Of a stretch of DNA of 64,000 nt, positions 1 through 64,000 are shown in pieces. Below the pieces are notes generated by a model. It made no database searches, was not told where the DNA came from, and saw only the letters and a list, made by a program, of their open reading frames with translations. Origin of the DNA: Clostridia bacterium (GTDB lineage Bacteria > Bacillota > Clostridia > Christensenellales > CAG-138); assembly GCA_017438865.1 (NCBI GenBank), contig JAFRUN010000063.1, forward strand, positions 21,949 to 85,948, read 5' to 3'. Made by a program: the position numbers and the translations under genes. The first letter of the stretch is position 1; the number at the start of each line of letters is the position of its first letter.

Positions 1-192
1 CGGATGACGCGTCAAATGCCCGAACCGGTGGATCAGCTTAAAATACGGCGTATCGCAGCTATGCCTGCACGTTCCGCGAAACGGATCGTCGCGGATTACC
101 TGCACGCCTTCCGGCAAGACGATCCGGTTCGTTTTCCAAAACGGGAGAGACGACGCGGCACAGGGATTTTTCAAATATTCTTCCGGTTTCAT
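1..192 (-). CDS. GNAT-family N-acetyltransferase, N-terminal 64 residues (runs off the window)
   Basis: Reading the minus strand from 192 gives an uninterrupted frame to base 1 that starts MKPEEYLKNPCAASSLPFW. This is the characteristic opening of a group of small acetyltransferases common in Clostridia, followed by a segment ending in YFKLIHRF. The C-terminal acetyl-CoA-binding part lies outside the window, so substrate and fold cannot be confirmed. A start at 192 is preferred because AAGG and GGAG lie just upstream; an in-frame ATG at 228 is possible. The plus-strand frame over the same bases resembles nothing. Family recognition is by memory of the N-terminus only. Confidence 0.6.
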   Translation of the reverse strand, partial: MKPEEYLKNPCAASSLPFWKTNRIVLPEGVQVIRDDPFRGTCRHSCDTPYFKLIHRFGHLTRHP

Positions 193-280
193 TTTGCCTT
201 GCTTTCTCCGACGATATTGATGCTGCATTTTGTTCTATGAAAAAAGGACGACAATCCGTTCAAAAATGCCGTCCGTCGTC

Positions 281-357
281 TGGTGGAGCTTAGGGGATTC
301 GAACCCCTGATCTCTACACTGCCAGTGTAGCGCGATAGCCAACTTCGCTAAAGCCCC
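281..357 (-). tRNA. tRNA-Ala (anticodon GGC)
   Basis: The minus strand folds as a full cloverleaf. The acceptor stem is GGGGCTT with AAGCTCC (one G-U pair), and the anticodon stem CTACA/TGTAG holds the loop CTGGCAG, giving anticodon GGC (alanine). The T-loop is GTTCGAATC, and an encoded CCA lies at 283-281. A good promoter lies immediately upstream (369-397). Confidence 0.95.
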
Positions 358-368
358 AAGCAAGGTGT

Positions 369-397
369 ATTATACGGCATCGTCTGCAAAAAGGCAA
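369..397 (-). promoter_or_regulatory. Promoter for tRNA-Ala
   Basis: On the minus strand, -35 TTGCCT (397-392) and -10 TATAAT (374-369) are separated by 17 bases. The start point would fall close to the tRNA 5' end at 357. Confidence 0.7.
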
Positions 398-447
398 GCT
401 TTTTTTCACAGGAAGGTGTTATTTTTATAAACAAAGCAAAAAACTTC

Positions 448-475
448 TTCACGACAGGCAAAAGTGTGTTATACT
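448..475 (+). promoter_or_regulatory. Promoter abutting the penicillin-binding protein start codon
   Basis: -35-like TTCACG (448-453), a 16-base spacer and -10 TATACT (470-475). The ATG at 482 begins only six bases after the -10, so transcription should start at or next to the ATG. No ribosome binding site lies between them, which predicts a leaderless mRNA. Confidence 0.55.
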
Positions 476-481
476 GTCAGC

Positions 482-3172
482 ATGGAAAAGAAGACAGTAA
501 AACGTGCACATATCGGGAGAGATACCCTTTTCACGCGGAACAAGGGGCGGAAGCCCTTTGCTCTTGATATTCTGTTCTTATCTTTGAAACTCCTGCTCGT
601 CGCCGTACTGATCGTCGGCATGGCCGGCGTCGGGCTCGGATACGGCGTATTGAAAGCATACATCGACACCGCGCCGGTGTTCGATATCGCGCAGCTTACC
701 AAAAGCGACCGCACGTCCTACCTGTACGACATGAACGGCAATGAGCTGATGTCCATTTCCGCCATCGAATACCGCGACTGGGTGGACCTCGAGGATATTC
801 CCGAAATGCTTCGGAACGCGTTTATTTCCGTTGAGGACGTGCGCTTCTATAAGCACAGCGGCGTCGACTTCAAACGCCTTTTTTCCGCCGCGCTCGAGAT
901 CCTCGGCAACAGCAATTCCTCCGGCGGAAGCACCATCACGCAGCAGCTGATCAAAAACAAGGTCCTCGGCGCCGAACGTACCTATAAGCGCAAGATCCAG
1001 GAAGCGTTTCTTGCCCTGCAGTGCGAAAAAGTCATGGAGAAGGACGACATCCTCGAGGCGTATCTGAACGACATCTACCTCGGCGGATCGAACTACGGCG
1101 TCAAAACTGCGGCAAGAGACTATTTCGGCAAGGAGCTGAACGAGCTCAGCATCCGCGAGTGCGCATTGATCGCCGGACTTACGCAGAATCCGTACCGGTA
1201 TAATCCGCGCCTGAATTACTATTGGGAGATCTACGGCAGAGATCCGGACGCGTATGAGAAGTACACCGTCGCAAGAACGAACACGGTGCTCTCCCGTATG
1301 TATGAGAACGACAAGATCACGCGCGAGCAGTACCTTTCCGCGCTGAACGAAACGCTCACGATCAATCCATATTCCGAGAATTCGCGGATGTACGACTACG
1401 CGTATTTTGTGGAATACTGCATCGACGACGTTCTGACGCACTGGATGGAGCAGGATCACGTCGTCAACAACGCGCAGAACCGTGCGATCTATGAAAACCG
1501 GCTGAGAACCGGCGGATATCGGATCTATACGACGCTCGATCCCAACGTGCAGGAGACGGTGCAGAGCGAGATCACGAACTGGGACGGCTATCCGCAGCTT
1601 GCCGATATGAGCCAGAACGTGATCACGGAGGTCATCTCGGACAGCATCACGATCGAAACGATCGAGCCGCAGGCGGCGGCCGTCGTCATCGATCAGTACA
1701 CGGGCGAGATCCGCGCGATCATCGGCGGCAGAACCGAACCGCTGATCCGCAAAGGTTTGAACCGCGCGACACAAAGCTATGTGGAGGTCGGTTCGTCGAT
1801 CAAGCCGCTGAGCATCTACGGCGCGGCGCTCGACAACGGCGCGTCTCCGGCGACGATCGTTGCCAATACGACCGGCAGGATCGAGGGCTGGGGCGGCGAC
1901 AAGGGCTATCCCGAGGGCGGTCTTGCAAAGAAGCATTTCGGACCGGTCACGCTGCGCTACGGCATCAAGGAGTCGTTGAACGTTGTTGCGGCGCGTTTGC
2001 TGTTCTCGAAGTATGTGGGTGTCGAGCAATCCGTCGAATACATGAAACGGCTCGGCATTCCCGAATCGCAGCTGAACCCGGACGGCCCGGGCCTTGCACT
2101 CGGCACGAGCGGCATCACGCCGCTGCAGATGTGCGCCGCATACGCCGCCATTGCGAACAACGGCTATTATATCAAGCCGCTGTCGTTCACAAAGGTCACG
2201 GACAATGCCGGAAACGTCGTTCTGAACGCGAACATCATCCGCGGATCGCAGCAGAAAGTGTACACCGATGCGGCGACGCCGTACCTGCTGGTGGATATGC
2301 TGAAGGATGCGATCGAAAACGGCACGGGATCGAATGCAAAGATCCCTGGATACGAGGTTGCGGGCAAGACCGGCACGAACGCCGACTACGCAAGCGTATT
2401 CTTTGCAGGAATGACCTGCAAGTATACGGCGGTCGTCTGGATAGGGCACGACTATCCGGTCAACAAACTCGTAACCGGCTCCAGCGGCGGCGCATATGCT
2501 GCCGTGCTGTGGAACCGATTTATGAGCAAGCTGATGGAGGGAGAGGAGAGCAAGCCGATCATCAACGAAAACGAGGCGACGCTGGGACTTGTGCAGCGTA
2601 CCGTATGCCCGATCTCGGGAAAGCTTGTGACGGACGCCTGCGTGCACTACCGGAATTCAAATAAGGATTTCAATAAGTATAAATCCGTTACGGACTGGTT
2701 CAGTTATGCCAACGTTCCGACCGAGCCGTGCGACATGCATCTGACGCTGTCCATCTGCAAACAGTCCGGTGCAATCGCGGGAGCAAACTGCAATCCGGAG
2801 GACGTCGAACAGCGCACGTTCGTGCTGCTTCGTCCCGGAAACCAGTTCTATGATCTTGAGGACAGCGTTCTGAATCAGCTTTTCGGCAATACATGGGTAC
2901 GGACCGATCGGAGCACTTCGCAGTTCATTCTGGAATTCCCGGTCTGCACCATCGATACCTCGCTCGACGCGCTGAAGGAGAAAGGCGAAGCGCTGATCCG
3001 TTCGGTGGAAGCGCTGCTTTCCGAGGAAGGACGCGTGCCGGAGGACCGTGCGGCCTATCTCGGCATGCTGATCGAAACGATGCAGAAGGCGTCGGATTCC
3101 GAGGAGTACCGCAAGGCGTACGACGCGCTTCTGCAGGAATACAACCGTTTGATCGCCGAACCGGAAGCGTGA
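482..3172 (+). CDS. Class A penicillin-binding protein (bifunctional transglycosylase/transpeptidase)
   Basis: Polymerises lipid II and cross-links peptidoglycan outside the cell membrane. From ATG 482 the protein has 896 residues: a basic cytoplasmic tail, one membrane segment (about 34-57), a GT51 glycosyltransferase domain with catalytic E118 in FISVEDVRFYKHSG and the GGSTITQQ motif (148-155), then a transpeptidase domain with SSIK (438-441), SLN (498-500) and KTGT (629-632). About 170 residues follow the penicillin-binding core; they contain several cysteines and no domain I recognise. A GTG at 464 would extend the frame but lies upstream of the -10, so 482 is preferred. It stands alone ahead of the two-component pair, which has its own promoter. 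Family assignment is certain; which PBP1 paralogue it is cannot be told. Confidence 0.95.
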   Translation: MEKKTVKRAHIGRDTLFTRNKGRKPFALDILFLSLKLLLVAVLIVGMAGVGLGYGVLKAYIDTAPVFDIAQLTKSDRTSYLYDMNGNELMSISAIEYRDWVDLEDIPEMLRNAFISVEDVRFYKHSGVDFKRLFSAALEILGNSNSSGGSTITQQLIKNKVLGAERTYKRKIQEAFLALQCEKVMEKDDILEAYLNDIYLGGSNYGVKTAARDYFGKELNELSIRECALIAGLTQNPYRYNPRLNYYWEIYGRDPDAYEKYTVARTNTVLSRMYENDKITREQYLSALNETLTINPYSENSRMYDYAYFVEYCIDDVLTHWMEQDHVVNNAQNRAIYENRLRTGGYRIYTTLDPNVQETVQSEITNWDGYPQLADMSQNVITEVISDSITIETIEPQAAAVVIDQYTGEIRAIIGGRTEPLIRKGLNRATQSYVEVGSSIKPLSIYGAALDNGASPATIVANTTGRIEGWGGDKGYPEGGLAKKHFGPVTLRYGIKESLNVVAARLLFSKYVGVEQSVEYMKRLGIPESQLNPDGPGLALGTSGITPLQMCAAYAAIANNGYYIKPLSFTKVTDNAGNVVLNANIIRGSQQKVYTDAATPYLLVDMLKDAIENGTGSNAKIPGYEVAGKTGTNADYASVFFAGMTCKYTAVVWIGHDYPVNKLVTGSSGGAYAAVLWNRFMSKLMEGEESKPIINENEATLGLVQRTVCPISGKLVTDACVHYRNSNKDFNKYKSVTDWFSYANVPTEPCDMHLTLSICKQSGAIAGANCNPEDVEQRTFVLLRPGNQFYDLEDSVLNQLFGNTWVRTDRSTSQFILEFPVCTIDTSLDALKEKGEALIRSVEALLSEEGRVPEDRAAYLGMLIETMQKASDSEEYRKAYDALLQEYNRLIAEPEA

Positions 3173-3217
3173 ATGTGTGCTGAATGTGAAACCGCTGCGA
3201 ACAGTTTTGAACGCCTC

Positions 3218-3247
3218 TTGTCGATACCGGTCGGCGAATGTTATAAT
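3218..3247 (+). promoter_or_regulatory. Promoter of the two-component operon
   Basis: -35 TTGTCG (3218-3223), an 18-base spacer and -10 TATAAT (3242-3247). A GGAGG at 3262-3266 is nine bases from the ATG at 3276. Confidence 0.7.
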
Positions 3248-3275
3248 GCATGCATAAATCTGGAGGTAACAGTCT

Positions 3276-3965
3276 ATGGCAACCAAGATTCTGATCTGTG
3301 ATGACGAACCGGTCGTACATGAATCCCTGCGCCTGTATTTTGAGTCCGAAGGATATGAGGTGGCAGATGCATATGACGGGGAAGAGGGGCTCAGAATGGC
3401 GGACAGTTCCGTTTCTCTGCTGATCCTCGATATCATGATGCCCAGGAAATCCGGCATCGACGTTTGCCGTGAGATCCGCAAATCCTCCACGCTTCCGATC
3501 GTGATGCTGACGGCGAAGGGCGAGGAGATCGACCGGATTCTCGGGCTTGAGCTCGGCGCGGACGACTATATCGTCAAGCCGTTCAGTCCGCGTGAGGTCG
3601 TTGCGCGCGTCAAGGCGATCCTTCGCCGCGTGGAAGCGAAGGCGCAGTCCGCCGATCCGAATATCCTCAACTACAACGGATTGACGATCGATCTGAACAG
3701 CTATACGGTCACGCTTCGCGGCGAGCATGTCATCTGCACGCCGAAAGAGATCGAGATCCTTTATATGCTTGCATCCAATCCCGGACAGGTCTTCACACGG
3801 GACACGCTTTTGTCGCGGGTATGGGGCTATGACTTCGCCGGCAAAACACGCACGGTCGATACACATATCAAGCGCCTGCGCGCGAAGCTCGACTCCGAGG
3901 GGCTCGGCTGGAGCATCAAAACGATCTACGGCGTCGGATATAAGTTTGAACTTGAAAACGCGTAA
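3276..3965 (+). CDS. OmpR/PhoB-family response regulator
   Basis: Cytoplasmic DNA-binding regulator of 229 residues. The N-terminal receiver domain has the acidic pair at D9-D10, phospho-acceptor D52 in LLILDIMMP, the conserved threonine and lysine in VMLTAKGEE and the KPFSPREV segment. The C-terminal winged helix (about 130-226) carries typical OmpR-type motifs such as TPKEIEILYMLASNPGQV and RTVDTHIKRLRAKL. The partner kinase gene follows after six bases, so the two are surely co-transcribed. Sequence resembles PhoB/ResD/WalR types, and the kinase argues for a PhoP/PhoB-like role. The signal cannot be deduced here. Confidence 0.93.
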   Translation: MATKILICDDEPVVHESLRLYFESEGYEVADAYDGEEGLRMADSSVSLLILDIMMPRKSGIDVCREIRKSSTLPIVMLTAKGEEIDRILGLELGADDYIVKPFSPREVVARVKAILRRVEAKAQSADPNILNYNGLTIDLNSYTVTLRGEHVICTPKEIEILYMLASNPGQVFTRDTLLSRVWGYDFAGKTRTVDTHIKRLRAKLDSEGLGWSIKTIYGVGYKFELENA

Positions 3966-3971
3966 CGGCTT

Positions 3972-5789
3972 ATGAAACGAAGGGGAGAGGTCTTTCGCAG
4001 AGCATTTCTGATCTGCATGGTTCTGCTGATCACGTGCAACGCGGTTCTCGTGCTCGCTTACACATACTTCGGCAAAAGAACCTATGTGGAGCTCGAACGA
4101 AAATCCTTGAATCAGACGGCGGACAGTCTGCAAAGTCTGTTCTCTTTTCCGAACGATCAGGAGCTTCCTAAGACGTCCTTACAGGGATATCTTGACGTGA
4201 TTTCGACGTCGAAAGAGGTATCCTATGTTCTTGTTTTGCCCGGGATCGGGGAGACCGTTTATACAAATATGGATACGCTGCCCGCGGACGAACATCTGCG
4301 CGCGCTGTTCGACCGGCTTGCAAACGGAGAATCGGTCGAGCTTGACGATTTTGAGATATCCGAAAAGCGCAGCGCGATCTGCGTCGGCAGACCGCTGTAT
4401 GTAAATGAAACCGTCTATATCGGCAGCTTTCTTCTGATCAGGGAGATCAACCATATCAATCATGCTTTCGTGCGTCTGTCCCGTTCTTTGTGGCTCGTAT
4501 CGCTGCTGCTGCTTCCGCTGCTGATCCTGACGTCCTATTTTGCAGTCAACCAGATGCTGCATCCGATCACCGAGATGACGAAGGTCGCAAAGCAGCTGTC
4601 AAAGGGAAATTACGACGTGCGGGCAAAGGACGATTATCCAGGCGAACTCGGTCTGTTTGCGAGAACGCTCAACAACATGAGCGGCGCGCTTTCCGCAACG
4701 ATCCGTCAGCTTGAAAACGAAAAGCGGCAGCTCGGCTATATCCTGTCGAGCTTCAGCGACGGTGTCGCGGCGATCAACAGTCAGGGCGAACTGACGCACT
4801 ACAATCCCGCACTGATGAAAATGTTCGGCGCAGTCGACGTGCATTCCACGATGGATCTTGTGCCGGACCGTTCGATCTGGGAGGCGTTCGAGAGCGTCGT
4901 GGATTCGCAGGAACCCCGTATGTTCCACTATAATCTTCCCGGCGACCGCGTTCTTTGGATCTCTGTCGTCCCGGTTCTCTCCGATTCGGAAGGATGCGTC
5001 GGCGCGGTCGGTCTCTTTAAGGACGCCACCGATATCGAAAAGCTGGAGCGGATGCGAAACGAATACGTCGCAAACATCAGTCACGAGCTGAGAACGCCGC
5101 TGACCTCGCTGCGCGGGCTGCTTGAACCGCTTGCGGACGGAATGGTGAAGGATCCGGAAAAGCAGAAGCAGTATTATTCGATCATGCTTCGCGAGGTCGA
5201 GCGCCTTTCCAGACTGATCACCGATATGCTGCAGCTGTCCAGACTGCAGGCGGGGACGGAAGCGATGGAAATGACCATGTTCGATGTAAACGAACTTCTG
5301 GAAGAGGTTTCTCAGGGCTTTCAGACCGAGGCGAAGAAACGTAAGATCCGCATCGAGCTGGAAACCGCGGAGACTCTTTCACCGGTGCTGAGCGACCGTG
5401 ACCGCATCGAACAGGTGCTCGTGATCCTGATCGACAACGCGCTTCGTTATGCGAAGAGCCGGATCTGTCTGCGCGCCTCGGAGACCGTTCACGAGGTCGT
5501 GATCGACGTCTGGGACGACGGGATCGGCATCTCGAAGGAAAATCTTTCCCGCGTGTTTGAGCGATTCTATAAGGTCGATACGTCCCGCAAGGACGGCGGA
5601 ACGGGGCTCGGACTGTCGATTGCCAAAAAGATCATGGACCAGCTTGAGGAGCAGATCGAAGTCGACAGCAAGGAAGGGGAGTGGACCTGCTTCCGCTTCA
5701 CGCTGAAGAAGTACGTCAGCAACGCGATCCCGCTGTCGTCCGTTCCGGATATCATTGTTTCGCCCGAGGACCGGAAGCCGGGCGCATAA
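3972..5789 (+). CDS. Membrane sensor histidine kinase (PhoR/WalK-like)
   Basis: 605 residues. Two membrane helices (about 13-33 and 173-193) flank an extracytoplasmic sensor of roughly 140 residues. A HAMP linker (194-245) and a PAS-like domain (about 252-355) follow, then HisKA with phospho-acceptor H371 in ANISHELRTPL. The ATPase domain has an N box (LIDNALRY), G1 (DDGIGIS) and G2 (GGTGLGLSIAKK). This HAMP-PAS-HisKA-HATPase order is that of PhoR, ResE and WalK. It pairs with the response regulator six bases upstream. No gene downstream identifies the stimulus; the adjacent penicillin-binding protein and SPOR protein make an envelope signal possible, but that is inference. Confidence 0.93.
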   Translation: MKRRGEVFRRAFLICMVLLITCNAVLVLAYTYFGKRTYVELERKSLNQTADSLQSLFSFPNDQELPKTSLQGYLDVISTSKEVSYVLVLPGIGETVYTNMDTLPADEHLRALFDRLANGESVELDDFEISEKRSAICVGRPLYVNETVYIGSFLLIREINHINHAFVRLSRSLWLVSLLLLPLLILTSYFAVNQMLHPITEMTKVAKQLSKGNYDVRAKDDYPGELGLFARTLNNMSGALSATIRQLENEKRQLGYILSSFSDGVAAINSQGELTHYNPALMKMFGAVDVHSTMDLVPDRSIWEAFESVVDSQEPRMFHYNLPGDRVLWISVVPVLSDSEGCVGAVGLFKDATDIEKLERMRNEYVANISHELRTPLTSLRGLLEPLADGMVKDPEKQKQYYSIMLREVERLSRLITDMLQLSRLQAGTEAMEMTMFDVNELLEEVSQGFQTEAKKRKIRIELETAETLSPVLSDRDRIEQVLVILIDNALRYAKSRICLRASETVHEVVIDVWDDGIGISKENLSRVFERFYKVDTSRKDGGTGLGLSIAKKIMDQLEEQIEVDSKEGEWTCFRFTLKKYVSNAIPLSSVPDIIVSPEDRKPGA

Positions 5790-5808
5790 AAGTAAGAGCA
5801 TATATTCA

Positions 5809-5851
5809 AACCTCTTTGCGTATGTATTGATAACAGCGCAAGGAGGTTTTT
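5809..5851 (+). promoter_or_regulatory. Terminator-like hairpin whose 3' arm contains the next gene's ribosome binding site
   Basis: A 12-base-pair stem (5809-5820 with 5837-5848, one G-U pair) encloses a 16-base loop and is followed at once by a T-run. The 3' arm contains AGGAGG (5841-5846), the ribosome binding site for the ATG at 5854. It could terminate kinase transcription, hide the ribosome binding site, or both. Confidence 0.65.
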
Positions 5852-5853
5852 AT

Positions 5854-6741
5854 ATGGAATATAAGCATCACGGCGTCGCAAGAAAACAGCATACAAAGAG
5901 CGGTGGAGCCGGCACCGTGCTTTTCATCATCTTATCGCTTTTCCTGATCGCGGGGATCGTCGTCTTTTCGCCGATCGGAGATCGTATATTCGGCAAGCCC
6001 GCCGCGGAGCTCCTGTCCTGCGGGACACAGAACAAGGAAGACGACGAGATCGTTTCGGCGTTAAAGAATCAGGACAAACAGCAGGAAACGGCACAGCCGA
6101 GTCCGAGCGAAATGATCCGTAAAGAACTCAACGTGGAGGAGACGCCGTTTTACATCCTGCAGATGGGCGCGTTTCTCAATGAAGAAGACGCCGTGCAGCA
6201 TGCCGATGAGATCCAGCGTCTCGGGGCGGGCGGAACCGTGTTCATGGACGGTTCCGTATTCAGGGTATTTGCCGCCGCGTATACGAGTGAAGAAAGTCTC
6301 ATGAAGGTTCATGCACAGGTGCGAAACGACGGATTTGAGGCAAGTCCGTATATCACCGAGAGAAAACTGCTGAAGATCACCCTTGACGGCGATAAGGACG
6401 CTGCCGAAATTCTGGAAAAGGCCGTACAGCTGATGCATGAGGTCCCGACCGTTCTTTCGGACCTTTGTATCGCTTACGACAAGGGCGAACGTGATATCCG
6501 AAAAGTGTGCGAGGAGCTCGAAAAGGAACGGGAAAACTGCGAAACCTGTATCAGCGCGTTCAAAACGATCCGTTCGTCGTCCATACGGCCCGTTTCGGAT
6601 TTGCTGATGGAATATCAGCAAAAAATCTCGACTTTTCTCCGCGAACATGATACCATAAAAGAAAAGATGCTGTCGGGCGCGCTGAAACGCCTGCAGCTGT
6701 CGGTCATCACAGATTATATATTATTTTTTGATCAGGAATAG
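5854..6741 (+). CDS. SPOR-domain membrane protein
   Basis: 295 residues from ATG 5854, chosen because AGGAGG lies seven bases upstream; the frame is open further up but overlaps the kinase gene. A basic N-terminus precedes one membrane helix (TVLFIILSLFLIAGIVVF), a low-complexity linker, and a SPOR-like domain around residues 105-165 (FYILQMGAFLNEEDA, then VFRVFAAAYTSEE). The helical C-terminal half is unassigned. SPOR domains bind denuded peptidoglycan at septa, and in spore formers such proteins occur in division or sporulation (for example SpoIID/CwlC partners). Position among cell-wall genes agrees with a peptidoglycan role. A fold search would settle the SPOR call. Confidence 0.75.
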   Translation: MEYKHHGVARKQHTKSGGAGTVLFIILSLFLIAGIVVFSPIGDRIFGKPAAELLSCGTQNKEDDEIVSALKNQDKQQETAQPSPSEMIRKELNVEETPFYILQMGAFLNEEDAVQHADEIQRLGAGGTVFMDGSVFRVFAAAYTSEESLMKVHAQVRNDGFEASPYITERKLLKITLDGDKDAAEILEKAVQLMHEVPTVLSDLCIAYDKGERDIRKVCEELEKERENCETCISAFKTIRSSSIRPVSDLLMEYQQKISTFLREHDTIKEKMLSGALKRLQLSVITDYILFFDQE

Positions 6742-6744
6742 TAA

Positions 6745-7215
6745 ATGATGGATCGGGTTACAATCTATACGGACGGCGCGTGTTCACACAATCCGGGTCC
6801 CGGCGGCTGGGGCTGTGTGCTGATATTCGGCGCGCATCGCAAGGAGGCCAGCGGAAGCGACCGAAGCACGACCAACAACCGAATGGAGCTGACGGCGGCG
6901 ATCGAAGCGCTGCGGATGCTCAGGAGAAGCTGCAGCGTGGATCTGTATACGGACAGCGCGTATCTGTGCAACGCATTTGAAAAGGGCTGGCTGAAAAACT
7001 GGCGCGCAAACGGCTGGAAAACCGCCAATAAACACGAAGTCGAAAACCGGGATTTATGGGAACAGCTCGACGCGTTGTGTGTGACGCACGTCGTTACATT
7101 TCATAAGGTCAAAGGTCACGCAGACAACGAAGAAAACAATCGCTGCGACAAACTTGCGCGGAATGCGATCAAAGAATTGCTGACACGGCAGCAGGAAGAC
7201 GAACAGAAGCTCTGA
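6745..7215 (+). CDS. rnhA: Ribonuclease HI
   Basis: Cleaves the RNA strand of RNA-DNA hybrids in replication and repair. At 156 residues it has the usual length of the enzyme, with catalytic D10, E48, D70 and D135 and the conserved H125 in KVKGHADN, matching the DEDD-plus-histidine layout of E. coli RNase HI. ATG 6745 is used because AGGA (6734-6737) is seven bases upstream; ATG 6748 is also possible. The gene starts four bases after the SPOR gene and is followed directly by a strong terminator whose stem includes its stop codon. Confidence 0.95.
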   Translation: MMDRVTIYTDGACSHNPGPGGWGCVLIFGAHRKEASGSDRSTTNNRMELTAAIEALRMLRRSCSVDLYTDSAYLCNAFEKGWLKNWRANGWKTANKHEVENRDLWEQLDALCVTHVVTFHKVKGHADNEENNRCDKLARNAIKELLTRQQEDEQKL

Positions 7216-7235
7216 ACGCAGATTCAGAGCTTTTT
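7208..7235 (+). terminator. Intrinsic terminator after rnhA
   Basis: A 9-base-pair perfect stem AGCTCTGAA/TTCAGAGCT with a six-base loop, then TTTTT. The rnhA stop codon lies inside the 5' arm. Confidence 0.9.
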
Positions 7236-7282
7236 CACTTAGAAAGAGGTTTTCAGGTCAAATTCATGTCATTTTTGTAAAC

Positions 7283-7326
7283 AACTATTCGTTAAACTTG
7301 TCTTTAACGAATAGTTATGTTAAAAT
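7283..7326 (+). promoter_or_regulatory. Palindromic operator and promoter of the recombinase gene
   Basis: A perfect 14-base inverted repeat (7283-7296 AACTATTCGTTAAA and 7303-7316) has a six-base centre. The -35 TTGTCT (7298-7303) lies in the centre and the -10 TAAAAT (7321-7326) follows after 17 bases, so a protein bound to the palindrome would cover the -35. It does not match the LexA-box consensus. Confidence 0.65.
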
Positions 7327-7371
7327 AGCATCACAGACAAACCCATCCTTTCCTGTCCGGAGGTCGAATTT

Positions 7372-8472
7372 ATGAGCGACTATCAGATGCAAAAAAAACT
7401 GGATTATACAGACCGGTTCCGGAAAATTCTTTCGGAGCTTCCGGCTTTCTGCGCCGTTTATTTTCGCGCCGTCGAGCCGACGACGTCGATTCTGACGCGT
7501 TACGGATATGCCGTCGATCTTCGCACGTTTTTCAGATTTCTGACGTCCGGTCAGATCGACCGGTTCGCGGGCAAAACGGTCGGGCAGCTTACGTTAAAGG
7601 ACATGGAGCTCCTCTCCTCCCTTGACATCGAGCTCTATCTCGAATATATCTCATTGTATCGCGATGAGAATGCGGACGGTTCCAAAGTGATCGAAAACAA
7701 TGAACGCGCGAAATCCCGCAAATTGTCGGCAATACGCGCGTTACTTAAGTTTTTATACAAAAAATCGATGATACAGACGAACTGCGCCGCCCTCGTCGAT
7801 ACCCCGAAACTGCATGAAAAGGCGATCATTCGCCTGGAGGCCAATGAAGTCGCCGATCTTCTGGACACCGCCGAGCAAGGCAGCGGCATGACGAGCGCAC
7901 AGCGCAGATTTCACGATACGACAAAGCTCCGCGACGTAGCGATCCTCTCCCTCTTTCTCGGGACCGGCATCCGTATTTCCGAGTTGGTCGGGATCGATCT
8001 GAATGACGTCGATTTTTCGAGAAACGAATTCGTCGTGACGCGAAAAGGCGGCAACCAGACGACGCTGGCGTTCGGACCGGAGGTCGCCGAAGCGCTTGCG
8101 GAATACCTGGAAGAGCGTATGAACATCATTCCGCTGTCCGGTCACGAAAACGCCTTCTTCCTCTCCCTGCAGCGGAAACGCATTACGCCGCGCGCCGTGG
8201 AAAATCTTGTCAAAAAGTACGCGCAGATCGCGACGCCGCTGAAAAAGATCACGCCGCATAAACTGCGCAGCACATACGGCACGATGCTCTATCAGGAGAG
8301 CGGCGATATCTATCTTGTCGCCGACGTGCTCGGGCACAAGGACGTCAACACGACGCGCAAGCATTATGCGGCGATGACCGAGGAAAAGAGCCGTCTTGCC
8401 GCAAGATATATCAAACTCCGGGAAGACGAGCCGACCTCCGGCAACGATGCGCCTCCCTCCTCCGCCGATTGA
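7372..8472 (+). CDS. Tyrosine recombinase/integrase (XerC/XerD-like)
   Basis: 366 residues with an N-terminal SAM-like core-binding domain (about 20-135) and a C-terminal catalytic domain. The catalytic set is complete: R201 in TGIRISE, K225, H296 and R299 in HKLRS, H322 in GHKD and nucleophile Y332. GGAGG lies upstream of ATG 7372. Length slightly exceeds classical XerC/D (about 300), mainly through the N-terminus and insertions. No phage genes, attachment-site duplication or excisionase adjoin it, so a housekeeping resolvase or an orphan integrase are both possible. It sits behind a strong palindrome and just before lexA. Confidence 0.88.
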   Translation: MSDYQMQKKLDYTDRFRKILSELPAFCAVYFRAVEPTTSILTRYGYAVDLRTFFRFLTSGQIDRFAGKTVGQLTLKDMELLSSLDIELYLEYISLYRDENADGSKVIENNERAKSRKLSAIRALLKFLYKKSMIQTNCAALVDTPKLHEKAIIRLEANEVADLLDTAEQGSGMTSAQRRFHDTTKLRDVAILSLFLGTGIRISELVGIDLNDVDFSRNEFVVTRKGGNQTTLAFGPEVAEALAEYLEERMNIIPLSGHENAFFLSLQRKRITPRAVENLVKKYAQIATPLKKITPHKLRSTYGTMLYQESGDIYLVADVLGHKDVNTTRKHYAAMTEEKSRLAARYIKLREDEPTSGNDAPPSSAD

Positions 8473-8482
8473 TCTATTTTTA

Positions 8483-8522
8483 CGAACATTTGTTTGCATT
8501 TCATAGGCGTGTGTGATATGAT
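8483..8522 (+). promoter_or_regulatory. LexA box and lexA promoter
   Basis: CGAACATTTGTTTG (8483-8496) fits the Gram-positive LexA box CGAAC-N4-GTTYG. It overlaps the -35 TTGCAT (8494-8499), which is 17 bases from -10 TATGAT (8517-8522). This gives classic autorepression of lexA. Confidence 0.85.
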
Positions 8523-8538
8523 ATGCAAAGAAGGTGAT

Positions 8539-9153
8539 ATGGTGAAAAAGGTTTATAACGCAAAGGATAAGATCTATCGGTTTATTCTTTCAACGCAGGA
8601 AAAAAACGGATACCCGCCGACGATTCGCGAGATTTGCGACGGCGTCGGGCTCTCCTCTCCCGCCTCCGTCCATCGTTATGTCCGCATCCTGGAGGATGAA
8701 GGATTGCTGTCCGGCGGCGCAAAAAAGAAACGCGCATACGCGGTGCAGATGACCGAAAGGACGAACACCGATCCGGTTCCGCTCCTCGGCAGAGTTGCCG
8801 CAGGCGTTCCGATCATGGCGGAAGAAAACCGCGAGGATGCATTCTCTATTCCGACGCTCCTCCTGCACGGCGTCCGGAACGATGCGTTTATGCTTCGAGT
8901 TCAGGGCGAAAGCATGAAAAACGCCGCAATCTGCAGCGGAGATATCATCGTCGTCGAAACGGGCATGAAACCCCGTGACGGCGATATTGTCGTTGCACGC
9001 GTCGACGGCGACGAGGTCACCGTAAAGCGGTTTTTCCAAAAAGAAAAGGAGATCGAACTCCGTCCCGAGAACGAGGCCTTTTCTCCCATATTCCGTTCTT
9101 CCGACCGCGTCGAGATCCTCGGCTGCGTAACCGGATTAATGCGCAGTTATTAA
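8539..9153 (+). CDS. lexA: LexA SOS repressor
   Basis: 204 residues from ATG 8539. Starts at 8494 and 8518 lie within or upstream of the promoter, so they are excluded. The N-terminal winged helix (about 1-70) contains PPTIREICDGVGLSS. The cleavage site is A88-G89 in GRVAAGVP, and the C-terminal protease domain has S125 in QGESM and K163 in EVTVKRFF. It represses DNA-damage genes and is inactivated by RecA-stimulated self-cleavage. Its own LexA box overlaps the promoter. Its 3' end overlaps the convergent ynbB gene by 18 bases. Confidence 0.97.
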   Translation: MVKKVYNAKDKIYRFILSTQEKNGYPPTIREICDGVGLSSPASVHRYVRILEDEGLLSGGAKKKRAYAVQMTERTNTDPVPLLGRVAAGVPIMAEENREDAFSIPTLLLHGVRNDAFMLRVQGESMKNAAICSGDIIVVETGMKPRDGDIVVARVDGDEVTVKRFFQKEKEIELRPENEAFSPIFRSSDRVEILGCVTGLMRSY

Positions 9154-10371
9154 AGCGTTCAGCACGCTCTTTGCGGCGAGGACCGCGTGCTCGTAGGTCA
9201 GTGCGCCCTGTATGTAAGCCGTATACGGCGCCCGTATCGGGCCGTCTGCGGAAAGCTCCGTCGTCGCGCCCTGCACGAACGTTCCCGCCGCCATGATGAC
9301 CGGATCCGTATAGCCCGGCATATCCCACGGCTCCGGAACGACGAAGCTGTCGATCGGCGCAGCCGCCTGCACCGCCTGCATGAACGCGATCATCTCCTCC
9401 CCGGTGTCGAACATTACGGATTGGATAATGTCGCTGCGGGCGTCGTCAACGCCGGGCAGCGTTTTAAGCCCGAGCGCTTCAAACAGCGCCGAGAACAGGA
9501 TCGCACTTTTCAGACATTGCGCGACGACGTGCGGCGCCGTAAACAGTCCCTGATAGAACGGTCGATACGACGCGGCGTAGGAGCCGATCTCCTTTCCGCA
9601 TCCCGGAACCGTCTGCCGGTACGAAACTGCCTCGATCAGGTCCTTTCTTCCCGCAATGTATCCGCCGGTCGGCGCAATGCCGCCGCCGCAGTTTTTGATC
9701 AGACTCCCCGCGATGAGGTCTGCGCCGACCGCCGTCGGCTCGGCTTCCTCCGTAAACTCTCCGTAGCAGTTATCGACGAACACGACCACATCGCTCCGGA
9801 TCGACCGGACAAATGCGATCGCTTCTTTGAGCTGCGCGATCGTCATCGCGGTACGCCACGCATATCCTCTTGAACGCTGCAGATAGACCATCCGGATCGT
9901 CGCGTCGCTTTTCAGTTCCTCCCCCGCTTTTTCGAGATCGATCCGATCTTTGCAAAGCGGGATCGCACGGAACCGGATCGAAAACCGCGACAGCGCGTTC
10001 GGGATATCGCCGTTCAGTCCGACCGCGCTTTCCAGCGTGTCGTAAGGGGTGCCTGTCAGGGACAGCACCGTGTCGTTCGGCTCCAGAACGCCCGAAAGCG
10101 CAAGGAAGATCGCATGTGTGCCGTTTGCGATCTGCGGGCGGACAAGCGCGGATTCCGCCGTCAGCGCGTCCGCAAAAACCTCGTCCAGCGCGTCCCTGCC
10201 GACGTCGTCGTATCCGTACCCCTCCGTCGGTGCAAAATGCCGTGCCGAGATACGATGCGACTGAAATGCCTTGAGAACCCGCTCCTGACAGGTCAGAGCG
10301 TTTTGATCGACGCGAAGAAACGCATTCGCGGCGCGTTTCTCCGCGCGTTGGATCAGATCATTGATTTCCAT
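9136..10371 (-). CDS. ynbB: YnbB-family PLP enzyme (methionine gamma-lyase-like / aluminium-resistance protein)
   Basis: 411-residue fold-type I pyridoxal-phosphate protein related to cystathionine/methionine lyases. The probable Schiff-base lysine is K226 in GSLIKNCGGG and the cofactor aspartate is D200 in VVVFVDNCYG. It is last in the miaB-ricA-mutS-mutL-miaA operon and its start overlaps miaA by 14 bases; miaA-ynbB neighbourhood is known from Bacillus. Physiological substrate is not established for the family, and the database name aluminium resistance is historical. Its 3' end overlaps lexA tail to tail, so antisense contact between the two mRNAs is possible. Confidence 0.88.
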   Translation of the reverse strand: MEINDLIQRAEKRAANAFLRVDQNALTCQERVLKAFQSHRISARHFAPTEGYGYDDVGRDALDEVFADALTAESALVRPQIANGTHAIFLALSGVLEPNDTVLSLTGTPYDTLESAVGLNGDIPNALSRFSIRFRAIPLCKDRIDLEKAGEELKSDATIRMVYLQRSRGYAWRTAMTIAQLKEAIAFVRSIRSDVVVFVDNCYGEFTEEAEPTAVGADLIAGSLIKNCGGGIAPTGGYIAGRKDLIEAVSYRQTVPGCGKEIGSYAASYRPFYQGLFTAPHVVAQCLKSAILFSALFEALGLKTLPGVDDARSDIIQSVMFDTGEEMIAFMQAVQAAAPIDSFVVPEPWDMPGYTDPVIMAAGTFVQGATTELSADGPIRAPYTAYIQGALTYEHAVLAAKSVLNALITAH

Positions 10372-11305
10372 TGAATTTCTCCGTTATCCTTTGAGATAAA
10401 GCTTCAAGCGTCTGTTCCGTCGGATCATACCATACCGTGCTTTGATCGCGTTTGAACCATGTGATCTGCCGCTTGGCAAAATGCCGCGTGTCGAGTTTGA
10501 TCTGTTCGACCGCAGAATCGAGCGAGGCGGATCCGGTATAGACGCCGTACAGCTGCGCGTATCCGATCGACTGCAGCGCACGGCAGTTATCCGGCGCAAG
10601 ACCGCGATCGAAAAGCGCGAACGCTTCTTCTTTCAGCCCGTCCTCCATCATCCGGTCCACGCGGCGATCGATGCGCTCATATAAAATCCTTCGATCCGTA
10701 TTCAGGCCGATCCGCAGGGAATGGTATGTATCGTCACCCTGCTGAACGGAGGAGAAATCGCGGTTGAGCGCGGAAAACGGCTGCCCCGAAACCCGAAAAA
10801 CCTCAAGCGCGCGTACGACGCGCTTTTTATCGTTCGGATGCAGACGCTGTGCCGTAACCGGATCTGCGGCCCTGAGCGCCGCAAAAACCGCCTCCGGACA
10901 CGCGTCGTATTCTTTCTCGACTGCAGCGCGGATTTCCGGATCTGACGGTGCTGAGAAGCGCATATCGGAGAATACCGCGTCCATATACAGTCCGCTTCCG
11001 CCGACGACGATCGGGACGTTTCCGCGGCTTGAAATGCTGTCGATCGCATCCCTCGCAAGCGTGCGGAAGGAAGAAACGGTAAAGCTGTCGTCCGTGATGT
11101 CGACGCAGTCGATCAGATGATGGATGATCCCCTGCCGCTCCGCTTCCGTCGGTTTTGCGGAACCGATGTCGAGCCCGCGGTATACCGCGACCGCATCCGC
11201 GGAAACGATCTCGCCGCCGAGCTTCTTTGCGAGCGCAACGGACAGAGCGGTCTTTCCGCAAGCGGTCGGGCCGACGATGCACAAGACGTCCGGACGGGCG
11301 TTCAT
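10358..11305 (-). CDS. miaA: tRNA dimethylallyltransferase
   Basis: Transfers a dimethylallyl group to N6 of A37 in tRNAs reading UNN codons; MiaB later thiomethylates the product. 315 residues, the usual length. The P-loop is GPTACGKT (12-19), followed by EIVSADAVAVYRGLDIGSAKP and the VGGSGLY motif that binds tRNA and substrate. The start overlaps the mutL stop by four bases (ATGA), so translation is coupled. Having miaA and miaB at opposite ends of one operon places both steps of ms2i6A synthesis under one promoter. Confidence 0.96.
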   Translation of the reverse strand: MNARPDVLCIVGPTACGKTALSVALAKKLGGEIVSADAVAVYRGLDIGSAKPTEAERQGIIHHLIDCVDITDDSFTVSSFRTLARDAIDSISSRGNVPIVVGGSGLYMDAVFSDMRFSAPSDPEIRAAVEKEYDACPEAVFAALRAADPVTAQRLHPNDKKRVVRALEVFRVSGQPFSALNRDFSSVQQGDDTYHSLRIGLNTDRRILYERIDRRVDRMMEDGLKEEAFALFDRGLAPDNCRALQSIGYAQLYGVYTGSASLDSAVEQIKLDTRHFAKRQITWFKRDQSTVWYDPTEQTLEALSQRITEKFNGNQ

Positions 11306-13131
11306 ACGATCCTGCGGAACATTTTTTCAAGCTCCGCTTCGGAGATCCGGACAACGACGGGACGTCCGTGCGGACAGGTCAGCGGGATCTCCCCTTTCAT
11401 GAACTGAACGATCAGCGCGGAGATTTCTTCGCGCGAAACCGGCTCGCCGCCTTTGATCGCATGCTTGCATGCCGACTGCATCAAACGCTCCCGGACAAGC
11501 TCGTTCCTGACATCCTTCCCGCATTCGTTCAGGATCGAAAGGACGGCATGCAGATACGCTTCGTTCAGCATCTGCCCGTTCAGCACCGGCACTTCCGACA
11601 AAAGCAGCGCGGTTGCGCCGGATCGTGTCAGTCCGAAACCGAGCTCCGAGAATGCGGCTTGATCGGATTCCCAGACGGTGATCTCGGACGGCGTCAGCGT
11701 GACCTCCCTGGGCACGAGAAGCTGCTGCGACGAAAGCTCGGTCTTCCGCAAAGTCAGTTCTTCATACAGCTTGCGTTCGTGCGCTGCGTGCTGATCGATC
11801 AAAAACATATTCTGCCCGCACGTTACGATCCAGTACGTCCGGAACACGCATCCCACGATGTCGATCGGTTCGTCCGTAAACAGCGGAGAAACGGTCTCTG
11901 CTTTCCGAATCTCCGGCGCGCTGCCGGTCCGCACGGTAAAGCTCGGCACACTGCCCGAAGAACTCTTCTCGCGGAACGTATTGTAATTGCTCTCGCGGTA
12001 CGAGGACGGACCGCCTTTCACGGCGTATTCATGAAAATCCACGCGCGGAACGGGGATCGGTGAGTACGGTGCAGCCGGCTGTTTTTCGCGGATCTCCGGC
12101 TGTTTCGGAACGACGTGATCGAACGCGGATTCGATATGTTTTTCACTTGCGCCGAGCGCGAGCTTCGCCGCCGCGGAAACGCCGGTAAAGACACGGTTTT
12201 CATCGGCAAAGCGCACCTCCGATTTGGTCGGATGCACGTTCACGTCCACTTCCTGCGGCGCAAGGGAAAGATTCAGCACAAAGAACGGAAATCTGCCGAT
12301 CATCAGCCGCGTGTCATATGCCTGCGCAACGGCGGCGGAAACCGACGCGGAGCGGATCGAGCGTCCGTTGATGAACAGCGTCTGGAACGTCCGGTTGTTG
12401 CGGGAGATCTCGGGAAGCCCCAGATACCCCTCCACCTTCATATAGCCGTTGTCATAGTCCACGCTCACGAGCTTCTCCGCAACGGTCGCGCCGTATACGC
12501 AGAAAACGGCGTTGTAGAGATTCCCGTCACCGTAGGTTTCGTACACGGTCTTCCCGTCGGCTTCATAGCGGAAGGAGATCTCCGGTCTTGCCAGGATCAT
12601 CTTTCCGATATAGTCGCCGATATACCCCGCCTCGGTGCGCGCAGACTTCAGAAACTTCAGCCGCGCCGGAACGGAAGCGAACAGCTCTTCGACGACGAAC
12701 GTCGTTCCGAATACACAGGGCGAATCCTCTTCGCTCACGACGGCGCCGTTGTCTATCAACAGTTTCGTCCCGACGTCCGCATCCTTTTGCCGCGTCGTCA
12801 TGGTGACGCGCGAAACCGACGCGATGGACGCAAGCGCCTCGCCGCGGAATCCGAGCGTCGTCACATGCGAAAGGTCCTCCGCCGTTGAGATCTTGCTGGT
12901 GGCGTGGCGCAAAAACGCATTCCGGCAGTCCTCCCGCGCGATACCGCAGCCGTTGTCGGTCACGGTGATGCTGCGCATACCGCCGTTTTCGATGCGAACG
13001 GTAACGGCGGTCGCGCCGGCGTCGATCGCGTTTTCGACAAGCTCCTTTACAACGGAAGCCGGTCGTTCCACGACCTCGCCCGCGGCGATCTGATTGGCGA
13101 CCTGCGGTTTCAGAACCCGAATGACGGACAT
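11302..13131 (-). CDS. mutL: DNA mismatch repair protein MutL
   Basis: 609 residues. The N-terminal GHKL ATPase has ENAIDAG, DNGCGI and GFRGEAL motifs. The C-terminal domain carries the metal-dependent endonuclease signature DQHAAHERKLYE (around residue 440), ACKHA, CPHGRP and a final FRR, as expected for nicking MutL of organisms lacking MutH. It receives the mismatch signal from MutS and nicks the new strand. It begins three bases after the mutS stop and overlaps miaA by four bases. Confidence 0.97.
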   Translation of the reverse strand: MSVIRVLKPQVANQIAAGEVVERPASVVKELVENAIDAGATAVTVRIENGGMRSITVTDNGCGIAREDCRNAFLRHATSKISTAEDLSHVTTLGFRGEALASIASVSRVTMTTRQKDADVGTKLLIDNGAVVSEEDSPCVFGTTFVVEELFASVPARLKFLKSARTEAGYIGDYIGKMILARPEISFRYEADGKTVYETYGDGNLYNAVFCVYGATVAEKLVSVDYDNGYMKVEGYLGLPEISRNNRTFQTLFINGRSIRSASVSAAVAQAYDTRLMIGRFPFFVLNLSLAPQEVDVNVHPTKSEVRFADENRVFTGVSAAAKLALGASEKHIESAFDHVVPKQPEIREKQPAAPYSPIPVPRVDFHEYAVKGGPSSYRESNYNTFREKSSSGSVPSFTVRTGSAPEIRKAETVSPLFTDEPIDIVGCVFRTYWIVTCGQNMFLIDQHAAHERKLYEELTLRKTELSSQQLLVPREVTLTPSEITVWESDQAAFSELGFGLTRSGATALLLSEVPVLNGQMLNEAYLHAVLSILNECGKDVRNELVRERLMQSACKHAIKGGEPVSREEISALIVQFMKGEIPLTCPHGRPVVVRISEAELEKMFRRIV

Positions 13132-13134
13132 GCG

Positions 13135-15729
13135 TTATTCTCCTTTCAGCGCATCCGTATAGGAATGCAGTTTCATAAACGCCTCGATCGGCGTCATATG
13201 ATCGAGATCCAGCTTACAAAGATCGTTCAGGATCGACTGCCGCACCTTCGATTCCACCGTCGGCTCCGTGTGTGCGGGCTCCTTTGTATCGCGGACCAGA
13301 AGATCGGACTGTTCCAGCTCGCCGAGGATCTCCTTTGCCCTGCCGATCACGGATTCCGGAAGCCCGGCGAGCTTTGCGACCTGAATGCCGAAACTCTTGT
13401 CGGCGGAGCCCCTTACGATTTTCCGAAGGAACAAAACGTCGTCCCCGATCTCCTTGACGGTGATGCGGTAGTTCACAACGCCCTCGAGCTTTCCTTCCAG
13501 CTCGGTCAGCTCATGGTAATGCGTTGCGAACAGCGTCTTTGCGCCGCAAAGGATGGGATTCGCGATATGTTCGAGGACCGCCCACGCGATGGACAGACCG
13601 TCGAACGTGCTTGTCCCGCGTCCGATCTCGTCGAGGATCAGCAGACTGTCCTTCGTGGCGTTGTTAATAATGTTCGCCATCTCGCTCATCTCGACCATAA
13701 AGGTGCTCTGACCCGAGGCAAGATCGTCGCTCGCGCCGATGCGCGTGAAGATGCGGTCTACGATGCCGATCTCCGCTTCATCCGCCGGCACGAACGAACC
13801 GATGTGCGCCATCAGGGTGATCAGTGCGACCTGACGCATATACGTCGATTTCCCCGCCATGTTCGGACCGGTCACAATGAGAAGCCGGTTGTTTTCGAGA
13901 TCGAGGTTCACGTCGTTCGGGATAAACCCGTTTTTCATGGTCTGTTCCACGATCGGATGCCGTCCGTTGACGATACGGATCACAGGCGTGTCCGCGATCG
14001 ACGGCATGACGTACCGGTTGGAGACGGCGACGTCGGCAAGCGCACGGAACACATCAAGCCGCGCAAGCAGCGCAGCGTCCTGCTGCAGACGTTCGGTGCA
14101 GGCGAGCAGCGATTCGCGTACTTCGCGGAACAGTTCGGCTTCGAGTTCCAGAAGCCGGTCCGTCGCGCCGAGGATCTTGCGCTCAAGCTCTTTGAGCTCC
14201 GGCGTGATGTAACGCTCCGCGTTTGCAAGCGTCTGCTTGCGTTCGTAATAATACGGAACGTTCGGCGTAAAGGATTTGGAAACCTCGATATAATACCCGA
14301 AGACGCGGTTATATCCGATCCGAAGCGTTTTGATCCCGGTTGCTTCGCGTTCGCGTGCAACGATCCGGTCGAGCATCTCCTGGCTGTCGCCGGAGACCGC
14401 ACGCAGTTCGTCGACTTCCGCATTGTAACCCTTGCGGATCAGACCGCCGTCCTTGATATTGACGGGCGGATTCGGATCGATCGCGGCGTCGATCAGGCCG
14501 ATCACATCGTCCATCGGATCGAGATCGCGGACGATCGAGTCGATCGCTTCCGTCGGAATGCCGCAGAGCAGCATCGTGATCGGCGTGACCTGCCGGAGCG
14601 AGTTCATCAGCGCGATGCAGTCGCGTCCGTTGATCGTGCCGTATGCGATCTTGCTGGTCAGCCGTTCGATGTCATAGACGGAATCGAGATATTCGCCGAG
14701 CATCTTGCGCGTTCTGAGATCGCGGACAAACGCGTCGACCGCCTGCAGACGGTATACGATCTCGTTCTTTGTCTGCAGCGGACAGTCGATCCAGTTGCGC
14801 AGAAGACGCGCGCCCATACTGGTTTTGGTCGCATCCAGAAGATACAGGAGCGTGCTCTTTTTGCTTCCGTTGAACTGCAGCGGCTGCGTCAGCTCGAGGT
14901 TCCTTCTGGTCGAAGCGTCAAGCTGCATAAAGGCGGAGCGGTTTAACAGCTTGATCGTATGGATGTGCGAAAGCGCGTTTTTCTGTGTGTCTTCGAGATA
15001 CGAGAGCAGCGCGCCCGCGGCGCCGACCGCAAGCGTCTTCCCCTCCAGTCCGTAGCCCTTCAGCGAAGCGACGCCGAAGTGCTGTGTCAGACGCTTTTCC
15101 GCCTGCTCGGGATGGAACCGCACGTTCGCGAGCTTTTCAAGATAGTAGCCGGAACGGATGCGTTTTAAGAGATACTCCTGCTCAAAGAGCTGCTCGTTTG
15201 CGACGATCTCGGAAGGCGAAAGACGCGTGAGTTCGTCAAACAGGACCGTCTGCACATTGTTTCCGTAGACTTCGCACGAATAGAAAATGCCGGTGGAAAT
15301 ATCCGAATAGGCGTAGCCGATCCCGTTTGCCGAATAGTTCAGCGCAAAGATATAGTTGTTCTTAGATCCGTCGAGCATCTTTTCCTCGATGACGGTTCCG
15401 GGCGTGATCACGCGCGTAACGGACCGCGTCACAAGCCCCTTTGCCAGCGCGGGATCCTCCATCTGCTCGCAGATGGCGACCTTGTGCCCCAGGGAAATCA
15501 TCTTGTTGACGTAGGTGTCGACGGCATGATACGGCACGCCGCACATCGGCGCGCGTTCGTCAAGACCGCAGTCGCGTCTCGTCAGCGTGAGCTCAAGGAT
15601 CTTCGATCCCTCGATCGCATCGTCGAAGAACATCTCGTAAAAGTCGCCGAGACGATAGAAAAGGAAGCAATCCGGATATTGCTGCTTCACTTCCATATAT
15701 TGGCGCATCATCGGCGTCAATTCGTTCAT
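13135..15729 (-). CDS. mutS: DNA mismatch repair protein MutS
   Basis: 864 residues, typical for MutS1. The N-terminal mismatch-binding domain has the FYE wedge in GDFYEMFF. The C-terminal ABC-type ATPase carries Walker A GPNMAGKST (about 619-627), a signature segment around STFMVEMSE, and Walker B LLILDEIGRGTS. It recognises mismatches and small loops and recruits MutL. It overlaps the upstream YlbF-family gene by four bases and is three bases from mutL. Long antisense frames here are mirror artefacts. Confidence 0.98.
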   Translation of the reverse strand: MNELTPMMRQYMEVKQQYPDCFLFYRLGDFYEMFFDDAIEGSKILELTLTRRDCGLDERAPMCGVPYHAVDTYVNKMISLGHKVAICEQMEDPALAKGLVTRSVTRVITPGTVIEEKMLDGSKNNYIFALNYSANGIGYAYSDISTGIFYSCEVYGNNVQTVLFDELTRLSPSEIVANEQLFEQEYLLKRIRSGYYLEKLANVRFHPEQAEKRLTQHFGVASLKGYGLEGKTLAVGAAGALLSYLEDTQKNALSHIHTIKLLNRSAFMQLDASTRRNLELTQPLQFNGSKKSTLLYLLDATKTSMGARLLRNWIDCPLQTKNEIVYRLQAVDAFVRDLRTRKMLGEYLDSVYDIERLTSKIAYGTINGRDCIALMNSLRQVTPITMLLCGIPTEAIDSIVRDLDPMDDVIGLIDAAIDPNPPVNIKDGGLIRKGYNAEVDELRAVSGDSQEMLDRIVAREREATGIKTLRIGYNRVFGYYIEVSKSFTPNVPYYYERKQTLANAERYITPELKELERKILGATDRLLELEAELFREVRESLLACTERLQQDAALLARLDVFRALADVAVSNRYVMPSIADTPVIRIVNGRHPIVEQTMKNGFIPNDVNLDLENNRLLIVTGPNMAGKSTYMRQVALITLMAHIGSFVPADEAEIGIVDRIFTRIGASDDLASGQSTFMVEMSEMANIINNATKDSLLILDEIGRGTSTFDGLSIAWAVLEHIANPILCGAKTLFATHYHELTELEGKLEGVVNYRITVKEIGDDVLFLRKIVRGSADKSFGIQVAKLAGLPESVIGRAKEILGELEQSDLLVRDTKEPAHTEPTVESKVRQSILNDLCKLDLDHMTPIEAFMKLHSYTDALKGE

Positions 15730-16058
15730 TTTTCTTCCTCCCGGGAGTCGCAGTCCTTATGACAGGAGCTGCAGTTGCAGTCGCACGGCATGGACATGGC
15801 GGCTTTTTCGCGAAGCGCGCGGTCCAGTGCATCCTTTGCCGCCGCAAACTCGCGGTACAACGGATTGCGGGAAATCTGCTCGGACATATATTCGACGTCG
15901 TTGGTAAGCCGGATCGCTTCCTGCGCGTCGTAATCCGGGTTTTGAATGAGGTCCATCAGCTGCTTTGTTTCCGCCTGATACGCGTCGATCAGTTCTATCA
16001 GCGCCTGATCCGCCTTGACCTTTTCACTCAGCTCGAGGTACGTTTTCAATTCATGCAT
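15726..16058 (-). CDS. YlbF/YmcA (RicA/RicF) family regulator with cysteine-rich tail
   Basis: 110 residues: a helical YlbF-type domain (about 5-90), then a tail CDCNCSSCHKDC with five cysteines in twelve residues. In Bacillus, YlbF, YmcA and YaaT form the Ric complex, which carries Fe-S clusters and promotes RNase Y-dependent mRNA maturation, competence, sporulation and biofilm formation. YmcA is encoded beside miaB (ymcB) there, as here, so this is probably the YmcA counterpart. It overlaps miaB by eight bases and mutS by four. The cysteine tail could supply cluster ligands; that is inference. Confidence 0.82.
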   Translation of the reverse strand: MHELKTYLELSEKVKADQALIELIDAYQAETKQLMDLIQNPDYDAQEAIRLTNDVEYMSEQISRNPLYREFAAAKDALDRALREKAAMSMPCDCNCSSCHKDCDSREEEK

Positions 16059-17460
16059 GGATCATTTCTCCCAACAAAGAGTTTTTATTTGTTTTCGTCA
16101 CTTTTACGGTGACGTACCGGTTCAAAAGCGTCTGATCGCCCGGGAAATACACCATCTTGAAGTTTGGATACTTGCCGTACAGCATGGTCGTTTCGCCGCG
16201 GCAGTCGCAGCCCTCAACCAGAACCTCGCCGACATATCCGATATATTTCTCGTTGTTTTCGACGGTTTTTTCCGCCTGTAAAGCGTTCAGCGCGGCAAGC
16301 CGCCGCTTTTTGACGGGTTCGGGGATCTGATCTTCCATCCCCGCCGCAACGGTTCCCTGCCGCGGAGAATAGGCGAACGTGAAGGCCGCGGCAAACCCGA
16401 CTTCTTTCACAAGCGACATCGTGTCGTTGAACGCCTCCTCCGTCTCTCCCGGAAAACCGACGATGATATCCGTCGTAAACTCGATGTCGGGAACGGCTTC
16501 CCGAAGACGCTGCACGATCGAAAGATAATGCTCGCGCGTGTACCTGCGGTTCATGCGCTTTAAGACTCCGTCGTTGCCCGACTGCACCGGCAGATGCACA
16601 TGATGGCATACGTTCGGGATCTCCGCAACGGCACGGATGACGTCGTCGTTCAGGTCCTTCGGGTGCGAGGACATGAACCGGATCCGCCTGAGCCCCGGAA
16701 CGTCCGAAACATATCGCAGCAGATCGGCAAAATGCATGCCCGTCGATCCGTCGTTGCCGTAGGAATTGACGTTCTGCCCGAGCAGCGTGATTTCACTGAT
16801 GCCGCTGCTGACCAGCGAAACGATTTCCCGCTTTACGTCCTCCGGACGCCGCGACCGTTCACGCCCGCGCACATACGGAACGATGCAGTACGAGCAGAAG
16901 TTGTCGCAGCCGTACATGATGTTGACAAACGCGCTGCGGGGATTGTCCCGCATTTTCGGAAGCCCCTCTGCGATCGCATCTTCCGCGCGGTCGGTGACGG
17001 CGATCCGCTCGCCGTTCAGAACGGCCTGCAGCATGGACGGAAACCGGTGCAGAACGTTCGTTCCGAATACCAGACTGACGTGCGGGAACCGCTTTAAGAG
17101 CTTTTTCGCGACGCCCTCCTGTTGCATCATGCAGCCGCATACGCCGATGATCGTGCCGGGACGCGCGCCCTTCAGCTCCTTCAGCGCGCCGATATTCCCC
17201 ATCAGTCGCTTTTCCGCATGGTCTCTTACGCAGCAGGTATTGAACAGAATGAAGTCCGCGGATTCCTTGTCCGCCGCTTCCGTATATCCGATTTCACAGA
17301 GCCAACCCTTGATCGTTTCGCTGTCGCGGACGTTCATCTGACAGCCGAACGTTTCCACGAAAAACGTCAATCCGCGCGGCTCGATCTCCTCTGAAAGCGC
17401 GAACGCGATACGTTTTTGTTCGTCAAGCTCGTTCTGTGAAATGAAATTGTTCGTTTTCAT
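16051..17460 (-). CDS. miaB: tRNA-2-methylthio-N6-dimethylallyladenosine synthase
   Basis: Radical-SAM methylthiotransferase acting on i6A37 in tRNA. 469 residues: an N-terminal UPF0004 domain (ETFGCQMNVRDSE, then CVRDHAEKR and GCMMQQEG cysteines) that binds the auxiliary [4Fe-4S] cluster, a radical-SAM core with CDNFCSYC (around 185-192), and a C-terminal TRAM domain. It is first gene of a six-gene operon. Its promoter (17490-17518) is clear, and GGAG lies ten bases before ATG 17460. Confidence 0.97.
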   Translation of the reverse strand: MKTNNFISQNELDEQKRIAFALSEEIEPRGLTFFVETFGCQMNVRDSETIKGWLCEIGYTEAADKESADFILFNTCCVRDHAEKRLMGNIGALKELKGARPGTIIGVCGCMMQQEGVAKKLLKRFPHVSLVFGTNVLHRFPSMLQAVLNGERIAVTDRAEDAIAEGLPKMRDNPRSAFVNIMYGCDNFCSYCIVPYVRGRERSRRPEDVKREIVSLVSSGISEITLLGQNVNSYGNDGSTGMHFADLLRYVSDVPGLRRIRFMSSHPKDLNDDVIRAVAEIPNVCHHVHLPVQSGNDGVLKRMNRRYTREHYLSIVQRLREAVPDIEFTTDIIVGFPGETEEAFNDTMSLVKEVGFAAAFTFAYSPRQGTVAAGMEDQIPEPVKKRRLAALNALQAEKTVENNEKYIGYVGEVLVEGCDCRGETTMLYGKYPNFKMVYFPGDQTLLNRYVTVKVTKTNKNSLLGEMIHA

Positions 17461-17489
17461 TCAACATAATCTCCATAAAATTTCATTTT

Positions 17490-17525
17490 ATTATACTACA
17501 ATCCGATCCATCATTCAAGAATGAT
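17490..17525 (-). promoter_or_regulatory. Promoter of the miaB-mutSL operon with a palindrome over the -35
   Basis: On the minus strand, -35 TTGAAT (17518-17513), a 17-base spacer and -10 TATAAT (17495-17490). The -35 lies inside the perfect palindrome ATCATTCAAGAATGAT (17510-17525), a candidate operator. The spore-protein gene diverges on the other side. Confidence 0.7.
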
Positions 17526-17614
17526 TTCATTCGGCGGTTACAGATTTTTCCGTTCATATTTCTTCGAACTTTGCAGAAATTAAGGGTAACAAATCCGACA
17601 AGGAGGTGAAATAC

Positions 17615-17806
17615 ATGGCACGAAACAGCAACACGGTTCCCGAATCCAAGAGCAAGCTGCAGTCGTTTAAGAGCGAGGTCGCTTCCTCTCTGAATATCGA
17701 CCTGAAGCAGGGTTACAACGGCGATCTGACTTCCCGCGAAGCGGGCAGCATCGGCGGCGAAATGGTTAAGCGCATGATCGCTTATGCCGAGAAGAATCTT
17801 CACTGA
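17615..17806 (+). CDS. Alpha/beta-type small acid-soluble spore protein (first copy)
   Basis: 63 residues. Such proteins coat spore DNA, force it toward an A-like form, protect it from UV and heat, and are degraded by the GPR protease at germination. Family motifs are present: FKSEVASSLNIDL (GPR cleavage expected within the SEVA segment), DLTSREAGSIGGEMVKRMI. AGGAGG (17601-17606) sits eight bases before ATG 17615. A second copy follows after 19 bases. Forespore sigma-G control is expected for this family, but I could not fix a convincing sigma-G promoter by eye. Confidence 0.93.
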   Translation: MARNSNTVPESKSKLQSFKSEVASSLNIDLKQGYNGDLTSREAGSIGGEMVKRMIAYAEKNLH

Positions 17807-17825
17807 AAGAAAGGAGTAAAACAAC

Positions 17826-18038
17826 ATGAGCAGAAACGGTGCTTTGATTCCCGAAAGCAAGCAGTCGCTTCAGAACTTCAAGTATGAAGTCGCGAATTCT
17901 CTCAATGTGGATCTGAAACAGGGCTATAACGGCGACCTGACCTCGCGCGAAGCGGGTTCCGTCGGCGGTGAAATGGTCAAGCGTATGATTGCATACGCCC
18001 AGAACAACATGAACGGATCCTCGTCCATGATGAGATAA
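17826..18038 (+). CDS. Alpha/beta-type small acid-soluble spore protein (second copy)
   Basis: 70 residues, close paralogue of the preceding protein with identical core GYNGDLTSREAGS and GGEMVKRMIAYA, plus an eight-residue tail (NGSSSMMR). GGAG (17813-17816) precedes ATG 17826. The pair is a tandem duplication that has diverged mostly at the ends and at silent sites. Transcription should end at the perfect palindromic terminator at 18056-18087. Confidence 0.93.
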   Translation: MSRNGALIPESKQSLQNFKYEVANSLNVDLKQGYNGDLTSREAGSVGGEMVKRMIAYAQNNMNGSSSMMR

Positions 18039-18055
18039 ACAAAAAACAACGTGAA

Positions 18056-18087
18056 GATAAAATCGCCGTGATCACGGCGATTTTATC
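18056..18087. terminator. Perfect 32-base palindromic terminator between the spore-protein genes and recG
   Basis: GATAAAATCGCCGTGA and its exact reverse complement meet with no loop bases. A-tracts on one side and T-tracts on the other make it usable in both directions. It separates convergent transcripts and includes the last bases of recG. Confidence 0.85.
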
Positions 18088-20071
18088 AGTTGTATGTAAT
18101 TTCTTTCAGCTGCCGGTATCGGTTGTTTGCTTCCTGCAGAAGCGCGTTGTGCTGCACTGTCGGAAGCGAGAACGCCTCGTTTGCGGCGGCGGAAGCAAGC
18201 TCGATGATCTCCGCCGTACTGCCCGCGGGAATACCGGGCCCTTCCCCGTCTCCGCTTTGCCGCACGCCGAACAGATCTCCGCTTCCGCGCATTTCAAGGT
18301 CCGTCTGTGCGATCTGAAACCCGTCCGTGCTCGCCAGCATCGCTTCGATACGCTGCCGGGACAGGTCGCCGGGCTTTTTGGCAAGCAGATAGCAATGCGA
18401 CTGCTTTACGCCGCGTCCGACGCGTCCCCGAAGCTGATGCAGCGTTGCAAGTCCGAAATGGTCGGCGCCTTCGATCACCATCGACGTTGCTTCCGGTACG
18501 TCCACACCGACTTCGACGACGGTCGTGGAGATCAGCACGGAGATTCGTCCGTCGCGGAACGCTTCCATCGTCGCCCGCTTCTTCTGCTCCTTCATCTGTC
18601 CGTGCAGAATACCGATGCTGCATTCGGGGATCAGCGCTTTGATCTCGGCATACAGCTCCTCAAGCGACAGCCCCTCGTATCCTTCCGTCGGCTCGATCAG
18701 CGGACAGACGATGTATGCGCGCTCGCCTTTTTCGGCGCAGGCGGCAAGATGCCGGTACAGATCGCGGCGCTTGTCCTGCGGAACGAAGTGCGTTTTGACA
18801 GGCATTCTGCCGGGCGGCATCATATCGATCAGGGACAGATCGAGATCGGCATAGATCAGCAGCGCAAGCGTTCGAGGGATCGGCGTCGCCGACATAACGA
18901 GAACGTCCGGGCGGATCCCTTTCGATTCGATCTTTGCGCGCTGCATCACGCCGAAACGGTGCTGCTCGTCCGTCACAACGAGTCCGAGATCCGGAAATTG
19001 CACGGCGTCGGTCAGAAGCGCGTGCGTCCCGACGATCACGTTATGCTTGCCGGTTTCGATTTCCCGCAAAAGAGATTCCTTCTCTTTTTTTGCCATGCCG
19101 CCGACGTACAGGCAACTTTCCGGGAAACGCTTTTTCAGCGTGTTGTAATGCTGTTCGGCAAGCAGCTCCGTCGGTGCGAGCATAACGCCCTGCTTATGAT
19201 TCGACACGGCGATTTCCAGCGCAAATTCGGCGACAAGCGTTTTTCCGCTTCCGACGTCGCCCTGGATCAGGCGGTTCATCGACCGGTCGGAGCCCATATC
19301 CGCCGCGACCTCGCGCATGGCGCGCATCTGCGCTTCGGTCGGCGCAAACGGCGCGGAACGGAGAAAGCCGGAAAGGACGTTTTCTGTTTTGAAACGAAAA
19401 CCGTTCCTGCGGTTTTTCTCGTCTTTCAGGGAACGGATCGCCGTAAAGTACAGGAACGATTCCTCAAAGGACAGGCGCCGCTTCGCTTTGTTCAGGGATT
19501 CGGATGACGTCGGGAAATGGATCTCGCGCAGCGCGTCCTGATACGCCATCAAATGATAACGATCAAGCCATTCGGTCGGAAGGATATCGGCGGGTTCGCT
19601 TTGATGCAGCACCGCTTCGACTGCATCGTGAATGACTGTCTGCGGCAACCCTTTGACCGACGGATAGACCGGCGTGATCCTGCCGTTTGTACGGGTTATC
19701 TGCGGGTTATAGACGACCGTTCCGCGTTTTTTGGAAACGAGTCCGTTGACAAAAAGCGTTTCGCCCGCGTGGAACTGATTCAGGCGGTACGGCTGATTCA
19801 TCCAGCGAAGCGTTGCTTTTCCGGTGGGATCCGCCACGCGGAGCGAAACGATATACTTGCCCTTCAGATAGAATACGGTCGGATCCGACAGCACCGAGAC
19901 GCGCAATGAAACCCGCTCTCCGTCGTCGGCGCATTTTATATCCGTGATCTGCGAATAATCAAGGTACTCTCGCGGATAAAAGTGCAAGAGATCTTCGGGG
20001 GTGCGGATTTGCAGTTCCGAAAAAAGAGCAAGGCGTTTCGGCCCGATGCCTTTGATGTCAGAAAGCTCCAT
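18086..20071 (-). CDS. recG: ATP-dependent DNA helicase RecG
   Basis: 661 residues from ATG 20071. Wedge/OB domain at the N-terminus (IKGIGPKR opening), then superfamily 2 helicase motifs: Q-motif region, Walker A GDVGSGKT (about residue 275), DEQH box in VTDEQHRFG, SATPIPRTL, and C-terminal HQLRGRVGRG. It remodels stalled replication forks and Holliday junctions. The frame is open to 20155, but that extension overlaps fakA and crosses a terminator, and RecG proteins usually begin near this ATG. Its start lies three bases after the fakA terminator's T-run. Confidence 0.95.
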   Translation of the reverse strand: MELSDIKGIGPKRLALFSELQIRTPEDLLHFYPREYLDYSQITDIKCADDGERVSLRVSVLSDPTVFYLKGKYIVSLRVADPTGKATLRWMNQPYRLNQFHAGETLFVNGLVSKKRGTVVYNPQITRTNGRITPVYPSVKGLPQTVIHDAVEAVLHQSEPADILPTEWLDRYHLMAYQDALREIHFPTSSESLNKAKRRLSFEESFLYFTAIRSLKDEKNRRNGFRFKTENVLSGFLRSAPFAPTEAQMRAMREVAADMGSDRSMNRLIQGDVGSGKTLVAEFALEIAVSNHKQGVMLAPTELLAEQHYNTLKKRFPESCLYVGGMAKKEKESLLREIETGKHNVIVGTHALLTDAVQFPDLGLVVTDEQHRFGVMQRAKIESKGIRPDVLVMSATPIPRTLALLIYADLDLSLIDMMPPGRMPVKTHFVPQDKRRDLYRHLAACAEKGERAYIVCPLIEPTEGYEGLSLEELYAEIKALIPECSIGILHGQMKEQKKRATMEAFRDGRISVLISTTVVEVGVDVPEATSMVIEGADHFGLATLHQLRGRVGRGVKQSHCYLLAKKPGDLSRQRIEAMLASTDGFQIAQTDLEMRGSGDLFGVRQSGDGEGPGIPAGSTAEIIELASAAANEAFSLPTVQHNALLQEANNRYRQLKEITYN

Positions 20072-20074
20072 ACA

Positions 20075-20096
20075 GAAAAAGCCGCCTTTCGGCGGC
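20075..20096 (-). terminator. Terminator of fakA directly before the recG start
   Basis: GCCGCC-GAAA-GGCGGC stem-loop (20096-20081, very stable tetraloop) followed by TTTTTC on the minus strand. The only ribosome-binding-site-like bases for recG (AGGCGG) lie in this hairpin, ten bases before its ATG. Confidence 0.8.
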
Positions 20097-20105
20097 TCGG
20101 ATCCG

Positions 20106-21761
20106 TTATTCAACGGAAAGGTAATAGTAGTACAGCGGTTGAGCGCCTCTTGCAACGATAAACTCCGCTTCCTCGTACTTCTCCTGCAGATGCTCAGAAA
20201 GTGCGATCGCGTCGTCCTCCTCCACGGCGTCGCCGTAATAGAGGTTCACAATCGGATCGTCGATGTCGCGCTTTTCGATCATGAGACCGATCACCTTTTC
20301 GACCGTTTCATTGACGGAGGACGAGACCGCCGCGATATCGTTGTCGACCATGCCGATGATGTCGCCCTCTTTGATCTCGTTGCCGTTGTAATGCGTTTCG
20401 CGGATCGCATATGTGACGGCGCCGGAAACGATCTCGTTGACGGCGTCCTGCATATTCTCACGGTTCTCGTCCAGCGAAAGATCCGGATTGAACGCCATCG
20501 CCGCCGCAATACCCTGCGGGATCGTCTTTGTCGGAAGAACGATCACGTTGCATGAGCACAGGTTCTGCGCCTGCTGTGCGGCAAGAATGATGTTCGAGTT
20601 GTTCGGAAGGACGAACACGTTTCTGGCGTTGCACTGCCCGACGGCGTTGACAATGGTGTCGATGCTCGGATTCATGGTCTGTCCGCCCGAAATGATGCGG
20701 TCGACCGAGAAATTGCGGAAGATCTCGTCGATCCCCTCGCCCGCGCTGACGGCGATAAGACCGTATTCCTTTTCGTTGCGCTTCTTCTGCTCGATCAGCT
20801 GACGGTTCTGCTCACGCATGTTTTCGATCTTCAGACGGTCGAGCTCGCCGTAGCGCATCGCAAACTGCAGGATCTTGCCCGGGCAGTTCGAGTGAACGTG
20901 CACCTTGACAAAATCGTCGCCGGCAGCGACTACGACGGAATCGCCGACGCGAACCAGGTGATCGCGCAGCTTTTCAAGGTCCTCCTCCGAGAACCCTTCG
21001 ACCAGACGTACAATGAAGAACTCCGTGCAGTAGCCGAATTCGATATCCTCGGTCGAAAAATGATCGAGGTTTGCGCCTTCTTCGGAATTGAACGTTTCCT
21101 CCGGTTCCTCTTCTTCGGAATAATCGGGAAGGTCGTCGCCCGAAAGGATCGCTTTGAATCCGCGATATACGGTCATCAGACCGAAGCCGCCGGAATCGAC
21201 GACGCCGGCTTCCTTAAGAACGGGAAGCAGGTTCGGCGTGTTTTCAAGCGCTTCCTGCCCGGCGGCAAGGATCTCGTCGAGAAACTCATCCAGAGAGATG
21301 TTTCTTTTCTTTTTGACCAGCGCGACCGAAGTCTGCGAGATCATGCGGGAAACCGTCAGGATCGTACCCTCTTTCGGACGAAGCACCGCTTTGTATGCCG
21401 CGTTTGTGCCCGTTTCGAGCGCGTCTGCAAGCATCTCCACGGAAATCTCGTTCTGCCCCTTGCATACCTGCTGATAGCCGCGGAAAAGCTGCGACAGGAT
21501 AACGCCCGAGTTCCCGCGCGCGTTTTTCAGCGCGCCCAGCGCAACGGCATCCATGACTTGACCGACCGTGACCGAATCGGACATGCCGCGAAGCTCCTTC
21601 ACGGCGCCCTGCATGGTCATGGACATATTCGTACCGGTGTCGCCGTCGGGAACGGGGAACACATTCAGCGAGTCGATGTATGCTTTATTCTTCTCAAGAT
21701 TTGCGGCGCCGCCGAGAAAAAGGTCCCGTAAAAGCGCGCCGTTGATACTCTGATTGTTCAA
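20106..21761 (-). CDS. fakA: DAK2-domain fatty acid kinase catalytic subunit (FakA/YloV)
   Basis: 551 residues. The N-terminal DAK2/DhaL ATP-binding domain has NVFPVPDGDTGTNM and ARGNSGVILSQ; a middle domain and a C-terminal FakA-type domain follow. FakA phosphorylates fatty acids delivered by the DegV-fold protein FakB, and a DegV protein is encoded at 53697-54557. The order asp23-fakA-recG (yloU-yloV-recG) is conserved in Bacillota. It follows asp23 by 23 bases and ends at a strong terminator. Confidence 0.9.
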   Translation of the reverse strand: MNNQSINGALLRDLFLGGAANLEKNKAYIDSLNVFPVPDGDTGTNMSMTMQGAVKELRGMSDSVTVGQVMDAVALGALKNARGNSGVILSQLFRGYQQVCKGQNEISVEMLADALETGTNAAYKAVLRPKEGTILTVSRMISQTSVALVKKKRNISLDEFLDEILAAGQEALENTPNLLPVLKEAGVVDSGGFGLMTVYRGFKAILSGDDLPDYSEEEEPEETFNSEEGANLDHFSTEDIEFGYCTEFFIVRLVEGFSEEDLEKLRDHLVRVGDSVVVAAGDDFVKVHVHSNCPGKILQFAMRYGELDRLKIENMREQNRQLIEQKKRNEKEYGLIAVSAGEGIDEIFRNFSVDRIISGGQTMNPSIDTIVNAVGQCNARNVFVLPNNSNIILAAQQAQNLCSCNVIVLPTKTIPQGIAAAMAFNPDLSLDENRENMQDAVNEIVSGAVTYAIRETHYNGNEIKEGDIIGMVDNDIAAVSSSVNETVEKVIGLMIEKRDIDDPIVNLYYGDAVEEDDAIALSEHLQEKYEEAEFIVARGAQPLYYYYLSVE

Positions 21762-21784
21762 TGCTCAAACCCTCCGAAATTCGC

Positions 21785-22141
21785 TTACTGAACGCGAATA
21801 CTCTCCACAAAGATATTCACGCTGCGAACCGAGACTCCGGTCAAATCCTCTATCCGATAACGTACATTCTGCTTTGTGTTTTGTGATACCGCAGGAAGGG
21901 ATACCCCGTACTGCAGCGCAACATGCAATGAAACGTCGACCTGATTGTCGTTGACCTTTTCAACCAGGACGCCTTTCTGCAGATTCTCTCTTCCGAACAG
22001 CTCGACGATCGCATCGCCGGCGCTTCGTGCGCACATTCCGACAATGCCGTAATTCTCAACCGCGGCATATCCGGCGATCGTTGCGATCAAGTCCTCCGAA
22101 ACGGAGATCGTTCCCAGTTCATTCGCGACAGAAATCGCCAT
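21785..22141 (-). CDS. Asp23/Gls24 family envelope-stress protein (YloU)
   Basis: 118 residues of the Asp23 family: cytoplasmic, membrane-associated proteins linked to alkaline shock and cell-envelope homeostasis. The N-terminus (GTISVSEDLIATIAGYAA) and the C-terminal VRSVNIFVESIR segment are typical. GGAGG lies close to ATG 22141. It lies directly upstream of fakA, as yloU does of yloV. Family is certain; molecular function is poorly known. Confidence 0.92.
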   Translation of the reverse strand: MAISVANELGTISVSEDLIATIAGYAAVENYGIVGMCARSAGDAIVELFGRENLQKGVLVEKVNDNQVDVSLHVALQYGVSLPAVSQNTKQNVRYRIEDLTGVSVRSVNIFVESIRVQ

Positions 22142-22191
22142 GATAGAACCTCCTTTGCTATTCTTTAATGCTTACTGTAAACCGGCCGCAA

Positions 22192-22932
22192 TTATTCTTT
22201 TTCTTCCCAAACGCCGTTGTGGAAGACTTCCTGCACGTCGTCGTTGTCATCCAGACGCTCCAGGAACCGTTCGATCTTCTCGATCGTCTCCGGATCGGTC
22301 ACATTCGTCGTGTTCTTCGGGATCTGACCGATCTCCGCGGAAAGGAAGGTGTAGCCGAGTCCTTCGAGACCTTCACGAACGGCGGAAAAATCCGCGGGTG
22401 CGGTATAGATCTCAAACGCGTCGTCCTGCGCGACAAAATCCTCCGCGCCGGCGTCCAGCGCCTGCATCATGACTTCGTCCTCGTCCATCAGCGCGGTGCG
22501 CTCGATGACGATCTGACCTTTTTTGTCGAACATCCATGCAACGGAACCGGACGCGCCCATGTTGCCGCCGCTCTTGGAGAAGATGTGGCGCATTTCCGCC
22601 GCAATGCGGTTGCGGTTGTCGGTCAAAACCTCCACGATGACGGCGATGTTGCCGGGACCGTATCCTTCGTATACGACTTCCTCGTAATCGACGCTGTTGC
22701 CGTCGCCGCTTGCCTTTTTGATCGAACGGGAAATGTTGTCGTTCGGCATGTTTGCCGCCTTTGCCTTTGCAATGACGTCGCGCAGCTTGGAGTTGTTCGC
22801 AGGATCCGCACCGCCGCCCTCTTTCACGGCGATGGCGATCTCGCGACCGATCTTCGTAAATATCTTACCCTTTTGCGCGTCGGTTTTTTCTTTTTTGTTT
22901 TTGATGTTTGCCCATTTGGAATGTCCGGACAT
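22192..22932 (-). CDS. yebC: YebC/PmpR family protein
   Basis: 246 residues, standard length, opening MSGHSKWANIKNKKEK and containing NMPNDNISRSIKKA and the VDYEEVVYEGYGPGN block. Family members were first described as transcription regulators; more recent work assigns YebC proteins a role in translating difficult proline stretches. AGGAGG is well placed before ATG 22932. It lies upstream of asp23 with a 50-base gap that shows no terminator, so read-through into asp23-fakA is likely. Confidence 0.95.
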   Translation of the reverse strand: MSGHSKWANIKNKKEKTDAQKGKIFTKIGREIAIAVKEGGGADPANNSKLRDVIAKAKAANMPNDNISRSIKKASGDGNSVDYEEVVYEGYGPGNIAVIVEVLTDNRNRIAAEMRHIFSKSGGNMGASGSVAWMFDKKGQIVIERTALMDEDEVMMQALDAGAEDFVAQDDAFEIYTAPADFSAVREGLEGLGYTFLSAEIGQIPKNTTNVTDPETIEKIERFLERLDDNDDVQEVFHNGVWEEKE

Positions 22933-22980
22933 AATCGTTCCTCCTGTTTTTATCTCAATCTATTGAATCTGTTCAAAGAA

Positions 22981-23646
22981 TCACAGCAGTTCCGCTGCTT
23001 CTTCATCGAATACAAAGGTCGCTCCGGGATGCAGCCACAGCGCCGCGAGCGGCGAATCGGTGAGATTACCCCTGAGCATCGTTCTGACCGCTTCCGCGGC
23101 GTTCTTTCCGGCGGCAACGACGATCGGATGCTTTGTCTGCATCAGAATGTTCAGCCCCGCGGTGATAAATCCGTCGTCGTCGAGCATTTCAACGTGCGTT
23201 TCCGAAGAGCCGTCCGTTTTCCGGTTCATCAGAAGCGATCCGTCGTGACGGACGGCGATCAGCGCGGCATCCAGTCCGCCGTCATTCAGAACGGCCTGCT
23301 CAAACCGCTTTGCCGTCTCTTCGGCGGAAAGTTCTCTGGAGAACGGAACGCAGTACTGCTTTTCGCAGATATCGGTCTTCGCAAAGATCGCTTTTCCGAG
23401 GAGATTGGCAATGCGCTGTTCACCGCTCTCGTCGGGAAGAAACTCAAAAAGCTGGTAAACAAGCGCGTCGTTCCACGCGAGCAGACCGTTTTCGGTCATC
23501 GCGGAAAGCGATTCATAGACGGGCAGAAGCGTCTCGTGATAATCGACGCCGACGACGCATCTCGGCTCCCTCAGAAGGTGCGCCGCAAGCATTGTCGCCG
23601 CGCATACGCCGACCGTTTTTTGATCTTTGTAAATCAGGACGCTCAT
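22981..23646 (-). CDS. NagB-like (glucosamine-6-phosphate deaminase fold) protein with altered active site
   Basis: 221 residues, shorter than NagB (about 240-265). The C-terminal GKNAAEAVRTML...LHPGATFVFDEEAA matches the NagB fold well, as does the VVGVDYHETLLPVYESL region. The usual catalytic stretch GIGxDGHIAFNEP is replaced by AVRHDGSLLMNRK: the histidine of the DGH motif is serine and the glycines are lost. It may therefore bind a sugar phosphate without deaminating it, or catalyse something else. It overlaps the upstream hydrolase by four bases. Fold call is good, function unknown. Confidence 0.72.
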   Translation of the reverse strand: MSVLIYKDQKTVGVCAATMLAAHLLREPRCVVGVDYHETLLPVYESLSAMTENGLLAWNDALVYQLFEFLPDESGEQRIANLLGKAIFAKTDICEKQYCVPFSRELSAEETAKRFEQAVLNDGGLDAALIAVRHDGSLLMNRKTDGSSETHVEMLDDDGFITAGLNILMQTKHPIVVAAGKNAAEAVRTMLRGNLTDSPLAALWLHPGATFVFDEEAAELL

Positions 23647-24581
23647 TCTTTTTCTCCGGCGGTGCAGACCGCTTCGATGAACAGAAGAATATCGCCGTAC
23701 ACTTCCCTGCGGTTCGTCTCGTTCAGCATCTCATGCCGTCCTTCGGGATAGAGCTTCATCGTCACCTTGTGCCCGCTCTTCAGAAGCCATTGATTGACCT
23801 GCTTTACGCCCTTGCCCATTGCGCCGACGGGATCGTTCGAGCCCGAAAGCAGGAAGATCGGACGGTTCGGGACGCGCTTCGCCCAGTTCAGGTTGGAAAC
23901 CTCGCCGAGACCGTTGAACAGATCGAAGAACGCGCAGGACGTGAACACAAATCCGCAGAGCGGATCCTCGATATAGCGGTCGACGTTCGCGGGATCGCGG
24001 GACAGCCAGTCAAACTCGGTGCGCGCATCCTTGAATTTCTTGTTGTACGCGCCGAAGCCGAGCTTGTTCAGCGAATCGTTCGCAGCATTGCCTTTGCCCT
24101 TTTTGATCGCGCTCTTTGCAAGCATCTTTGCAACGGGAAGAGCGGGGTTCGCGCCTGCCGTGCCGGAGAAAATGAACGCATCAAAATCAACGCCCATTCT
24201 GCCGGCATACGTTCTCGCAAGAAAACTGCCCATCGAATGACCGAAGAGAATGCACGCGAGGGATGGATGATCCTTCATGACCGTGTCATGCAGTGTTTTG
24301 TTGTCTTTGATGAGATTGTCCCAGCCGTCTTTTTCACCGAAATAACCGAGCGGCTGATCCTTTCCGACGGACTTGCCGTGTCCGGGAAGGTCCATTCCGT
24401 ATACAAGGAACCCGTTTTCGGCAAGGAACATTGCAAAATCGTGATAGCGTTCGATGTGCTCCGCCATGCCGTGAATGATTTGGACGCATGCGCGCGGCTC
24501 ATCCGGCGCCCAGATACGATAGCGCACGTCGCAGATCCCGGTTGCCGACGGAAACTTCTTATCCCGAACCACAATACCCAT
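23643..24581 (-). CDS. Alpha/beta hydrolase (monoacylglycerol lipase / lysophospholipase type)
   Basis: 312 residues from ATG 24581, selected by GGAGG seven bases upstream; a longer frame to 24629 covers the promoter. It has the oxyanion motif HGMAEH, DLPGHGKS, nucleophile elbow GHSMGS, catalytic aspartate in SGSNDPVG and histidine in EGRHEM, the layout of serine aminopeptidase S33/Hydrolase_4 lipases. No signal peptide, so cytoplasmic. A stop/start overlap couples it to the NagB-like gene, which might suggest a shared pathway, though no substrate is evident. Confidence 0.88.
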   Translation of the reverse strand: MGIVVRDKKFPSATGICDVRYRIWAPDEPRACVQIIHGMAEHIERYHDFAMFLAENGFLVYGMDLPGHGKSVGKDQPLGYFGEKDGWDNLIKDNKTLHDTVMKDHPSLACILFGHSMGSFLARTYAGRMGVDFDAFIFSGTAGANPALPVAKMLAKSAIKKGKGNAANDSLNKLGFGAYNKKFKDARTEFDWLSRDPANVDRYIEDPLCGFVFTSCAFFDLFNGLGEVSNLNWAKRVPNRPIFLLSGSNDPVGAMGKGVKQVNQWLLKSGHKVTMKLYPEGRHEMLNETNRREVYGDILLFIEAVCTAGEKE

Positions 24582-24611
24582 TTGCCTTCCTCCGCATAAT
24601 ATTGATATGAT

Positions 24612-24640
24612 ATCATACCATATATGCAAAAAAAGTGCAA
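24612..24640 (-). promoter_or_regulatory. Promoter of the hydrolase/NagB-like pair
   Basis: -35 TTGCAC (24640-24635), a 17-base spacer and -10 TATGAT (24617-24612) on the minus strand, starting just after the ABC ATPase stop codon. Confidence 0.6.
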
Positions 24641-24641
24641 G

Positions 24642-25193
24642 TCAAAGCTGAATATTTCTGTCGGCGTGCAAAAGCGCCGCGTCGTCGGCGTCGTGCGTCA
24701 CGACGACGGCAAGCCGGGCGGTGCGGATCAGGTCCGCCGCGCGCAGCTTATTCTGCTCATCCAGGCCCGTAAACGGTTCGTCAAGAAGAACGACGTCGTT
24801 TGAAAACGCGAACGCTCTTGCGAGCGAAACGCGCTGCTTCTGCCCGCCCGAAAGCGCTCCGGCTTTTTGACTGCGTTCCCCCGTCATGTTCAGCTCGCGC
24901 AGGAGGCGTTCGGCTGTTTCTGCGTCCGAAACGATCGAGACGTTTTCGAGCGCAGTCATGTGCTCCAGAAGCCGCGGCTCCTGGAACACGACGGAGATCT
25001 TACGGCTTTCGAGTCCGCAGACGGTTCCCCGATCCGGCTTCTGCAAACCGCACAAAATGCGAAGCAGCGTCGTTTTTCCGATGCCGGATTCGCCCGAAAG
25101 CAGCACGAGACCTTCGTCCGGCAGCTCTGCGGAAAAATCGCGGAAGATCGGTTTTTTCCCGAAAGACAGGGACAGGTTTTTGATCTCAATCAT
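24642..25193 (-). CDS. ABC transporter ATP-binding protein (NitT/TauT type)
   Basis: 183 residues from ATG 25193 (MIEIKNLSLSFG). Walker A GESGIGKT (34-41), Q-loop in FQEPRL, signature LSGGQ (114-118), Walker B VVLLDEP (134-140) and an H-loop (VVVTHDADDA). It is shorter than typical SsuB/TauB (about 250) because the C-terminal part beyond the H-loop is nearly absent. It powers import with the permease and lipoprotein encoded upstream. Its start overlaps the permease gene by eight bases. Confidence 0.9.
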   Translation of the reverse strand: MIEIKNLSLSFGKKPIFRDFSAELPDEGLVLLSGESGIGKTTLLRILCGLQKPDRGTVCGLESRKISVVFQEPRLLEHMTALENVSIVSDAETAERLLRELNMTGERSQKAGALSGGQKQRVSLARAFAFSNDVVLLDEPFTGLDEQNKLRAADLIRTARLAVVVTHDADDAALLHADRNIQL

Positions 25194-25938
25194 ACCGCTT
25201 CCCCGCCTTCCGCAATGCATATTTCAGCGAATACTCCAGCAATACCGACAAAAGGATCACAAGCAGCGTCCATGCGAACAATTCGGGGATCTCCACATGG
25301 ATCTTGTGAAACTGCATCTGCCGTCCGATGCCGAGCTTCGGCAAAGCGAGAATCTCCGCCGTGATGACCGCCTTCCATGCAAAGCCGAGCGCCGTCGACG
25401 CGCTCGCAAAGAACCGCGGCAAAACCTGCGGCAGCGTAACGCAGCGAAACTTCTTCCACGGCGAAAGATAGATCCTTGCCATTTCCGAAAGCGGAACGCT
25501 CCGGCTTCTGATCGCTTCCTCCGTCGTCTGCCAGATCATGGGGATCACGACGATCATCGCCACGATGACCGGAACCACGCCTGAGATTACGGAGACGAGA
25601 AGGATCAGCGCGAACGAGGTGATCGGCGTCGTTTTGATCAGTGAACGCAGCGGACTCAGAAGCCATGCAAACATACGAAAATGAGAGGTCAGCACGGCAA
25701 AGCCGATTCCGACGGCGCACCCGAGCAGAAATCCGGCAAGGATACGCACGATCGTCATGCCGATCGAAAGCCATCCGCTTTTCGATGCGACGATCTTCCA
25801 CATCGAACGGAGGGTGTCAAGGGGTGAAGGCAGCAAAAGCAGCCGACTGCCGACAAGCATCGACAGCAGCTGCCAGATGAGAATGTATACTGCGATCGGA
25901 ACGCAGACCTTTGCGATCTTACGAAGGATCGGCCGCAT
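25186..25938 (-). CDS. ABC transporter permease (NitT/TauT type)
   Basis: 250 residues with about six membrane helices and the coupling-loop region EMARIYLSPWKKFRCVTLPQ, including the conserved LP at its end, as in SsuC/TauC permeases of the binding-protein-dependent family. It forms the membrane channel for the lipoprotein and ATPase of the same operon. The gene overlaps the substrate-binding gene by 20 bases and the ATPase by eight. Confidence 0.92.
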   Translation of the reverse strand: MRPILRKIAKVCVPIAVYILIWQLLSMLVGSRLLLLPSPLDTLRSMWKIVASKSGWLSIGMTIVRILAGFLLGCAVGIGFAVLTSHFRMFAWLLSPLRSLIKTTPITSFALILLVSVISGVVPVIVAMIVVIPMIWQTTEEAIRSRSVPLSEMARIYLSPWKKFRCVTLPQVLPRFFASASTALGFAWKAVITAEILALPKLGIGRQMQFHKIHVEIPELFAWTLLVILLSVLLEYSLKYALRKAGKRYD

Positions 25939-26884
25939 AATAGAAGTCGTCGTTCGGCATTGCGCCGCCGATCGATTTCGGGTTTGCGTCGAAGAGTACT
26001 TTCAGCATGGCGGAAACGCTTGCCTTCATCTCCGCGCCGGTCACCAGCGTAATGTTGCAGTTCGGAATTGCACGTTTTGCGATCGGCTCCTTGCCGATGA
26101 TGCCCTGCGCAACGACAACCGCCGCGGCGTCTTCTTCACTTACGACCTTCTTTGCGGAATCCGCCGCGTCCTTCAGAAATGCGTCGACCTGCGTCTTGTT
26201 CGAGGCAAGATAATCGCTGCGGACGATATAGACGCCCTGCACGAGCTGCGTATCGTTCTTTTCACTCCAGAGGTCGTTGACCTTCAGCGCAACGCGAACG
26301 TTCCCGTTCTGCGCGGTCGCGATCGAGACGTGCGGTTCCGGAAGCAGTGCAACCTCCGCGCTGCCGTCCGCGAGTTTGGCGATCAGTTCCGCGTTGTCCG
26401 CGATATACTCGACCTTCACGGAATCCGTAAGACCGTTTGCGGCAAGCAGATAGTTCAGAATGTATTCCGGCGTGCTGCCCTCGCCCGTGGACCAGATCGT
26501 CTTTCCGGCAAGATCGGAAACGCTGTTGATCGAATTGCCGTTTTCAAGCACATACAGGACACCCAGCGTATTGATCGCGATCACGTTGACCTTGCCCTCG
26601 GTTTTCTTATAAAGAACCGAAGCGAGGTTGATCGGGACTGCCGCAATGTCAACTTCGCCGTTGACGATCTTTGCGGTGACCTGATCGGGCGCGGTGAACA
26701 ATTCAACGGTATAGCGGTCCTGCATATCCTGCATCATATAGGCAAGTCCCATGCCGGTCGGACCGGCAAGCGCCGCAACGCGGACGGGTTCGGCGGGTTG
26801 TTCGGCGTTCTGCTGCGTTTTCGCACAGGCGAGCATCGAGAATGTCAAAATCAGCGCGAGGCAGATGACGATCGTTTTTTTCAT
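25919..26884 (-). CDS. ABC transporter substrate-binding lipoprotein (SsuA/NMT1-like)
   Basis: 321 residues. A signal peptide ends in the lipobox SMLAC with lipidated C20. The mature part resembles NMT1/SsuA-like proteins: AGPTGMGLAYMMQD near the start, GKTIWSTGEGSTPEYIL, and EVALLPEPHVSIA. Such proteins bind sulfonates, nitrate, pyrimidine precursors or similar small ligands; the ligand here cannot be read from sequence. It overlaps the Crp/Fnr gene by four bases. Confidence 0.88.
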   Translation of the reverse strand: MKKTIVICLALILTFSMLACAKTQQNAEQPAEPVRVAALAGPTGMGLAYMMQDMQDRYTVELFTAPDQVTAKIVNGEVDIAAVPINLASVLYKKTEGKVNVIAINTLGVLYVLENGNSINSVSDLAGKTIWSTGEGSTPEYILNYLLAANGLTDSVKVEYIADNAELIAKLADGSAEVALLPEPHVSIATAQNGNVRVALKVNDLWSEKNDTQLVQGVYIVRSDYLASNKTQVDAFLKDAADSAKKVVSEEDAAAVVVAQGIIGKEPIAKRAIPNCNITLVTGAEMKASVSAMLKVLFDANPKSIGGAMPNDDFYYAADPS

Positions 26885-27546
26885 GATTGATATTCCTCCG
26901 TCAGTTTTATTTCTTTTCCGTTTCTTTGTATTTTATGTTCTTTTTCCAGCACGTCCAGCGCGCGGTACAGCGTTGCGCGGCTGACGCACAGAGCTTCGGA
27001 CAGCTTGGTATAGCTCTTCACCGTGTAAAGATTTCCGACGCTTTCTTCCGTCAAAAAGGTCATAATCCGCAATGCAACCGTGTTTTTCGAGAATGCGTCC
27101 AGCCGCTTGTTGAGGAAACGAATGCGCCCGTTCAGATACGACAGATAGTTTTTCAGCACCGTTCTGTTTTCCGAGAGCAAATCCAACATTTCCTCTTCGG
27201 GAATGATCAACGCGCGGGAACGCTCGTTGCAGCGGATGTCGATCACATATCCCGCGTCTTTTCCGCAAATCGACGCGGCGCCGAACAGGTCGTTGCGCTT
27301 CAGCGTGCTCATGTGCATCTTTCCGTCGCAGCTTTTTCGATTGACGTCCGCACTCCCGCGAAGCAGGATCCCGACGCGATACACGGTTTCGTTCTTCTGG
27401 AACAGATATTCCCCCGTTTCATATTCGCGGATCGTCACATCCGCGCTGTTCAGCCATGCGCGGATCCGATCTTCCGGCACGCCGTGGAACAAGACGGTTC
27501 CGCTCAGCTGCTTTGTATAACGCTCTGCGTCCAGTATCGTTTTCAA
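26881..27546 (-). CDS. Crp/Fnr family transcriptional regulator
   Basis: 221 residues: an N-terminal cyclic-nucleotide-binding-like beta barrel (VTIREYETGEYLFQKNETVYRVGILLRGSADV region, in order) and a C-terminal winged helix with recognition segment LSEALCVSRATLYRAL. The FNR-type N-terminal cysteine cluster is absent, so an Fe-S oxygen sensor is unlikely; the effector is unknown. The start codon is TTG at 27546, supported by GTGAG six bases upstream. As first gene of a four-gene overlapping operon with an ABC importer, it probably controls that operon and itself. Confidence 0.88.
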   Translation of the reverse strand: MKTILDAERYTKQLSGTVLFHGVPEDRIRAWLNSADVTIREYETGEYLFQKNETVYRVGILLRGSADVNRKSCDGKMHMSTLKRNDLFGAASICGKDAGYVIDIRCNERSRALIIPEEEMLDLLSENRTVLKNYLSYLNGRIRFLNKRLDAFSKNTVALRIMTFLTEESVGNLYTVKSYTKLSEALCVSRATLYRALDVLEKEHKIQRNGKEIKLTEEYQS

Positions 27547-27564
27547 ATATGCTCACTTCCGTCT

Positions 27565-27581
27565 CATATGATACAGATATG
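27565..27581. promoter_or_regulatory. Candidate autoregulatory dyad at the Crp/Fnr operon start point
   Basis: CATAT-N7-ATATG (27565-27569 and 27577-27581) overlaps the minus-strand -10 and the expected start point. Arms are short and the sequence does not match the E. coli CRP or FNR consensus. Confidence 0.35.
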
Positions 27582-27629
27582 GTAGCATTTATTTTTGTAC
27601 TTGTCAACCAGTTAATTTGGAAATATAAT
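27579..27629. promoter_or_regulatory. Divergent crp-like/xth promoters sharing one -35 box
   Basis: Plus strand: -35 TTGTCA (27601-27606), 17 bases, -10 TATAAT (27624-27629). Minus strand: -35 TTGACA (27607-27602), 17 bases, -10 TACCAT (27584-27579). The two -35 boxes occupy the same seven bases TTGTCAA, so RNA polymerase can occupy only one direction at a time. Confidence 0.7.
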
Positions 27630-27635
27630 GGTTTT

Positions 27636-28400
27636 ATGAAACTGATCAGCTGGAATGTGAACGGGCTTCGCGCCTGTCTTCAAAAGGGGTTCGACGACTT
27701 TCTGCAAAGGGAATCGCCGGACGTCATTGCGCTGCAGGAAACCAAACTGCAGCCGGAGCAACTGACTTATTCACCGGAAGGATACCGCGCGTATTACTTC
27801 AGCGCGCAGAAAAAGGGCTATTCCGGAACGGCGGTCTTTTGCAAGGAAGAGCCGCTGAACGTACGCTGCGGCGTCGGCGACGATCGCTTTGACGCGGAAG
27901 GAAGAACCATCACGCTTTTCTACCCCGGGTTTACATTCGTCACCGCCTATGCGCCGAATGCGCAGGAAGGCCTGAAACGGCTTGATTTCCGTACCGAATG
28001 GGAAGCGTGTATTCGTTCGTATCTTTCCTCTTTGGCGGAGAACGGACCGGTCATCTATTGCGGCGACCTCAACGTCGCGCACCGGGAAATCGATCTGAAG
28101 AATCCGGGACCGAACCGCGGCAGCGCGGGCTTTTCGGATGAGGAACGCGCCATGTTCGGCGCACTGCTGGATTCCGGCTTTGTCGACACGTTCCGCGAAA
28201 AGTATCCCGATCTGGCCGGCGCGTACTCCTGGTGGAGCTATCGCTTCCGTGCAAGGGAGCATAATGCGGGATGGCGGATCGACTATTTTCTGGTCCGCGA
28301 ACAGGATCGCGAACGGATCACGGATGCGATCATCTATAACGACGTATACGGAAGCGACCACTGCCCCGTCGGTCTCATCTGGGAGGGAACATGGAACTGA
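27636..28400 (+). CDS. xth: Exodeoxyribonuclease III / AP endonuclease
   Basis: 254 residues of the EEP nuclease family. It cuts DNA at abasic sites and degrades 3' ends in base-excision repair. Motifs: SWNVNGLRAC, ALQETK (metal-binding glutamate), YCGDLNVAH, AGAYSWWSYRF and the catalytic histidine in SDHCPVG. The start is ATG 27636, although it has no ribosome binding site and lies six bases after a perfect -10; the upstream open frame crosses the promoter and cannot be expressed from it. It heads an overlapping xth-maf-uvrC operon. Confidence 0.95.
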   Translation: MKLISWNVNGLRACLQKGFDDFLQRESPDVIALQETKLQPEQLTYSPEGYRAYYFSAQKKGYSGTAVFCKEEPLNVRCGVGDDRFDAEGRTITLFYPGFTFVTAYAPNAQEGLKRLDFRTEWEACIRSYLSSLAENGPVIYCGDLNVAHREIDLKNPGPNRGSAGFSDEERAMFGALLDSGFVDTFREKYPDLAGAYSWWSYRFRAREHNAGWRIDYFLVREQDRERITDAIIYNDVYGSDHCPVGLIWEGTWN

Positions 28401-28966
28401 TCCTTGCATCGCAGTCGCCCCGCCGCCATGAGATCATGGACTTTATGGGGCTTTCTTACCAAACGGTGGTCTGCACGGAACCGGAACAGATTCCCCACGG
28501 TCTGTCGATCCCGGAAACCGTCATGCATCTTGCGCATCAGAAGGCACAGTTTGCGCTGCGCGTGCATCCGGACGCCTGCGTGATCGGCGCGGATACGATC
28601 GTTGACCTCGACGGCGAGATCATCGGCAAACCGAAATCGCCGGAGGATGCGATCCGCACCTTAAAGCGTATGCAGGGACGCGAACATACGGTCTATACCG
28701 GGCTTGCCGTCCTGAAGAAGAATTATGAAGATGTTCGCTTTGTTACCACCCGCGTCCGGTTCCGTCCGATGAGCGATAAGGAGATCCAATGGTACGTCTC
28801 GACCGGCGATCCCCTGGACAAAGCCGGTTCCTACGGCGCACAGGGACTCGGCTCCGTCTTTGTGGAGTCCATCGAAGGCAACTATTTCAACGTGATCGGT
28901 CTTCCCGCTCCTGTATTGTATGAAATGCTTTTGAAGGCGGAAGCCGTTACCGAGGATCGGACATGA
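28391..28966 (+). CDS. maf: Maf-family nucleotide pyrophosphatase
   Basis: 191 residues. Maf proteins hydrolyse non-canonical or modified nucleoside triphosphates and in Bacillus influence septation. The N-terminal LILASQSPRRHEIM, GADTIVDLDGEIIGKP and the GSYGAQGLGSVFVESIEGNY region are all present. GGGAGG precedes ATG 28391, and the gene overlaps xth by ten bases and uvrC by four. It completes a small DNA and nucleotide quality-control operon. Confidence 0.95.
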   Translation: MELILASQSPRRHEIMDFMGLSYQTVVCTEPEQIPHGLSIPETVMHLAHQKAQFALRVHPDACVIGADTIVDLDGEIIGKPKSPEDAIRTLKRMQGREHTVYTGLAVLKKNYEDVRFVTTRVRFRPMSDKEIQWYVSTGDPLDKAGSYGAQGLGSVFVESIEGNYFNVIGLPAPVLYEMLLKAEAVTEDRT

Positions 28967-30780
28967 ACACGGTTCTGGAGGACAAAATCGCACTGCTTCC
29001 CGAAAAGCCCGGCGTCTATAAGATGCTGGATGACACCGGAACAGTGATCTATGTCGGCAAGGCGAAGATTTTAAAGAATCGCGTCCGGCAGTATTTCCGG
29101 TCGTCCGGGAATCATTCTCCGAAGGTTCGCGCAATGGTTTCGCACATCGCGGACTTTGAAACGATCGAAGTGCACAGCGAGGTCGAGGCGCTTTCGCTCG
29201 AGAGCAATCTGATCAAGGAATTTATGCCGAAATACAACATCCTTCTGAAGGATGACAAGCATTTCCCGTATTTCCGCATCGACCTGCGGCAGGATTTTCC
29301 CCGCATCGAGATCGTCCGCCGCGTCAAGCCGGACGGCGCGACCTATCTCGGCCCCTATATCGTCGGTCCTTCCGTGCAGGAGGAGCTTCGCCTTGTTTAC
29401 GACCTTTTTCCCCTGCGGCATTGCAAAAAGAATATCGCGGCGATGCAGACGCGCGGCGAGCGTCCCTGTCTGTTGCATCATCTCGGAAAATGCTGCGCGC
29501 CGTGCAGCGGTTCCGTATCGCGCGCGCAGTATCATGCATATCTCAAGGAAGCCATACGCCTTCTGAACGGAAAGAGCGGCGACCTTGTTCCGTACCTGAC
29601 GCAGAAAATGCAGGAAGCGTCCGACGCGCTGGATTTCGAGCGGGCGGCGCTTTTGCGCGACAAACTGAAGGCGACGCTTGCTCTGCAGGAGAAGCAGGCG
29701 GCGATCAACGCGAACGATCTCTCCGCAGACGTCTTTGCCGTCGATTCGCTGAACGATTCGCGCATGGTCTTTTCCCTGTTTGTTCGCGACGGAAAGGTCA
29801 TCGGCACGCATGCGTTCCCGCTGGAAGGCGACGGCGACGACGCGCCGCAGGAATGGCTGCATGCTTTCCTTCTGCAGTATTACGGACAGGACGGCATCGA
29901 GATCCCGCCGAATATCCTGCTTGCGCAGGAGTGCACCGATCTGATCGGGATCCGGGACTGGCTGACCGGGAAACGACGGAGAAAAGTCTCCGTCACCGTT
30001 CCGCAGCGCGGCGTAAAGCATCAGCTGACGGATATGGCAAGGCAGAACTGCGCGGCGCTGCTTGCGAAAAACGACAGGATCCGTGTGCGCGAATGGGAAC
30101 GCGGCGAAGGCGCGCTTGCCGAACTTTCCGCAATTCTCGGTCTCGACGAGATCCCGTCGCGCATGGAATGCTTCGACAACTCGCATCTGATGGGAACGAA
30201 CACGGTCGCTTCGATGGTCGTATTCCGCGACGGAAAGCCGGACAAGACCGCTTACCGGCATTTCCGGATCCGTTCCGATGCGGGCGGTGACGATCTGCTC
30301 GCAATGCGCGAGGTTCTGACGCGCAGACTGTCCGGCGACGGCGAACTGCCCGATCTGCTCGTTCTGGACGGCGGCAGAACGCAGCTTGCGGTCGGCGTTG
30401 ACGTGCTGAATGAGCTGAACCTGTCGCATATCCCGATCTGCGCGCTTGCGGAATCCGACGAGCTGATCTATCTGCCGGAATCGGACGAACCGGTCGTGCT
30501 CCCGAAAAACAGCGCGCCGCTGCATCTCATAGAACGCCTGCGCGACGAGGCGCACCGCTTTGCGATCTCCTACCATCGGAATCTCAGAAGCAAGAGTGCG
30601 CTTTACTCCGTCCTTGACGGCATTGTCGGCGTCGGGGACAAACGAAAGCGCGCGCTGTTCGACACGTTTCTGACCGTCGAGCAGATCAAAGCGGCAAGCG
30701 TTGAGGAGCTTGCCGCCGTGAAGGGAATGACACTCCCCTGCGCACAGTCTGTATACGACTTTTTCCACAGGGAAGCATAA
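28963..30780 (+). CDS. uvrC: Excinuclease ABC subunit C
   Basis: 605 residues. The N-terminal GIY-YIG nuclease (KPGVYKMLDDTGTVIYVGKA) makes the 3' incision; a cysteine-rich segment, a UVR domain (about 200-235) and a C-terminal RNase H-like endonuclease (MECFDNSHLMGTN, LLVLDGGRTQL) making the 5' incision follow. A helix-hairpin-helix pair ends the protein. The start overlaps maf by four bases. It ends at a terminator that also faces the convergent gene. Confidence 0.97.
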   Translation: MNTVLEDKIALLPEKPGVYKMLDDTGTVIYVGKAKILKNRVRQYFRSSGNHSPKVRAMVSHIADFETIEVHSEVEALSLESNLIKEFMPKYNILLKDDKHFPYFRIDLRQDFPRIEIVRRVKPDGATYLGPYIVGPSVQEELRLVYDLFPLRHCKKNIAAMQTRGERPCLLHHLGKCCAPCSGSVSRAQYHAYLKEAIRLLNGKSGDLVPYLTQKMQEASDALDFERAALLRDKLKATLALQEKQAAINANDLSADVFAVDSLNDSRMVFSLFVRDGKVIGTHAFPLEGDGDDAPQEWLHAFLLQYYGQDGIEIPPNILLAQECTDLIGIRDWLTGKRRRKVSVTVPQRGVKHQLTDMARQNCAALLAKNDRIRVREWERGEGALAELSAILGLDEIPSRMECFDNSHLMGTNTVASMVVFRDGKPDKTAYRHFRIRSDAGGDDLLAMREVLTRRLSGDGELPDLLVLDGGRTQLAVGVDVLNELNLSHIPICALAESDELIYLPESDEPVVLPKNSAPLHLIERLRDEAHRFAISYHRNLRSKSALYSVLDGIVGVGDKRKRALFDTFLTVEQIKAASVEELAAVKGMTLPCAQSVYDFFHREA

Positions 30781-30815
30781 AAACAGCCGGTGAAGCATTC
30801 ACCGGCCTGTTTTTT
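30781..30815. terminator. Terminator after uvrC
   Basis: CCGGTGAA/TTCACCGG stem with a three-base loop, extended by ACAG/CTGT past a single bulged C, and followed by a run of six T. It abuts the convergent gene's stop codon. Confidence 0.85.
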
Positions 30816-31302
30816 ACGCCTGACGGTTGTTTAATTTTTCGATCAGCTCGTCCGTGTGTTCCAGAGACAGCAGAACGATCTTCCCGTTCGCCGTGTTCAG
30901 AACGAGTGCGGGATGCGAACGCAATCCGCCGGAAGAGACCGTCGTCTTCTCTGCGCCGACGATATCCGCTCTGGCGATATCGAACGGGGCCGCCGGTTTA
31001 AACGGATCCGGCGTGCTGACGCCCGAGATCCGGTCGTCCGTTACGACGCAATACGAATGCTTGATGGAATTCATGACTTTCATGACCTTGTAGCCGGAAT
31101 ACAGCAGAAAGAGCATGATCGCTGAATAGATGATCGTGTATGTGTCGAACGCAAACGGCTCGCCGCGGAAAAACGGGAACAGAAAGATCAGGATGATGAT
31201 CAGAATGCAGACGACGTAACCCCAGAACGTGACGCGCGCCAGCCGCAGCGCGTTCGGATCGTAATTGAATCGTTTCTCCATCGTTAAAAATCGGGAGCGC
31301 AT
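30814..31302 (-). CDS. Small membrane protein with two transmembrane helices and a PH-like C-terminal domain
   Basis: 162 residues from ATG 31302. Two hydrophobic helices (about residues 29-46 and 57-72 by eye) precede a soluble region of about 80 residues with a bPH-like pattern (CVVTDDRISGVSTPDPFKP, then IVGAEKTTVSSGGL and a final acidic helix). ATG 31302 has GGGAG seven bases upstream; ATG 31281 (MEKRFNYD) is the alternative but lacks a ribosome binding site. The start lies inside the terminator hairpin of the EF-G-like gene. Function is unknown. Confidence 0.65.
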   Translation of the reverse strand: MRSRFLTMEKRFNYDPNALRLARVTFWGYVVCILIIILIFLFPFFRGEPFAFDTYTIIYSAIMLFLLYSGYKVMKVMNSIKHSYCVVTDDRISGVSTPDPFKPAAPFDIARADIVGAEKTTVSSGGLRSHPALVLNTANGKIVLLSLEHTDELIEKLNNRQA

Positions 31303-31315
31303 GGCTGCGCTCCCG
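31285..31315 (-). terminator. Terminator of the EF-G-like gene overlapping the next start codon
   Basis: CGGGAGCGC/GCGCTCCCG stem with a six-base loop, followed by A and TTTTT on the minus strand. The 5' arm contains the GGGAG and the loop begins the ATG of the downstream membrane-protein gene. Confidence 0.8.
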
Positions 31316-31328
31316 TTCTCCTTTTGGA

Positions 31329-33386
31329 TTATTCTTCTTCCTCGTCCTCGCGCTTTGCCTGCTCGATGATCTTCTTCGCCTGTTCGGCGGGAACATCTTC
31401 ATAGCGGGTGAATTCGCTGCGGAAGGAACCGCGCGCCTGCGTCATGGAGCGCAGGTCGGTTGCGTACTTGAACATCTCGGAAAGCGGCGCTTCCGCGACG
31501 ATCTCGGTGCCGCCGTTGTTCGGCGTCATGCCGAGCATTCTGCCGCGGCGACGGCTGAGGTCGCCCATGATGTCGCCGACGTTCTCGTTCGGAACCCAGA
31601 TGTAGTATGTGTAGATCGGCTCGGTCAGCGCGGGGCTTGCTTTGACGCACGCCGCCTTGTAGGACAGACGCGCCGCGCTCTTGAACGCGACTTCCTTTGA
31701 ATCGACGGGGTGATACTTGCCGTCGTACAGCGTCGCCTTGATGCCGACCATCGGATAGCCCGCCAGAACGCCGTGCAGCATGGCCTCGCGGAGACCTTTT
31801 TCAACCGCCGGAATATATTCCTTCGGAACGACGCCGCCGACGATCGCATTGACAAACTCGAAGTCAACGCCCTCGGGTGCCGGCTCGAACCGCATCTGGA
31901 CGACGCCGAACTGACCGCTGCCGCCGGACTGCTTCTTATGCTTACCTTCCGCTTCCGCCGTGGAACGGATCGTCTCACGGTACGGAATACGCGGATCCGC
32001 AAGCTGCGCTTCGACGTTGCTCTTGTTGCGGATCTTTGCACAGGTGACGTCGAGGTGCATTTCGCCGAGGCCCTTCAGAAGGACGTCGCCGGTTTCCGCG
32101 TTTTTCTCGATCGCGATGGTGGGATCCTCTTCAAGCAGCTTGTTGAGGCCGCCGATGACCTTATCCTCTTCGCCCTGCTTCTTTGCGGTGACCGCCAAGC
32201 TGATGCACGGATCCGGGAACACGACCTTTTCGACCGTGACGACGTCGGACGCGTCGCAGAGCGTTTCGTTCGTATTGGAGATCTGCAGCTTCGGGATTGC
32301 GCCGATATCGCCCGCGTTCAGCTTATCTACGGCGATGGACTTCTTGCCGCGGAGCATGACGGGCGCGGTGGGCTTTTCGCTCTTTTCCTGATTTGCATTG
32401 AACAGAGCAACGCCGCCGTCGAGAACACCGCGATGGACCTTCACGATGCTGTACTTGCCGAACTGATCGTTGACGGTCTTGTAGATATGGCAGACCATTT
32501 TGCCGTCTCTGGTGAGCGCGATCTCTTCGCCGTTCTTATATGCCTTCGGCAGCTTTGCGTCCGCCGCGGCGGGCAGATAATGAAGGATGTAATCCATCAG
32601 CGTGGTGACGCCGATGTTGTTCAGCGCGGACGTGCAGCAGACGGGCGTGATGTCGCCGTCCAGAACGCCCTTCGAGAGCCCCATGAGGATCTGCTCGCGG
32701 GAAAGCTCGAGCGTTTCGAGGTATTCCATCATGAGATCCTCGTCCGCTTCCGCCGCTGCTTCGGTCAGCTTCTCATAGAGTTCCTGCGCTTCGGATTCGA
32801 GGTTTGCGGGGATCGCGACCTCCTTTTCACCCTTGCCGTCGAACAGCTTTGCGTTCATGTTGACGATATCGACATAGCCTTTGAACGTGCCGCCTTCCAT
32901 GATCGGAAGCTGGATCGGAACGACGTTCACGCCGAACTTTTCGTTCACGGACTGCATTGCTTTTTCAAAGTTTGCGTTCTCACGGTCCATCTGGTTGATG
33001 ACCATCATGCGCGCCTTGTGCTGTTCCTTGCACATTGCCATCGTCTTTTCCGCACCGACGGCGGGACCGGAAACTGCGCTGATCACGATCAGCGCCGCGT
33101 CGCAGAGCGCCATAGCCGCAGTCACTTCGCCGTAAAAATCAAAGAAGCCGGGCGCGTCGATCAGATTGATCTTGGTGTTCTTCCATTCCAAGGGCGCAAG
33201 CGCCATGTTGATGGAGATCGAACGTTTGATTTCTTCCGGATCGAAATCGGTCGTGGGTGCATTGTTCGGGAAACGGTCGACAAGCCCTGCGTTGTAAAGC
33301 ATGGCTTCGGTCAGAGTCGTCTTGCCCTCGCCGCCGTGTCCGAAGACGCCGATGTTGCGAATTTCATTCGCGCTGTAGAATTTCAT
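31329..33386 (-). CDS. Elongation factor G-like GTPase (FusA paralogue)
   Basis: 685 residues with EF-G domain order I-V. G1 is GHGGEGKT (16-23) rather than canonical GHIDAGKT; G3 is DAPGF and G4 NQMDRE. Domain IV contains GGSGQFGVVQM, close to the EF-G pattern, and the protein ends in an acidic tail (EDEEEE). Such paralogues, often labelled EF-G or EF-G2, stand apart from the rpsL-rpsG-fusA-tuf cluster; proposed roles include ribosome recycling or specialised translocation. Monocistronic: its own promoter at 33461-33489 and its own terminator. Confidence 0.9.
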   Translation of the reverse strand: MKFYSANEIRNIGVFGHGGEGKTTLTEAMLYNAGLVDRFPNNAPTTDFDPEEIKRSISINMALAPLEWKNTKINLIDAPGFFDFYGEVTAAMALCDAALIVISAVSGPAVGAEKTMAMCKEQHKARMMVINQMDRENANFEKAMQSVNEKFGVNVVPIQLPIMEGGTFKGYVDIVNMNAKLFDGKGEKEVAIPANLESEAQELYEKLTEAAAEADEDLMMEYLETLELSREQILMGLSKGVLDGDITPVCCTSALNNIGVTTLMDYILHYLPAAADAKLPKAYKNGEEIALTRDGKMVCHIYKTVNDQFGKYSIVKVHRGVLDGGVALFNANQEKSEKPTAPVMLRGKKSIAVDKLNAGDIGAIPKLQISNTNETLCDASDVVTVEKVVFPDPCISLAVTAKKQGEEDKVIGGLNKLLEEDPTIAIEKNAETGDVLLKGLGEMHLDVTCAKIRNKSNVEAQLADPRIPYRETIRSTAEAEGKHKKQSGGSGQFGVVQMRFEPAPEGVDFEFVNAIVGGVVPKEYIPAVEKGLREAMLHGVLAGYPMVGIKATLYDGKYHPVDSKEVAFKSAARLSYKAACVKASPALTEPIYTYYIWVPNENVGDIMGDLSRRRGRMLGMTPNNGGTEIVAEAPLSEMFKYATDLRSMTQARGSFRSEFTRYEDVPAEQAKKIIEQAKREDEEEE

Positions 33387-33460
33387 TTGTGTTCCCCCTG
33401 TTGGAATTTGGTGTTCAAAATTGAATCCGTTTACACGGACTAACCCAATTTAATCAATTA

Positions 33461-33489
33461 ACTATAACACAGAAAACCGAATCTGTAAA
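33461..33489 (-). promoter_or_regulatory. Promoter of the EF-G-like gene
   Basis: -35 TTTACA (33489-33484), a 17-base spacer and -10 TATAGT (33466-33461) on the minus strand, giving a leader of about 68 bases before ATG 33386. The -35 is close behind the ahcY stop codon. Confidence 0.7.
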
Positions 33490-33490
33490 C

Positions 33491-34744
33491 CTAAACTTTC
33501 CACGAATTTTCATATTCCTTCTGGCGTTCGGTCAGAATATCGATCTTTGCGCCGATGGATCTGAGTTTTTCGTTCGCCACATATGCGTCGATTTCATTCG
33601 GGACGGCATATACGCGCGCCTCTTTCGGCGGGTTTACGGCAAGCTCTCTTGCGCAAAGCGCCTGGATCGCAAAGCTCATATCCATGATTTCCGCGGGATG
33701 CCCGTCCCCGGACGCGAGGTTCACGAGACGGCCTTCCGCAAGCAGATACAGCCAGTTGCCGTTGTTGAGACGGTATCCCATGATGTTCGGCTTCATTGCG
33801 CGCGTTTCGACGGCGATCTCCTTCAAACGCGCCACGTCGATCTCCACGTCGAAATGTCCCGCGTTGCAGAGCAGCGCGCCGTTCTTCATGGAACGCATAT
33901 GCTCTTCCGTGATGACGTCGCGCATGCCGGTGACCGTGACAAACAGATCGCCGAGCTTCGCGGCGTCCGCCATCTGCATGACGGTAAACCCGTCCATGAC
34001 CGCCTCGATCGCCTTGACGGGATCGATCTCCGTTACGATCACGCGCGCGCCGAGTCCCTTTGCGCGCATGGCGACGCCGCGTCCGCACCAGCCGTAACCG
34101 GCGACGACCGCGGTCTTCCCCGCTACGATCAGATTCGTCGTCCGGTCGATCCCGTCAAAAACGGACTGTCCTGTTCCGTAGCGGTTGTCGAACAGATGCT
34201 TGCACTGCGCGTCGTTGACGGCGAACATCGGGAAGCGCAGCGTGCCGTCCTTCTGCATCGCCAGCAGACGGTGAATGCCGGTCGTCGTTTCCTCGCAGCC
34301 CCCGCGGACCTTGGGGATCAGATGCCTGAGCTCGGAATGGAGCAGCGTAACGAGATCACCGCCGTCGTCGATGATGATGTCCGGTTCCGCAAGCAGAACC
34401 TGTTTGAGACAGTCTCTGAAAAATTCTTCACTTGCTCCGTGTACGGCGAACACCGACATCCCGTCATGCACCAGCGCGGCTGCGACGTCGTCCTGCGTGG
34501 AGAGCGGATTGCTTCCGGTCACGAACATCTCCGCCCCGCCCGCGCGCAGTACCTTGCAGAGATACGCGGTCTTCGCTTCCAGATGAACGGACAGCGCGAT
34601 GCGCAGACCTTTGAAGGGCTGTTCTTCACGGAAACGCTCTTCGATCCCGTTCAGAAGCGCCATATTTCTCCGCACCCATTCGATCTTGTCCAGACCGGAC
34701 GGATACAGCGATGCGTCACGAATGCTGAAAGACTGTTTTTCCAT
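33491..34744 (-). CDS. ahcY: Adenosylhomocysteinase
   Basis: Hydrolyses S-adenosylhomocysteine to adenosine and homocysteine, relieving product inhibition of methyltransferases. 417 residues with the N-terminal substrate domain (SVHLEAKTAYL, DDGGDLVTLLH, GCEETTTGIHRL) and the NAD-binding fold (VVAGYGWCGRGVA). The C-terminus stops at LTERQKEYENSWKV and lacks the final lysine/tyrosine extension of the eukaryotic-type enzyme, as in Thermotoga-like bacterial forms. It starts one base after the S41 protease gene stops, so the two are co-transcribed. Confidence 0.95.
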   Translation of the reverse strand: MEKQSFSIRDASLYPSGLDKIEWVRRNMALLNGIEERFREEQPFKGLRIALSVHLEAKTAYLCKVLRAGGAEMFVTGSNPLSTQDDVAAALVHDGMSVFAVHGASEEFFRDCLKQVLLAEPDIIIDDGGDLVTLLHSELRHLIPKVRGGCEETTTGIHRLLAMQKDGTLRFPMFAVNDAQCKHLFDNRYGTGQSVFDGIDRTTNLIVAGKTAVVAGYGWCGRGVAMRAKGLGARVIVTEIDPVKAIEAVMDGFTVMQMADAAKLGDLFVTVTGMRDVITEEHMRSMKNGALLCNAGHFDVEIDVARLKEIAVETRAMKPNIMGYRLNNGNWLYLLAEGRLVNLASGDGHPAEIMDMSFAIQALCARELAVNPPKEARVYAVPNEIDAYVANEKLRSIGAKIDILTERQKEYENSWKV

Positions 34745-34745
34745 T

Positions 34746-35981
34746 TTACTCCTCCTCCAAATATGCGATCGCAGCGGCGAGCTGCGTATCCAGCTCCGGC
34801 GGGATGCGGTCGATCGAGTACCGTTCCGCCTCTTCGGACAGCTCCACGATCCGGTCCGGCGTGATCCCCTCGTCCTGCACGCATACGCCGTTCGGCGTGT
34901 AATACGCGTCGGTCGTCAGCTTGAACCATCCGTTCGTTTCGGGGATCTCGAAAAACGTCTGCACGATCCCCTTTCCGTACGTCCTCGTTCCGATCAGGTA
35001 TGCTGCGCCGTAATCCTTCAGCGCGCCCGCGACCAGCTCGCTGGCGGATGCAGACAGCTCGTTGACGAGCAGGACCGTTCTGATTTCGGCGCCGCTGTCC
35101 GTCGTTTTATATTCCGTGACCTTTCCGTCTCTGGAACGCAGCGTCGTGACGATGTGATCCTTCGGCAGGAAGATATCGGCGATACTGATCGCGTCGTACA
35201 GGGAACCGCCGAGGTTGTCGCGGAAATCCAGCACCAGCATCTCCATGCCCTGTTCGCGCAGGTCGTTGAGCGCGTCGCGCATTTCCTCGACGCACGTGCC
35301 GTGAAACGCAAGCAGATGGATGTAGCCGATCGTATCGGTCAGCATACGGTACGATACGGACGGCGTATGCACCTCGCGCGCGACGATCGTGAAGGAGAGT
35401 GTGTCATCGCCGCGGCGGATCGTGAAATCGTTTGCAGCGCCGTCCTCCGCCCGCACGTTTGAAAGGAACTCGCTGAGCGTCATTCCGGTTTCAAAATCCG
35501 TTCCGTTGATGCCGACCAGAAGATCGCCGGGCAAAAGACCTGCTTCGCTTGCCGGCGTGTCGTCGTAGACGTCGATGATCTCGACAAATCCCGCTTCATT
35601 GAGCTGCGTTAAAATGCCGATCCCGACGAAACTGCGCTGATTCTGCTTTTTCAGCTCCTCGTACTCCTCGGCCGTATAGTATACGGCGTACTGATCGCCC
35701 GTCGCGGCTGCGATCCCCTTCAGGGCGGATTCCGTCAGTTGCTTCTCATCCTCTTCATAATAAAAATAGTGCTTCCGGATGATTTCCCTCGCCTGCCTGA
35801 CCGAGGACACAAGGCGTCCGTCCTGTCCGCCGTATATCCGCATTGCCGCAAACCATGCGATCGAAGCGGACGCAGCCGCGGTAAAGACGATTGCGAGCAC
35901 GATCGCAAGGACGCACAGGCCCTTTTTCTTTTTTCTGCCGCCGGTTTCGCTGACAGATTCGATTTGATCTAATTCTTCCAT
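34746..35981 (-). CDS. S41-family C-terminal processing protease (CtpA-like)
   Basis: 411 residues from ATG 35981: basic N-terminus, one membrane helix (about 22-45), a PDZ domain (FVGIGILTQLNEAGFVEI, then LLPGDLLVGINGTDF) and a tail-specific protease domain. The catalytic serine lies in NELSASASELVAG and the lysine in RTYGKGIVQ. Extracytoplasmic CtpA/CtpB-like proteases process membrane or sporulation proteins (CtpB cleaves SpoIVFA in Bacillus), so a sporulation role is possible. Its ribosome binding site is weak (AAGG, two bases before ATG); the gene follows a terminator with no clear promoter. Confidence 0.92.
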   Translation of the reverse strand: MEELDQIESVSETGGRKKKKGLCVLAIVLAIVFTAAASASIAWFAAMRIYGGQDGRLVSSVRQAREIIRKHYFYYEEDEKQLTESALKGIAAATGDQYAVYYTAEEYEELKKQNQRSFVGIGILTQLNEAGFVEIIDVYDDTPASEAGLLPGDLLVGINGTDFETGMTLSEFLSNVRAEDGAANDFTIRRGDDTLSFTIVAREVHTPSVSYRMLTDTIGYIHLLAFHGTCVEEMRDALNDLREQGMEMLVLDFRDNLGGSLYDAISIADIFLPKDHIVTTLRSRDGKVTEYKTTDSGAEIRTVLLVNELSASASELVAGALKDYGAAYLIGTRTYGKGIVQTFFEIPETNGWFKLTTDAYYTPNGVCVQDEGITPDRIVELSEEAERYSIDRIPPELDTQLAAAIAYLEEE

Positions 35982-36002
35982 AACCTTATGATTGCCGTTT
36001 TG

Positions 36003-36043
36003 AAAAAAGAGAGCCGTGAAACCTCGAATTCTTTTCACGGCTC
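36003..36043 (-). terminator. Terminator after the small P-loop gene
   Basis: 11-base-pair stem GAGCCGTGAAA/TTTCACGGCTC with an 11-base loop, followed on the minus strand by a run of six T. Confidence 0.85.
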
Positions 36044-36065
36044 CCGGTCAGATGACTTTCTGCGT

Positions 36066-36476
36066 TTATTCCGAGAGATCCTTCAGAAAATCGGGGAGCT
36101 GCTCCGGCGCGCAGGAGAGCGACAGAACGAGACGGATCCCGTGCGCCTCCGAAAACACCTTCAGCTGCTCGAACATCTCTCTCAGGGAATCAAGCTCGTG
36201 ATGCACAAGATGCATGAAGCTGTCGATCACAATGCATTCCAGATCATGATCCGACGCGGCGATCCCGCACAGGAATCCGTAAAACATCTTCGGACCGGAC
36301 AGCGCATATTCCGTCGCGTTGATGAAACGGACGGACAGATTCAGATCAAACATATATCGCTCGTCTTCATCGATGAAAACGACGCTCCCCTTTGCCTGCT
36401 CGGCAGCTTGATTGGCTAACTCAAGGATCTTTTTGGTTTTGCCGGATCCCTTTTCGCCGAAAATGAGTTGAATCAA
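36066..36476 (-). CDS. Small P-loop NTPase, uncharacterised
   Basis: 136 residues. Walker A GEKGSGKT (7-14) opens the protein, and LECIVIDSF is a plausible Walker B. A TTG start at 36476 is supported by GGAGG exactly seven bases upstream; no ATG fits. No other recognised domain. It has its own strong promoter and terminator, so it is an independent gene rather than part of the S41-ahcY unit. The size and P-loop recall the ATPase core of RecA/DnaC-like proteins, but no function is assigned. Confidence 0.82.
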   Translation of the reverse strand: MIQLIFGEKGSGKTKKILELANQAAEQAKGSVVFIDEDERYMFDLNLSVRFINATEYALSGPKMFYGFLCGIAASDHDLECIVIDSFMHLVHHELDSLREMFEQLKVFSEAHGIRLVLSLSCAPEQLPDFLKDLSE

Positions 36477-36499
36477 ATCAGCACCTCCGCTTTTTTTTT

Positions 36500-36528
36500 A
36501 TTATACAGCAATCCTGCGATCCTTGCAA
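36500..36528 (-). promoter_or_regulatory. Promoter of the P-loop NTPase gene
   Basis: -35 TTGCAA (36528-36523), a 17-base spacer and -10 TATAAT (36505-36500) on the minus strand. The start point is about ten bases before GGAGG. Confidence 0.75.
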
Positions 36529-36549
36529 GACCGATTCGGATCACAAAAC

Positions 36550-36576
36550 AAAAAACCGGGAGATCGCTCCCCCGGT
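36550..36576 (-). terminator. Terminator after the M18 aminopeptidase gene
   Basis: On the minus strand ACC-GG-GGGAG pairs with CTCCC-GGT around a four-base loop with two bulged G, followed by a run of T. Confidence 0.75.
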
Positions 36577-36592
36577 CTGTTCTCCGATGAGA

Positions 36593-37978
36593 TTATTCCG
36601 CTTTCAGCAGGAATGCGCGATACGCCTTGAACGCTTCATACAGGTCCGCCTTCGAGATGATCTCCCACGGCGCGTGCATGGACAGCACCGCAACGCCGCT
36701 GTCGATGACCTCCATGCCGTATTCCGCGCAGATGTAGGCGATCGTTCCGCCGCCGCCGACGTCGACCTTGCCGAGCTCCGCGGTCTGGTAACGCACCTTT
36801 GCATCCTCCATCCACCTGCGCAGCTTCGCCATATACTCCGCGTTCGCGTCGTTCGATCCGCTCTTGCCGCGCGAGCCGGTATACTTGTTGAAGCAGACGC
36901 CCTGTCCGAGGAACGCGCTGTTTTTCTTCTCAAAAACGCCCGCGAAGTTCGGATCGAAGCCCGCGCTGACGTCGCAGGAAAGCATGTGCGCGTTGGTAAG
37001 CGCGCGGCGGAGCTTCAGCTCGGAATACTCGCCGGTCAGGTTCATGACCTCCGCGACGGTGTTCTCAAAATACTTTGCGTGCATGCCGGTCGCACCGACG
37101 GAGCCGATCTCCTCCTTGTCCGCAAGGATGCAGCAGCAGGTCGCGTCCGGCGTGTTTTTCACGTTGAGCATCGCCTTGATCTGGGCAAAGGCGCAGACGC
37201 GGTCGTCATGTCCGTATCCGATGATCATGCTGCGGTCCAGACCGAGCTCGCGGCACTTGCCTGCCGGAACGACCTCGATCTCGGCGGAGAGGAAGTCCTC
37301 CTCCTCGATCCCGTACTTCTCCCTGAGGATCTTCAGCATGTTCGCCTTGACGGGTTCCTTTTCCTCGTCTTTCATCGGCATGCCGCCGATGATGACGTTC
37401 AGATCCTCGCCTTCGATCGCGACGGCCGCCTTCTTCTGCAGCTGATCCGCCGAAAGGTGGATCAGAAGATCGGAGATGCCGACGACCGGATCGCTTTCGT
37501 CTTCGCCGATCACGACGTTCACGACCGTTCCGTCCTTCTTTGCGACGACGCCGTGCAGCGCGAGCGGGATCGTGACCCACTGATACTTTTTGATGCCGCC
37601 GTAGTAATGCGTGTCGAGATACGCAAGTCCGGAATCCTCATACAGCGGATTCTGCTTCAGGTCCATACGCGGCGAATCGATGTGCGCGCCGATGATGTTG
37701 AAGCCCTTTTCCATCGGGCGCTTGCCGACGATGAACAGCATGATCGCTTTGCCCATGCAGTCCGCGTATACGCGGTCGCCCGCCGCGAGCTTACCGTTCG
37801 CTGCAATGACCTCTTTGAGATCCCGGTAGCCCGCCGCTTTTGCGAGCGTGATCGCGGCGGTCACGCATTCGCGCTCGGTCTTTCCGGCGTCCAGAAACGC
37901 ACGGTATTCCTTCGAAACGGTTTCGAGCTTTCTGAGCTCGGTCTTGTTATAGGTGTTCCACGCAACGGTTCGTTCCAT
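36593..37978 (-). CDS. M18-family aminopeptidase
   Basis: 461 residues from ATG 37978 (GGGAGG just upstream). A cytoplasmic zinc metallopeptidase that removes acidic or neutral N-terminal residues. Metal and active-site segments are present: GAHIDSPRMD, DKEEIGSVGATGM, GHDDRVCAFA, and the C-terminal LSMHAPWEIISKADL. The glycine-rich GGGGTIAYICAEYG is typical of the family. Length matches bacterial ApeB-type enzymes. The upstream open frame to 38230 crosses the promoter and non-coding repeats and is rejected. Confidence 0.93.
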   Translation of the reverse strand: MERTVAWNTYNKTELRKLETVSKEYRAFLDAGKTERECVTAAITLAKAAGYRDLKEVIAANGKLAAGDRVYADCMGKAIMLFIVGKRPMEKGFNIIGAHIDSPRMDLKQNPLYEDSGLAYLDTHYYGGIKKYQWVTIPLALHGVVAKKDGTVVNVVIGEDESDPVVGISDLLIHLSADQLQKKAAVAIEGEDLNVIIGGMPMKDEEKEPVKANMLKILREKYGIEEEDFLSAEIEVVPAGKCRELGLDRSMIIGYGHDDRVCAFAQIKAMLNVKNTPDATCCCILADKEEIGSVGATGMHAKYFENTVAEVMNLTGEYSELKLRRALTNAHMLSCDVSAGFDPNFAGVFEKKNSAFLGQGVCFNKYTGSRGKSGSNDANAEYMAKLRRWMEDAKVRYQTAELGKVDVGGGGTIAYICAEYGMEVIDSGVAVLSMHAPWEIISKADLYEAFKAYRAFLLKAE

Positions 37979-38017
37979 ATTTTCCTCCCAATGATGTTTT
38001 CTATATTTTACCATGGA

Positions 38018-38046
38018 TTTATGCGCGAATCTACTGCTTTTGACAA
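38018..38046 (-). promoter_or_regulatory. Probable promoter of the M18 aminopeptidase
   Basis: -35 TTGTCA (38046-38041), a 17-base spacer and -10-like CATAAA (38023-38018) on the minus strand. Confidence 0.4.
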
Positions 38047-38088
38047 GAAAAATGATATATAAATGCGCAGATCGGTTCCTCTGAAAAT

Positions 38089-38305
38089 AAAATCGCCGCG
38101 AACGAATCGACGTTTGCACGATAATGTCATCGTTGCCCGCAAGCGATCGGCAGCGCAGCGGAGGCGTTGCGAGGACGTTTACAACCGGGCAGTCGCAGCA
38201 AACGTGATCGCTTGCGGAAAGGAGCCGCAACGGAGAGGGCGAGCGGTGACATTTTTCTTTTCAAAAGGAAAATGTCGCCGCAAACGAATTGACGTTTGCG
38301 GCGAC
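38089..38305. repeat. Palindrome-rich non-coding element between the M18 gene and tRNA-Pro
   Basis: No credible protein is encoded here. Two imperfect copies of CGCCGCRAACGAATYGACG occur (38091-38113 region and 38276-38295). The second is part of a perfect 13-base-pair hairpin (38274-38286 with 38293-38305). Between them 38123-38253 has imperfect inverted ends (AATGTCA at 38123-38129, TGACATT at 38247-38253) and an internal 12-base inverted repeat CCGCAAGCGATC (38137-38148 with 38206-38217). Another near-perfect hairpin spans about 38248-38276. This is the look of a miniature inverted-repeat or REP-like element. Confidence 0.6.
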
Positions 38306-38306
38306 G

Positions 38307-38383
38307 TGGTCTGGGTGAGAAGATTTGAACTTCCGGCCTCTTGAACCCCATTCAAGCACGCTACCAAACTGCGCTACACCCAG
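38307..38383 (-). tRNA. tRNA-Pro (anticodon GGG)
   Basis: Minus-strand cloverleaf: acceptor CTGGGTG/CACCCAG, D-arm GCGC-loop-GCGT, anticodon stem CTTGA/TCAAG enclosing ATGGGGT (anticodon GGG), T-loop TTCAAAT, discriminator A and encoded CCA (38309-38307). Confidence 0.95.
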
Positions 38384-38401
38384 ATATCGGAACCGAATGA
38401 T

Positions 38402-38430
38402 ATCTTAACATCCGGCACGATGTTTGTCAA
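38402..38430 (-). promoter_or_regulatory. Promoter of tRNA-Pro
   Basis: Perfect -35 TTGACA (38430-38425), 17-base spacer, -10 TAAGAT (38407-38402) on the minus strand. Confidence 0.8.
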
Positions 38431-38445
38431 GTGATATTTCGGTCC

Positions 38446-38670
38446 TCACGGAAGTTTGATGGAATCCGTGATCGGGTTTTCGGAATGGATCAGATCGGTG
38501 ATCATTCCTTTTGTGCGTTCATAAATGTCGATCACGTCCGTCTTGACGTTCGTCACCCAATCCGACACAGGTCCTTTCAGGATCCCTTTCTCATTCAAAA
38601 AGTACAGCAGTGCCGCCGCCAGAACGACGAGCACGACGACAACGCCGATAATTCTGTAAATATGCTTCAT
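38446..38670 (-). CDS. Small single-pass membrane protein, uncharacterised
   Basis: 74 residues from ATG 38670, chosen because AAGGAG lies eight bases upstream. One membrane helix (IYRIIGVVVVLVVLAAALLY) near the N-terminus precedes a short hydrophilic tail of about 50 residues on the other side of the membrane. No motif is recognised. It follows thiI after about 33 bases on the same strand without a terminator, so co-transcription with thiI is likely. The tRNA-Pro promoter begins just after its stop. Confidence 0.65.
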   Translation of the reverse strand: MKHIYRIIGVVVVLVVLAAALLYFLNEKGILKGPVSDWVTNVKTDVIDIYERTKGMITDLIHSENPITDSIKLP

Positions 38671-38703
38671 AATCTGTTCTCCTTTACTTTGCAATATATG
38701 CGA

Positions 38704-39873
38704 TCAGCAGATATCCATGCGCTCCGTTTCCGCGATCGCTTTTTCGATCATCGGCTCGAAGTCGACGAGCGCTTCGCTTTCTCTGAGCTTGTCCACCTTC
38801 GGCTTCGTGACCGGATGCTTCGGCACGAACACCGTGCAGCAGTCCTCATACGGCAGGATCGACGTTTCGAACGTTCCGATCTTCTGCGCTTTTTCGATGA
38901 TCTCCTCTTTGTCGAATCCGATCAGCGGGCGGAACACCGGCATATGGACGGCATCGTCGGTTACGCACAGCGACTCGATCGTCTGACTTGCCACCTGACC
39001 GATCGATTCTCCCGTGATCAAAGCAAGCGATCCCGTATCCGCGGCGATCCGTTCGGCGATCTTCATCATCAGCCGGCGCATCAGCACAGTCGTTTCGGTC
39101 GAAGGGCACTTGTCGTAGATCGTCATCTGGATCTCCGTAAACGGAACGAGATACAGATTGATCCGTCCCGCATATCGCGAAACGAGCTTCGTAAGCTCGA
39201 TCACCTTATCCCGCGCCCGTTCGCTGGTGTACGGATAGCTGTAGAAATGCACCGCGTCGAGCATCACGCCGCGTTTTGCGATCATGTATCCCGCAACGGG
39301 GCTGTCGATGCCGCCCGAGATCAGGAGCATCGCCTTCCCGTTCGAGCCGACCGGCATGCCGCCCGCGCCGGGCACTTCGCCGGTATAAACGAATGCATTG
39401 CTCTGACGAATCTCGACTGTGACGGGCAGCACGGGATGATGCACGTCGACGCGCAGGTTCGGGTACGCTTCCAGAAGCTCATGCCCGAGCTCGCGGCAGA
39501 TCTCTTCCGACGTCATCGGGAACCGCTTGTCCGAGCGCCGCGCAAAGCATTTGAACGTCGGGACAGGCGCGGATTCCGCAAAGGTCTTCGTTTCGGCGAT
39601 CGCGGCGTCCCGGATCGCTTCCCACGACTTGTCCACGCATTGCGCAATGCTCAGGGAATGGATGCCGAACACGCGGCATAGTCTGTCCGTGCATTCCGGA
39701 ATGTTCTCCTCCGGAATGCCGTATACGAATATGCGTCCCTGTTCGCGCTCGACCGAAGCGCGCACGGGCATAAGCGCCTGCTTGATCCGGTCGACGAGCA
39801 ACCGTTCAAAGAAGGGACGATTGAGCCCCTTCAGGTGGATCTCCGCATACCGGACGAGTAAAACTTTTTCCAT
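38704..39873 (-). CDS. thiI: tRNA 4-thiouridine synthase ThiI
   Basis: 389 residues from ATG 39873 (AAGGAG upstream). Order: N-terminal ferredoxin-like/THUMP domain (about 1-165), then a PP-loop pyrophosphatase with SGGIDSPVAGYMIAKRG. It adenylates U8 of tRNA for thiolation and can supply sulfur for thiamine. The C-terminal rhodanese domain of E. coli ThiI is absent, as in Bacillus, where a dedicated cysteine desulfurase (NifZ) hands sulfur over directly; just such a gene lies two bases upstream. The longer open frame to 40605 lies over that gene and is rejected. Confidence 0.95.
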   Translation of the reverse strand: MEKVLLVRYAEIHLKGLNRPFFERLLVDRIKQALMPVRASVEREQGRIFVYGIPEENIPECTDRLCRVFGIHSLSIAQCVDKSWEAIRDAAIAETKTFAESAPVPTFKCFARRSDKRFPMTSEEICRELGHELLEAYPNLRVDVHHPVLPVTVEIRQSNAFVYTGEVPGAGGMPVGSNGKAMLLISGGIDSPVAGYMIAKRGVMLDAVHFYSYPYTSERARDKVIELTKLVSRYAGRINLYLVPFTEIQMTIYDKCPSTETTVLMRRLMMKIAERIAADTGSLALITGESIGQVASQTIESLCVTDDAVHMPVFRPLIGFDKEEIIEKAQKIGTFETSILPYEDCCTVFVPKHPVTKPKVDKLRESEALVDFEPMIEKAIAETERMDIC

Positions 39874-39875
39874 AC

Positions 39876-41021
39876 TTATCTCCTTTTGTATCTGCGGAGG
39901 ATCCGCAGCTGTTCGTCGATCGCATTTGCCGCGGCGTCCGCCTCGTCTTCGGTATTGAACGGACAGAAGCTGAACCGGATCGCGCTCTCCTGTCCTGCGG
40001 GCGATACGCCGACCGCGCCGAGGATACGATTCTTGCCCTGCTTCTTCGCCGAGCATGCCGAACCGGTCGAAACGATCACGCCGTACCGCTCGAGCGCGTG
40101 CATCAGAACTTCGCCGCGCACGCCGAGGAAAGAAAGATTCAGAATGTGCGGCGCGCCGTTTTCGGGCGCAGGCCCGTTCAGAAGCACGTCGGGCAGCGTC
40201 ATCAGATTCCGGTACAGGCGCATTTTGACGCGAAGCATCTGCGCATGCCATTCCGCCTCGTTCGCCCGGTACGCGCGAAGCGCCGTATCGAAACCGAGTA
40301 TCCCCGGAACATTGACGGTTCCGCTTCGCAGATTCCGTTCCTGTCCGCCCCCGATCTGTCCGCCGGCAAAACGGACGCCGTTTCGCACATAAAGGAATCC
40401 GACGCCTTTCGGCGCGTGCAGCTTGTGTGCCGAAACGGAGTACAGATCGACCGGACACTTTTTGATTCCGACCTTCATGAACGCCTGCACGCCGTCCGAA
40501 TGGATGACTGCGTTCGGCGCGAGCGCGCGCACCTTCGCCGCGATCCGTTCGAGATCGTTGACGCTTCCGAGCTCGTTGTTGACGTGCATGATGCTCACGA
40601 GGCACGTATCGGCGGCGAGCACCTCGGAAAGGCGGTCGATATCGACGGAGCCGTCCCTTTTAAGAGGCGCATATGCGATCTCCGCGTCAAACTGCCTTGC
40701 CGCTGCGCCGATCGTTTCAAAGACGGACGGATGCTCGATCGCGGTCGTCACGATCTTCTTCTTGCCGTGTACGCTGCGCAGCGAGCCGAAAACCGCAGCA
40801 TTGTTCGATTCCGTTCCGCCGGACGTATAGATGATTTCCGCGGGAGCGGCGCCCAGCAGCGAAGCCGCAAAGGCCCTTGCCTCTCCCACCGTTTTTTCGA
40901 CCGAAAACGCGGCTCCGTAGGCGGCGGCAGGATTAAAGAAGTCCCGCGTCATGGCGATGCATGCGCGTTCCGCCGATTCGGGAAGCGTTTGTGTCGTTGC
41001 GCTGTTATCGAAATAGATCAT
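39876..41021 (-). CDS. Cysteine desulfurase (NifS/IscS family, ThiI partner)
   Basis: 381 residues. Removes sulfur from cysteine as an enzyme persulfide using PLP. The PLP lysine lies in SVSAHKLHAPKG; the active-site cysteine is in STGSACSAKK; N-terminal YFDNSATTQ and GTESNNAA are typical. Two-base spacing to thiI and shared orientation mark it as the sulfur donor for ThiI, like NifZ of Bacillus. It may also serve mnmA at 60851-61936. Promoter at 41059-41087. Confidence 0.95.
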   Translation of the reverse strand: MIYFDNSATTQTLPESAERACIAMTRDFFNPAAAYGAAFSVEKTVGEARAFAASLLGAAPAEIIYTSGGTESNNAAVFGSLRSVHGKKKIVTTAIEHPSVFETIGAAARQFDAEIAYAPLKRDGSVDIDRLSEVLAADTCLVSIMHVNNELGSVNDLERIAAKVRALAPNAVIHSDGVQAFMKVGIKKCPVDLYSVSAHKLHAPKGVGFLYVRNGVRFAGGQIGGGQERNLRSGTVNVPGILGFDTALRAYRANEAEWHAQMLRVKMRLYRNLMTLPDVLLNGPAPENGAPHILNLSFLGVRGEVLMHALERYGVIVSTGSACSAKKQGKNRILGAVGVSPAGQESAIRFSFCPFNTEDEADAAANAIDEQLRILRRYKRR

Positions 41022-41058
41022 TTGAAATCCTTCCGTTTCGTATTGCTTGATTCCTTTT

Positions 41059-41087
41059 ATATTATTCCGAAAGGTCGTTTTTCGTAA
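41059..41087 (-). promoter_or_regulatory. Promoter of the desulfurase-thiI operon
   Basis: -35 TTACGA (41087-41082), a 17-base spacer and -10 TAATAT (41064-41059) on the minus strand. Confidence 0.55.
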
Positions 41088-41167
41088 CCATTTATATCAC
41101 AAGCGCATAAAAAAATCACATAAATCAAAAATTGTTTACATATTAGTCACTTCTGTGTGAAATTTTA

Positions 41168-41208
41168 TGATATAATGTATTCAGTTAAACCGAGATTATA
41201 TTAGGAGG
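41168..41208 (+). promoter_or_regulatory. Extended -10 promoter and ribosome binding site of the zinc-ribbon membrane protein
   Basis: TGATATAAT (41168-41176) is an extended -10 with a perfect hexamer; no good -35 is placed upstream. AGGAGG (41203-41208) is seven bases from ATG 41216. Confidence 0.65.
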
Positions 41209-41215
41209 TATATAC

Positions 41216-43180
41216 ATGATTTGCAAGGAATGCGGAGCATACAATCCCGATCATGCAGAGTTCTGCAAGGTTTGTGCCGCAAGTCTGAAAGGCAAACCTG
41301 CATCCGCTGAGCCCGAGCTCACCGAGGATGCGCCGCAGCCGACCAAGCGGTTCAGCCGTCCTTCCTGGATGCCGGAAGTAACGGAACAGCCCGTTCGCGA
41401 GACCGCTGAAACAGTCAGCGAAGCGGTTGAAGAACCGGCGGCGGAAGTCGAACCGGAGGAGGTCGAAACGGTCGTCGAGGAAGAAGAACCCGAGGTCGAG
41501 GAAGAAACCGCTCAGGTCTGGTCCCCCGTGCAGAACCGCCGCAGCGCAAGACGCGCAAGAAAAGAAGAAGCTGAGGACGAGCCCGAAGAGGACGAAGAAG
41601 AATCCGACGAAGACGAAGACGAGGACGAAGGCATTTACAACGACGAAGAGGCGCTCGAGGACGATGACGACTCCTTCGAATACGAGCCCACTCCGCCGAA
41701 GCGCAAACAGCAGAAGAAAAAGAACAACACGCTGTTCACCGTCCTTCTGATCGCCATCATCGTCGTAATCATCGGCATTCTCGCAGTCGGCGGCATCTGG
41801 GCTTACAACAAATTCTTCAAGGATAAAACGCCGGACAACCGCGGCGGAAACGCTTCTCAGACCGGAACGGTCGAGCCCGACAATCCCTCCGCTGAGCCGG
41901 GACAGACGAACGAGCAGTCCTCCGTGCCCGATGCAAAGCATGCGCAGCTCCAGGAAATGATCGGTGAAAAGGGCGAAGACATTGTCGCCATCACGGTCGT
42001 CATTCCCGCGAACGCTTCTGTTGTCATCGATTTCCCGAATCAGGACGATTACATGTTTGAGAATACCCAGGCGAAAGATCTTACCCGTAAGGTCAAGATC
42101 CCTGTCGAGGTATTCTATCCCGGTCAGCCGCTCGAGGAGTCGACGCTTGAGATCACGCCCGACATCACGATCAATGCGGCGGACGGAAGCTCCTACAAGG
42201 TCGAGTGCGCTTCGTTCACCCGCACGTTCCCGAAACTGAACATTACGATCACCGCGCCGGTGCCCGAGGGCGACGAGCCGATCATGGCGCCGGAAAACAA
42301 TGTGATCTCCCTTACCGGCACGATCGACGAACCCACCGCGGACGTCTTTGTGAACGATGTGAAGATTCAGGTCTATACGGGCGGCGTGTTCATGTACGAC
42401 TACAAGTTCCCGGAGGGCGTATCGGAAGACACCGAGGACACGATCACCATCGTCGCTTCGAAGAACAACTGTGTTACCGACACGAAAGAAGTTCGCGTGC
42501 ATGCATACAAGTTCATTCCCGAACCCATGAAGCTCGACGTCAAAGCGGACAATCTGCACGCAGACAAGAACGGTAAGCTCACCGTTACCGGCACGACGCT
42601 TCCGGGTGCGACGCTTTCCGCCGTCAGCGACAATTCCACCAACGTCCTCTGCGGCAGCGTCAACGTGGACGGCGAAGGCAACTTCTCCTTCCAGGTGACC
42701 ATGGACTCCAACTTCTACGGCATGTCGACGATCACCCTGAACGCGGTCAAGGAAGGCGCCGAAAGCGGCAGCACGAAGTTCACGGTCGTCAAGGGCTTCG
42801 CGGACAAGAAAGCGTTCCTGAAGTACTACAACAAGACGAAGACATATTTCGAGATCGTTCCGAAATCCACCAAGGGCAAGCTCACGATCAAGGAAATGCT
42901 CGACAACGTTTCGCAGTACGCCACCAACGGCTACGGTTTCCGTATTACGGCGAAGGTCGTCGAGGTCTCCGAGGTCGACGGCGGAACGATCATCAAGATG
43001 ACGGTTTACAAATCCGGCGAAACGATCTATGTGCACAAGCTGAGCAGCGTGATGGAGCCGGAAAAGAACATCGGCAAATACTACAACATCTACGGCAACT
43101 TTGTCGGCACCTATGAAGATACCGGATGCGTCGAGTTCCTCGGCTGGTTCGCCGAAAGCAAGAAGGATCTCAAGGACTGA
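41216..43180 (+). CDS. Zinc-ribbon, acidic-linker, single-pass membrane protein with Ig-like extracellular part
   Basis: 654 residues. The N-terminal zinc ribbon is MICKECGAYNPDHAEFCKVC (C3, C6, C17, C20). A very acidic, low-complexity segment (about 40-165, dominated by E and D) follows, then a basic stretch and one membrane helix (about 176-200). The outer part of about 450 residues contains beta-rich repeats, including LTGTIDEPTADVFVNDVKI and LTVTGTTLPGATLSAVSDN, resembling bacterial Ig-like folds, and a C-terminal OB-like region (VVEVSEVDGGTIIKMTVY). Cytoplasmic ribbon plus outer Ig-like stalk suggests signal or structural tethering. No function assigned. Confidence 0.8.
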   Translation: MICKECGAYNPDHAEFCKVCAASLKGKPASAEPELTEDAPQPTKRFSRPSWMPEVTEQPVRETAETVSEAVEEPAAEVEPEEVETVVEEEEPEVEEETAQVWSPVQNRRSARRARKEEAEDEPEEDEEESDEDEDEDEGIYNDEEALEDDDDSFEYEPTPPKRKQQKKKNNTLFTVLLIAIIVVIIGILAVGGIWAYNKFFKDKTPDNRGGNASQTGTVEPDNPSAEPGQTNEQSSVPDAKHAQLQEMIGEKGEDIVAITVVIPANASVVIDFPNQDDYMFENTQAKDLTRKVKIPVEVFYPGQPLEESTLEITPDITINAADGSSYKVECASFTRTFPKLNITITAPVPEGDEPIMAPENNVISLTGTIDEPTADVFVNDVKIQVYTGGVFMYDYKFPEGVSEDTEDTITIVASKNNCVTDTKEVRVHAYKFIPEPMKLDVKADNLHADKNGKLTVTGTTLPGATLSAVSDNSTNVLCGSVNVDGEGNFSFQVTMDSNFYGMSTITLNAVKEGAESGSTKFTVVKGFADKKAFLKYYNKTKTYFEIVPKSTKGKLTIKEMLDNVSQYATNGYGFRITAKVVEVSEVDGGTIIKMTVYKSGETIYVHKLSSVMEPEKNIGKYYNIYGNFVGTYEDTGCVEFLGWFAESKKDLKD

Positions 43181-43183
43181 GGA

Positions 43184-43482
43184 ATGCGTATCTGGGCAAA
43201 AACAATTCAACATCAAAGATACAATCGGAAGTCGTGCGGGAGTTCGCTCTCGCACGACCGTCTGATTTAGAGGGCTGGTCGCCGGTTTTGCACGAGCTGT
43301 GTCAGGCGCTTGATCTTGCCCGTCCCGTTGTGCTTGAAAAGCATATCCGCGAGCTGGATCAGTTCTCGCACACGGTTTTTCGCGGAAGCGACTTTATGGA
43401 GCCGGTTCGCTTCGATCGCTTCGAAATCGAGATTTTTCCCGAAAAAAAAGAGCATGAAACATTCGATCGACGTTCATACTAA
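43184..43482 (+). pseudogene. Small conserved protein of Clostridia, frame broken at an A-run
   Basis: ATG 43184 opens MRIWAK in one frame. The rest of a plausible protein continues in another frame to the stop at 43480-43482: SKIQSEVVREFALARPSD, then LEKHIRELDQFSHTVFRGSD and a C-terminal RFDRFEIEIFPEK. Small proteins I recall from Clostridia have this whole arrangement (MRxWxK start, DRFE-EI-F-P-KK end). One extra A in the five-A run at about 43198-43202 would join the halves into 99 residues. This is a real frameshift, a sequencing error, or -1 slippage. It follows the zinc-ribbon gene by three bases. Confidence 0.65.
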
Positions 43483-43488
43483 CGTCGA
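43467..43488 (+). promoter_or_regulatory. Hairpin just upstream of the DUF378 ribosome binding site
   Basis: TCGACGTT/AACGTCGA, eight base pairs with a six-base loop, includes the stop codon of the preceding gene and ends two bases before AAGGAG. It has no T-run, so it is not a terminator; it may act as an mRNA processing or protection structure. Confidence 0.4.
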
Positions 43489-43501
43489 AAGGAGTGATTT
43501 C

Positions 43502-43717
43502 ATGAATATCGTTGCCTTGATTCTGATGATCGTAGGTGCGCTGAACTGGCTGCTTGTCGGCATCTTCAATTTCAATCTCGTAACGGCGATTTTCGGAGCG
43601 GGATCCGTGATGTCGGTCATCCTCTATATCCTCGTCGGACTCGGCGGTATCTGGGGGATCGTAATGCTTTTCCAGCGCAATGTACGACACACATCGTTTA
43701 TGAACGACGATGCATAA
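43502..43717 (+). CDS. DUF378 family small membrane protein
   Basis: 71 residues from ATG 43502 with GGAG well placed upstream. The sequence opens MNIVALILMIVGALNWLLVG with a second helix VILYILVGLGGIWGIVMLF, the hallmark of DUF378 proteins (two helices, conserved GALNWLLVG). Function of the family is unknown. The gene is followed at once by a terminator. Confidence 0.92.
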   Translation: MNIVALILMIVGALNWLLVGIFNFNLVTAIFGAGSVMSVILYILVGLGGIWGIVMLFQRNVRHTSFMNDDA

Positions 43718-43725
43718 ACTCTGAA

Positions 43726-43750
43726 AAAGAAGCCGGTCGGCTTCTTTTTT
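43726..43750 (+). terminator. Terminator after DUF378
   Basis: AAAGAAGCCG-GT-CGGCTTCTTT, ten base pairs with a two-base centre (tighter loop needs one open pair), running into further T. Confidence 0.85.
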
Positions 43751-43811
43751 CGTACTGGATTTTTTGCCGGATCCGCGTTATAATGAATCATCCGATGCGG
43801 AGGTGACGGAA

Positions 43812-44291
43812 ATGGATTGGATGAAAGAAACAAACGAACAACTGAAACGCGGCGCATTTCTGATGGTAAAGGGCAATCCGATGACCATCGGCTGGGGACA
43901 GTTCGGGATCATATGGGGCAAACAGACATTCTCCGTTTACGTCCGCAAAAGCAGATTTACGCACGAACTTCTTGAAAACGAAACGACATTCACCGTCAGC
44001 GTTCCGAACGCCGGCACGATGAAGAACGAGCTTGCGTTCTGCGGAACGAAGTCCGGGCGCGACGTCGGCAAGATGACGGAGCTGAACGCGTCCCTCTTCC
44101 CCGCCCGCTTCGGCGCGCAGGACGGATTCAAGGGCTGCAGATACCATATCGAATGCAGGATCCTGTTCCGTACCGATCTCGACGAACATCTTCTTGCGGA
44201 TTATGCGCTGCTTTCACGCTACTATTCGGACGGCGATCCGCACACCATGCTGATCGGCGAAATCCTCGGTATTTCGGAGGAAAACGAATGA
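43812..44291 (+). CDS. Flavin reductase-like (FMN-binding) protein
   Basis: 159 residues from ATG 43812 (GGAGG nine bases upstream). It resembles the flavin reductase/DIM6-NTAB split-barrel family: MTIGWGQFGIIWGKQTFSVY near the N-terminus, KSRFTHELLENETTFTVSVP and a LAFCGTKSGRDVGKM segment. Such proteins bind FMN and reduce flavins or act in anaerobic electron transfer. A TATAAT at 43779-43784 is a likely -10, with a poor -35. The stop overlaps the lipoprotein start by four bases. Confidence 0.88.
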   Translation: MDWMKETNEQLKRGAFLMVKGNPMTIGWGQFGIIWGKQTFSVYVRKSRFTHELLENETTFTVSVPNAGTMKNELAFCGTKSGRDVGKMTELNASLFPARFGAQDGFKGCRYHIECRILFRTDLDEHLLADYALLSRYYSDGDPHTMLIGEILGISEENE

Positions 44292-44782
44292 AGCGTGTTT
44301 TCACGCTCCTGACCTGCCTGCTGCTGCTTTTCGGCTGTTCCGGAGCGCCGCAACATCATTATCGGAATACGGCTTTTACTGCTGCGCTGCCCGAGCGTTT
44401 CGAACCCGTGGAGAATGCGCCGGTCCTGTGCTTTGCGCCGTTCGGCGATCCGCTGCATGCAAGCAGCATTACGGTTTCTTTGACCGAGCTGAACTGGTAC
44501 TTCGACGATTTTTCGGATGCGGAATACCGCGATGCCTTGGTTTCGCTTTGCGGGTATGAAGATCTTGCGGTATGGGAGATCTCGTCGTGCCGCGTCGACG
44601 GATACGATGCAAAACGGATCGCGTGTTCCGTAACGGTCGATCAGGGAACGAATGATCTGATCATCTATGCAATCGGCGCGGACCGCATCTGGTTTTTTAC
44701 GCTTCTGAACCGGCAGGGCGACAGTTATGTCGATTCGTTTGATTCCATGATGAAGACCGTGCGTTTTTCGGAGGGGAAATGA
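44288..44782 (+). CDS. Small lipoprotein, uncharacterised
   Basis: 164 residues. Signal peptide MKRVFTLLTCLLLLFGC ends in lipobox LFGC with the modified cysteine at position 17. The mature part (about 147 residues) has a PsbP-like/DUF-type layout: an N-terminal HYRNTAFTAALPERFE, central LNWYFDDFSDAEY and C-terminal YVDSFDSMMKTVRF, reminiscent of proteins that end in a short helix after a beta sheet. Function unknown. Coupled by ATGA overlaps to the flavin-reductase-like gene before it and the dehydrogenase after it. Confidence 0.78.
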   Translation: MKRVFTLLTCLLLLFGCSGAPQHHYRNTAFTAALPERFEPVENAPVLCFAPFGDPLHASSITVSLTELNWYFDDFSDAEYRDALVSLCGYEDLAVWEISSCRVDGYDAKRIACSVTVDQGTNDLIIYAIGADRIWFFTLLNRQGDSYVDSFDSMMKTVRFSEGK

Positions 44783-45504
44783 GAGGAAAAGTTTTGATCA
44801 CGGGCGCATCCGGCGGGATCGGGTCGTCGATTGCAAAGCGGTTTGCGGATGCGGGCTGGTCCGTCGCGCTCCAATACAATACCAATCGTGATGCGATCGA
44901 TTCGCTCGTTCGCACGTTCCCGGCAGACGCGGCATATCTCTGCCTGCAATGCGACCTGACTTCCGCCGAGGATGTGCGGCGTATGGTCGACGATCTGCAC
45001 CGGCGGTTCGGAACGGTCTCCGTGCTCGTCAACTGCGCGGGCAAGGCGCTTGCGCAAAAGCTGCTGTCCGATACGACGGACGACGAGTATGATCTGATCT
45101 TTGCGACGAACGTGCAGGCGCCTGTCCGGCTGACGCGGCTCCTCGTTGACGATCTGCGCGCAAATCACGGTGCCGTCGTGAACGTTTCGTCGATGTGGGG
45201 CGTTACCGGCGCATCGTGCGAGGTGCTTTATTCCGCGTCGAAAGCAGCGGTCATCGGCTTTACGAAGGCGCTTGCAAAGGAGCTTGCGCCGTCCGACGTG
45301 ACCGTGAACGCCGTTGCGCCCGGTCTGATCGACACGGCGATGAACGCGCATCTGTCCGAGGAAGATCTTGCGGCTTTTGCCGCGGAAACGCCGCTTCAAC
45401 GGATCGGAACGCCGCAGGACGTTGCCGACGCGGTTTTTTGGCTTGCGAACGCGCGGTTTGTCACCGGACAGGTTCTGTGCTGCGACGGCGGCTGTACGAT
45501 ATGA
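44779..45504 (+). CDS. Short-chain dehydrogenase/reductase (FabG-like)
   Basis: 241 residues. Rossmann motif TGASGGIGSS near the N-terminus, NCAG, catalytic serine in NVSSMWG and the YxxxK motif (YSASK), plus the C-terminal GQVLCCDGGCTI. The overall form is that of 3-oxoacyl-ACP reductases, though FabG-like proteins outside fab clusters have varied substrates. It overlaps the lipoprotein gene by four bases and ends at a strong terminator, closing a three-gene unit. Confidence 0.9.
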   Translation: MRGKVLITGASGGIGSSIAKRFADAGWSVALQYNTNRDAIDSLVRTFPADAAYLCLQCDLTSAEDVRRMVDDLHRRFGTVSVLVNCAGKALAQKLLSDTTDDEYDLIFATNVQAPVRLTRLLVDDLRANHGAVVNVSSMWGVTGASCEVLYSASKAAVIGFTKALAKELAPSDVTVNAVAPGLIDTAMNAHLSEEDLAAFAAETPLQRIGTPQDVADAVFWLANARFVTGQVLCCDGGCTI

Positions 45505-45516
45505 GCCCGAAAAAAC

Positions 45517-45551
45517 AGGCGACCGGGTTTTTCCGGTCGCCTTTCTTTTTT
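45517..45551. terminator. Terminator between the dehydrogenase and the ROK kinase
   Basis: AGGCGACCGG/CCGGTCGCCT, ten base pairs, six-base loop, then a T-rich tail; an A-run on the other side makes it usable for the convergent gene. Confidence 0.88.
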
Positions 45552-45555
45552 TATT

Positions 45556-46443
45556 TCAGGATATGATCAGCCCTGCGCCGATGATACCCGCGTCGTTTCC
45601 CGCAGAAGCGACGACGATCTCCGGACATGTCTCGAAGAAGCATTTGCGCGCCACGTCTGCACGGAGCGGATCGAGCAGAAAACTGCCTGCACCGCTGACG
45701 CCGCCGCCGATCGCGATCCGTTCGGGATCCAGAAGATTGACGATCGAAGCGATGTAGCTTCCGAAATCGTCGATATACGCTCTGAACAACTCCAGCGCGT
45801 CGGGATTCCCCTGTTTTGCGGCTTCAATAACGTCCTTTGCGGAGGACATGCCGAACGCGGCGCCGTCCTTTGCAAGGCGCGTTGCAGAGCAATAGGTCTC
45901 CGCACAGCCGTCGATCCCGCAGGTGCAGTGCCGTCCGCCGTTGCACAGGACCATGTGTCCCGGCTCCGTTCCGTTTCCGCGTCCGCCGCCGAACAGCATG
46001 CCGTTGACGATCAGACCGCCGCCGATGCCCGTGCCGATCGTGATCATCATCGCCGTCCGCGTTCCCTTCAGCGCGCCGATCCTGTGCTCGGCAAGCGTCG
46101 CCGCGTCTGCGTCGTTCACGAGACAGACGGGTTTGTGCAGCGCCGCTTCGAGAAGCGACGCAAGCGGTGTGTGATGAAATCCGAGATTGTGCGCATCGAT
46201 GACCAGCCCCGCTTCCGGGTTGACGCTGCCGGGAACGGCGACGCCGACGCCTGCGATCGCATCCGGTGCAGCACCCGTGCGGTCCAGGATCGCCTGATAC
46301 ACTTCCGCACAGGCGGCAACGACCGCATCCGTACCTTCTCCGCGCGGGAATTTCACCGAATCCTTTGCAATCAGACGGTTGTTCTCATCGATAATGCCCG
46401 CCGCAATATTCGTCCCGCCGATATCAAAGCCGAATCGCAGCAT
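45556..46443 (-). CDS. ROK-family sugar kinase (glucokinase-like)
   Basis: 295 residues from ATG 46443. N-terminal phosphate-binding DIGGTNIAAGI, the ROK signature with zinc ligands HCTCGIDGCAE, catalytic region LVNDADAATLAE and the GTGIGGGL loop. It phosphorylates glucose or a related hexose with ATP. Its ATG shares one base with the TSCPD stop (TAATG), so translation is coupled. Last gene of a five-gene minus-strand unit. Confidence 0.93.
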   Translation of the reverse strand: MLRFGFDIGGTNIAAGIIDENNRLIAKDSVKFPRGEGTDAVVAACAEVYQAILDRTGAAPDAIAGVGVAVPGSVNPEAGLVIDAHNLGFHHTPLASLLEAALHKPVCLVNDADAATLAEHRIGALKGTRTAMMITIGTGIGGGLIVNGMLFGGGRGNGTEPGHMVLCNGGRHCTCGIDGCAETYCSATRLAKDGAAFGMSSAKDVIEAAKQGNPDALELFRAYIDDFGSYIASIVNLLDPERIAIGGGVSGAGSFLLDPLRADVARKCFFETCPEIVVASAGNDAGIIGAGLIIS

Positions 46444-46691
46444 TACTGCTCCACCGCCCTCTCGATTGCAAGCGCAAGCTGATCGGCGCAGGATGTGCTG
46501 CTCGGTCCGCAGGTGTTGCCCTTCAGGATACGGACGAGCTTGTCGGTCTCCATTCCTTCGACCAGCTTGCCGATCGCTTTCAGATTGCCGTTGCATCCGC
46601 CCGTAAAGGCAACGTTGTAAACCTTTCCGTCGACCAGATCAAAATCCACCTTCGAGGAACAGACGTTGTTGACTTTCATCGTATAGTGCAT
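46443..46691 (-). CDS. TSCPD-domain small protein (TIGR03905 type)
   Basis: 82 residues. It ends with the TSCPD-like block GNTCGPSSTSCADQLALAIE, also found at the C-terminus of some B12-dependent ribonucleotide reductases, preceded by VYNVAFTGGCNGNLKAIGKLV. Function of the stand-alone protein is unknown; conserved cysteines suggest metal binding. Two starts compete: ATG 46691 has AAGGAG eight bases upstream, while ATG 46697 overlaps the upstream stop (ATGA) but is only two bases from that site. Confidence 0.85.
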   Translation of the reverse strand: MHYTMKVNNVCSSKVDFDLVDGKVYNVAFTGGCNGNLKAIGKLVEGMETDKLVRILKGNTCGPSSTSCADQLALAIERAVEQ

Positions 46692-46693
46692 CT

Positions 46694-47902
46694 TCATTTC
46701 TCCTTTCCTGTGTATAAAATCAATTTTGACATCGGTTTTTCGATTCCGTATGTAATCAGCGCCGCAGCGATAAATGCGATCGCAAGTCCCGTGATCGTGA
46801 CCGTCCATTGTGTATTCGCGCCTTTTGCGGCGATATCCGCGCCGCTCTTTGCATCGAACGCGCCGCACAGCTTTACGATCAGCCATTGATGCCACAGATA
46901 GAGATTGTAGGACACGGCGGCGATCGCAGCAAGCACGCGGTTGTCAAGGATCTTTCTGACCGGTTTGGCGGATACGGACGCACCGAGCAGAAATACCGTA
47001 AACGCAAAGGACAGCGGCACACGATAGCGCATCTGCCATACCTGCTGGTTCGAGGCGACGCCTGCAGCCGAACAGCTTTGAAACAGCTTTGCGATCACAA
47101 CGAGCGCGCCGATCGCAGCAACCGTACCGAAGATCGACGGGATCGCCTTGCGCCGTACCCGATCTGCATACCAAACATACAGGTGCGCCGCCATCATTCC
47201 GTTTGCAAAGACCGGCAGGAAGGTCAAAAAACGGTTGACCATCACGCGCGGTTCGCCGATCGCGGGACTGACGTCGTTCGCAAACCAGATCCCGACCAGC
47301 AGCATCGTCGCGTAGATCAGCAGAGGCTTCCTTTGAAACGCTCTTGCAAGCCGCGGAAAAACCAGATAGAACGCGACCTCAATGCACACCGTCCACATGA
47401 CCGCCGTGATCGCGGTGAACAGGAACGTGTCGTTGAACAGCATCTGCGTGAACGTCAGGTGCGTCAGGAGGTCTTTCAGCGCGAAAGCCGAACGTCCCGC
47501 ATATTCGCCGCGTCCCGTCGCAACTGCGAACATGACGATCACCGCAAAAAGGTAGCTCGGAACAATGCGCGCAAACCGCTTTTTGAAATAAACTCTGACG
47601 GAATCGACCGGCGTGCCGCAGAACGTGTTCCTTGCATACGGCAGATACAGCACAAACGCCGAAAGCAGGAGCATCAGATCGACGCAAAGGTATCCGACGC
47701 GCCGGATGACGTCCGGATTGATCCTTGCAACGCCCGCCCACGCAAGAAACGGCGTTTCATAGATCGGCATCAGCCATGTCTGCTGCCAGAAATGAAACCA
47801 CAGCACACAGAGAACGCCGAGCGCGCGCACGCCGTCCAGCACGCCTACATGCTTTGTATCGACCGCAAAAACCGATGCGCCAGTTCCGTTCAGACGTTTC
47901 AT
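46694..47902 (-). CDS. Acyltransferase 3 family membrane protein
   Basis: 402 residues with about ten membrane helices. N-terminal LDGVRALGVLCVLWFHFWQQ carries the family's conserved arginine and histidine. Proteins of this family O-acylate peptidoglycan, polysaccharides or glycolipids. The SGNH hydrolase overlapping by four bases upstream may be the extracytoplasmic or esterase partner, as in OatA-type acyltransferase-SGNH fusions; here the two halves are separate genes. Substrate unknown. Confidence 0.9.
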   Translation of the reverse strand: MKRLNGTGASVFAVDTKHVGVLDGVRALGVLCVLWFHFWQQTWLMPIYETPFLAWAGVARINPDVIRRVGYLCVDLMLLLSAFVLYLPYARNTFCGTPVDSVRVYFKKRFARIVPSYLFAVIVMFAVATGRGEYAGRSAFALKDLLTHLTFTQMLFNDTFLFTAITAVMWTVCIEVAFYLVFPRLARAFQRKPLLIYATMLLVGIWFANDVSPAIGEPRVMVNRFLTFLPVFANGMMAAHLYVWYADRVRRKAIPSIFGTVAAIGALVVIAKLFQSCSAAGVASNQQVWQMRYRVPLSFAFTVFLLGASVSAKPVRKILDNRVLAAIAAVSYNLYLWHQWLIVKLCGAFDAKSGADIAAKGANTQWTVTITGLAIAFIAAALITYGIEKPMSKLILYTGKEK

Positions 47903-48606
47903 GCCGTTTCATTTCGGGCGGCGTCCGCCGCATATTTCCGCAGGATCGACGTGACCGCCGGATCGGGAACCGTTTCCGCCGCAGCCGCGTCTTCGAGCGC
48001 CGCGGGCGTCTTCCCTTTTTCAAACCGAACCCTGAAATCGATCAGCCGGTCCGGAAGCCGGTCCGGATCTGCCGGAGCGCACAGCAAAAGCGCAAGCGTC
48101 GCCGCGATCAGATAATCGCCGTAAGGAGACGCGTGCGAGCCGTCGAACCAGTAAAGCCCGATCTCCGGATGATCGATGCGAAGCGCTTCGTAAATCTCCG
48201 CGACCGGCGCGAGCAGCGCGTTGTATTTCACGGCAAGCGTGCGGTAAATGCCGCTGATGAGCTCGGCTTTTTCCGGTTCGTTCTTTTTCGCCCATGTCAT
48301 GTAAAGGACCGGCTTTGTGCCGACATGATTGCAAAGATCAATCAGTTTTTTAAGCGGCGGTTCCGTTTCCTCGATCGGCGGGATCGGATGCCCGAACTGC
48401 TGGATCACGCAGTAATCGTATCCGCCGTACAGAAGCGCAAAACGCACGGAAAAGTACTCTTCGCAATGCCAGTCAAGCGTTTTGTTTGAAAACGCAAGCA
48501 TGGTCACGTCCGTCCGTTCGCCGGTAAGCGCTTCGCACATCCCGGCGAACAGATGCGGCATATCATTGAAATACGTATGGCTGTTGCCGATAAAGAGTAC
48601 TTTCAA
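47899..48606 (-). CDS. SGNH/GDSL-like hydrolase
   Basis: 235 residues. N-terminal block I is LFIGNSHTYFNDMPH with the likely nucleophile serine. The C-terminal block DGSHASPYGDYL carries the aspartate and histidine of the triad (D-x-x-H). No signal peptide is visible, so the protein appears cytoplasmic unless exported otherwise. A stop/start overlap links it to the acyltransferase. Esterase or acyl-transfer activity on a carbohydrate is likely but unproven. Confidence 0.85.
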   Translation of the reverse strand: MKVLFIGNSHTYFNDMPHLFAGMCEALTGERTDVTMLAFSNKTLDWHCEEYFSVRFALLYGGYDYCVIQQFGHPIPPIEETEPPLKKLIDLCNHVGTKPVLYMTWAKKNEPEKAELISGIYRTLAVKYNALLAPVAEIYEALRIDHPEIGLYWFDGSHASPYGDYLIAATLALLLCAPADPDRLPDRLIDFRVRFEKGKTPAALEDAAAAETVPDPAVTSILRKYAADAARNETA

Positions 48607-48621
48607 AACCGCTTCTCCGTC

Positions 48622-48942
48622 TCAGTCCCACTCGATCGCGCCGATGCTGTCGAGATACGCTTCGCTGTAATCCATGTAGTCCTCCACGAACCGCATACAG
48701 TACATTTTCTGCTCGTCAAACGCTTTCTGCATCCCCTCAAAGAGGAAATCGAACGCTTTTTCGTCGTCATAGACTTCGCCGTCGTTCACACCGCTCGTTT
48801 CCATGAATTCCTCGTCGAGCGCAATGACGCGGTCCAGCATGGCGTCAAACGTCTCTTCCTTCAGGATCAGGAAATCCCCCTGCTCCATAAAGCGCTGCTT
48901 GATGAATTTCTTTGCGTTTTCCAGACTGTATTCCTCTTCCAT
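48622..48942 (-). CDS. Uncharacterised acidic protein
   Basis: 106 residues from ATG 48942, with GGAGG five bases upstream; the ATG at 48954 overlaps that site and is rejected. It is acidic and helical, with repeated aromatic-acidic patterns such as MRFVEDYMDYSEAYLDS near the end. A TATAAT lies upstream at about 48971-48976. It begins the unit continuing into the SGNH hydrolase after 15 bases. I do not recognise a family with certainty. Confidence 0.7.
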   Translation of the reverse strand: MEEEYSLENAKKFIKQRFMEQGDFLILKEETFDAMLDRVIALDEEFMETSGVNDGEVYDDEKAFDFLFEGMQKAFDEQKMYCMRFVEDYMDYSEAYLDSIGAIEWD

Positions 48943-49021
48943 ACGAACCTCCATGCATTGATAAATGAATTATAACACACTTTCAAAAAGGTTGCTACTG
49001 TTTCCGCAAATTTTCGCCGAC

Positions 49022-49047
49022 AAAAAAACCGCCCGTACCCCGGGCGG
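49022..49047 (-). terminator. Terminator after folA
   Basis: CCGCCCG/CGGGCGG, seven base pairs, five-base loop, followed on the minus strand by seven T. Confidence 0.9.
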
Positions 49048-49061
49048 CTCGGAAAAAGCCG

Positions 49062-49565
49062 TCAAAGCCGTTTGACGTCGTTGTTTGCGTAGGTCAGATA
49101 GCGGAAGCCGGTCCCGTTTTCGTACTGTTTTTCGCCGACCTCCGTAAGGATCCAGTTTGGCAGCAGGTTCAGATTCGGGAAGAATCGATCCGCTTTTGCG
49201 TCGGTATACGTCAGCGTAACGTGCGCGGCTGAACAGTACGGCAGAAGCTGACGGTAGATCTGCTCCCCGCCGCAGACAAAGACCGTGTCCGGATCGCGTT
49301 CGGACAGAACCCTGCGCAGCTCGTCTTCGGAACGGCAAACGATCGCACCGTTCGCCGAAAAAAAGGGATCGCGCGTCATGATGATGTTCTCGCGGTTCGG
49401 AAGCGGCTTTCCGCCCGGGAACGTTTCCAGCGTCTTTCTGCCGACGATGATCGTATGATCCGTCGTCATGGAACGGAAACGACGCATATCCGCGCGGATC
49501 CGCACAAGGAGCTGATTTTCACTTCCGATCCCCCAACGGGGATTGACATTCACAATGATCTGCAT
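49062..49565 (-). CDS. folA: Dihydrofolate reductase
   Basis: 167 residues. Regenerates tetrahydrofolate from the dihydrofolate that thymidylate synthase makes; thyA lies two bases upstream. Motifs: N-terminal IIVNVNPRWGIG (the usual WGIG loop), IIVGRKTLETF, and VFVCGGEQIY in the NADPH site. The catalytic acidic residue near position 27 in most DHFRs falls in RIRADMRRF here (D26), as in the standard enzyme. Confidence 0.95.
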   Translation of the reverse strand: MQIIVNVNPRWGIGSENQLLVRIRADMRRFRSMTTDHTIIVGRKTLETFPGGKPLPNRENIIMTRDPFFSANGAIVCRSEDELRRVLSERDPDTVFVCGGEQIYRQLLPYCSAAHVTLTYTDAKADRFFPNLNLLPNWILTEVGEKQYENGTGFRYLTYANNDVKRL

Positions 49566-49567
49566 CG

Positions 49568-50398
49568 TTAAATCGCAACCGGGATCCTGCTGTCGAACGG
49601 ATGGTACCGGTACCCTTCCATACGGAAACTCTTTGTTGTGAAATCGTAGAAGTCCTTCACGTCCGGATCGACGGAGAATTTCGGCGCGTCGAACGGCTCG
49701 AGCGCGATCATCTTTTCCACCATTTCGACGTGCCGGTCATAGATGTGGCAGTCCGCAATCACATGAACGAGCTCTCCGGCTTCCAGTCCCGACACCTGCG
49801 CGAACATATGCACCAGCACGGCGTACTGCACGACGTTCCAGTTGTTGGCGGTCAGCATATCCTGCGAACGCTGATTCAGGATGGCGTTCAGCCGGCTTCC
49901 GGAGACGTTGAAGGTCATGCTGTATGCGCACGGATACAGATGCATCTCGTGCAGGTCTTCAAAGTTATAAAGGTTCGTCAGGATGCGGCGGCTCGCGGGA
50001 TCGTTTTTCAGCATGAACAGAACGCGGTCGACCTGATCGAACATTCCTTCTTTGTACTGATGCTTCTGCGCGAGCTGATATCCGTACGCCTTGCCGATCG
50101 ATCCGGTCTCGTCCGCCCAGCTGTCCCAGATGCGGCTGCCGAGCTCGTGTACGTTGTTCGATTTCTTCTGCCAGATCCACAGAAGCTCGTCGACGGCGGA
50201 TTTCCAATAGGTCCTGCGCAGCGTCATGATCGGAAATTCTTCGGAAAGGTCGTAACGGTTGACGACGCCGAACAGCTTGACCGTATGCGCCGGCGTTCCG
50301 TCCTCCCATCTCGGGCGCACGTTCTGATCGGTATCCCAAACGCCCTCGTTCAGGATCCGTTTGCAATTCTCAATATAGACATGGTCTGCGTAACTCAT
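49568..50398 (-). CDS. thyA: Thymidylate synthase (ThyA type)
   Basis: 276 residues. Methylates dUMP to dTMP with methylenetetrahydrofolate. The nucleophile is C157 in LYPCAYSMTFNV, with RSQDM after it and DCHIYDRHVEM near the C-terminus. The final residues (DSRIPVAI) match the conserved closing tail. Forms a two-gene operon with folA, the standard dTMP cycle pair. Upstream a GGGGG-rich segment acts as ribosome binding site. Confidence 0.96.
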   Translation of the reverse strand: MSYADHVYIENCKRILNEGVWDTDQNVRPRWEDGTPAHTVKLFGVVNRYDLSEEFPIMTLRRTYWKSAVDELLWIWQKKSNNVHELGSRIWDSWADETGSIGKAYGYQLAQKHQYKEGMFDQVDRVLFMLKNDPASRRILTNLYNFEDLHEMHLYPCAYSMTFNVSGSRLNAILNQRSQDMLTANNWNVVQYAVLVHMFAQVSGLEAGELVHVIADCHIYDRHVEMVEKMIALEPFDAPKFSVDPDVKDFYDFTTKSFRMEGYRYHPFDSRIPVAI

Positions 50399-50459
50399 TT
50401 TCCACCCCCGGATTTGCTCCCCCTGTATAATGCTGCGGCGTCTGTATCCGCAGAAACCG

Positions 50460-50924
50460 TCAGGTTTTCGTGATAAAAACGTGGCTGCATTTCGAGCAGG
50501 TCACGCGGATCCTGCCCTTGTGCCGCGGCGCGCGCATTTTCTGCCTGCATTGCGGGCAGCGAAAGTACTTGTACGTTTTGCGGTCTTTCCATTGCTGCTT
50601 TACGGATGCCCGCTTGCGGCGGAGCTTCTGCATACGGTATTGATAGCGTGTGTTCTCCGCCTGCCGCTTTGCGACGTTTTTTGAAAATACGCGGAAGAAC
50701 CACAGGATCAGAAGAATCAGCCCGAGTCCGTATGCGATAAAATACAGCACCCTGAACACCGTCGATGCAGCGGCCGCGTCGCGGCGCATAAACAGAATCG
50801 ACAGAAAGGTAAACAGGATCGCGCCGAACAGCCAGCCGAAGCTCAGTCGGTTGATAAAGACAGACAGCGCGTCGACGCCGTTTCTGCCCTCCATGAAACG
50901 ATACAAACGGTTACGAAAGCTCAT
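50460..50924 (-). CDS. Membrane protein with C-terminal zinc ribbon
   Basis: 154 residues: two membrane helices (about 29-45 and 60-80), a basic helical stretch (about 83-118), then a zinc ribbon with two CxxC pairs (YFRCPQCRQKM and VTCSKCSHVF). The ribbon resembles the MJ0042/zf-type used to bind nucleic acids or proteins. It overlaps the DnaJ-domain gene upstream by 14 bases, suggesting a joint function at the membrane. Not a known named protein. Confidence 0.82.
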   Translation of the reverse strand: MSFRNRLYRFMEGRNGVDALSVFINRLSFGWLFGAILFTFLSILFMRRDAAAASTVFRVLYFIAYGLGLILLILWFFRVFSKNVAKRQAENTRYQYRMQKLRRKRASVKQQWKDRKTYKYFRCPQCRQKMRAPRHKGRIRVTCSKCSHVFITKT

Positions 50925-51498
50925 TCTGTTCTCCTATGACAAAATCGTTTCCGGCGTCATTGGAACGATAGGCGTCCGTCCCGTAGCAGGCGCCGTAAAC
51001 GGGATATAAACAGGTATAGAACAACCCGTTGAATACGCATCGCGTCAGCATCAGGATCATCAGAAACGCCAGAACAAGATACAGGATGCGAACCCTGCGG
51101 TAGCGCACGGTATTCGCTCTTCTGCGCTGCTGTTCCTCAAAGATCGAACCCCAGCCGAACGGCGGTTCGTTTCCGTCGTTCCCCTGGTTTCCCGTGTAGG
51201 ATCCGCCGTAATATCCCTGACCGGTGCGATAATACGTCTGCCACGGGTTGGACTGCTGATATCCGGACTGCTGATAGAAGGTCTGCGTTTTTTGCGCGTC
51301 GCGGTAAGCGGCACGCTTCTCCGCCGTCTTGATCTGATCGTATGCGACGTTGACGTCGTTCATCTTCGCGGCGGCGTACGGATCGTTCGGATTCAGATCG
51401 GGATGGTACTGCTTGGCAAGACGCCGGTATGCGGCGCGGATCTCTTCGTCCGTCGCCGTTTCCGAAACGCCGAGAACCGTATACGGATTCTTTGCCAT
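50911..51498 (-). CDS. DnaJ-domain membrane protein
   Basis: 195 residues: an N-terminal J domain (about 5-68) with the HPD motif in KQYHPDLNPND, a Gln/Gly/Tyr-rich linker (about 75-115), and one or two C-terminal hydrophobic helices (VRILYLVLAFLMILML). It lacks the zinc-finger and substrate domains of true DnaJ. Such J-domain membrane proteins recruit DnaK to a local task. It is coupled to the downstream zinc-ribbon membrane protein, a possible substrate or partner. Confidence 0.88.
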   Translation of the reverse strand: MAKNPYTVLGVSETATDEEIRAAYRRLAKQYHPDLNPNDPYAAAKMNDVNVAYDQIKTAEKRAAYRDAQKTQTFYQQSGYQQSNPWQTYYRTGQGYYGGSYTGNQGNDGNEPPFGWGSIFEEQQRRRANTVRYRRVRILYLVLAFLMILMLTRCVFNGLFYTCLYPVYGACYGTDAYRSNDAGNDFVIGEQNELS

Positions 51499-51533
51499 TC
51501 CGATTGAGCTCCTTTCCGATCTGATACATCGCT

Positions 51534-51562
51534 ATGTTACCCAATTTTGGCTCTTTCGTCAA
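51534..51562 (-). promoter_or_regulatory. Promoter of the DnaJ-domain operon
   Basis: -35 TTGACG (51562-51557), a 17-base spacer and -10 TAACAT (51539-51534) on the minus strand, leader about 30 bases. Confidence 0.7.
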
Positions 51563-51586
51563 TGGAGTTCACAAGATTGTTGCATT

Positions 51587-53581
51587 CTATGCTGCAATTC
51601 CCGGCATTTTGTATTTCACGATATCCTTTGCGAACTTGACCTTCTGCTTCGGATCGCAGATGTCCTGACCGACCTGACGCTGGTACTTGAACTCAAACGT
51701 GCCGTACTTGCCGCGACCTTCCATCTCGTCCTGCACCGCGCCTGCTCTGCGGAACGCTTCGGCTTCTTCCACGCTTGCAGCGTCCACACGCGCAAGATCG
51801 TTATGCTCTGCAAGCAGTTTCATCATTGCCACGCGCTGACGGATCGTGCCGCCGTCCAGCTCCACATCGTTGCCGATCAGCGTTGCTTTGCTGTCCTTCA
51901 ACTCAAACGTGCGCGTGTTGCCGTGGCGGTTCAGTTTGATGTTGTCCATCGTGCTGTACCGAATATCATCATCGTTCTTGTTGAACCGTTCGGACAGCGG
52001 AATGATGTTGCCGTCGTTGTCGTAGGTTACAAGGTCTGCGGACTTAATTTGCGACGGATCAAATACGGAATACTCCGTTTCTACTCCTCTCTCCATTTTC
52101 CATATAATACCGTCATACCCTTTTGCTTGCAGTTTTGCAATATCTTTCCTTTGCAAAAGCTGGCTTTGATTCGCCTGGTTGCGAACACGCTCATTATAAA
52201 TGCGATCACTCCCGTATGCCACTCGCAGAATTTCTTTCGCCGGATCTGCAGACGATACGTTCAGCGGATTGTTGATCTTCAAGAAAGCCCCGTAAACCTT
52301 GCCGCCGTCGCCCATTCTATTTGCATACCGTTGCGCGGTATCTTGTCTGTCAGAAAAATAGATTCCGCTTCCAAGATAACCGCCCTTGCCTCGTTTGAAT
52401 ACGGTAATATCCTTGTAGTAATCTGTTCCATGATACGCACGACCGTATATATATCCGTTTGCCTTTGCCGCCGCGTCAACCGCTTTCCGCAGCGTTTCCG
52501 TTTCCGCGTCCGTCGTCGTGCCGTCCTTGACCTTCTGCGCAAAGGAAAGATATTCCTTGTCGGATAGCTTGACAGAATCGGTTTTAGAGGATATACTATC
52601 AATAGATGATTTGGGATTAACAATGCTCAACCACTTGTACAGTTGAGGGTTAACTTGTTCCAAGTCATTTTTTTGGTATTCTACGGAGACGGCTTTTTGA
52701 GAAAGGTTCTTTATGTAGTTATCCTTTGCTGGCGTTACCGTTACAACAAGATTGTAGTAATCATACTTATCATCTACATTTTGAATAGTATTCAGTTCTG
52801 CGCTGACAATGCTTGTGTTCCCCTTTTTATGGACAACCGATCCAAGAAGATTAAGCCGACCATTTCCCAAACGTAGTATTGCATCGGGTTTATTCAAAAT
52901 ACGTCTTACAATCCTCCCAAAGGAAGCACCATAATTATGATAGTGTCCTTCAAGAATTCCTTCGTGGCGTATAGCAAGGTATGCTGCGTCAAACCGCATT
53001 ACGACAGGAAGGTTCTTTGCGTCTTTTACATTGTCAGTTATTACACTCGGCGTATCATCCATAACATTGACAAAGCGACCATCCTCTTTCATCTGTAGAG
53101 CATCGCTGTCGCTCATTTTCAATATCGTTTCGACGTTTTGATCAAGCGATACGCTATCCATAAAAGACATCCGAACACTGCCTTCAGCTTTTTGAATTTC
53201 TGTCCGCTTCTTCTCCAGCGCATTGACCGCGTTGCTCCACAGCCGTGCGATATCGTCGATATCAGCGACCTGCGAAAGGATCTCCTGCTCCGGCGACATA
53301 TCGTTGTAGATGCCCTTCTCTGTTGCGCGAAGCTCCGCATCGTCAAACACACGCCGCATATCCGTGTTCATCTGCGTCAGGAATTCAGAGATCGCCTTTG
53401 CGGACTTGTAGTTTTTCTTCGCAAAGCTCTGTACGAAGATGCGGTTCGCAAGGAAACTCTCGCAGCACCGGGCGATGACTTCCTCTTCCGCGTCGGAATC
53501 ATATCCTCTTGCCTTCTCATATTCGACAAGCGCGTCGTAAAGGTTCTCCGTCTTATTGATATACTTGACCACTCTGTCCAT
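51587..53581 (-). pseudogene. Polyvalent-protein remnant with an ADP-ribosyltransferase-like domain
   Basis: 664 residues from the first ATG, but sense coding continues upstream (SELNLSYD before the Met) to a stop at 53630-53632, so the 5' end appears lost. Residues 1-130 are helical. Residues about 160-300 resemble the MuF-C region of phage polyvalent proteins (VVMRFDAAYLAIRHEGILEG). Residues about 376-520 resemble ART-PolyVal: H384 in AYHGT, Y408 in GSGIYFSD and E503 in ETEYSVFDPSQIK. The DDDIRYS motif typical of mobile-element polyvalent proteins follows. Its central part is AT-richer than the neighbours. It may still be expressed from a later start. Confidence 0.72.
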
Positions 53582-53646
53582 ATCGTAAGACAGATTCAGC
53601 TCGGACGCGGTGCGTCGCTCATGCGCAATTTATTTGTTATTCAAAA

Positions 53647-53675
53647 TTGACACGCGTTTCAGAACATGGTATGAT
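53647..53675 (+). promoter_or_regulatory. Promoter of degV
   Basis: Perfect -35 TTGACA (53647-53652), 17-base spacer, -10 TATGAT (53670-53675); AGGAGG follows at 53682-53687 before ATG 53697. Confidence 0.85.
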
Positions 53676-53696
53676 TTCAAAAGGAGGAGAAGATAT

Positions 53697-54557
53697 ATGA
53701 ATCCTGTTAAATTGATCGCGGACAGCTCCTGCGATATCGGGCCGGAGCTTGCAAAACGGTATGACGTCGATTTCGTGCATATCCATGTTCGTCTGAACGG
53801 AAACGAGTATCTCGACGGTGTGAATATCACGCACAAAGAGATTTACGCCAATTATGAAGAAAAGCATACCCTTCCCAGCACCTGCGCCATGAACATCGAC
53901 GAATACGCAGCCGTGTTCAGACCCTATATCGAAAAGGGGTATGACATCGTTCATGTCTCGCTCGGAAGCGGTCTTTCGTCCACCTGCGGCAACGCGCGTC
54001 TCGCGGCGGAAATGTTCGGACCGGATCGCGTGTTCGTCATCGATTCCAAGAGCTTGTCCACCGGCAGCGGGCATATCGTATGTGAATGCGGCGAGCGCAT
54101 CAAAAAGGGGCTCGGCGCAAAGCAGATCTACGAAGAAGTTACGCCCATTACGGACAAGGTCAGCGCGTCGTTCATTCTCGACGATCTGAAGTATCTGCAC
54201 GCGGGCGGTCGCTGCTCGGGGCTTGCGCAGTTCGGCGCGTCGCTGATGAACATCAAGCCGTGCATCATGGTTCGCAACGATCTGTTCGGTTCCATGACCG
54301 TCGGCAAGAAGTATATGGGTTCCTATAAGCGCAGCGCGCTGAAGTATGTGGAGAATATGATCAAGGACCGCACCGATATCGTCCTTGACCGCTGCTTCAT
54401 CACGCACTCCGGCTCGGATCCCGAGGTGCTTGAAGCCATGAAGATGCTCGCGACGGAGCTTCAGCCGTTCAAAGAGATCCACATCACGCAGGCAAGCGCG
54501 ACGATCTGCGCACATTGCGGACCGAATACCACGGGCATTCTGTTTATCACGAAATAA
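53697..54557 (+). CDS. DegV family fatty-acid-binding protein
   Basis: 286 residues. DegV/FakB proteins bind a fatty acid and present it to FakA (encoded here at 20106-21761) for phosphorylation, feeding exogenous fatty acids into phospholipids. Motifs: N-terminal LIADSSCDI, LPSTCAMN, VSLGSGLSSTCGNA and the C-terminal THSGSDPEV. Promoter and ribosome binding site are strong. The next gene starts within the stop codon (TAATG). Confidence 0.93.
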   Translation: MNPVKLIADSSCDIGPELAKRYDVDFVHIHVRLNGNEYLDGVNITHKEIYANYEEKHTLPSTCAMNIDEYAAVFRPYIEKGYDIVHVSLGSGLSSTCGNARLAAEMFGPDRVFVIDSKSLSTGSGHIVCECGERIKKGLGAKQIYEEVTPITDKVSASFILDDLKYLHAGGRCSGLAQFGASLMNIKPCIMVRNDLFGSMTVGKKYMGSYKRSALKYVENMIKDRTDIVLDRCFITHSGSDPEVLEAMKMLATELQPFKEIHITQASATICAHCGPNTTGILFITK

Positions 54558-56914
54558 TGGCTGCCGTCTGTTTTACATTGCTGTTCGCGATCTCGGGGAT
54601 CTGTGTCTCCGAGGTCGTGTTTCAAACGCACAAAGCAAAATACCGGATCTGGCTCGGACTTGCCGCGGGACTTTTGATGCTCACATGGCTCCCCTCCCTG
54701 TTCGCGCTGCTTGTCGGATTTACTCTGCTTGCGCAGATCCTTGCCGCGATCGTCGCCGCGCTTGCGGGCGGCATATCCGTATTCATCCTGGTTTCCCGCA
54801 AAAAGAAAGGCGTCGCGAACGCGTTTTATTTCGGCAACGATTGGACGATTCTCCTTCTTGCGGTTCCGATCCTTGCCCTGTGCGGATATCTTCTGCACAC
54901 GCACATTCTGTATCCGCATAAGAACGGGAGCGTATGGGTAGGTCAGGTGACCTACGGCGACCTTGCCATGCACCTCGGATTCATCACGAGTATTGCGGAG
55001 CAGACGACGTTCCCGCCGCAGTACAGCATTTTCCCAGGACACGCAGTGAACTATCCGTTCCTTTGCGAAACCTCCGCCGCTTCGCTCTTTCAGCTCGGCG
55101 CGTCCGTTCGGCTCGCCTACATCGTTTCGGCGTTCTATGCGTTCGTTGTCGTCGTGTTCGGCGTGTATCTGTTCTTCAATCAATGGCTGAAGCGCCGTTC
55201 GCGCGCTGCTTTTGCGACGCTGCTGTTCTTTTTCGGCGGCGGCTTCGGGTTCTTCTATTTCTTCGATCTGTCCAGGGCCGGCGGCCTTCTTTCCCCGCTG
55301 CTCGGTACGACGGGACAAACGGTATCCGAAGCCCTGCTTGAAGGATTCTACCAAACGCCGACCAACATCCCTGCGCTCGGACTTCGCTGGGTGAATCCGA
55401 TCGTCGATATGCTGATCCCGCAGCGCGCGACGCTGTTCGGCTGGGCGTTTCTGTTCCCGTGCCTGTATCTGCTGCACGGGTTCGCGTTCGAGGGAAACCG
55501 CAAAAACGTTCTTCCCCTTGCCGTTTTCGCGGGACTGATGCCGATGATCCATACGCATTCGTTCCTTGCGCTCGGCGTCGTCAGCGCCGTATACTGCGTT
55601 GCGGACCTTATCACGGTGCGCTTCGGAAAAAAACGCCTGCTTGCCTGGCTTACCTACGGCATACTGACCTGTCTGCTTGCGGCGCCGCAGCTGTTTCTGT
55701 TCACATTCCGGCAGGCGTCGGAAAGCAGTCTGGTTCGTTTCCACCTGAACTGGGCGAACGAAGCCGACTCGTATCTGTGGTTTTATGTGAAAAATCTCGG
55801 ACTGATCTTTCTCCTGATGCCGTTCGCGTTTCTGGTCCTTCCCAAACGGGACAGGAGGATCTTTGCGGGCGCAATCGCGATCTGGATCATCGCGGAGCTG
55901 ATCGAATTTCAGCCGAACAATTACGACAACAACAAGCTGCTGTTTATCTGGTTTGCGTTCGTCTGCGGTCTTGTTTCAAAGCTGATCTTTGTGACAGGAC
56001 ACAGGATCCGGCATGCCGTCGGCAAGAAATACGCCGCAGAAGACCGCGGTTTTACGCACCGTGTCTGCATCGCCGCTTTGAACGGCGCGCTTCTGCTGTA
56101 TTTCCTGTTCAAGATCGCGTTCGATTCCGCAAACGGATTTGTGATCCACCCGGGAACCGCGCTGACGCTGTTCTTTGCGGCGGGGCTGCTGCCTGCGCTG
56201 TGCATCGGCGCGAGGAGAAATGCCCGAACCGACCGGAAGCGCCTGCTTTTGCCGATCGTTCCCCTTCTTCTTTCGATCGTTTTGACGGGTTCCCTGTTCG
56301 TCGTTTGGCTGCGGCAATATACGCGCGCGTCGTACACCTTGCCGAAGATTTTCGGCGCGATCGCGCTGATCCTGTGCATGCTGACGCTGGTCCTGCTCGC
56401 GCTGCCGCTCATGTCGCCCGGACGGAAACGCCGGCGCTTTGCCGGAACGTCCGCCGCGCTGACGGTCGCATTTTATCTGCTGATCGTTTCCGTGACCGCT
56501 TCCTCCGTGATGACGATCGTCCGCGAGTGCAAAAGCGAGTATCAGGTCTATACCGAAGATGAAATTGAACTTGCGGAACAGATCAGGACGGCAACGGAAC
56601 CGGACGCGGTCATTCTTGCAAACAGCTATCATTGGAACCTCGTTACTCCGCTCACCGGACGCAGCATCGTGACCGGCACCGGAACGTTCCTGTTCTATCA
56701 CGGCATCAACACGTCGGAACGCGAGGCGGACGTCGCGTCGATGTATGAAGAACCTTCGGATGCCGCAGAGCTGTTTGAAACGTATCATGTCGGATATGTG
56801 CTCGTTTCAAACCCGGAGCGATGGAACTATGAAATCGACTACGGCTATTTCAACGAAAACGGCGAGGTCGTTGCCGAGAACAGCGCAGGAAAGCTGTATC
56901 GCCTGAATCCATGA
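54557..56914 (+). CDS. Large polytopic membrane protein, probably a GT-C-type glycosyltransferase
   Basis: 785 residues from ATG 54557, overlapping the degV stop by one base; no separate ribosome binding site is visible, so coupling is likely. At least twelve hydrophobic helices cover residues 1-660. A first-loop segment GDLAMHLGFITSIAEQTTF holds an aspartate and histidine placed like the catalytic acidic residue of GT-C enzymes. The last 130 residues are soluble and end YFNENGEVVAENSAGKLYRL, as in YfhO-like/GT39-related proteins. Substrate unknown; wall polymer or lipid glycosylation is plausible. Confidence 0.68.
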   Translation: MAAVCFTLLFAISGICVSEVVFQTHKAKYRIWLGLAAGLLMLTWLPSLFALLVGFTLLAQILAAIVAALAGGISVFILVSRKKKGVANAFYFGNDWTILLLAVPILALCGYLLHTHILYPHKNGSVWVGQVTYGDLAMHLGFITSIAEQTTFPPQYSIFPGHAVNYPFLCETSAASLFQLGASVRLAYIVSAFYAFVVVVFGVYLFFNQWLKRRSRAAFATLLFFFGGGFGFFYFFDLSRAGGLLSPLLGTTGQTVSEALLEGFYQTPTNIPALGLRWVNPIVDMLIPQRATLFGWAFLFPCLYLLHGFAFEGNRKNVLPLAVFAGLMPMIHTHSFLALGVVSAVYCVADLITVRFGKKRLLAWLTYGILTCLLAAPQLFLFTFRQASESSLVRFHLNWANEADSYLWFYVKNLGLIFLLMPFAFLVLPKRDRRIFAGAIAIWIIAELIEFQPNNYDNNKLLFIWFAFVCGLVSKLIFVTGHRIRHAVGKKYAAEDRGFTHRVCIAALNGALLLYFLFKIAFDSANGFVIHPGTALTLFFAAGLLPALCIGARRNARTDRKRLLLPIVPLLLSIVLTGSLFVVWLRQYTRASYTLPKIFGAIALILCMLTLVLLALPLMSPGRKRRRFAGTSAALTVAFYLLIVSVTASSVMTIVRECKSEYQVYTEDEIELAEQIRTATEPDAVILANSYHWNLVTPLTGRSIVTGTGTFLFYHGINTSEREADVASMYEEPSDAAELFETYHVGYVLVSNPERWNYEIDYGYFNENGEVVAENSAGKLYRLNP

Positions 56915-56926
56915 AAACATAAAAAT

Positions 56927-56952
56927 GACGGCCGGATCTGATTCCGGCCGTC
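56927..56952. terminator. Bidirectional terminator between the GT-C-like gene and cyuA
   Basis: GACGGCCGGA/TCCGGCCGTC, ten base pairs with a six-base loop. T-rich sequence follows on both strands. Confidence 0.85.
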
Positions 56953-56967
56953 TGTCGTTTGTCTCTT

Positions 56968-58251
56968 TTATTTGCAGTCCTGCTGCATGATGCTGATGAT
57001 CGTCTGATCCGTTTCCACCATGCCTTCGGATGCGATCCGTCCGATGTTCCGGACCGTGGCGTCCGCGTTCGGCGCAACGATCCCGTCGCCGTGGATGAAC
57101 TGCTGCTGATGCAGATACATCTGATATCCGAGGATGCCGGTGTCGATCGCCGCGGCGATCTTTGCCGCACAGGACGGCTTTGCTCCGTCGCAGATCGTTC
57201 CGGAAATCATCGCGACCGCGTTCACGAGCGTGTGCGCGACGACCGTTTCGTCTCCGCCGAGCAGATATGCGATGCCGGCGCCCGCGGCACATCCGGCGCT
57301 GACCGCGCCGCAATATGCCGAAAGCCGACCGATCCCCGCCTTCTGATAGACGGTCAGAAGATCGGACAGGATCATGGCGCGGTACATGCGCTCTCTGTCC
57401 GCCGAATAATGCTTTGCATAGCAGATGATCGGCACGGAGGCGGTGATGCCCTGATTGCCGGATCCGCAAAGGATGGCGACCGGCATTTCGCATCCACTCA
57501 TTCTGGCGTCGCTGCCCGCGGCGGCGTAAGCCCTTGCAACGGTCTTTGCATCGTTGGCGTTTTCCGCAAGAAGCACCTTGCCGATGTTCGCGCCGTAGTC
57601 GTTCTTCAGCCCTTCCTCACAGATCGCCATGTTATAGTCGATCTGCATATCCAGAAGATCCTTTATCTCGGAAATGTCGATCTTATCCGCATACTCGAAA
57701 ATATCATGCAGATTCAGACAGGACTTGTCGGTCAGGTTGTCCTCACTCTGCGCAACGATCGGGCGTTTCAGAAGCGCTTCGCCGTTCTTCATGATCTCGA
57801 CGATGTTGGAATGGTTGTTCGCAATCACGACGCGGGAATAGGACGTTCTGGCGTACAGCGTGATGCTGATATAGAGCTGACAGTCGGTTTCGGCGCAGGA
57901 GACGTCGATGCTGACCGTGTCCATAAAGTGCGCAACGGCGGCGCGCTGCTCCTCCGTGACGCGGCTGATCACCTGCATGCCCTTTTCCGGATCGCCGCAG
58001 ACGATGCCGGCGGCAACGGCGGCGCGAATGCCCTTCAGCCCGTTCGTGTTGGGAACAACGACGCTTTTGACGTTTTTCAGAATGTTTCCGCTGACCGAAA
58101 CGGTCACGGCGGTCGGCTGCATGCCGAGCACCTGATGCGCTTTCGCCGCACAGTATGCGATGGAGATCGGTTCGGTACAGCCCGTTGCGGGAATGATCTC
58201 TTCCCGCAGGATATCGGAATACGCTTCCCGATACCTGATTGCTTCTTCCAT
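56968..58251 (-). CDS. cyuA: L-cysteine desulfidase (UPF0597, CyuA/YhaM)
   Basis: 427 residues of the serine-dehydratase-alpha-like family. CyuA-type enzymes degrade L-cysteine to pyruvate, ammonia and sulfide with an oxygen-labile [4Fe-4S] cluster, mainly in anaerobes. Conserved blocks: IIPATGCTEPISIA, GSGNQGITAS, LSAYCGAVSAGCAAG and GTICDGAKPSC, providing the cluster cysteines. GGGGG precedes ATG 58251. The gene lies 40 bases behind rnpB on the same strand and ends at a bidirectional terminator. Confidence 0.9.
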   Translation of the reverse strand: MEEAIRYREAYSDILREEIIPATGCTEPISIAYCAAKAHQVLGMQPTAVTVSVSGNILKNVKSVVVPNTNGLKGIRAAVAAGIVCGDPEKGMQVISRVTEEQRAAVAHFMDTVSIDVSCAETDCQLYISITLYARTSYSRVVIANNHSNIVEIMKNGEALLKRPIVAQSEDNLTDKSCLNLHDIFEYADKIDISEIKDLLDMQIDYNMAICEEGLKNDYGANIGKVLLAENANDAKTVARAYAAAGSDARMSGCEMPVAILCGSGNQGITASVPIICYAKHYSADRERMYRAMILSDLLTVYQKAGIGRLSAYCGAVSAGCAAGAGIAYLLGGDETVVAHTLVNAVAMISGTICDGAKPSCAAKIAAAIDTGILGYQMYLHQQQFIHGDGIVAPNADATVRNIGRIASEGMVETDQTIISIMQQDCK

Positions 58252-58291
58252 AGTTTACCCCCTTTAAGCCCTATCCCGAAACATGAAAAAC

Positions 58292-58632
58292 GACGGTGAG
58301 CAAGCCGTAAGCCGAGTTCTGTCAAAGGACGATCATCTATCTGGACGACGCGTTGCCGCGCCGCTCTAGCGATTATAAGGAGCGTAGCGGGCCGCTATTG
58401 AATGCTCCCGTTCCAATCTTGCACCGAGTGGGGTTTACAGAACGGACAAGTCGCCATGCCGTTGGTGAGCTCTTACCTCGCCTTTCCACCCTTGCCCGAA
58501 AAACGGGCGGTATCTTTCTGTTGCACTTTCCTTGAAGTCGCCTTCACCGGGCGTTACCCGGCACTCTGCCCTGCGGTGCTCGGACTTTCCTCACCTCTAA
58601 AAGAGTCGCGATCGTCTGGCTTACTCACCGTC
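58292..58632 (-). ncRNA. rnpB: RNase P RNA (class A)
   Basis: Catalytic RNA that matures tRNA 5' ends. The minus strand has the universal blocks GAGGAAAGTCCGAGCAC, CAGGGCAG and GGGTAACGCCCGG near the 5' end, GTAAACCCCACTCGG in the centre and AGATAGATGATCGTC then GACAGAACTCGGCTTA near the 3' end. The P1 helix pairs GACGGTGAGTAAGCC (58632-58618) with 58306-58292, one G-U. P1 is followed by GTTTTTC, so it may double as terminator. The 5' end is only about six bases after the zinc-ribbon gene's stop. Confidence 0.96.
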
Positions 58633-58637
58633 AAATG

Positions 58638-59360
58638 TTATTCGTTGTCTGCGTATAAAAGCCGTCCGCAGTTTTCGCACTCGAGAATCATGTCCTCGCC
58701 GATCAGACGCCGGATCGCCAAGCTCGGAAGGGACATATTGCATCCGCTGCATTTTCCGTCGCGCACCGCCACGACCGGCGTGCCGTAATGCTGCCGGACG
58801 CGTTTGTATCGCGTCATCAGCGTCGGACTGACCTTCTTTTCGAGATCCTCCATTTTTTTGTCTGCGGCGAGAAGGTCGATCGCGGCGTCATCCTTTTCCT
58901 TCTGGCAGACGATCTTCAGCTGATCGTATTCCTTCTTCGCCTTTGCGCCCTGCTGACGCGTTTTCTGGAATTCGGAGACCGCTTCGTCCAGCGTGCGGAA
59001 CAACTGCTTGATCTCTTTTTCAAGGTTGTTTGCTTCGCGCTGCAGTTTTTCAATGTCGTGACGGAACTCCGTCATCTCCTCGGAGGTGCATTCCTCGTCG
59101 CCCTTCAGCGTCTCGAATTCGCCCGTTTCCAGATCGAGCCGGTCCAGCAGCGCCGTATACTGCGCGTTCAGCTTGGACATCGATGCGGAAAAGGTTTCGA
59201 TGTCCTCGTTCAGCTTGTTCAGCGTCGCCTGCTGCTGCTTGATGAATTTCGCGAGCTTATTCAGCCGCACGCGGTTTTCGGTCGTGCGGAGATCCGCTTC
59301 CAGCTGCTGCTTTTCGAGATCGGCATCCTGATAGGCAAGCAATGCAATGGGTTTACTCAT
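58638..59360 (-). CDS. Coiled-coil protein with C4 zinc ribbon (CT398-like)
   Basis: 240 residues: about 170 residues of coiled coil rich in K, E, L and Q, then a C-terminal zinc ribbon with GKCSGCNMSLP and ECENCGRLLY. CT398-type proteins are widespread and conserved beside nif3 and rnpB; a role as an adaptor to secretion or RNA-binding machinery has been proposed, not proven. It follows nif3 by 13 bases and is directly followed by rnpB, so rnpB may be transcribed through it. Confidence 0.9.
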   Translation of the reverse strand: MSKPIALLAYQDADLEKQQLEADLRTTENRVRLNKLAKFIKQQQATLNKLNEDIETFSASMSKLNAQYTALLDRLDLETGEFETLKGDEECTSEEMTEFRHDIEKLQREANNLEKEIKQLFRTLDEAVSEFQKTRQQGAKAKKEYDQLKIVCQKEKDDAAIDLLAADKKMEDLEKKVSPTLMTRYKRVRQHYGTPVVAVRDGKCSGCNMSLPSLAIRRLIGEDMILECENCGRLLYADNE

Positions 59361-59373
59361 TTCAAGTTCCTCC

Positions 59374-60134
59374 TTAAAGGCCGCGCAGCGGTGCGCCGCC
59401 CGAATGTGCTAAATGATATTTTACATCATTTTTCCCGATCTGTAAACGGTAAATCAATGATTTCAGTACGGGAAATTCCGTCTCATAATGACCGAGCACG
59501 CAGCAGTTCAGACCGTAATACGCGGCGGTCAGCGCCTGGCTGTGCTTCATCTCCCCGGTTACAAACGCGTCGCATCCCGCTTGATGAACATATTCGATAT
59601 CTCCTCCGCCGGAGCCGCCGATCAAAGCGACGGTGCGGATCATGCGGTCGAAGTCGCCCGTAAACCGCCCGCGCGTATTCAGCTTTGCTTCGCAATGCAC
59701 GGCAAATTCGGAAAAGCGCACCGGTTCGGGAAGCGTGCCGATCCGGCCGAGATTTTCCGGCGGAAGCGGCTGAACATTGTGCAGCCCGAGCAGCTCCGCA
59801 AGCGTGTCGTTGACACCGCCCGCGCATGCGTCGAGATTGGTGTGCGCCGCAAAATGTCCGATCCCGTGCCGCATCAGAAGATACGGTGCGGCAAGATCGG
59901 GATCCGAGGGCGAAAAGCTGCGCACCGGCTCCCAGAAGACCGGATGGTGCGTCAGAACGAGATCGTACCCGCCTTCGATCGCTTCCTTCGCGACCGGAAC
60001 GGTCAGATCGAGCGCGACGAGAACAGTTTGGATCTCGTCGTGATCCGGTCCGATCAGAAGGCCGACGTTGTCGTAATCCAGCGCGAGCGCCTTCGGCGCG
60101 ATCGCTTCCATCCGTTCGCAGAATTCGTTAAGGT

Positions 60135-60138
<4 letters not shown>
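59374..60138 (-). CDS. Nif3-like dinuclear metal-centre protein
   Basis: 254 residues from ATG 60138, which overlaps the trmK stop by four bases. Metal ligands: YDNVGLLIG, LTHHPVFW, AHTNLDA and the C-terminal LGHYETE histidine/glutamate. Family members (YqfO/YbgI, GTP cyclohydrolase 1 type 2 homologue) form toroidal hexamers. Enzymatic role is uncertain. The trmK-nif3-zinc ribbon order is conserved in Bacillota (yqfN-yqfO). Shorter than YqfO because the inserted PII-like domain is absent. Confidence 0.93.
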
Positions 60139-62124
<1,986 letters not shown>

Positions 62125-62129
62125 GGTAT

Positions 62130-62175
62130 TTCGCCTCCTTATGCATCATTATAACACACAGGAGGCGAATTTCAA
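62130..62175 (-). promoter_or_regulatory. Dyad-flanked promoter of the HMA-mnmA operon
   Basis: -35 TTGAAA (62175-62170), 16 bases, -10 TATAAT (62153-62148) on the minus strand. A 9-base inverted repeat has one arm in the spacer (62161-62169 GGAGGCGAA) and the other across the ribosome binding site (62130-62138). A candidate operator. Confidence 0.6.
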
Positions 62176-62189
62176 AGAGCTTTTTACAA

Positions 62190-62390
62190 TTACATTGCCG
62201 AGCAGCCGCAGGGACGGTTCTGATTGCCGCAGCCGCATCCGCAGCCGTTTTCGCCGCCGCAGAAGCGGGACAGAAGAAGCAGCCAGATCAGCGTATCGCA
62301 GGAAATGCCCATGCCGTTGTCACCGTCGCCGATGAGCAGAAGCAAAACGAGCAGCCAGGTCAGATTGGTTCCGCCGAGATTGTTGAACAT
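62190..62390 (-). CDS. Small hydrophobic protein with cysteine/glycine-rich tail
   Basis: 66 residues from ATG 62390 (GGAGG about ten bases upstream). Two short hydrophobic stretches (TWLLVLLLLIGDGD, TLIWLLLLSRF) are followed by a tail GCGCGCGNQNRPCGCSAM with many cysteines. Small proteins of this form in spore formers are often coat or membrane-associated proteins, but the family is not certain. Diverges from glyQS. No terminator is seen before the HMA promoter. Confidence 0.7.
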   Translation of the reverse strand: MFNNLGGTNLTWLLVLLLLIGDGDNGMGISCDTLIWLLLLSRFCGGENGCGCGCGNQNRPCGCSAM

Positions 62391-62497
62391 TGTATTTGTT
62401 CCTCCGTTCGTAATGATTCGACGTGATTTCGTCGTTACAGTATTGTATGTCGGCGGTAAGAATTTGGTTCCGGTTTTCCGTGCGTTTTCGAAACACC

Positions 62498-62526
62498 TTG
62501 ACAAAACGTCTGCCGCGCATGATAAT
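62498..62526 (+). promoter_or_regulatory. Promoter of glyQS
   Basis: -35 TTGACA (62498-62503), 17-base spacer, -10 GATAAT (62521-62526). The leader before ATG 62554 is about 20 bases, with GGAGG at 62541-62545; too short for a T-box. Confidence 0.8.
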
Positions 62527-62553
62527 AAAACAGATTGAACGGAGGAGAATACT

Positions 62554-63948
62554 ATGGAACAGAACGCATATTCGATGGACAAGATCGTCGTGCTCTGCAA
62601 GAACCGCGGATTCATTTTCGCCGGTTCCGAAATTTACGGCGGTCTCAGCAATACATGGGATTACGGTCCCCTCGGCGTCGAACTCAAGAACAACGTCAAA
62701 AAGGCATGGTGGAAAAAGTTCGTGCAGGAGAGCCCCTACAACGTCGGTCTCGATGCCGCGATCCTGATGAATTCCGAAACGTGGAAGGCGTCCGGACATC
62801 TCGGCGGTTTTTCCGATCCGCTGATGGACTGCCGCGAATGCAAGGAGCGTTTCCGTGCCGACAAGCTGATCGAGGACTGGACGGCGGAAAACGGCGTTGC
62901 GCTCGAAAAACCGATCGACGCGTTTACCCAGGCGGAGATGAAAGCGTTTATCGAGGCGCACCAGATCCCCTGCCCCACCTGCGGCAAGCATAATTTCACC
63001 GATATCCGTCAGTTCAACCTGATGTTCAAAACGTTCCAGGGCGTCACCGAGGATGCGAAAAACACGGTTTATCTGCGCCCGGAGACCGCGCAGGGCATTT
63101 TCGTGAATTTCGCGAACGTGCAGCGCACAACGCGCAAAAAGCTGCCGTTCGGCATCGGACAGATCGGCAAGAGCTTCCGCAACGAGATCACGCCGGGCAA
63201 CTTTATCTTCCGCGTGCGTGAGTTCGAGCAGATGGAGCTGGAATTTTTCTGCGAGCCGGGCACCGACCTCGAATGGTTCGATTACTGGCGCAGCTACTGC
63301 CATAAGTTCCTGCTCTCGATCGGCATCAGGGACGAGAATCTACGGCTCCGTGACCACGATCCGGACGAGCTCGTGTTCTATTCCAAGGCGACGACGGACT
63401 TTGAGTTCAGATTCCCCTTCGGCTGGGGCGAGCTTTGGGGCGTGGCGGACCGCACGGATTACGACCTGACGCAGCATCAGAACGCGTCCGGCAAGGATCT
63501 GACGTACTACAATGCCGAACGCAACGAGCGCTACATCCCCTACGTCATCGAGCCGTCCCTCGGCGTCGAGCGCACCGTGCTTGCGGTGCTGTGCAACGCA
63601 TATGAGGAGCAGCAGCTTGACAACGACGTCCGTACCGTTCTGCATCTGCATCCTGCGCTCGCGCCGTTCAAGGCGGCGGTGCTTCCGCTGTCGAAGAAGC
63701 TCTCCGCGCAGGCGAACGAGATCTATCTCGATCTTCTCAGGCATTTCGCGGTCGACTTCGACGAGACCGGCTCGATCGGCAAGCGGTATCGCAGAGAAGA
63801 CGAGATCGGCACGCCGCTGTGCATCACCTACGATTTCGATTCCGAAACCGATCATTGCGTAACGGTTCGCGACCGCGACACCATGGAGCAGGTGCGGCTT
63901 CCGATCTCGGAGCTTCGCGCCTACATCGAACAGAAACTCGAATTCTGA
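62554..63948 (+). CDS. glyQS: Glycyl-tRNA synthetase (single-chain, class II)
   Basis: 464 residues, the alpha2-type enzyme. It charges tRNA-Gly with glycine. Class II motif 1 region [14 protein letters not shown], motif 2 [21 protein letters not shown], motif 3 [10 protein letters not shown] and a C-terminal anticodon-binding domain (about 360-464). A zinc-knuckle-like insertion has CRECKERF and CPTCGKHN. Single gene with its own promoter and terminator. The ribosome binding site is GGAGG, eight bases from ATG. Confidence 0.97.
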
Positions 63949-63956
63949 CAAACCTT

Positions 63957-63981
63957 GCCTCCGGGATGCCGGGGGCTTTTT
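63957..63981 (+). terminator. Terminator after glyQS
   Basis: GCCTCCGG-GATG-CCGGGGGC, eight base pairs with one G-U, followed by TTTTT. Confidence 0.85.
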
Positions 63982-64000
63982 GCAATGGAACTGACCGGCA

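What the first reader, a model, noticed from the sequence alone, without database searches (positions are those of the whole stretch)
51587..53632. Orphan polyvalent-protein fragment with a possible H-Y-E ADP-ribosyltransferase
Polyvalent proteins travel in phages and conjugative elements and carry toxins or defence-inhibiting enzymes into the recipient. Here the C-terminal part stands alone between housekeeping genes, with the upstream part lost at about 53632, yet with about 2 kb of frame intact. H384, Y408 and E503 fit the catalytic set of ADP-ribosyltransferases. An intact frame after isolation may mean it has been kept for a new use, such as defence or toxicity.
Basis: partly seen in the sequence, partly recalled or inferred. 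Interest (0 to 1): 0.72.

Follow-up and report, generated by a model that had tools for sequence, protein, structure and literature searches.

The report
Stranded slice of phage effector gene
A 2-kilobase piece from the middle of a giant phage gene, still encoding an intact-looking ADP-ribosyltransferase domain, lies stranded between two housekeeping genes of a Clostridia-like bacterium, most likely a recent and silent passenger rather than a gene put to new use.

Summary
The 664-codon frame (51587-53581, minus strand) is real and carries ART-PolyVal (E 1.5e-29). It is not the C-terminal part of a polyvalent protein but an internal slice cut at both ends: its flanks match aa ~1224-1391 and ~1638-1745 of a 3367-aa frame beside terminase, portal and capsid genes in same-genus genome G012. 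G012 has a PBECR3-like stretch where the window has the ART, so this is a variable effector slot. All 8 same-genus orthologues of the site that were found are empty: ~2.0 kb sits between two divergent host promoters, both kept. The last eight codons and stop are host DNA. No promoter-like site lies upstream of the frame. The insert abuts the longest stretch (358 bp) identical to the nearest species, so an intact frame fits recent arrival. Domestication lacks positive evidence but is not excluded. H384 and Y408 hold; the near-invariant acidic residue of the family is D490, not E503. Isolated slot pieces in two to four other genomes leave a cassette-reservoir reading open. No structure could be predicted.

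The parts
51613..53630 (-). Inserted internal slice of a giant phage polyvalent-protein gene (left junction about 51613; right junction somewhere in 53608-53643)
   Evidence: Empty site in 8 same-genus genomes; phage homology ends at 51614 (aa 656) and at 53608
51587..53581 (-). 664-codon open frame; its ATG is an internal codon of the phage gene, its last 8 codons and stop are host DNA
53144..53581 (-). N-flank (aa 1-146), 50-53% identical to aa 1236-1391 of the G012 giant; 25-28% in G019
52643..52975 (-). Possible divergent MuF_C/PBECR-like module (aa ~203-313); weak evidence
   Evidence: i-E 4e-4 (search of one sequence), hhalign E 0.0016, probability 15.9%, against 0.39-0.55 for three shuffles; no similarity to the G012 PBECR3 stretch (E 0.82); no Pfam match
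52034..52435 (-). ART-PolyVal ADP-ribosyltransferase domain (aa 383-516); H384, Y408, D490, E503
51953..52021 (-). Linker DNDGNIIPLSERFNKNDDDIRYS (aa 521-543), a common form after ART in phage giants
51614..51937 (-). C-flank domain (aa 549-656), 42-43% identical to aa ~1638-1745 of the G012 giant; no Pfam name
51534..51562 (-). Promoter-like site of the host DnaJ-domain gene, kept beside the insert
53647..53675 (+). Promoter-like site of host degV, kept beside the insert
53644..54001 (.). 358-bp tract identical to G004, abutting the insert; recent recombination
50911..51498 (-). Host DnaJ-domain gene
53697..54557 (+). Host degV gene

Best explanation
The feature is a ~2.0-kb internal slice of a giant (3,000-4,000 aa) phage polyvalent-protein gene that entered this chromosome recently by illegitimate recombination, in the spacer between the divergent promoters of a DnaJ-domain gene and degV. 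In the phage this stretch is a variable effector slot between conserved parts. By analogy with described polyvalent proteins (inferred, not shown) the giant would be packaged and injected, and the ART would ADP-ribosylate host macromolecules early in infection, while PBECR-type modules in related phages would cut RNA. In the window the slice has lost its native start, stop, promoter and delivery parts, so it is most likely silent, and its frame is intact because it is young. Shown: domain, slice nature, slot variability, empty site, retained host promoter-like sites. Inferred: mechanism of entry, silence, youth.
For: ART-PolyVal E 1.5e-29. Both flanks colinear with one 3367-aa frame beside terminase, portal and major head genes in G012. 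Between the flanks that frame has a PBECR3-like stretch (26.4 bits, below the cut-off of 30). G012 and G019 giants match on both sides of the slot and not in it. DnaJ-DegV spacer empty in 8 of 8 same-genus orthologues found, out of 14 other same-genus genomes searched. No other piece of the G012 giant in the window's own assembly. Phage homology stops at 51614 and host homology at 51612. No promoter-like site upstream of the frame; host ones at both edges. Longest exact match to G004, 358 bp against a next-best 134 bp in 27.1 kb aligned, abuts the insert. Neutral simulation: a frame this long survives with probability 0.22 if the insertion is 5% of the branch old, 0.042 at 10%.
Against: No close source phage was found, so slice borders rest on ~43-53% identical relatives. 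The ART and both flanks are uninterrupted, which selection would also give. One promoter-like site (52222-52193) lies inside the frame. Isolated slot pieces recur in other genomes of the family, which plain chance insertion does not predict.
Confidence: 0.75

Rival explanations
1. Domesticated effector: the host keeps and expresses the ART for defence or toxicity.
For: 664 uninterrupted codons; the conserved ART residues are present.
Against: No promoter-like site upstream of the frame; no ribosome-binding site seen at the ATG; ATG is an internal phage codon; stop is host DNA; in the 22 other same-genus genomes searched a match was found only in giant frames (G012, G019) and as a short piece (G008); best PADLOC matches E 0.008 and 0.012.
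Confidence: 0.08
2. Orphan cassette: slot slices with homology arms on both sides persist in chromosomes as donors that recombine into the slot of phage giants, as cassettes are thought to do in polymorphic toxin systems.
For: The slice is arm + module + arm. Isolated slot pieces in the window, G344, G323, perhaps G232 (contig end), and a 63-codon match in G008; the same 103 genomes gave 1 isolated piece for the N part and 0 for the C part of the G012 giant. Iyer et al. 2017 raise recombining cassettes next to a polyvalent gene (passage).
Against: The counts are biased: the slot query is the window's own sequence, the window is counted, ART is a widespread domain, and the source phages differ from G012. 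That G323 and G232 frames derive from giants is inferred from domains only. No recombination event was seen. No giant was found in G000, though its assembly is 79.5% complete.
Confidence: 0.12
3. In-place relic: a whole prophage integrated here and decayed to this piece.
For: G008 keeps a 180-bp match to the same phage gene near tRNA-Glu, as a relic would.
Against: No tRNA gene at the site and no phage family among the neighbours tested; the G012 prophage lies by a tRNA-Ser ~31 kb away in synteny; only 17-101 bp separate the host blocks in relatives; frame undamaged. Attachment repeats were not searched for separately.
Confidence: 0.1
4. Assembly artefact: phage sequence joined wrongly into the genome.
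For: Fragmented assembly (67 contigs, 79.5% complete); a 358-bp tract shared with another species begins at the right edge; G004 contigs begin in that tract with 99 bp overlap.
Against: Two separate false joins would have to fall in the same short spacer with host sequence correct on both sides; the contig is 156 kb.
Confidence: 0.06

Closest known systems
ART domains of phage polyvalent proteins (Pfam PF18760 ART-PolyVal; Tox-ART-HYD2 clade, Iyer et al. 2017, PMC5512222)
   Same: Pfam match far above cut-off; H in YHGT, Y in GxYF and a near-invariant D490; found in phage giants in one or several copies
   Different: Here cut out of its giant protein and without delivery parts, start or stop of its own
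Giant frame matching PHROG 22978 (unknown function) in G012, G019 and G026
   Same: Flanks of the slice are homologous to the middle of the G012 frame, the N-flank also to G019; phage gene neighbours shown for G012 only
   Different: Window has about a fifth of the length
MuF polymorphic toxins of temperate phages (Jamet et al. 2017, PMC5576092, passages seen)
   Same: Variable toxin domains, ADP-ribosyltransferases among them, attached to a phage virion protein
   Different: Here the variable part is internal to a giant frame; no MuF domain matched in the slice

Membership tests
ART-PolyVal (PF18760) | Profile match over the curated cut-off | tested here: met
   104 bits against 31.2, E 1.5e-29
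ART-PolyVal (PF18760) | H-Y-D active site (Iyer et al. 2017) | tested here: inconclusive
   H384, Y408 and D490 present, D490 conserved in 75 of 79 rows; that D490 is the strand-5 aspartate is inferred, no structure available
ART-PolyVal (PF18760) | ADP-ribosyltransferase activity | not testable with these tools
   needs biochemistry; a profile search of PDB sequences gives only weak PARP14 matches, E 0.34-0.42
Polyvalent protein | Several effector domains in one long polypeptide | tested here: inconclusive
   ART certain, MuF_C-like module weak; the slice is 664 aa
Polyvalent protein | Encoded by a phage or conjugative element among structural or transfer genes | tested here: not met
   window neighbours are host genes; met for the G012 relative. 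The window frame is a fragment of one, not a member
MuF_C domain (PF18819) | Profile match over the curated cut-off | tested here: not met
   not listed at E up to 10; weak local-profile similarity only
Anti-phage defence gene | Match to a known defence family | tested here: not met
   best PADLOC matches E 0.008 and 0.012, about 14 bits, partial

The most novel reading that the evidence does not exclude
Effector-slot slices of giant phage proteins are recurrently captured in chromosomes of this bacterial family as orphan cassettes: toxin module plus homology arms, silent where they lie, but able to recombine into the slot of resident or incoming phages, so that the host chromosome acts as a reservoir for the diversity of phage-injected effectors.
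Probability: 0.1. Interest if true: 0.7.

Novelty: new member of a known kind. Interest (0 to 1): 0.34.

Why it matters
It shows a variable effector slot in the middle of giant phage frames of Clostridia-like bacteria (PBECR3-like, MuF_C, ART, possibly a metallopeptidase in different genomes) and a clean case, with empty sites in relatives, of a phage slice inserted between two host promoters. If slot slices prove over-represented, they would be a chromosomal store of phage effector modules. For annotation it warns that a long intact frame with a good toxin-like domain can be a recent, probably silent fragment.

Tried and rejected
Single-sequence look-ups for near relatives confirmed none in genome contigs (4 pattern matches) or viral contigs (3); flank alignments confirmed none in viral contigs (56 and 185 pattern matches). 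INPHARED phages gave 2 records and plasmids 1, over the ART part only. PDB by sequence: best E 1.7 for the whole protein; ART profile weakly PARP14. NCBIfam: no match. Empty site for the G344 slice could not be shown: nucleotide synteny with relatives stops at its edge. That the slice lies at the integration site of the G012 phage: rejected, that phage lies by a tRNA-Ser ~31 kb away in synteny; its other end was not located. Age by neutral simulation is rough: 4-fold divergence to G004 0.30 raw, 0.38 Jukes-Cantor over 8 genes (degV included), half assigned to the branch, indels set at 5% of substitutions by assumption; P(intact) 0.042 at 10% and 0.22 at 5% of the branch (without indels 0.33 and 0.57). 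Literature: the five terms polyvalent, orphan, cassette, polymorphic toxin, phage gave no paper holding all five; among titles and abstract openings listed (15 of 54; 1 of 1; 12 of 74) I saw nothing on such slices, but did not read those papers, apart from PMC5512222. This covers only the held library.

Full report
What is there. The minus-strand frame 51587-53581 has 664 codons without a stop. Pfam lists one family, ART-PolyVal, aa 383-516, E 1.5e-29, 104 bits against a cut-off of 31.2. PHROGs gives only families of unknown function (best E 3.2e-5), NCBIfam nothing. G+C of the insert is 0.477 against 0.556 for the window.

It is an internal slice. In same-genus genome G012, aa 1-142 match aa 1236-1390 of a 3367-aa frame at 50% identity, and aa 552-656 match aa 1638-1745 at 43%. 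A search with the first 2000 aa of that protein extends the match upstream of the window ATG, to position 53608. The G012 frame lies beside genes matching PHROGs for terminase large subunit, portal, major head and a virion structural protein. It matches PHROG 22978, as do giants in G019 (3032 aa) and G026 (3318 aa), whose gene neighbours I did not test. So the window lacks about 1,220 aa before and 1,600 aa after. No other piece of the G012 giant was found in the window's own assembly, which is 79.5% complete.

A variable effector slot. By BLAST the G012 and G019 giants match over 5-1391/9-1345 and 1781-3147/1668-2964 and not between. In the gap G012 has a PBECR3-like stretch (E 6.9e-6, 26.4 bits, below the cut-off of 30) and G019 a stretch without a Pfam match. 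G327, another giant of the family, has a weak SprT-like match at aa 1241-1295, after its N-flank match at aa 1050-1132 (20.8 bits, below the cut-off of 25.6). G026 has MuF_C and a split ART match. The window has the ART and, before it, a region weakly like MuF_C: i-E 4e-4 against a profile of 8 domain hits (two of them duplicates), hhalign E 0.0016 with probability 15.9%, three shuffles 0.39-0.55, and no similarity to the G012 PBECR3 stretch (E 0.82). I treat this as possible, not shown.

ART in phages. With the 3 loci from genome contigs, 82 of 83 have an ART hit by phmmer; 41 of the 82 frames are closed at both ends within the locus. Of the 39 closed viral frames 34 are longer than 1,600 aa (near-duplicate contigs not removed). 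Several carry two or more copies. The set was gathered through patterns in the linker after the ART, so it favours this type. Only 6 frames matched the conserved C part of the G012 giant and none its N part, so many are other kinds of giant.

Catalytic residues. In an alignment of 79 rows (window plus 78 domains, duplicates such as L066/L161 and L067/L160 not removed) H384 is H in 72, 408 is Y in 47 and F or W in 21, D490 is D in 75, E503 is E in 35, K513 is K in 77. Iyer et al. (PMC5512222, section 9 read) describe H in strand 1, Y in strand 2 and D in strand 5. I infer that D490 is that aspartate. E503 sits where, from memory, PARP enzymes have their glutamate, so it is not excluded. A profile of 34 ART domains finds PARP14 chains among PDB sequences, only at E 0.34-0.42. 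Structure prediction was never available (ten busy answers, then switched off).

The empty site. One search covered 14 other same-genus genomes. DegV orthologues of 86% identity or more were found in 8; the other 6 had only matches of 39-44%. All 8 (G004, G006, G009-G014) have the DnaJ-domain gene next to DegV without the insert. Between the matched blocks lie 17 bp in G004 and 35-101 bp in the others. Host similarity to G004 runs to 51612 (weaker from 51593) and phage similarity starts at 51614, so the last eight codons and the stop are host DNA. On the right the junction lies between 53608 and 53643. Promoter-like sites of the DnaJ-domain gene (51562-51534, -) and of DegV (53647-53675, +) flank the insert. 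No minus-strand site is listed upstream of the frame; one lies inside it at 52222-52193 (8 sites in the region, 3.7 expected, sd 2.2). I saw no Shine-Dalgarno-like sequence before the ATG.

Age. From 53644 to 54001 the window is identical to G004 over 358 bp; the next longest identical run in 27.1 kb aligned is 134 bp, mean identity 0.869. Identity falls gradually to ~0.82 by 54.7 kb. This is a recent exchange that ends at the insert edge. One homologous and one illegitimate end would fit homology-facilitated illegitimate recombination (PMC3240628, start of abstract seen), but the tract and the insert could be separate events. By simulation a neutral frame survives with probability 0.042 if the insertion happened 10% of the branch ago, 0.22 at 5%, and 0 of 4,000 runs at 50% or 100%, with indels. 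So intactness means young or selected, and alone does not show selection.

Not the only slice. In 103 genomes of the family P0001 matched 8: giant frames in G012, G019 and G026; the window; a 755-codon frame in G344 with MuF_C and ART between GltX/YchF and SecA genes; an 869-codon frame in G323 with ART and LPD3, near FAD oxidoreductase and LysR genes; a 744-codon frame with LPD3 at a contig end in G232; and a 63-codon match in G008 near tRNA-Glu. With the N part of the G012 giant the same genomes gave three giants and one short piece with a stop in G020; with the C part, as sequence and as a four-member profile, only four giants. Slot pieces are thus commoner (4-5, the window included, against 1 and 0). 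But the query was the window's own slot, the ART is a widespread domain and the source phages differ, so I draw no conclusion. In wider samples ART-PolyVal was found in 13 of 297 genomes of the order and P0001 relatives in 3 of 391 of the class, the own genome counted in each.

Verdict. A recent, probably silent fragment of a known kind of phage effector gene. Domestication is possible but has no positive evidence. The recurrence of slot slices is the part worth a proper count.

Noticed in passing
window 53644-54001: 358 bp identical to another species (G004, mean identity 0.87) start at the insert edge; G004 contigs C15 and C64 both begin inside this tract and overlap by 99 bp, as if it occurred in two contexts in that sample.
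   Followed up: partly
window ~51555-51581: A 27-column run (TTCGTCAATGCAGTTCACAAGATTGTT) upstream of the DnaJ-domain gene is invariant in 8 same-genus genomes and spans its -35 box; the window has one change in it, next to the insert. Possible regulatory site.
   Followed up: no
L010:8611-9195: In G008 a 180-bp match to the same phage gene and a small further frame (69 codons) lie between a gene that looks Nudix-like by eye and tRNA-Glu; reads as a prophage relic.
   Followed up: partly
L009:537-630 (G012:C1 ~65.5 kb): The G012 prophage with the giant gene lies beside a tRNA-Ser; synteny with the window contig begins at that tRNA.
   Followed up: partly
L067:5352-7616 and L066:8379-10985: Two further isolated frames with effector-slot domains (MuF_C+ART; ART+LPD3) among host genes in other genera of the family.
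   Followed up: partly
L188:8899-18156: Giant frame in G327 with a weak SprT-like metallopeptidase match in the slot position.
   Followed up: no
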